IMG/VR virus record: IMGVR_UViG_3300034112_000268
Location: 1-20,525 of that record
Strand: one strand, 5' to 3'
DNA: 20,525 bases
Origin: a virus
The number at the start of each line of letters is the position of its first letter. Positions within the stretch are counted from its first letter, which is position 1. The position numbers and the translations under genes were made by a program. This document shows positions 1 through 20,525 of the stretch, in pieces. The notes beneath the pieces were generated by a model. The model did not search any database. It worked only from the letters and a program-made list of their open reading frames with translations, and was not told where the DNA came from.

Positions 1-1
1 C

Positions 2-739
2 CAAGCAGCGATTCTTACACGCAAGACTGCAAAGAGTAGCTTTGTGCAGAGCCCATTGATTCCTGTGCTTGGTGGTATTCAGCCTGGTATATTCTCGCAG
101 ATATCCACTATGGAAAACAAAGACAATGGGTTCTTAGACCGATTGCTTGTTAGCTATCCTGATAAGGAGATTGAGCATTACAACAAGAACTCCATAGACC
201 AAGAAATATTGGATTGGTATGAGGCTTACATAAGTCAGTTCTATAACCTAGTTCGGACTCAGGTGTTGCAGTACAATAAGTTTGGAGAGATTGAGAGTCG
301 AATCATTCGATTTGATAGCCAAGCAGATATTGAGTGGGAGCGGATATTTAATAACATCACAGACTTGCAGAACTCTGATGACATATCGGAATATGTAAAG
401 TCGATGTTGAGTAAGCAGAAGGCTTATGTACCTAGATTTGCTATGCTGATTAATACCTTGACTTCTTTTGAGACAGGGAAGGACTTTGACTTTGTTACTA
501 AGGAAAGTTTGCTCAAGGCAGAGAAGTTGAGCAACTACTTTATTGCTATGTCTAAGAAGATTAAGGTCAGTAGCTTGGAGTCTAATGAGCTTAGTGAGAT
601 AATTAGGTCGATGAAGAATGAGTCCATAGAAAAGAAAATAGAGATGATTCATAAGACCATCCCTGATTTTAACCGCTCTGAGTTAGCGGAGTTACTTAAT
701 GTTAGTAGAACCACTATTTATAAACACTTAAAGAAATGA
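2..739 (+). CDS. DUF3987-type phage primase/helicase-like protein, C-terminal part (5' truncated)
   Basis: The frame is already open at base 2, so the gene starts left of the window and only the last 245 residues are visible; an apparent GTG start at base 44 is probably internal. The visible part has the segment PVLGGIQPGIFSQI, which resembles the end of the NTPase/helicase-like core of DUF3987 (YfjI-like) proteins of phages and mobile elements. A long helical region follows. The protein ends with a small helix-turn-helix, recognisable as ELAELLNVSRTTIYKHL, typical of the DNA-binding tail on such replication proteins. The likely role is initiation or unwinding at the phage origin. The stop overlaps the next start as ATGA, suggesting translational coupling. 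Assignment to the family is fairly secure; the enzymatic activity cannot be judged because the Walker motifs lie outside the window. Confidence 0.75.
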   Translation, partial: QAAILTRKTAKSSFVQSPLIPVLGGIQPGIFSQISTMENKDNGFLDRLLVSYPDKEIEHYNKNSIDQEILDWYEAYISQFYNLVRTQVLQYNKFGEIESRIIRFDSQADIEWERIFNNITDLQNSDDISEYVKSMLSKQKAYVPRFAMLINTLTSFETGKDFDFVTKESLLKAEKLSNYFIAMSKKIKVSSLESNELSEIIRSMKNESIEKKIEMIHKTIPDFNRSELAELLNVSRTTIYKHLKK

Positions 740-957
740 TTGAAGCACTAGACGAAGTATCAGAAATCCCATTTGAAGTATTCTGGGATAAGTTTATGGA
801 GCAGAGACCTGGGGACTATGATAAGACTTACACCCAAGGAATTTGGCTAAAGATGAGAGAAGCAAATAGAGTTCTTGCCTTTGAATACCTTTGCAGGTTT
901 GGAACAGACTATAAGACTCCTGTATTGCACTTAGAAGCTTTTGATTTGCCGTTTTAA
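736..957 (+). CDS. Small phage protein of unknown function (73 aa)
   Basis: This 73-residue ORF begins in an ATGA overlap with the DUF3987-type gene and ends one base before the preferred methyltransferase start. It is acidic in its N-terminal third and has an aromatic-rich centre (VFWDKFMEQRPGDYDK). There is no signal peptide or membrane segment. Tight packing on both sides and normal codon use argue that it is real. I do not recognise a function; position suggests an accessory of replication, which is inference only. Confidence 0.65.
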   Translation: MIEALDEVSEIPFEVFWDKFMEQRPGDYDKTYTQGIWLKMREANRVLAFEYLCRFGTDYKTPVLHLEAFDLPF

Positions 958-958
958 G

Positions 959-2125
959 ATGAGACATGGATCACTATTTAGCGGAATAGGAGGCTTTGAT
1001 TTAGCCTCCGAATGGATGGGATGGGAGAATGTTTTCCATTGTGAGTGGAATGAGTTTGGACAGAAAGTTTTAAATTATTATTGGCCTAAAGCAATATCAT
1101 ATCATGATATCACAAAGACAGATTTCTCTATTCACAGAGGAACAATTGACATCATTACCGGTGGATTCCCATGCCAACCCTATTCAATGGCAGGAAAAAG
1201 AAAAGGCAAAGAGGATGAACGCCATTTATGGCCCGAAATGCTTAGAGCAATACGAGAAATTCAACCGACATGGGTCGTGGGCGAAAATGTTCTCGGACTT
1301 GTTAATTGGGATGGAGGGTTGGTATTCCACGAGGTGCAAGCTGACTTGGAAGCTCAAGGGTACGAAGTACAACCGTATGTACTTCCAGCTGCAAGCGTCA
1401 ACGCTCCACACAGAAGGGACAGGGTTTGGTTTGTTGCTTACTCCAAATCTTGTGCAGATAGCAGAAAGTCCAGAAGAATATCAAACGAGGCAAAAGAAGA
1501 GAACGGAGGATGGATTAAACCAGGCCCCTCATCCGAACAACAAGTACAACTGCCTACTGAGTCAGGTTATTTATTCCGGTCTGTTAAAAACTCCAACAAA
1601 GATGGATGGGGAAGTGAGTTCGGGCAAAAAGAATCCAATATCGGGGAACAGCGGAACTCTTGCTCAAGAGATAATGAGTGGATACCCACCGACAATGAAA
1701 AAGTTAGGGATGCTACCGACTCCTCAAGCCTCGGATTTTGTAAGTACAGTTCAGGAGAACAATTATTCTCTGAGACATTTGGAACACAATTCGGGATGGA
1801 CAAAGAAAATGCTTCCGACTCCAGTAGTATCAGACAAGAATGCAGGGAGGAGGGGGAATGCTCCAAGAGAAGGTCACAATCCAATGACAAATTCATTAAA
1901 AGACGCAATAAATTACCAGGAGCAGACTTCGAAATGTTCCCATCTGTCTCCCCAATTTGTGATGGAGATGATGGGCTTTCCGACAGATTGGACTCTATTA
2001 CCTTTCCTAAATGGAGAAACGAATCAATTAAAGCAGGAGGAAACGCAATAGTCCCCCAAGTAGTCTATCAGATATTTAAAGCAATCGAGCAGTATAATCA
2101 ACTTGATAAGCAACTATCTATATGA
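959..2125 (+). CDS. DNA (cytosine-5-)-methyltransferase
   Basis: A SAM-dependent enzyme that methylates C5 of cytosine in DNA. With the preferred ATG at 959 (388 aa) the protein begins MRHGSLFSGIGGFDLA, which is motif I (residues 4-16). A start at 941 would add six residues with no family support. Motif IV is GGFPCQPYS (68-76, nucleophile Cys72), motif VI is GEN (108-110), motif VIII is APHRRDRVWF (149-158) and motif X is GNAIVPQV (361-368). Residues about 161-320, where the target-recognition domain should lie, are rich in Ser, Asn, Asp and Glu and look unstructured. The same DNA carries a second long reading frame (1104-2051). The stop overlaps the downstream nuclease start as ATGA. No cognate restriction enzyme is visible, so a role in protecting phage DNA from host restriction is the simplest inference. 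Confidence 0.93.
   Translation: MRHGSLFSGIGGFDLASEWMGWENVFHCEWNEFGQKVLNYYWPKAISYHDITKTDFSIHRGTIDIITGGFPCQPYSMAGKRKGKEDERHLWPEMLRAIREIQPTWVVGENVLGLVNWDGGLVFHEVQADLEAQGYEVQPYVLPAASVNAPHRRDRVWFVAYSKSCADSRKSRRISNEAKEENGGWIKPGPSSEQQVQLPTESGYLFRSVKNSNKDGWGSEFGQKESNIGEQRNSCSRDNEWIPTDNEKVRDATDSSSLGFCKYSSGEQLFSETFGTQFGMDKENASDSSSIRQECREEGECSKRRSQSNDKFIKRRNKLPGADFEMFPSVSPICDGDDGLSDRLDSITFPKWRNESIKAGGNAIVPQVVYQIFKAIEQYNQLDKQLSI
1104..2051 (+). CDS. Overprinted ORF: LPTP-repeat phage protein inside the methyltransferase gene (315 aa)
   Basis: This 315-codon ORF lies wholly inside the methyltransferase gene, in the +1 frame relative to it. It has features I recognise from a recurring phage and metagenome family of unknown function. 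These are CLEQYEKFNRHGSWAKMF (46-63), a KLTWKLKGTKYNRMYFQL segment (79-96), spaced TP repeats (LLTP near 111, LKTP near 161, MLPTPQASD at 203-211, MLPTPVVSD at 236-244) and a C-terminal LSPQFVMEMMGFPTDW block (281-296). Some relatives are annotated as methyltransferases or fused to them. The frame opens at 1074 and ATG 1104 is the first Met; no ribosome-binding site is evident. It has no membrane segments. An unselected frame would be unlikely to show ordered family motifs over 300 codons, so I call it coding, but expression is unproven. Confidence 0.65.
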   Translation: MISQRQISLFTEEQLTSLPVDSHANPIQWQEKEKAKRMNAIYGPKCLEQYEKFNRHGSWAKMFSDLLIGMEGWYSTRCKLTWKLKGTKYNRMYFQLQASTLHTEGTGFGLLLTPNLVQIAESPEEYQTRQKKRTEDGLNQAPHPNNKYNCLLSQVIYSGLLKTPTKMDGEVSSGKKNPISGNSGTLAQEIMSGYPPTMKKLGMLPTPQASDFVSTVQENNYSLRHLEHNSGWTKKMLPTPVVSDKNAGRRGNAPREGHNPMTNSLKDAINYQEQTSKCSHLSPQFVMEMMGFPTDWTLLPFLNGETNQLKQEETQ

Positions 2126-2604
2126 AACCACTTGACATTCTTAAACAACTCAAGCAAGAGTCGATGCTAGAATCCTATCCGAATGTGCCTAAGTATGCTA
2201 TATCAGCACCGAAGTACGAGGATAAGACCGCCAATGGACTAACCAAGTGCGTTAAGGAATTCCTAGAGCTTAATGGATACCAAGCAGAGCGAATCAATAC
2301 GATGGGTAGACCTATCGACAACCGAAAGCAAGTCACCGATGTCATAGGCAGAACCAAGACCATCGGCTCAATGACCTGGGGCAAGTCAACTGCAACCAAA
2401 GGATCAGCGGATATTTCAGCTACAATCCTAGGTAGGTCGGTAAAGATAGAAATAAAGATAGGCAGAGACAGGCAGTCAGAGCATCAGAAAGTCTACCAAG
2501 AGGCTATAGAAAAGTCTGGAGGTCAGTACTGGATAGTAAAAAACTTTGATGACTTCTATGAAAAATATCAGAATTTTCTTGAATCCAATAAATCAATAAG
2601 TTAA
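2122..2604 (+). CDS. PD-(D/E)XK nuclease, VRR-NUC-like
   Basis: A 160-residue protein whose C-terminal half fits the PD-(D/E)XK fold of small phage VRR-NUC-type nucleases. KGSADI supplies the metal-binding Asp97, and VKIEIKIG supplies Glu110-x-Lys112. The family-typical downstream Gln/Tyr helix follows (RQSEHQKVYQEAIEKSGG, 117-134), then a WIV strand. The N-terminal 35 residues are variable. It probably cuts branched or damaged DNA during phage replication or recombination. The start lies in an ATGA overlap with the methyltransferase stop. Although next to a methyltransferase, it looks like a structure-specific nuclease rather than a restriction enzyme; it is short and lacks a recognition domain. 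Confidence 0.78.
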   Translation: MKPLDILKQLKQESMLESYPNVPKYAISAPKYEDKTANGLTKCVKEFLELNGYQAERINTMGRPIDNRKQVTDVIGRTKTIGSMTWGKSTATKGSADISATILGRSVKIEIKIGRDRQSEHQKVYQEAIEKSGGQYWIVKNFDDFYEKYQNFLESNKSIS

Positions 2605-2636
2605 TATTACAAGACAAACCAAAAACAATTAAAAAA

Positions 2637-2948
2637 ATGGCAAATTTATCAGAAATCTTCCTAAAGCAGGAAACACTAGAAACCCTACTTACCACAGTTA
2701 AAGCAAAGGGTCTTAAAGGAGTCTCATTGACCATCTCAATGAACGATGAGGCAAACGATTACGGACAGAATGTTCAATCCTATGTATCTCAGACAAAAGA
2801 GGACAGAGAGGCTAAAAAGCAGAAGTTCTGGACAGGATCAGGAAAAGTATTTTGGTCTGATGGTAAACCAGCGATGGTGGTAGAGAAAAAGCAAGCACAT
2901 CAATCTAAACCTCAGTATGCCGAGAAAGAAAGTTCACTCCCCTTCTGA
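2637..2948 (+). CDS. Small phage protein with SSB-like C-terminal tip (103 aa)
   Basis: A 103-residue protein with a helical N-terminus (LSEIFLKQETLETLL), a beta-rich middle with SLTISMNDEANDYGQN and VFWSDGK, and a flexible Lys/Gln-rich tail ending ESSLPF. That ending resembles the acidic -DxxPF tip with which single-stranded DNA-binding proteins recruit replication partners. I recall similar small proteins in Bacteroides and Flavobacterium phages, some ending in DDLPF, without an assigned function. The leader is A-rich (caattaaaaaa) with no Shine-Dalgarno sequence. The reading frame overlaps the next gene by 32 nt. A role at the replication fork is inferred from the tail and the neighbouring nuclease only. 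Confidence 0.7.
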   Translation: MANLSEIFLKQETLETLLTTVKAKGLKGVSLTISMNDEANDYGQNVQSYVSQTKEDREAKKQKFWTGSGKVFWSDGKPAMVVEKKQAHQSKPQYAEKESSLPF

Positions 2949-3174
2949 TTTCATCCTCAAGCGTAGGTTTATCAATAAGTTCAACGAATTCACAGAGTGG
3001 CAAGACATCGGATATGGAGAGTTTCTCTCCATTGAAGATGTTCAAGAGAAAATCAAGCTTCTGATTCAGAACTATAAGAATAAACACATGGAGGTACATT
3101 TTGAAATGAACGGCAAACTATTAGACTTTAATGGAAATGAAATATCACATCCTATTAAATTTACACCGAAATGA
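2917..3174 (+). CDS. Hypothetical phage protein (85 aa)
   Basis: An 85-residue, mostly helical, basic protein starting MPRKKVHSPSDF. It overlaps the preceding gene by 32 nt and the next by the ATGA at 3171-3174. There is no signal peptide, membrane segment or recognised motif. The compact overlaps on both sides and regular codon use support coding; function unknown. Confidence 0.6.
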   Translation: MPRKKVHSPSDFILKRRFINKFNEFTEWQDIGYGEFLSIEDVQEKIKLLIQNYKNKHMEVHFEMNGKLLDFNGNEISHPIKFTPK

Positions 3175-3338
3175 AAAGGCATCTGTTTCAGTTACTTAAA
3201 TTTATAAATGTAGCGTGGGGTTTTATGACCTGCCTATATTTGATTTCTAAGTCTCTTGGGATGTTTGCATTGGTACTTGCTATTTTCGTCACTTACTTAA
3301 ACATCTTGATTGATGAAATACTCAAAGGAACAGATTAA
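3171..3338 (+). CDS. Small two-helix membrane protein (55 aa)
   Basis: A short ORF that begins in an ATGA overlap with the gene before it and overlaps the next gene by 26 nt. The product starts MKRHLFQLLKF and contains two hydrophobic stretches, roughly residues 9-27 and 31-47, split by a short polar SKSLG turn. It ends in the acidic/basic tail DEILKGTD. This predicts a hairpin in the inner membrane with both ends on the same side. The function is not recognised. A membrane hairpin in an early block could be a superinfection-exclusion or host-takeover protein, but nothing in the sequence proves that. Confidence 0.55.
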   Translation: MKRHLFQLLKFINVAWGFMTCLYLISKSLGMFALVLAIFVTYLNILIDEILKGTD

Positions 3339-3543
3339 AAGAGCGGTACGATCCTGCGTATTCTGTGAGAGAAACGGAATTAAGGCTGATCCCGACATGG
3401 AAGACCATTCAGAAGCAGGAGAGATATTCTTCAACCACTTCATGGGAATGGTAGAGCCTAGGCTTACAGAACTGCTAGAGAATCCTCGATATGTTATCAA
3501 GCTACAACTGATAACTAGACACTTACACCACAATTACAGATAA
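3313..3543 (+). CDS. Hypothetical phage protein (76 aa)
   Basis: A 76-residue, helical, soluble protein. ATG 3313 is preferred over TTG 3310. A CVFCERNG motif near the N-terminus has two Cys three residues apart, but no second pair is present, so a zinc site is unlikely within one monomer. The stop overlaps the next ATG by one base (TAATG). Function unknown; it is supported by gene packing only. Confidence 0.55.
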   Translation: MKYSKEQIKRAVRSCVFCERNGIKADPDMEDHSEAGEIFFNHFMGMVEPRLTELLENPRYVIKLQLITRHLHHNYR

Positions 3544-3734
3544 TGATTAAATATAAATACGAAGAGTTGGACTTTTATGTCGATTCAGAAACAGGAAACT
3601 TGGTTATTGACTATAAAGAAAATATAGCCGAAATAGAAAACCATGTAGCTATTGAACTTATTGAAATATTAAGACAAAAGCTTTATTTGCATAGAGAACA
3701 GAAAGAAAGTGTAATTAAACGATTCTTTAAATAA
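3543..3734 (+). CDS. Hypothetical phage protein (63 aa)
   Basis: A 63-residue acidic protein with a beta-type N-terminal half (YEELDFYVDSETGNLVIDY) followed by a long helix ending in basic KRFFK. It starts within the preceding stop (TAATG) and ends one base before the next ATG. No known domain recognised. Confidence 0.55.
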   Translation: MIKYKYEELDFYVDSETGNLVIDYKENIAEIENHVAIELIEILRQKLYLHREQKESVIKRFFK

Positions 3735-3735
3735 G

Positions 3736-4044
3736 ATGGAAGAAGCTCAAGTACTCAATCCCTTTGGATACCTATCTGCGACCAAGGTACTCGATGAAAA
3801 CCGCAAACCTAGTGAGTGGTGGATTGAGTACCTAGAGTTTAACGAATTAGTTGCTGAAAACGAGTTCTATGTTCTGTTTGGAGATGGCTTACTGATTAAA
3901 AAAGGAAGGTCTAAGTTTAGGACTAGCCAATATCTAAAAGGAGATAGGTTTATCTCGTTCAAGCAATACTATGATAAAGAAAAGCTACTTAAAGAAGACA
4001 TTAATTATAATTTTGTCTCTGTTGCTCACGACCTGTTTAGTTAA
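3736..4044 (+). CDS. Hypothetical phage protein (102 aa)
   Basis: A 102-residue soluble protein rich in aromatic residues (PSEWWIEYLEF, FYVLFGDGLLIKKG). The central strand-turn-strand pattern suggests a small mixed alpha/beta fold. No catalytic motif or membrane segment is seen. It keeps the tight spacing of the early block. Function not recognised. Confidence 0.58.
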   Translation: MEEAQVLNPFGYLSATKVLDENRKPSEWWIEYLEFNELVAENEFYVLFGDGLLIKKGRSKFRTSQYLKGDRFISFKQYYDKEKLLKEDINYNFVSVAHDLFS

Positions 4045-4074
4045 ATGGTGGATTGAGTTTTTAAAGATACACGC

Positions 4075-4338
4075 ATGACACCCCCATTCGCAATCCAGGT
4101 AGAAGAAGTTCTTGATAGCATAGAGAAAATGCTTATCGATAAGAATCGTAAATACGGCAACTCAGCATTAGAGCCTCTAGGAATATTCAGTCAGTTGTCC
4201 GCAAAAGAAGGACTACTGATTCGAATCGATGACAAGCTAAAGAGAATCAAGAACGGAAGCTTAGAGAAAGACGATGAGGATGTGGTAAACGACTTGATTG
4301 GTTATCTAGTGCTGCTGAAGATTAGTGATAATGTGTAA
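4075..4338 (+). CDS. Nmad1 / DUF1599 nucleotide modification-associated protein
   Basis: An 87-residue helical protein matching the DUF1599 family, named nucleotide modification associated domain 1. Hallmarks are KNRKYGNSALEPLGIFS (about 23-39), IRIDDKLKRIKNG (49-61) and DDEDVVNDLIGYLVLL (66-81). The acidic DDED/ND residues are reminiscent of all-alpha NTP pyrophosphatases. The family was named because its genes occur in phages beside DNA-base modification genes. A cytosine methyltransferase lies about 2 kb upstream in the same transcription direction, which fits. Whether it hydrolyses a nucleotide or binds a modified one is not known from sequence. It starts 30 nt after the previous stop. 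Confidence 0.82.
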   Translation: MTPPFAIQVEEVLDSIEKMLIDKNRKYGNSALEPLGIFSQLSAKEGLLIRIDDKLKRIKNGSLEKDDEDVVNDLIGYLVLLKISDNV

Positions 4339-4371
4339 TATATTGCACAATAACCTCTGTTTTTATATGCA

Positions 4372-4617
4372 ATGTCGTATAAATCAGACAAAAGTGCATT
4401 AAAACGCTTAAATGCATATAATATGAGTGACATCACGATGTGCCCAGGGACAAATTGTCCCTACAAAGAAACGTGTTACCGCTATACATCTAAGCCTAGC
4501 GATTGGCAAAGCTATTTCTTAGAACCTCCAATTAAAGATGGCAAATGCGATATGTATTGGGGAGACCTAGCAGAGGCTATTTTTAACCAGCTCAAGGATA
4601 TTGTCAAGCCTAAATAA
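4372..4617 (+). CDS. Cys-rich small phage protein (81 aa)
   Basis: An 81-residue protein with four Cys residues in the pattern CPGTNCPYKETC...GKC, followed by DMYW. This pattern recurs in small phage proteins and suggests a bound zinc ion or iron-sulfur cluster; the ligand identity is inference. An aromatic segment (SDWQSYFLEPP) links the third and fourth Cys. It is the last clear + strand gene before the convergent junction, preceded by 33 AT-rich bases with no recognisable promoter. Function unknown. Confidence 0.7.
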   Translation: MSYKSDKSALKRLNAYNMSDITMCPGTNCPYKETCYRYTSKPSDWQSYFLEPPIKDGKCDMYWGDLAEAIFNQLKDIVKPK

Positions 4618-4619
4618 GT

Positions 4620-4640
4620 AATTCGGAAAATATCCGAATT
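4620..4640. other. Perfect 8-bp inverted repeat at the convergent junction
   Basis: AATTCGGA, a 5-nt loop AAATA, then TCCGAATT form a perfect 8-bp stem three bases after the last + strand gene. No T-run follows on either strand, so it is a weak candidate terminator and may instead protect the 3' end of the transcript or bind a protein. Confidence 0.5.
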
Positions 4641-4652
4641 GTAGAATAAATA

Positions 4653-4724
4653 ATGACCCAAGAGCAGATCCAACGGTATGCTACTTGGGTACCTATAAGT
4701 TCACAGATTTGGAACTTTTGTTAA
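4653..4724 (+). CDS. Possible micro-ORF or gene remnant (23 aa)
   Basis: A 23-codon ORF starting MTQEQIQRYATW after an A-rich leader (gaataaata). Its composition (Gln, Trp, Tyr) looks protein-like. However it is very short, spans two hairpins, and may be a decayed gene start or chance. It is listed because it fills most of the gap between the two convergent blocks. Confidence 0.2.
   Translation: MTQEQIQRYATWVPISSQIWNFC
4656..4690. other. Long hairpin in the convergent junction
   Basis: ACCCAAG (4656-4662) pairs with CTTGGGT (4684-4690), and the stem continues with AGCA/TGCT after a single bulged A, leaving a 12-nt loop. On the - strand the stem is followed by CATTATTTATT, so it could end leftward late transcription. 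The T-run is imperfect, and the role is inferred. Confidence 0.4.
4697..4721 (+). terminator. Candidate weak rho-independent terminator of the + strand block
   Basis: AAGTTC (4697-4702) pairs with GAACTT (4712-4717) around a 9-nt loop, with TTTTGTT at and after the end of the stem. It lies just before the stop codon of the opposite-strand gene, where rightward transcription should end. The stem is short and AT-rich. Confidence 0.35.
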
Positions 4725-4727
4725 CCT

Positions 4728-5264
4728 TTAGAATAACTTTTTAGATACTCCTATTTGATGTACCTTCTGCAATGGTTGGTACTGATACTGAAACAAGTAT
4801 TTGTTGTCCAAGTAGGAAACTGATGCGCTCGGTTTTAACAAAGAGTTGACTCCTGCGCCCAAATATAATCCCTTCGGTTTTTGAATAATTGTCTTGGTTT
4901 CTGTGTTCGTAATTGTATTCGTTACCACAGGTATCTTATAGTCGTTCGTAGCGGTCATTTTAAGCACTTCTCCGAGGACTTCTCCGCTTAGATATGTATT
5001 ACCATACTCGAAAGGTATAATGGTCTTAAACAGGCTAATTTGTGGCTTAAAATCGATTAGTATTGTATCCCTTAAAACTTCGGTTTTTATCGTTGTTTTA
5101 GGGATGTAAACTGTCTCCAATTTGTCGACAAACAAAGTGTCCGTTTTTGTCACGGTTTCAAACTTATAGACAGTCTCTACCTCAGGTCTAGGGTAAACCA
5201 CAAAAGCTAAAATTACTCCGCCAAGAAAAGCTAATATTGCGATTTGTATTCTTTGGTCAATCAT
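4728..5264 (-). CDS. Membrane-anchored periplasmic protein, spanin-like candidate (178 aa)
   Basis: The last gene of the leftward late operon. Residues 7-24 form one hydrophobic helix (IAILAFLGGVILAFVVYP) preceded by a short N-terminus, so the rest should be periplasmic. Residues about 30-130 are a Thr/Val-rich beta-type region. The C-terminal 45 residues alternate polar and hydrophobic (GLYLGAGVNSLL, YLFQYQYQP) and end in KKLF, like the closing strands of an outer-membrane barrel. An inner-membrane anchor plus an outer-membrane-like tail, in a lysis cassette, suggests a unimolecular spanin-like role in outer-membrane disruption; this is inference. Its ATG overlaps the previous stop by one base. 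Confidence 0.65.
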   Translation of the reverse strand: MIDQRIQIAILAFLGGVILAFVVYPRPEVETVYKFETVTKTDTLFVDKLETVYIPKTTIKTEVLRDTILIDFKPQISLFKTIIPFEYGNTYLSGEVLGEVLKMTATNDYKIPVVTNTITNTETKTIIQKPKGLYLGAGVNSLLKPSASVSYLDNKYLFQYQYQPLQKVHQIGVSKKLF

Positions 5265-5485
5265 TATTGTTCAATGTATAAATTGTCTTGCTCTAATATC
5301 TTTCTTAACTCTTCACGACACCATTTATAAGCCTGGTAAGTCTCATCAGATAATTCCTTGTATTTCATTTCAGACCTAAGAAGCTGGTCCAACTCCCAAT
5401 GGGCAATTTTATATTTATGTCCGTTTATTGCCGCATGGAAATCGTTATTCTCCTCAGGCAAATCAAATTCTAATATTGCTTTCAT
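5264..5485 (-). CDS. Small conserved phage protein (73 aa)
   Basis: A 73-residue soluble protein starting MKAILEFDLPEENNDFHAAI. This opening (MKA.LEF.LPE, then a helical WELDQLLR segment) is one I recall from many Bacteroidota and Gram-positive phage small proteins of unknown function. It starts in an ATGA overlap with the phosphoesterase gene. No motif indicates catalysis. Confidence 0.7.
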   Translation of the reverse strand: MKAILEFDLPEENNDFHAAINGHKYKIAHWELDQLLRSEMKYKELSDETYQAYKWCREELRKILEQDNLYIEQ

Positions 5486-6363
5486 AGCGGAAATTTATGT
5501 GAATCTACTAATAGTTCATAATTATCTGACCCATCTTTTACATACCTTCTGCCATGCAAGGTCAAAATTCTGCCTCCAACTGGCTTAACTGGTGCCCCTC
5601 TTTCTATATGCCATCCCTGACTACCATCTCCATACTCTTCCTTGTATGTACCTGTAATAGCTAGGTGAATCTGCTTTTGCTGTAGTTCATAAATCCGCTT
5701 TCCTTTGTTATACTGAAGGGTATCTCTAACATCATTTCTACTTGAGTTCTCATGGATGTGACCCATCACAAAGATGTCCATGTTTTCATACATCTCTAAT
5801 GATCTTGTTAAGTTAATGGCACCACGTGTAACAATTCCTCCTAAACCGATTCCGTGATGGTACTTCAAATTTTTTGTCATTGAAGTGCTAGGTCTTAAAT
5901 CATATTTAAGAACTATCCACCCACCATATCCACCCACATATACATTGCTTTTATTCTTGTAGTTAAATAGGTCTACAAATCTTTGAAGGATGTCAGTTTC
6001 AGAATACTTAATTATAGAAGTTTCATGGTTGCCATATCCAATAACAGTTAATATTGAAGCATAAGGAGACCACCACTCTACCGCAGTTTCTACTATACTA
6101 TCTAAATACTTTGCGTTATTGTGTTCAGGCCTTATGTCTGACTTGTTGTTTCTGCGATCCATACGGCCCTGCATACAGCAAAAAAAATCCCCATTAATAA
6201 AAATAGGGATATTCTGCTCAAGGCAATAGTCAAGATGTCTCTTTAACATTTCACGATCACACTTAGGATTATCCCAGTGAATATCTGAAAGTAAAGCTAC
6301 CCGATTCTCTTCTGTTTTTAGTGAAAGAGAATGCACATTACGTGCTATTTTTATAAGTTCCAT
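5482..6363 (-). CDS. Calcineurin-like metallophosphoesterase
   Basis: A 293-residue protein with the ordered motifs of the calcineurin-like two-metal phosphoesterase superfamily. These are SDIHW (Asp27-x-His29), NGD (Asp59), GNHE (Asn112-His113), an HH pair (169-170) and GHIH (His202-x-His204). These residues would bind two divalent metals and hydrolyse a phosphoester. The substrate cannot be told: relatives include DNA nucleases (Mre11/SbcD), nucleotide phosphatases and LpxH. There is no signal peptide, so it should act in the cytoplasm. It follows the endolysin with a one-base TAATG overlap and overlaps the next gene as ATGA, an unusual place for a DNA-processing enzyme. Confidence 0.88.
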   Translation of the reverse strand: MELIKIARNVHSLSLKTEENRVALLSDIHWDNPKCDREMLKRHLDYCLEQNIPIFINGDFFCCMQGRMDRRNNKSDIRPEHNNAKYLDSIVETAVEWWSPYASILTVIGYGNHETSIIKYSETDILQRFVDLFNYKNKSNVYVGGYGGWIVLKYDLRPSTSMTKNLKYHHGIGLGGIVTRGAINLTRSLEMYENMDIFVMGHIHENSSRNDVRDTLQYNKGKRIYELQQKQIHLAITGTYKEEYGDGSQGWHIERGAPVKPVGGRILTLHGRRYVKDGSDNYELLVDSHKFPL

Positions 6364-6827
6364 TAAGGAATAGTTTGGTACACTGTTTTGCCTCCAGACC
6401 GAACGGCCTTCAGCTTTTGCTTTCTATTGCCTGTTTTAACGTAGCTAACATGAACCCAATCAGGATTAGCATCACTCCCAAATTCCCAGATAATCTGATC
6501 AAAGTCTAACCGTGAGACAATAAAGTCAAAGACCATCTTGTTAGTCACTCCGCCTTTGCTTCCATCCATATCGATGTCGATGGCTTGACCTTTGCAATGC
6601 TGGGAGGATGCGCTTCCTCCAATAAAATCATTTAAAGCCTTGGAGCGGTAACCGCTGGAAATAAAAATAGGCTCTTTAAAGTGCAATCTGATTGGCTCAA
6701 ATACTTTCTCAGCAAGTAGCTTAAAGTTCTCCAAATGCTCAGCAGTTGGCGTGTTGTCAATGCCGTGACGCTTTGCAGAATCACTTCGTGTAACTTCTGC
6801 TAGGTTTAGATGTGTGCTAATTTTCAT
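6363..6827 (-). CDS. Peptidase M15 family endolysin
   Basis: A 154-residue zinc peptidase of the M15 (D-Ala-D-Ala carboxypeptidase/endopeptidase-like) family. The zinc ligands and active site are visible: SSQHCKGQAIDID gives His77 and Asp84, and WVHVS gives His126; SSGYRS (58-62) precedes them. The length is that of a bare catalytic domain with no cell-wall binding module and no signal peptide, so release to the periplasm should need a holin. It cleaves peptide cross-links of peptidoglycan. It overlaps the PAS-protein gene by 11 nt and the phosphoesterase start by one base, placing it in the lysis operon. Confidence 0.9.
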   Translation of the reverse strand: MKISTHLNLAEVTRSDSAKRHGIDNTPTAEHLENFKLLAEKVFEPIRLHFKEPIFISSGYRSKALNDFIGGSASSQHCKGQAIDIDMDGSKGGVTNKMVFDFIVSRLDFDQIIWEFGSDANPDWVHVSYVKTGNRKQKLKAVRSGGKTVYQTIP

Positions 6828-7575
6828 TCTTAGATTTTTTATCTTCTGAGGTTGCGTATTTAATACCCATAATAGTTCCTACAATAGAAAACGCATTGGT
6901 AAGCAGTACTGAAAACATATTGCTCCACGTTGAGCCAATAATTTGAGTGTCCTTATTAGACAGGATTGCAAACGAGTACATTATAGTAGTGATAAAGCCG
7001 ACCGACATAATCACAAACAGAGCAGACTTTACGATTACTTTAATAAGTTCGTTTTGGCTTTTTTTAATCGTTGCGTCTAGGTCATTTACCGCTGCATCCT
7101 TTTCTATTTCGATTGCCGCTCTTAGCTTGTTAGAGTTTTCTAACTCTGCTTTGACCTTGGCAGAAAGTTCTTCGATTTTATTCTTGCTGACAATCGTTTC
7201 TGTAATGTCGGTTGCAATCTTCATAATCTTAGTGATTGCACCGCTTTCGTCTAGGATTGGGTTGTAGGTAGCTTGCAAGAAAATAGGACTGCCGTCAATC
7301 TTACGTCTTTCAAACTCACCCTCATAATACCTGCCGTCTCTTAGCGTCTCCCAAAACTTTGTGTAATCGTCAGACTTTGAGTATTCGTAGCTAACGAAAA
7401 TAGAATGGTGCTTGCCTATTAGCTTGTCGTGTTCATTATCGGCTAATCCCATAGCCTTCAAAAAAAGTGTATTTACTCCAAGGATAAAACCGTTTAGGTC
7501 AAAGTAAATAATCGCATTGCTACGATTAATCGCCTCCATCCTGTAAAGCAGTTCCTCCTTGCTTAGATTTTTCAT
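6817..7575 (-). CDS. PAS-domain membrane protein in the lysis cassette (252 aa)
   Basis: Residues about 17-126 form a PAS sensor domain of the chemoreceptor/aerotaxis type: IIYFDLNGFILGVN, GEFERRKIDGSPIFLQATYN and PILDESGAITK leading to the ATDIT end motif (121-125). Residues about 127-178 are a charged coiled coil. Two hydrophobic helices follow (about 179-204 and 219-240), then a lysine-rich tail (SEDKKSKNEN). The N-terminus is cytoplasmic by the positive-inside rule. No kinase, methyl-accepting or output enzyme domain is present. The gene starts in an ATGA overlap with the holin-like gene and overlaps the endolysin by 11 nt. A two-helix C-terminus with charged tail is holin-like, so a signal-responsive holin or holin regulator is possible; this is inference. 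The ligand (haem, flavin, other) is unknown. Confidence 0.8.
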   Translation of the reverse strand: MKNLSKEELLYRMEAINRSNAIIYFDLNGFILGVNTLFLKAMGLADNEHDKLIGKHHSIFVSYEYSKSDDYTKFWETLRDGRYYEGEFERRKIDGSPIFLQATYNPILDESGAITKIMKIATDITETIVSKNKIEELSAKVKAELENSNKLRAAIEIEKDAAVNDLDATIKKSQNELIKVIVKSALFVIMSVGFITTIMYSFAILSNKDTQIIGSTWSNMFSVLLTNAFSIVGTIMGIKYATSEDKKSKNEN

Positions 7576-7796
7576 TCCTTCTTAAATATCTTTTCGGCTG
7601 CACTAATGCCCAAGGCAGCAGCAGACAAAGCTGCAACAGAATAAACCAAAGCCTCGCTTGGCTCGTTTACTGCATCGTGATTAGCATACAACGTGTAGCA
7701 CAAAGCTACTGCTGAGAATACTCCTACAAATCGTTTGCTGGATGCCTGTCCGTTTTCAGATAGAAAACCACTAGACCACTCGAAAAACTTTTTCAT
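7572..7796 (-). CDS. Holin-like small membrane protein (74 aa)
   Basis: A 74-residue protein with an amphipathic N-terminus (MKKFFEWSSGFLSENGQASSKRF). It has two membrane helices, about 23-40 and 48-66, joined by a polar acidic loop, and a basic end (EKIFKKE). The NGQASSKRFVG junction and overall size match proteins of Bacteroidota phages often annotated as putative holins, from memory. It should form pores that release the downstream endolysin. It overlaps both the 41-aa gene upstream and the PAS gene downstream as ATGA. Confidence 0.7.
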   Translation of the reverse strand: MKKFFEWSSGFLSENGQASSKRFVGVFSAVALCYTLYANHDAVNEPSEALVYSVAALSAAALGISAAEKIFKKE

Positions 7797-7918
7797 CTGC
7801 CTTGACCTCTGTATTTACTTACCTTTTTACCTTTAGGTGTATTTAGATTCTTTGCTTTGCCCTCTCGCTTCTTTCCAAATGCAGATGGCTTGCTATTAGC
7901 ATTACTTCCCTTCTTCAT
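7793..7918 (-). CDS. Very basic 41-aa small protein
   Basis: A short ORF joining the two membrane-protein genes: it overlaps the upstream gene by 17 nt and the holin-like start by ATGA. The product starts MKKGSNANSKPSAFGKK and ends SKYRGQGR. About a third of its residues are Lys or Arg, and none of it is hydrophobic enough for a membrane. The precise fit between neighbours and translation starts argues that it is real. I recall similar basic peptides ending YRGQGR near lysis genes in Bacteroidota phages, but no function. It could bind nucleic acid or acidic membrane surfaces. Confidence 0.6.
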   Translation of the reverse strand: MKKGSNANSKPSAFGKKREGKAKNLNTPKGKKVSKYRGQGR

Positions 7919-8105
7919 CTTTTCTTTTTTCGTAGACTGCTTTCTCGTTTTTAATCTTGTAGACTAGGTAGACAATTGAAAGCAAAGAGATAATCATGGT
8001 GAGAACCACATTTAGTAAATCTATCCCGATGGCTTGAAAAACATTTGCCACAAATGCCACAAGTGTGGATGGTACTCCTATTTCGTCTTTTTGCAATAAA
8101 TTCAT
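7902..8105 (-). CDS. Small membrane protein, second holin candidate (67 aa)
   Basis: First gene of the lysis operon. The ATG at 8105 (MNLLQKDEIG) is preferred over the TTG at 8114. The 67-residue product has a weakly hydrophobic stretch (residues about 12-22) and a strong helix (about 26-51, LLNVVLTMIISLLSIVYLVY), then a charged tail (KIKNEKAVYEKRKDEEGK). This architecture fits a small holin, antiholin or pinholin. It overlaps the basic 41-aa gene by 17 nt. Confidence 0.6.
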   Translation of the reverse strand: MNLLQKDEIGVPSTLVAFVANVFQAIGIDLLNVVLTMIISLLSIVYLVYKIKNEKAVYEKRKDEEGK

Positions 8106-8129
8106 TTTTATCAATCGCTAATCGTTTAC

Positions 8130-8137
8130 CAAAAATA
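8130..8137 (-). promoter_or_regulatory. Possible -7 element of the lysis operon promoter
   Basis: On the - strand TATTTTTG fits the Bacteroidota -7 consensus TAnnTTTG and lies 24 nt before the ATG of the first lysis gene, just after the upstream terminator. No good TTG/TTTG is seen 19-21 nt further upstream, where the sequence is a T-run, so this is a weak call. Confidence 0.35.
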
Positions 8138-8154
8138 AGGCATTTAATAGGAAA

Positions 8155-8179
8155 TAAAAAAGGGCTATTTCTAGCCCTC
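8155..8179 (-). terminator. Strong rho-independent terminator of the tail-fibre operon
   Basis: On the - strand AGGGCTA, loop GAAA, TAGCCCT form a perfect 7-bp stem followed at once by a T-run and TATTTCC. It lies 25 nt after the last gene of the tail block and separates structural from lysis genes. Confidence 0.88.
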
Positions 8180-8203
8180 TAAATCACTTGGTAGGTGTTA
8201 CCA

Positions 8204-8491
8204 TTACTTTTCCTTTAAAGCCTCGTAGAGAGGTCCTAAAACAAGCACAGTAAAGCCTTTAGCCTTTACCTTCTCTTTGATTAGGTCAGCATCGGATTTG
8301 CTTACTTCAATCTCTCCTGTGGAGTAGTAGATTTTCTTAGCCAACTCGTAAAGACGAATCGGGTCTTCTTTCTCCTCGGCAGCAAACAATGCGTTTCCTA
8401 CCATTTTAGAAAGGAGCATCTCTTCGCCTTTCTCGTTTTGGATTGCGTTGCCCTCGATGTCAGTTAGGGCGATTGCTAGATTTACATTCAT
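8204..8491 (-). CDS. Small phage protein downstream of the tail fibre (95 aa)
   Basis: A 95-residue soluble protein (MNVNLAIALTDIEGNAIQNE) with an N-terminal strand-turn-strand and three predicted helices (KMVGNALFAA, PIRLYELAKKIYYS, SDADLIKEKVKA). It starts in an ATGA overlap with the previous gene and is followed by a terminator. I recall similar proteins after tail genes in Bacteroidota and Firmicutes phages with no proven function; a tail-assembly role is a guess from position. Confidence 0.65.
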   Translation of the reverse strand: MNVNLAIALTDIEGNAIQNEKGEEMLLSKMVGNALFAAEEKEDPIRLYELAKKIYYSTGEIEVSKSDADLIKEKVKAKGFTVLVLGPLYEALKEK

Positions 8492-8772
8492 GGTACAAGT
8501 GTAAGGTTTAATTTTTCGGCAATATACTCAAACGCATAATCATTGGAGCCGTTCCACTCTAAATAATCTTCTCCACTTAGAGAAATATTGCCTTCAGCAA
8601 CTGACTGACCTACTGAGATTGGCATTGCCTCTGTTCCTTGACCGCCTGTCATTAGTTGGTAATAGAAAGTGCAAGCACTCTCAAGGTTGTCGTTTACGAT
8701 GATTGCGTTTAGCAGACTAGCCTCTAGCTGCTCTCCGTTCTTCCACACTTGTACTGGTTCGATTTGTTTCAT
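8488..8772 (-). CDS. Small tail-fibre-associated protein (94 aa)
   Basis: The ATG at 8772 is preferred (MKQIEPVQVWKNG); the longer frame from 8820 would overlap the fibre gene with unlikely sequence. The 94-residue product is mixed alpha/beta with several aromatic residues (CTFYYQLMTGGQ, EDYLEWNGSNDYAFEYIAE). It sits 13 nt after the fibre gene and overlaps the next gene by ATGA. Position suggests a fibre assembly or attachment factor; no known domain recognised. Confidence 0.65.
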   Translation of the reverse strand: MKQIEPVQVWKNGEQLEASLLNAIIVNDNLESACTFYYQLMTGGQGTEAMPISVGQSVAEGNISLSGEDYLEWNGSNDYAFEYIAEKLNLTLVP

Positions 8773-8785
8773 TTGTTGTATTGTT

Positions 8786-11700
8786 TTAAAGTTTAACTGC
8801 TCCAATAGCGTATAAATCATCGCCTATTTGTACTGTAATCTGATGGTCTTCTGTTGGCTGAGTTCCAGCAGAAGCTCTTCCTAATTTCCACGCATCACTC
8901 TTAATCGTGTTAACTCCAGGCCTGTAGGTAGTAATTGTGTTGGTAAAGGTATTGCCGCCAACTCTTAATTTGTCGCTTGTATCTGTATCAGTTCCAATTA
9001 ATACATTACCATTGACACTAATTCTCATTCTTAATTCATCTGCTAAATATCTACCATAAAATGAGATTGATTTAGCAGGTCCGCTAGTAAGGTTTGATGC
9101 ATAGAAAGCTAAAGCATTAGAATTATTTATAATTCTAGCGCCAGATAAATCACCAGTTTCTTGACCTCTAAATAATATGTCTCCTACTGATGTTAAAATA
9201 AGTTTTTGACTACTATTAGTGCTAAATGCAATTGTATTTGCGCTATCTAAGTACATTCCATTTGTTGGAACAGTTGAACTTGTTGGAACAAAAGACCCAG
9301 CCGTAACCGAAGAGGAGAAGGTAGCTGCTCCAGTTACCCCAAAAGCACCATTTTGAATTGATACTAATCTTGTTCCATTTTGAGAAACAATACCAAAACC
9401 TGCATTAGAACTATATCTTAAATCTCCACTTGTTAAATATAATTGACTTGATGCCCCTATTGTTACATCACTTGAGAACGTAGCTGCGCCTGTGCCTGCA
9501 ATAGTCAACCTTGTTACACCATCGGTTGAAAACACCATAGGTCTATTGGCATTACCAAAAAAATTGTATGCGTATGCACCTCTTCCAAATGAACTGCCAG
9601 CAGAATTATCTATACCAACATATAGTTGACCTCCGTCATTGAGATATCCTGAAAATGCAGAGTTTGTACCTGTTGATGGTTGAGCTAAAAATTGACCAAA
9701 ACTTGTAGTTACACTACCGCTAAAGGTAGCTGCGCCTGTGGATTCTACAGAAAATACATTTGAACCACCGCCATTTACTCTAAAATAAATACCTCTGCCT
9801 GTTGCTGCATTAATATAAATTCCATCAGATTGGTCATTTGCTGCAAAGATTCTATTAAAACCATTTGAGTTTGTTCCAAATGCAAATGTTCTATAAGCAC
9901 CACCAAATGTTTGGTCAGTACCAATTACTGTCCCATTTATAATAGCATTCCCCTGAACCAACAATCCTTGCGCAGGTGCTGCCGATGGTGTTCCAATAGA
10001 TAGTCCGCTATTAGACCCCAAGGTCATAGCTTGGGTGAAGGTTATAGCATTGCCTGCCGTTCCTGAAGGAGCGTTGAACCAAATGTGTTGTCCGCCACTA
10101 GAACCTATATCATATCTATTAGCAAAACCATTGTTAGCATATCTATATGCGCCATCAAAATAATAATTTGATGATAATTGAACAGAATTAATTCCTAGTC
10201 CCCAAAAAGAATTCCCAAGAGTTCCAACTTCAATAGCTTTAAATGCCCCCCACGCACTCGGTGTAACTCCTAAGCCAAGGTTGCCTGATGGAGTAATAGT
10301 TACTAAATCAGTAGAGGCAGTTGTATTTCTTATTTGAAAAGTATTAGAAATATTACCTCTAACAATTATCTCGTATCCTTGAGTGGTATTACTAAGGTTA
10401 AATCCTGGGAATCCAGTTGCTCCATTACCCGTAACAAAAACTCTTGGAGAAGCAAAATTTTCAATTGTTATATTACCATCTAAAAAAGTATATCTTAAAT
10501 TACTAGATACTCTTTGTATGGTAAATCCATTACTTACTCCTGACATTCCTGCTCTGAATATATCAGAATCAGCAGCAGATGATGCAAGTAAATCAAGCCT
10601 GTAACCAGGACTAGCGGTTCCTACTCCTAGCCTATCATTTGTAGAGTCCCAAAATAGGTTAGACTCTCCTGTAATGCTGCTTGTTCCGTTAAAGAAAGCA
10701 ACCTGTCCGCTTGTCCCTGTACCTGTTACTGGAGTAAGATTTCCTGAATGCCATAATTTTGACCATGCAGTTGTTGCACTATTGTTTGTTTTTCTGACAT
10801 AAAATTCTTGGTCGAAGAAACTTCCTGCAATCTGCATTGCGTAATTATTTGAATCATTTGTATGTCTTGATTCAATTAAATGCTGCCAGCTATTCGCCCC
10901 ACTATAATAGTTTACAGGAGAAACGGTCTCAAAGAAACCACTTCTTGCTCCTGCATTGCCTTGTAAACCAGCATCGTCACGGGTTAAGGTTCTTTGACCT
11001 GAAATATTTGCCCAATCAGGAGTTATCGTAACCGCAGTTCCAATGCTTGTAATTCTACCTTTTGCGTCAACGGTAAATGGTCTTACTTGAGTAGCTGAAT
11101 CGTTGTATGTGCCAGCAGTAACACCGCTATTTGCTAAGACAACTGTTATAGCAGTTGCACCACTACCTGTTGCATCACCGCTTAAAGTTATGGTTTGGTT
11201 TCCTGTTAGGTAAGTCGAGTTGTCGTAGCTTATTGTCGTACCACTAATCTTAACAAAACCTGTCCCGTTTAACGCTTGTTGCTTTGAGTTAAATGTACTC
11301 CAATCCGTTCCGCTCAATGCTCCAGTTACTCCTGCACTTGCTAGACCTAAAGACAACTGTTGACCTGATAATCCAAGTCCATTAGCCGTTCCTAATGTAA
11401 CATTTCCAGTATTAGTTCCGCTTAAATTAGAACCACTAATTGCACCACTTACAATTAAATCTGAAGTAGTGTTAGTGGTCGGAACCAATCTCATTGCATT
11501 ATAAACAGATGCTCCTGATGGAGTAAATCTCCATCTCCATTCATCATTTAGATTATCATCAGATAAATTAAAATCAAAGAATGTTGATGTGCCTGATATT
11601 GTAGTTGTTATTGATGCTGAATCGTTAACATGAGCAACAAATGTAATTCCTGTTATTCCTGTTAAACCCTGATTAGCAGAAGCTGCTTGGATTGGAGTTG

Positions 11701-13252
11701 TTCCTAAATAATAATCCCCATTTGCGGCAATTACTGAACCTGTTCTTCCAAATACACTAGAAACTCCTGTTACTAAAGAACCAATGTTTCCGTTTAGCTT
11801 TTGAATAGCTGAAAGAATAGAATCAGCAGCACTAATTGTCCCTGCACCACTAGTATATCCTGTAAGCGTAGAAGCAATAGCTCTAGCATTAGTAAAGTAA
11901 AGGTTACCACTCTCAGGAACCGCTGCCGTGTTTAGCGTCTGAAATGTCTTATCTCCTCTAAAGTACTGAGCAGTAGTTCCAGCAGTTATAGCGTTTTCCT
12001 TGCTATTAAAAGTAGTCCAATCCGTTGAAGACAAAGCACCATTCTGACCGCTTGTAGCTAGTTGCAGACTAAGCTGCTGAGTAGACAAGCTAAGACCATT
12101 TGCAGTCCCTAAAGTCACCGCATTGTGTCTTGCTGCCGTATTTGCAGCGACATCGGTATTTGCACTTACTCTTGCCTCGGTATAATAAAGGTTAGTATTC
12201 TCAGTTACCTGACTAGTGTTGTAATCTCCATTAGCAGCAATAACATTGCCTGTTCTGCCAAAGACACTACTTACCGCATCCGTGTTATCTACCTTCTGCC
12301 AAGCACTTCCGTTAGAGATAATCCAATCGCCAACCTCAAAGCTGATCCCTGCAAATGTTCCTGCCGTGCTTACAATGTAGTAGTAGCCCTTAGTTCCTGA
12401 TGCAGGAGGGTTAGCTAATGTAGGAGTATTCGTTGCTGCGTTCCATAATCCTTGGTAGTTGACATTACCAATCAACGCATCGTTAATCTGAGCCAATGGA
12501 ACCTTGCCGTTGCCATCTAGTGATGCATAGCCGTTCGGTTGTCCTTTCTCAGAGGTTACCTGATAAATCGAGTTATCGTAGGTTATCGTTGTACCACTTG
12601 CCTTGACAAAGCCTGTGCCGTTAAGTTGTGCCTGGGCTCCTACATCAGAACGAGTTTCGCTTGGAGTTCTTTGATGAACTACACCACCGCTAATCGTTAA
12701 AAAGTTTCCTGTGGCATTGCTTACAGAAGACAAAGACAAATCTACCAATGCAGTTCTGCCTCCAACAACCGCCATAGCATTACCGCTGCCGCTAGTTTTA
12801 GTGACTAGCAAAGCCTCTCCATTTCCTCCCTTGGTAACTTTTACACCAATTCCGCTTCCGCTTGTATGGTTTACAGTTAGCGTGTCGCTTGAGCCGTTGT
12901 TTGCAAATGTACCTCTCTCAGCCGTCAAATCGTGCGTTCCTAAATCAACATCCGCAGTCGCTCCTGTATATGGAACATATCCTGTTAGAGAAGGGAAGTT
13001 CTGTAAACTACCATCGCCTCTAATATACTGATCAGTAGTTCCTGCACCTGTAACTGCAATTGTTCCGTTAGAAGTCAACGGAGAATTAGCTACCGAAAAC
13101 GCAGAAGGCATTGTAAGACCTACTGAGTTCAGAGAAGTGCCAGGAGGGTTAACAGGAGGCAAGGTCTCACCCTGCTCAACACCTGGGCTACTTGGTGATA
13201 CACCTGTTCTTACTTTCTTCGCTGAGAAAAACTTACCTGATACATCTGCCAT
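8786..13252 (-). CDS. Large tail fibre protein (1488 aa)
   Basis: A 1488-residue Gly/Ser/Thr/Asn-rich beta-structured protein, the receptor-binding fibre of the tail tip. After a linker with PPVNPPG come fibre signatures: YVPYTGATADVDLGTHDL, two SSVFGRTGxVIAANGDY units, two long GTANGLxLSxQQLSL...TDWxTFNSK units, two LNGTGFVKxSGTTIxYDNS units, and C-terminal repeats GVGTASPGYRL and TGAATFSxxVT. It ends ITVQIGDDLYAIGAVKL. I see no C-terminal S74 intramolecular chaperone, so maturation may depend on the small genes just downstream. The N-terminal half (right side) is richer in GC than the C-terminal half, consistent with exchange of receptor-binding modules. One base separates it from the upstream tail gene. 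Confidence 0.88.
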   Translation of the reverse strand: MADVSGKFFSAKKVRTGVSPSSPGVEQGETLPPVNPPGTSLNSVGLTMPSAFSVANSPLTSNGTIAVTGAGTTDQYIRGDGSLQNFPSLTGYVPYTGATADVDLGTHDLTAERGTFANNGSSDTLTVNHTSGSGIGVKVTKGGNGEALLVTKTSGSGNAMAVVGGRTALVDLSLSSVSNATGNFLTISGGVVHQRTPSETRSDVGAQAQLNGTGFVKASGTTITYDNSIYQVTSEKGQPNGYASLDGNGKVPLAQINDALIGNVNYQGLWNAATNTPTLANPPASGTKGYYYIVSTAGTFAGISFEVGDWIISNGSAWQKVDNTDAVSSVFGRTGNVIAANGDYNTSQVTENTNLYYTEARVSANTDVAANTAARHNAVTLGTANGLSLSTQQLSLQLATSGQNGALSSTDWTTFNSKENAITAGTTAQYFRGDKTFQTLNTAAVPESGNLYFTNARAIASTLTGYTSGAGTISAADSILSAIQKLNGNIGSLVTGVSSVFGRTGSVIAANGDYYLGTTPIQAASANQGLTGITGITFVAHVNDSASITTTISGTSTFFDFNLSDDNLNDEWRWRFTPSGASVYNAMRLVPTTNTTSDLIVSGAISGSNLSGTNTGNVTLGTANGLGLSGQQLSLGLASAGVTGALSGTDWSTFNSKQQALNGTGFVKISGTTISYDNSTYLTGNQTITLSGDATGSGATAITVVLANSGVTAGTYNDSATQVRPFTVDAKGRITSIGTAVTITPDWANISGQRTLTRDDAGLQGNAGARSGFFETVSPVNYYSGANSWQHLIESRHTNDSNNYAMQIAGSFFDQEFYVRKTNNSATTAWSKLWHSGNLTPVTGTGTSGQVAFFNGTSSITGESNLFWDSTNDRLGVGTASPGYRLDLLASSAADSDIFRAGMSGVSNGFTIQRVSSNLRYTFLDGNITIENFASPRVFVTGNGATGFPGFNLSNTTQGYEIIVRGNISNTFQIRNTTASTDLVTITPSGNLGLGVTPSAWGAFKAIEVGTLGNSFWGLGINSVQLSSNYYFDGAYRYANNGFANRYDIGSSGGQHIWFNAPSGTAGNAITFTQAMTLGSNSGLSIGTPSAAPAQGLLVQGNAIINGTVIGTDQTFGGAYRTFAFGTNSNGFNRIFAANDQSDGIYINAATGRGIYFRVNGGGSNVFSVESTGAATFSGSVTTSFGQFLAQPSTGTNSAFSGYLNDGGQLYVGIDNSAGSSFGRGAYAYNFFGNANRPMVFSTDGVTRLTIAGTGAATFSSDVTIGASSQLYLTSGDLRYSSNAGFGIVSQNGTRLVSIQNGAFGVTGAATFSSSVTAGSFVPTSSTVPTNGMYLDSANTIAFSTNSSQKLILTSVGDILFRGQETGDLSGARIINNSNALAFYASNLTSGPAKSISFYGRYLADELRMRISVNGNVLIGTDTDTSDKLRVGGNTFTNTITTYRPGVNTIKSDAWKLGRASAGTQPTEDHQITVQIGDDLYAIGAVKL
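11271..11399 (-). repeat. Tail-fibre internal repeat, copy 2
   Basis: Encodes a unit starting GTANGLGLSGQQLSLGL and ending TDWSTFNSKQQAL, closely matching the unit at 11991-12119. The copies are diverged in DNA but aligned in protein, indicating an old duplication of a structural module. Confidence 0.75.
11991..12119 (-). repeat. Tail-fibre internal repeat, copy 1
   Basis: Encodes a unit starting GTANGLSLSTQQLSLQL and ending TDWTTFNSKENAI, the partner of the copy at 11271-11399. Both are preceded by trimer-like beta segments and lie in the N-terminal half of the fibre. Confidence 0.75.
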
Positions 13253-13253
13253 A

Positions 13254-15476
13254 TTAACTTCCTATTTCGCCTAATCTTGCTAATTCTAATCTCCAACTAT
13301 TTGCCATTAAATCTACATCCATCGCAATTACCATCCAATAATGTCCATCGTATTCGATGTTCTGATATGGTTTTATTTCCAATGGATTTGCAGCATCTCT
13401 AGGCAATGTCAATATCAACCTAGGGTTTTGTCTACCCTTAATATTTGCTAACTCCTGAAGGAATATCTGAATCAATGGTAATGACTCGACACCATCCCTA
13501 GACCAAGCCTGAGAATTTGGATTGCCATATCCAGGTAAGTCGAGCCGTATAGCACTACTTGAGTTTTCTGTGTCGACATCGCCAATCTTAAATTTGACAT
13601 CATCGTAGACATTGGAGTAAGATTCATCGGTTACGAATTTCTCTGATATTTCCTCTGTCGCAAAGGCATCGTTTTCTTCGATTTTAAGCGACATATTTCT
13701 GTACCCTACTGTGTACTTGTCTACCGACCCAGAGTTAGTTGTAATGACCTGATATAGCCTTATAATGACATTGCCATCTTCAGGTACAACTACATTAACA
13801 ATGTCTAGCTTATTCCATGCATACAATGATCCCATTGGGAACTGCATGATTGTAAAGGAAGAACTCCAAGTAAAAGTAGCTACACCATCAAAAGCCAAAT
13901 ATTTAGTTCCGATGTTAATCATAACACCTGCATTTGTATTTGGTCTTGGTAGTTCGCCTGAGAATCTAGGTTCAAAGATAAACTCAAGCTGAAAACTCAA
14001 AGTATTCGCTAAGTCTTGGGCAATGGGAATACCAGTAAATACTCTTGTAGAGTCAAGTTCTATAAATGATATATTTATGTCTCCTGTTCCGCTCACAGAG
14101 CTTGTGCCCCATATCTTAGCATATTCTCCTAGAGAATCAGATACATACTGAATTTTAGCAGGATTAATTCCTGTTGGATAGGAGCTAGGCTGATTGCTAG
14201 GGATTGCAAGAACATAGTTCCATAGCCTTAACTGATAAGTTCCTGGGTATGCACTACCTGGTAAATTAAACTCCCAAGAATCAACACTAAACGGCTCCTC
14301 GTAGATTCCTCCACGAGATGAGTAGTCAAGTACCCCAAGTTCTAATGTGCCCGTAAACTCGGTGTAAACAGGTCTACCAGTACGCTGACCTCCTGTAAAC
14401 TTGCAGGATACATCCATGCCAGGAGTTATGGTAATAATTCCTTCTCTTTCAGCGTCTGTGTTGTAATTAAATAGCCTGTAACTATCCTTAGCCAATTCAG
14501 GCAAAGAGATTATGTAGAACTCGTTTCTCCACAAGAAAACTCTGCAAAGGAAAGGTTTTAGAAGTGCAGTTAGAAATTCTGATATGTAAACAGATGTGTT
14601 TTCAACAATTCCATTAATTGAAAGGTACAAAGGAATAGAACCATCTGTAAATACAGCATTAGAAGGAATCAATAGCTGTTCAAATACACCATCATTAGTA
14701 TCTAGCCTAGTCTCGTATATTTCACAAGCCATATTTATTGGCCTTAGCAAAGGGAATGTTTGATTTAATGCTCCAAAGAATCCTCCAACAAATGTATTAC
14801 CTGAGAAACCATCAAAGTACTGCTCGTTTACTCTTTTGGAGTCAAATGAATTAAATCCATCAGAAGCAGTAAACTCCATTACTTCTCTGATTCCTACTTC
14901 ATTAATTGTCAGGGTAGAATTGTTTATGTATCCTTCCCAAAACAAATCACCTTCAATCAGAACTTTAAGTAGCCATTTTCTGTAACCGCCTTCAAGAAGC
15001 TCGAAGTACTCGTCACGCATTCCGACAAGACCAAAGCTAAATGATGACCTTACGATTGGCTCTAGTTCATCTTGACCAAAGTTGCCCCAACGGAATGAGA
15101 ATCCTGCCGTATCTTTTTGTATTGCAGAACCGATATATCCAAACTCGTAGATTTCTAATCTTATGAGTTGATTAGATTGATCCTCAGTTTCTGAAAAGAA
15201 TCTAAGTTCATAATCGGTATCACTTGGGGTAAATGTGCCTGTAAGGTTAACTCTTAGCTTAACATCCCTTGATGGCATATTAAATGTCCAAGGGTTCGTT
15301 CCTGAAGTCAGGAAACCATTGTTGATGTTGTAAGAGCTAAAGCTAAATCCAGAATCAAATGTTCCTAGAATGGTTAAAGAAGTTCCTTCCTCATAGGATA
15401 GCAAAGGAGCTACACCATTAACTGTGATTGAACCTGTGCCTCCAAATAGTCCCGAAATGAATCTGTATTCTGCCAT
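13254..15476 (-). CDS. Tail-tip/baseplate protein with N-terminal InlB-like domain (740 aa)
   Basis: A 740-residue protein between tape measure and fibre, where siphoviruses encode distal tail and tail-associated (hub) proteins. Residues about 6-80 resemble a single InlB B-repeat-like beta domain: GTGSITVNG, then GTSLTILGTFDSGFSFSSYN and the ending WTFNMPSRDVKLRV. A beta-rich region follows from about 85 (YELRFFSE, FSFRWGNFGQDE, LLKVLIEGDLFWEGYI) with patterns I associate with Bacteroidota tail-tip proteins. The C-terminus (LILTLPRDAANP, YDGHYWMVIAMDVDLMANSW) looks like a hub or receptor-platform domain. No lysozyme or peptidase motif is seen. The fibre gene starts one base after its stop. 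Confidence 0.72.
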   Translation of the reverse strand: MAEYRFISGLFGGTGSITVNGVAPLLSYEEGTSLTILGTFDSGFSFSSYNINNGFLTSGTNPWTFNMPSRDVKLRVNLTGTFTPSDTDYELRFFSETEDQSNQLIRLEIYEFGYIGSAIQKDTAGFSFRWGNFGQDELEPIVRSSFSFGLVGMRDEYFELLEGGYRKWLLKVLIEGDLFWEGYINNSTLTINEVGIREVMEFTASDGFNSFDSKRVNEQYFDGFSGNTFVGGFFGALNQTFPLLRPINMACEIYETRLDTNDGVFEQLLIPSNAVFTDGSIPLYLSINGIVENTSVYISEFLTALLKPFLCRVFLWRNEFYIISLPELAKDSYRLFNYNTDAEREGIITITPGMDVSCKFTGGQRTGRPVYTEFTGTLELGVLDYSSRGGIYEEPFSVDSWEFNLPGSAYPGTYQLRLWNYVLAIPSNQPSSYPTGINPAKIQYVSDSLGEYAKIWGTSSVSGTGDINISFIELDSTRVFTGIPIAQDLANTLSFQLEFIFEPRFSGELPRPNTNAGVMINIGTKYLAFDGVATFTWSSSFTIMQFPMGSLYAWNKLDIVNVVVPEDGNVIIRLYQVITTNSGSVDKYTVGYRNMSLKIEENDAFATEEISEKFVTDESYSNVYDDVKFKIGDVDTENSSSAIRLDLPGYGNPNSQAWSRDGVESLPLIQIFLQELANIKGRQNPRLILTLPRDAANPLEIKPYQNIEYDGHYWMVIAMDVDLMANSWRLELARLGEIGS

Positions 15477-15480
15477 TGGT

Positions 15481-15488
15481 CAAAAATA
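15481..15488 (-). promoter_or_regulatory. Possible -7 element before the tail-tip gene
   Basis: On the - strand TATTTTTG matches TAnnTTTG four bases before the ATG at 15476. The surrounding T-run makes chance occurrence likely and no -33 TTG is at the right distance. If used, the mRNA would be leaderless. Confidence 0.2.
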
Positions 15489-15509
15489 CAAAAAAAAATA
15501 GGGATTATC

Positions 15510-15540
15510 TTGACTTATATTTAGTGTTCGATTAGATTTG
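15510..15540 (+). promoter_or_regulatory. Bacteroidota-type promoter of the opposite-strand unit
   Basis: TTG (15510-15512) and TAGATTTG (15533-15540) are separated by 20 nt, matching the Bacteroidota -33 TTG/TTTG and -7 TAnnTTTG pattern. The start codon of the 55-aa ORF follows 7 nt after the -7 element, so the mRNA would be nearly leaderless. This is the best promoter on the + strand of the window. Confidence 0.65.
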
Positions 15541-15547
15541 TCCCAAC

Positions 15548-15715
15548 ATGAACAGAACATTGAAAGAATCATCAGATGTTATCGCCAAGTGCATAGCAGA
15601 AATCAGGGCAAGTCCTGAGAACATCACAGACGAATTAATCGAGAAAAGTTGCATTAAGTACGATGTCGATGAGGATCGTATTAGAAAAATAGCACTACTC
15701 AGAAAAAGAATTTAA
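15548..15715 (+). CDS. Moron-like 55-aa protein, possible small HTH
   Basis: A 55-residue ORF on the strand opposite to all flanking late genes, with its own promoter just upstream and a strong terminator downstream. It begins MNRTLKESSDVIAKCIAEI. It seems to consist of three helices, of which the last two (TDELIEKSCIKYDV, then EDRIRKIALLRKRI) have the spacing and basic C-terminal helix of a small helix-turn-helix protein. That fold is inferred by eye only. No membrane segment is present. Codon choice resembles the + strand early genes. Independent promoter and terminator suggest expression uncoupled from the lytic late programme, as for morons, or a small regulator of the adjacent tail genes. 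Confidence 0.6.
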   Translation: MNRTLKESSDVIAKCIAEIRASPENITDELIEKSCIKYDVDEDRIRKIALLRKRI

Positions 15716-15747
15716 TGTAGTTATTTTGGGTTTTTGTTAACAGAAAG

Positions 15748-15775
15748 CCTTGGCCGTGTGGTCAAGGTTTTTTTT
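15748..15775 (+). terminator. Strong rho-independent terminator of the opposite-strand unit
   Basis: CCTTGGCC (15748-15755), loop GTGT, GGTCAAGG (15760-15767) form an 8-bp stem with one G-U pair, then eight T. The T-run abuts the stop codon of the tape measure gene on the other strand; on the - strand no T-run follows the stem, so it acts on + transcripts. Confidence 0.9.
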
Positions 15776-18104
15776 ATCTTATGTTTCTTCTGATTTGAGC
15801 CTGCTCCACAAAGAATAGCAAATCATCTGGGCCTTTTAGCATTACTTCAACACCGTACATTCCGGAGTTTACTGATGCACTAGAATAATCCATTGATGGC
15901 AATTGAGGAATAATAACCCCATTAGTATTAGGCACAAATAACTCAGGTCTACGCTCACCTACAATGTAGGCTCTGCCCTTAGACACAGGGCCACCAAACT
16001 CTCTTCGATTTGTAAATGTAGAACCTGATCCTGCTGAAGGAGAACCTCCACTTTTTGCTTTACCGAATGCTGCACTAACTAATGCAACTGCTCCTGCAAT
16101 AAATACAGGTAATAAAGCTAAACCAACTGGGCCTAATCCTTTGGCTCCTTCTGTGGCTGAAACCACAGCATTACCAGTGGCTAGTTTAAGATTACCTACA
16201 TTTTCTTTGTCCGCAGCACTATTTGTTGCTTGAGCTTTTTCAAAAATAGCACCAATAATCTTAGGAGTAGCAGAAAGCAAAGTTGTAACAAATCCTCTTA
16301 ATGCTCTATCACTAATGTTTAATGAAGCAGCAATTCCTGCACCAAGAGAACTAAATGCGTCAACGATTGTTTCTAAATTACTTTTTACTTGTTCTCCATT
16401 TAATAAAGCTAATTCTTGTCTTAACTGAGATATTTTTAAGGTGTATTCGTCAATTTTTCCAGTATCTGTTTGTAATCTTTTTAGAAATTCAAATAAAGCT
16501 ATTTGTTCTTCTAAAGCTTCAATTCTTCCTTTTGGAACAACATCAGCAGTTTCTGCTTCTGGTTTAATTTCAGCAGGAGCAGGAGTTTCATCTGCAATAG
16601 CTCTTAATAATTGGTTAATTCTTATTAATCTATCTTCATTTTCATTCCAAGCTTTGTCATAGAATTCAACCTTTTCTTTTGATTTATCTATTTTATCTTT
16701 ATTCTGATCTATTAACCCTCCTGCTTTTTGTATTTGCTCAGGTATTTTTGATTCAATAGACAATGTTTCTAATGCTATTTTTCTTCTTTCCTCAGCACTA
16801 TCAGTAGTTTGTTTTATTAAATCATTTAATTCAGATTCAATTCTATTAGCTTCAATATTAGTAGCAGTCAATTGACCAGCAACTTTCAAACCACTTGTTT
16901 GTTCACCAATTCTTGCTTTTTCTAACTGAGCTCTTTTATCTAAAATTTCTAATGCTCTTTGTTCTTCTTGAAGTAATAAGGTTAAAGTTTGTTTTTCGTT
17001 TTCTGTAATTTGCTGACTAAATGCTTTTGCTTTTGCATTAGCTACAATACTTTTAGTTAATTTATCATAAGCTCCACCAACATTACCTAAAAGTATTTGC
17101 TCATCAGATAATCCTTTAAAATACTCAGGAAACTGGTTTCTTAATTCTTTTACCGCAAGTATTCTTTTTTCTAAAGGAAGATTAGCGTTTTCAGCCTGAA
17201 GTTTTAATAACTTTAATGATTGAATTTCACCTTGAGCAGATTGAGCCCCTTCTAATTGAGCTTTAGTTACTCCATCAAGTGAATTTTTAAAATCGTCTAA
17301 CTCTTTAGCTAAATCCTTAGTTTCTTCAGCAGAATCAAATGCACCTAATTGATAAGCTGTAAAAGCAGCAGTAGCTGCCGATATTCCTAAAACAAGTAAA
17401 TTTGATCCTGTAAATAAGCTTTTAAAAAATGCAGACAATGCTGTTCCTGTGCTACCAGTAGTAATTCTTAAAGCACTAAATTGTTCAGCAAGTTGTTGTA
17501 TGTTGTTACCTACACCAATAATTCCAAAAGGTGCATCTTGAATTACACGGTTGAATGCAATAGCTGAACCATTAGCAGCTCCAGCAGATACTCTAAAATT
17601 ATCAAAAGATTTAGCTGTATTTACAGCAACTGATTTACCTAAAGAATTAATTCTTGTAAGTTCAGCACTAGTTTGTTCTAATTGAGCATTTAGCCTAGCT
17701 ACTTGTTGTTCGTCTGTTGCTTGTTGTAATGAAACTTTTAATTGCTTTACCTGAGCATTTAGCTGACCAATAAGCCCAATTTCTTCTTTAACTACAACCT
17801 TTCTTTGTTCAAATACTTTACCTAAAGCATTTAACCTTGCTAATTCTTTTTGCGTCTCTTGAAGTTTTGCATTGTATTTAGCAATCTCAACTTCACTAGT
17901 AGCCTTGGTAATAAGAGTTTTGTATTTGGATAACTCGGCATTTAATTTTTGAATAATGCCTACTTGATCGGACTTTTTTTTGTTCGTCTTATCTGTACTT
18001 GAAGACGCTGAGTCTTCAAACTCCTTTAAGGTCTTTTTTACCTTTGTCAGGGCCGACTGGATGTCCTTTATATCGGCAGTTAATTTTATCTGAAGCTCAT
18101 TCAT
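15774..18104 (-). CDS. Tail tape measure protein (776 aa)
   Basis: A 776-residue protein that sets tail length and passes into the host at DNA injection. Residues 1-165 are charged coiled coil with repeated pattern (two related KKLNAELSKYK/ALGKVFEQ-type heptad blocks). A hydrophobic segment lies at about 232-254 (NLLVLGISAATAAFTAYQLG) and a second at about 656-681 (GPVGLALLPVFIAGAVALVS). The C-terminus has the conserved tape-measure end signature EFGGPVSKGRAYIVGERRPE, then LFVPNTNGVIIP. No lysozyme or peptidase domain is visible. The middle (about 16260-17900) is much richer in AT than either end, suggesting exchange of the central module. It follows the tail assembly chaperone with 12 nt between. 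Confidence 0.9.
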   Translation of the reverse strand: MNELQIKLTADIKDIQSALTKVKKTLKEFEDSASSSTDKTNKKKSDQVGIIQKLNAELSKYKTLITKATSEVEIAKYNAKLQETQKELARLNALGKVFEQRKVVVKEEIGLIGQLNAQVKQLKVSLQQATDEQQVARLNAQLEQTSAELTRINSLGKSVAVNTAKSFDNFRVSAGAANGSAIAFNRVIQDAPFGIIGVGNNIQQLAEQFSALRITTGSTGTALSAFFKSLFTGSNLLVLGISAATAAFTAYQLGAFDSAEETKDLAKELDDFKNSLDGVTKAQLEGAQSAQGEIQSLKLLKLQAENANLPLEKRILAVKELRNQFPEYFKGLSDEQILLGNVGGAYDKLTKSIVANAKAKAFSQQITENEKQTLTLLLQEEQRALEILDKRAQLEKARIGEQTSGLKVAGQLTATNIEANRIESELNDLIKQTTDSAEERRKIALETLSIESKIPEQIQKAGGLIDQNKDKIDKSKEKVEFYDKAWNENEDRLIRINQLLRAIADETPAPAEIKPEAETADVVPKGRIEALEEQIALFEFLKRLQTDTGKIDEYTLKISQLRQELALLNGEQVKSNLETIVDAFSSLGAGIAASLNISDRALRGFVTTLLSATPKIIGAIFEKAQATNSAADKENVGNLKLATGNAVVSATEGAKGLGPVGLALLPVFIAGAVALVSAAFGKAKSGGSPSAGSGSTFTNRREFGGPVSKGRAYIVGERRPELFVPNTNGVIIPQLPSMDYSSASVNSGMYGVEVMLKGPDDLLFFVEQAQIRRNIR

Positions 18105-18116
18105 ATTTCAAAAATA

Positions 18117-18425
18117 CTAATTTTTAGCCATCTTATCTAAGAAGGCATTTCTACGAGCTTTAACTAAGGAAGAATCTAATTTCTTGCCACCCTGATCGGT
18201 AGGCAATGGGAAATACTGCTGAATAGATTTATTAGGACTTTTCTTAGGAATAGAGGTGTATACCTGGTAAGCAACAAGCCTATACTTTTCCCACTCTCTT
18301 GACTGACTAATCTGATGACCACGCATGGTCAAGATAGTCTCAGCAAAAGTCATTTGATAAAAATTTCGAGGAAGTATGCGAAGTTCACCAAAACATTCTT
18401 GGCAAATATCAATCCATGTTAACTT
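18117..18425 (-). CDS. Tail assembly chaperone, -1 frameshift extension (T part)
   Basis: This frame is open from the codon after the A9 slippery run, so ATG 18353 is probably internal rather than a start. Read from the shift, the product continues KLTWIDICQECFGELRI, LPRNFYQMTFAETIL and so on for 102 residues. The pattern W...C.GELRI.P..FY.MT..E resembles the C-terminal (T) part of tail assembly chaperones such as the lambda G-T fusion. The fusion protein would be about 227 aa from the 18799 start. Such frameshifted chaperones bind the tape measure, whose gene follows at once. A separately translated 78-aa product from 18353 is the alternative. Confidence 0.75.
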   Translation of the reverse strand, partial: KLTWIDICQECFGELRILPRNFYQMTFAETILTMRGHQISQSREWEKYRLVAYQVYTSIPKKSPNKSIQQYFPLPTDQGGKKLDSSLVKARRNAFLDKMAKN

Positions 18426-18799
18426 TTTTTTTCAGCGACAGAATCTGTCGTTGATTCCAATTCCTTAACCGCAGGCAAGTCAACTCCCATAGAATTCCAA
18501 AAAGTTTGCCATACAGAATAGATGTCCTCTTCACTAATCTCCGCAATCCACTCTCCAACCTGCTCCACAGTTACAGACTCCTCAAAGCCTACAACATAGT
18601 CATTGCCAATGATGCCTGCGTAAATCAAAGTCTTAACAAGTAGAAAGTGATTCTTCTCATTAAGCTTCATGATTCGATTTAGCAAGTCCTCTGTCTCGAA
18701 ATTAGCATTCTCACCCTTGTAGATAATCTTAGCAAGTTCTATAGCTGAAAAGTTGTTAAACCGCAAGGTTCGGTTCTTGCCGCCTATGTTTAGTGTCAT
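18419..18799 (-). CDS. Tail assembly chaperone (G-like part)
   Basis: A 126-residue protein from the preferred ATG 18799 (MTLNIGGKNRTLRFNNFSAI); a Met 12 bases upstream at 18811 is an alternative. It has an N-terminal beta hairpin and then helices (LAKIIYK, FETEDLLNRIMKLNEKNHF, VEQVGEWIAEISEEDI), as in siphovirus tail assembly chaperones that sit between major tail protein and tape measure. It ends AEKKS just after an A9 run. A -1 frameshift there yields the longer fusion product. The position and the frameshift make this a confident call even without close sequence identity. Confidence 0.85.
   Translation of the reverse strand: MTLNIGGKNRTLRFNNFSAIELAKIIYKGENANFETEDLLNRIMKLNEKNHFLLVKTLIYAGIIGNDYVVGFEESVTVEQVGEWIAEISEEDIYSVWQTFWNSMGVDLPAVKELESTTDSVAEKKS
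18424..18432 (-). other. Programmed -1 ribosomal frameshift site (A9 run)
   Basis: On the - strand the zero frame reads GAA AAA AAA AGT TAA. The heptamer A AAA AAA fits the X XXY YYZ rule, and a -1 slip gives AAA AAA AAG TTA, entering the 102-codon downstream frame and bypassing the stop five bases away. A stop (TGA) lies just upstream in the -1 frame, so the downstream frame can be reached only by slippage or by internal initiation. Confidence 0.8.
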
Positions 18800-18841
18800 T
18801 ATTCCTGTCATGCCACTAATTTAGTAATAAATGTAACAAGC

Positions 18842-18867
18842 AAAAAAAAAGCTCCTAAAAAAGGAGC
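18842..18867 (-). terminator. Rho-independent terminator after the major tail protein gene
   Basis: On the - strand GCTCCT, loop TTTTT, AGGAGC form a 6-bp GC-rich stem followed by nine T. It lies 33 nt after the major tail protein stop. The + strand also has CTTTTT after the stem, so it could act in both directions. Confidence 0.85.
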
Positions 18868-18900
18868 CTTTTTACTAAACACAAACACGAAAAACAGAAA

Positions 18901-19335
18901 TTAAGTTGTTACTGCGTCATCAATTGGGCCAGAACCTGTGATGGTTACAGAGTATGTCTGATATTCAGGAGCAGTTGCAGTTTCGTCAAACTGAGAGATG
19001 AACCCTTCACCATATCTGATGTAAGAAGCATCTAGCGATTCAAACTTAAACTTTCTTGTTGCTCTAGCAATAGTATATCCAAAGATGTCTTCAGCAGAAA
19101 CTTCATTAACACCTGGGTTGGTATTAACATCACCCTCAAAGCTCATTGTCCAAGAAGCAGTAGAAGGAAGGTTTCTTACGAAGTCACCAGTACAATCGTT
19201 GTTGATTTCTGTAGAGCCTACGGAAATAGACAAAGATTTTGAGGAGGTACAAACCGCCAATTTCCAAGATGGTGTTGAAGTTGCAGAAATGTCAATGTAA
19301 ACACCAATATCTTTACTAAATAATTCGTTAGCCAT
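18901..19335 (-). CDS. Major tail tube protein, TP901-1-like
   Basis: A 144-residue beta-rich protein of the TP901-1-type major tail protein group; hexameric rings of it stack into the tail tube. Features are WKLAVCTSSKSLSISVGSTE (24-43), NNDCTGDFVRNLPS then WTMSFEGDVNT, and a closing YQTYSVTITGSG strand. The SxSISxxxxEINNDCTGDF element is typical of the family's N-terminal hairpin. It is short, with no added Ig-like domain. It has its own promoter (19357-19387) and terminator (18842-18867), in keeping with the large number of copies needed per virion. Confidence 0.87.
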   Translation of the reverse strand: MANELFSKDIGVYIDISATSTPSWKLAVCTSSKSLSISVGSTEINNDCTGDFVRNLPSTASWTMSFEGDVNTNPGVNEVSAEDIFGYTIARATRKFKFESLDASYIRYGEGFISQFDETATAPEYQTYSVTITGSGPIDDAVTT

Positions 19336-19356
19336 AGTCTTATTATTTTATTATTT

Positions 19357-19387
19357 CAAAGGTATCAGATTTTTTTTTATTATCAAA
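19357..19387 (-). promoter_or_regulatory. Bacteroidota-type promoter of the major tail protein gene
   Basis: On the - strand TTTG (19384-19387) and TACCTTTG (19357-19364) are 19 nt apart, a full match to the Bacteroidota -33/-7 pattern. The -7 element ends 21 nt before the ATG, leaving a short A/T-rich leader (aaataataaaataataagact). The -33 element overlaps the stop codon of the preceding gene. Confidence 0.7.
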
Positions 19388-19802
19388 ATGGTACAACTAT
19401 GTGAGAATATGTCCTAACATTTCTGTAAATCCAATACTCACCTGTTCTTAACTGAACACTATCAGAACTTGCTAGGTTGGTAGTTCCAATCTCCCATCCG
19501 TAAGCATTAATGTTAATGTCAGCATTACTCATAGGATTTATAATGTCTTCAATATCCTGAGCGATGTCAAATGCCTGATCCATACCCGTAGGTCTAGTAA
19601 ATCCTGTTACAATATCCAAGGTAACATCAGCATTAAACTTCTTGCAAGTAGTATTCGTAATCTCAGAAGTAGTAATGCTAGAGATAATCACATAGGGATA
19701 TCCTGCCATCTCAGGAATAGAAAACGCATCATAGATAGGTACACCTATCTCTGGATATAGTGCTTGAAAATAACCAGCTTTTAATGCTTTTGATAAATCC
19801 AT
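19383..19802 (-). CDS. Tail terminator / tail completion protein (DUF3168-like)
   Basis: A 139-residue protein from the preferred ATG 19802 (MDLSKALKAGYFQAL); the TTG two codons upstream is less likely. Its layout matches small DUF3168-type tail completion proteins: an N-terminal helix, IGVPIYDAFSIPE, a strand YPYVIISSITTSE, a strand KFNADVTLDIVTGF, a helix (FDIAQDIEDIINP) and terminal strands (YWIYRNVRTYSHIV). It lies directly upstream of the major tail protein, the usual position. It would cap the tail tube and join it to the connector. Sequence identity to named members was not tested. Confidence 0.72.
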   Translation of the reverse strand: MDLSKALKAGYFQALYPEIGVPIYDAFSIPEMAGYPYVIISSITTSEITNTTCKKFNADVTLDIVTGFTRPTGMDQAFDIAQDIEDIINPMSNADININAYGWEIGTTNLASSDSVQLRTGEYWIYRNVRTYSHIVVPF

Positions 19803-19820
19803 AGTCAAAGATAAGGTTTT

Positions 19821-20525
19821 TTAACGATTTGTAAATCCAAACCTAGAACCCTGCTGCCTAAAGGACAATCTGCATCTGCAATTAATCGTGTTAGTCATAG
19901 AAGCTCCTTGGGTTGAATCTCCAGGATATGCCAACTGCTGACCATTGATAATGAAGTTATTCTTTATCGGAATAAAGAATTTTGGGTCTGTAAATAGGTG
20001 AGCATCTCTAGTTCTATCATCACGGATAGCCTTCCATGCCTTCTGCCAATTTAACCCTGAGCTTTCTAGTGCAAGAAGTTGTGCTTTGCTCATTGCGTTG
20101 GTAACCTCTGTTCTTGCAATCGTGTTAGATCGTAGCACAAGGTCTGTCTGTCTAATCAACTCAGCTATTTGCTGATTGCTTAGTCCATCAGCTCTGCTCT
20201 TGCCAATTAACTCGTTTACTCGCTTGACTCCTGTGGATAGTACTTCTGCAATTCTGAAGCCAATGTAGGTACTAAGAAAGCCATCCATAAGCCTTCTCCA
20301 AAAAGAAGTCATATCATTTACATCCTGGGGTGCAAGAGTACTTGCTACCTCATCAAAAATGTCTTTAGTCTTTATTTCTTGATTCGTGATTGGCTTGACA
20401 AACTCATTCCAAGTTAAAGTACCCTCATCCTCCATTATAAGCTGATACATGGCTTGATATACCATAGCTATACCTTGACCACTCACAGAGCCGATGTCTT
20501 GTCCTGACTCAAATAAACGAGCCAT
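19821..20525 (-). CDS. Phage head morphogenesis protein (SPP1 gp7 / Mu F-like), at window edge
   Basis: 234 residues are visible. The first Met falls exactly on the window edge, so the true start may lie beyond it; family members are commonly longer. The C-terminal half carries the Mu F-like domain: TIARTEVTNAMSKAQLLALE, then W.KAWKAIRDDRTRDAH, and near the end YPGDSTQGASMTNTINCRC. These minor head proteins associate with the portal during capsid assembly. The portal and major capsid genes should lie to the right. The stop is 18 nt before the tail terminator gene. Confidence 0.85.
   Translation of the reverse strand: MARLFESGQDIGSVSGQGIAMVYQAMYQLIMEDEGTLTWNEFVKPITNQEIKTKDIFDEVASTLAPQDVNDMTSFWRRLMDGFLSTYIGFRIAEVLSTGVKRVNELIGKSRADGLSNQQIAELIRQTDLVLRSNTIARTEVTNAMSKAQLLALESSGLNWQKAWKAIRDDRTRDAHLFTDPKFFIPIKNNFIINGQQLAYPGDSTQGASMTNTINCRCRLSFRQQGSRFGFTNR

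Follow-up and report, generated by a model that had tools for sequence, protein, structure and literature searches.

A second gene nested in the +1 frame of a phage cytosine-5 DNA methyltransferase gene and a proposed two-subunit methyltransferase read from the same DNA

The window analyzed here, a virus record of 20,525 bases, carries a cytosine-5 DNA methyltransferase (MTase) gene, and inside it a second open reading frame in the +1 frame, which we call the LP or LPTP protein. The inner frame is demonstrably a real second gene, and both readings of the DNA are preserved by evolution. We propose, with a probability of roughly 0.86, that a split cytosine-5 DNA methyltransferase is made from this locus, with its two chains read from the same DNA in two frames, and that it would protect the phage DNA. 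The outer chain (alpha) would be the catalytic half of this enzyme, and the inner chain (beta) very probably chooses the DNA sequence to be methylated. Long same-strand overlaps with a recognizable function for both proteins are, to our knowledge, rare in bacteria and phages, and a literature search found no paper describing or explaining this phage family of overprinted MTases. The family is widespread, offers an unusually complete evolutionary series, and can be tested cheaply.

The methyltransferase frame and the frame within it

The initial annotation had assigned motifs I, IV, VI, VIII, and X of a cytosine MTase to the frame at 959-2125 and had described a 315-codon ORF nested in its +1 frame at 1104-2051. 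All five motifs are present, and the coordinates, frame, and length of the inner ORF were exact (Table 1). The alpha frame matches PF00145 (E=4e-46), phrog_363 (1e-72), and TIGR00675 (5e-42), and the large domain of its AlphaFold2 model resembles M.HhaI (Foldseek E=1.6e-12). When the alpha profile was compared with four canonical MTases by hhalign, it aligned over motifs I-VIII and again over motif X, with no profile match to these four enzymes in the interval that separates motif VIII from motif X. The AlphaFold2 model is confident for the large domain and the C-terminal helix, with pLDDT below 50 nearly throughout residues 184-340, a predicted disordered middle of 157 residues. The target-recognition domain (TRD) and motif IX that a complete single chain of the PF00145 type carries between motifs VIII and X were not found in alpha. 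Given the profile gap between motifs VIII and X and the predicted disorder at 184-340, the alignments and the model indicate that alpha has neither a TRD nor motif IX.

Table 1. Features of the nested methyltransferase locus in the window
Feature	Coordinates	Strand	Basis
Alpha subunit, m5C DNA methyltransferase ORF	959..2125	+	388 aa from ATG 959; ORF open from TTG 941
Alpha motif I (SLFSGIGGFDLA)	971..1006	+	columns (nearly) invariant in homologue alignments; aligned to canonical MTases
Alpha motif IV with catalytic Cys (GGFPCQPYS)	1160..1186	+	homologue alignments; alignment to canonical MTases
Alpha motif VI (GENV)	1280..1291	+	homologue alignments; alignment to canonical MTases
Alpha motif VIII (APHRRDRVWFVA)	1403..1438	+	homologue alignments; alignment to canonical MTases
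Alpha residues 184-340, unconserved, predicted disordered, shadow of beta frame	1508..1978	+	pLDDT, profile alignment, codon-position changes
Alpha motif X (GNAIVPQVVYQIFKAIEQ)	2039..2092	+	hhalign match to canonical motif X
Proposed beta subunit (LP/LPTP protein), 315 aa, +1 frame relative to MTase	1104..2051	+	phrog_1008, homologues, selection
Beta N-terminal domain (GLWAKTF..WYSTRCKLTWKLKGTKYNRMYFQL), over alpha motifs IV-VIII	1104..1433	+	columns nearly invariant in beta alignment
Beta module 1 (LLTPN..SGL)	1434..1583	+	module parsing
Beta module 2 (LKTPT..LGM)	1584..1712	+	module parsing
Beta module 3 (LPTPQ..KKM)	1713..1811	+	module parsing; also at positions 1-3 in other phages
Beta module 4 (LPTPV..CSH)	1812..1943	+	module parsing
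Beta motif IX-like block (LSPQFVMEMMGFPTDW)	1944..1991	+	single-chain mycobacteriophage MTases; PSSM

The beta frame matches phrog_1008 (E=2.8e-23), a family labelled 'DNA methyltransferase'; it has no match among Pfam and NCBIfam models, and a search of PDB sequences returned nothing at E<=10. Its AlphaFold2 model, built with 79 sequences, reached a pTM of 0.26 and had no fold match in the PDB, which counts against the explanation proposed here. In this low-confidence model, the N-terminal domain has a helix and a beta-hairpin at 79-99. Across homologues, the variable part of beta is made up of one to six modules with a median length of 41 residues, each opening with an LPTP-like signature; the beta of the window has four such modules followed by LSPQFVMEMMGFPTDW. 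Module parsing places one and the same module at differing array positions in different phages, which means that modules are exchanged.

The LSPQFVMEMMGFPTDW block has the spacing of motif IX, as in RRLTPREMFRLQGFPDTY of a canonical MTase. Its score on a motif IX position-specific scoring matrix is 18.2, compared with a mean of 6.1 for shuffled sequences, of which 21 of 5000 reach 18.2 (p about 0.004). The R-E of motif IX is replaced by Q-F in beta, four of 493 other ORFs score equally high, and an hhalign comparison of LP with the four canonical MTases failed to recover motif IX. Judged by its own letters, the block has a modest likeness to motif IX that is suggestive only.

Upstream of the MTase gene, positions 44-739 of the window hold the C-terminal part of a DUF3987-like helicase that ends in a helix-turn-helix, near the contig end. 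No restriction gene was recognized among the flanking ORFs scanned, several of which had no match.

Selection on the two reading frames

Two sets of homologues were used, the first retrieved with the inner protein and the second with the conserved N-terminal part of the MTase, the second frame being left unused to avoid bias. The initial annotation had raised the question of whether the +1 frame stays open among homologous MTase genes, and it does: in the second set, the LP frame is open to a C-terminal M[MI]GFPxDW block in 73 of the 74 loci with a complete MTase. One locus counted as open (L125) has the variant block EIMGFPEDW, and the only exception (L109) has in-frame stops after 45 codons. 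Both frames are open in 107 distinct homologues, and the remaining forward frame has on average 22 stops in the corresponding stretch. When the codons of the window MTase were shuffled synonymously, the +1 frame was open over 315 codons in 0 of 5,000 shuffles; the shuffled genes had a mean of 8.9 stops in +1 and a longest +1 ORF of 280 codons. Loci with one frame broken by a frameshift or stop are rare and comprise L233 from Mucilaginibacter, L045 of the first set with one TGA in its LP frame, and L069 and L109, which come from one contig.

Suppression of synonymous change, the other sign of dual coding named by the initial annotation, is likewise seen. Sequence pairs differ at 4-fold degenerate MTase sites by a mean of 0.50 upstream of the overlap and 0.54 downstream, and inside the overlap this value falls to 0.30 in the N-terminal part, 0.18 in the variable part, and 0.14 in the C-terminal part (p = 8e-6 versus outside). 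Several of these sites within the overlap never differ in thousands of comparisons. Both frames are constrained at the LP start (1118-1142) and in two further stretches, at about 1277-1395 and at about 1940-2006. These stretches do not include the two places for which conservation of both proteins had earlier been claimed, around the PCQ motif (1160-1178) and the APHRRDR motif (1403-1406); MTase silent sites there vary as much as in the non-overlapping parts of the gene, which shows that neither motif is a place of conservation for the second frame.

Pair tests were made with omega-like ratios in 118 close pairs and with codon-position counts in 35 disjoint pairs. In the close pairs, the ratio in the N part is 0.18 for the MTase and 1.5 for LP, in the variable part 3.7 for the MTase and 0.31 for LP, and at the C-terminal end 0.65 for the MTase and 0.41 for LP. 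The MTase value of 3.7 arises because MTase codon position 1 in this register is LP position 3, the wobble position. In the variable region of the disjoint pairs, there were 136 changes at LP position 2 versus 487 at LP position 3 (p = 3e-47). Constraint is therefore split along the gene, lying on the MTase frame in motifs I-VIII, where LP is on average unconstrained, on the second frame in the variable middle, and on both at the C-terminal end. Within the variable region, it is the second frame that is constrained, and the MTase frame is its shadow, drifting.

These results bear directly on whether the LPTP frame is instead an untranslated shadow of MTase codon usage, mistaken for a family (phrog_1008) since MTases are common. 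An LP match does lie over an MTase gene in nearly all loci with enough sequence, and LP has neither a solved structure nor a Pfam family, as a shadow ORF would lead one to expect. However, freezing of MTase silent sites is confined to the overlap, it is the MTase frame that changes freely in the variable region, no synonymous shuffle kept the +1 frame open, and LP sequence is found in frame within single-chain MTases (described below). The selection evidence and the synonymous shuffles rule out a shadow ORF, and we assign that reading a negligible probability. Between the two alternatives posed by the initial annotation, a true dual-coding gene or a shadow of the MTase, the open frame and suppressed synonymous sites decide for dual coding.

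The overlap occurs in the same phase in Bacteroidota genomes, in Paenibacillus and Lacticaseibacillus phages (Bacillota), and in actinophages. In addition, 28 of 399 sampled genomes from the phylum of a Burkholderiaceae MAG (Pseudomonadota) match phrog_1008, and the loci inspected have the same +1 layout. In chromosomal elements of Bacteroides and relatives (L216-L221 and L231), the MTase frame is broken two to three times, by TGA only, and the inner frame is intact; several of these TGA codons stand where relatives have a conserved Trp (AAE*MGW, FSR*RQAS). Recoding of TGA was rejected, as neighboring genes follow the standard code and a search for a suppressor tRNA found none. These codons may reflect readthrough, decay, or a loss of alpha with beta kept.

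Single-chain relatives and the proposed enzyme

The key comparison is with the cluster F mycobacteriophages WillSterrel, Cornucopia, Phasih, Akhila, and Wachhund, in which the MTase is one chain read in one frame throughout, with motifs I-VIII followed by two to five LPTP modules, EWMMGWPxGW, and motif X. The LP profile scores 23-41 bits on these single-chain MTases, with all matches confined to the interval from motif VIII to motif X; shuffled versions reached 0 bits at best. In the WillSterrel chain of 391 residues, the LP profile falls at 196-354 and the MT profile at 1-162 and 361-377. These profile computations establish, at the level of sequence, that the module array and motif-IX block of beta share homology with the TRD region that the single-chain relatives carry in frame. 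Because LPTP modules and MMGWPxGW lie in frame between motifs VIII and X in the mycobacteriophages, the second frame of the window would encode the TRD and motif IX that alpha lacks. The initial annotation had given the inner protein no function, and it is this comparison that supplies one.

Other layouts were also seen. The single chain of Gordonia phage Trax has a weak LP match of 8.4 bits, confined to the motif-IX block, and Gordonia phage GordTnk2 (L314) has a third layout in which LPTP, motif IX, and motif X stand together in the +1 frame. One small indel could turn one layout into another. In three cluster F mycobacteriophage loci (L308, L310, and L317), the +1 frame retains the beta N-terminal domain and one LPTP module, with the other modules in frame 0; this remnant may be a relic, a mini-beta, or a frameshift product. 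In mycobacteriophage XFactor (L312, 1631-2359), the record annotates only the +1 ORF (gp67, hypothetical), and the surrounding MTase was missed.

Streptococcus phage MM1 (L306, 1498-2658) and Lactococcus phage D7893 (L307) have single-chain MTases with their own motif IX (RKLTPRECWRLQGFPDW), and these probably carry their own TRD as well. They keep a +1 ORF of 161-165 codons that ends in LSDILEExVDExYFLS, the role of which is not explained by the two-subunit model. That MTases with an in-frame motif IX keep this shorter +1 ORF suggests that its N-terminal domain may do something else too. Together with the Bacteroides elements, where LP stays open over an MTase frame with several TGA codons, this conservation would also fit an LP that is genuinely overprinted but serves another purpose, such as anti-defense or regulation, and has no part in the MTase. 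We consider this quite improbable, as the parts absent from alpha are exactly those that LP resembles, and the LPTP modules and motif IX are found in frame in single-chain MTases.

A programmed frameshift fusing the two frames into one product, in place of two independent chains, could be imagined from the cluster F phages, where the first LPTP module is in +1 and the rest in frame 0, so that a slip would give a fused chain. This is highly improbable for the family of the window, in which LP has its own stop and its own start codon; roughly 77 of 107 homologues have an ATG at the aligned position, and others have alternative in-frame starts farther upstream. In MM1 and D7893, an SD-like AGGAG precedes the aligned start by about 12 nt, and a product running from motif I to motif IX would have to shift back to reach motif X. 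No Shine-Dalgarno site was seen before ATG 1104 in the window, a point that weighs against the preferred explanation of two separately started chains.

In the two-subunit enzyme that we favor, one mRNA would give two chains, with translation of beta beginning at an ATG inside the gene that is offset by one base. Motifs I-VIII, for SAM binding and catalysis, and motif X would come from alpha, and beta would supply its N-terminal domain, the LPTP module array as the target-recognition domain or domains, and motif IX. The beta N-terminal domain may be the alpha-binding part, docking on alpha while the modules read the DNA and motif IX packs against the large domain. Translation of beta and its assembly with alpha are what we infer from the conserved frames, and the assembled enzyme would methylate phage DNA, most likely against host restriction; this role is likely since no restriction gene was recognized nearby. 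From motif VIII to motif X, the alpha reading would be a tolerated disordered linker and selection would see the beta reading, and at both ends of the overlap both readings would matter.

By analogy with known module arrays, each beta module may read its own target, which would make the enzyme multispecific. A further reading, which we hold to be slightly better than an even bet, is that the +1 frame holds target-recognition cassettes that act in trans and can be shuffled and exchanged within the array, with phages recombining modules of about 41 residues to change or add specificities and the catalytic frame over the same bases having only to stay open. If so, a single gene would hold both a fixed catalyst and a library of specificities able to evolve. 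This system allows a direct test of what overprinting costs and what it gains, since natural variants number in the hundreds, single-chain relatives offer an evolutionary key, and methylated sites can be measured. The results also suggest that, among phage MTases annotated as complete, many represent only one of two subunits; failures of expression or of specificity prediction would then have an explanation.

Comparison with known methyltransferases

In M.EcoHK31I, too, the coding sequence of the small chain lies within the large gene in a different reading frame. The family of the window resembles M.EcoHK31I and M.EaeI in having motifs I-VIII and X on the large chain and motif IX on the small one, a likeness of motif layout. 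Single-chain homology together with the alpha and beta alignments places motif IX on the second polypeptide, and the beta gene lies nested in the alpha gene in another frame. The family differs from M.EcoHK31I in being phage-borne with no recognized restriction gene adjoining, in a beta with a variable array of one to six modules under selection, in the assignment of the TRD to beta, and in hosts of at least four phyla.

M.AquI and M.EcoHK31I each consist of two polypeptides (PMC3404938). M.AquI is split in the variable region, so that one chain bears the catalytic motifs and the second has the distal variable region together with motif IX, and in M.EcoHK31I only motif IX is on the smaller polypeptide and the predicted TRD is on the larger, alpha (PMC3404938). 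This placement is opposite to ours and counts against the proposed explanation. It would favor a split MTase in which beta gives motif IX alone, alpha reads the target, and the LPTP modules are spacers, a reading we regard as unlikely: the alpha middle is unconserved, predicted to be disordered, and mutationally free, and the LP modules are under purifying selection and lie at the place of the TRD in single-chain relatives. The proposed assignment of the TRD to beta thus puts in question where the TRD lies in EcoHK31I-like enzymes. Compared with M.AquI, motif X remains on alpha in the window family and the genes are nested; GordTnk2 has an AquI-like motif distribution, with motifs IX and X together in its second frame.

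Among phage genomes already in GenBank, Paenibacillus phage Lily gp63, Streptococcus phage MM1 ORF14, and mycobacteriophage XFactor gp67 are +1 ORFs inside MTase genes, Lily gp63 being recorded as 'g62 internal gene' and MM1 ORF14 lying inside ORF13. These, like phrog_1008, are named for the overlapping gene or as hypothetical, and their records give no role.

The target-recognition units of Bacillus phage MTases are roughly 40 residues long. As in those multispecific enzymes, the modules of the window family are serial units that follow motif VIII and precede motif IX in a phage MTase; they are tandem, number one to six, and differ in position among phages, and by this analogy the LP array appears to resemble a TRD array. 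Serial TRDs are described for Bacillus subtilis phage MTases (Behrens 1987; Trautner 1996; as cited in PMC4081073 and PMC12707154). The Bacillus phage units are in frame on one chain, whereas the modules of the window family are in +1 on a separate chain and come to lie in frame only in the mycobacteriophages.
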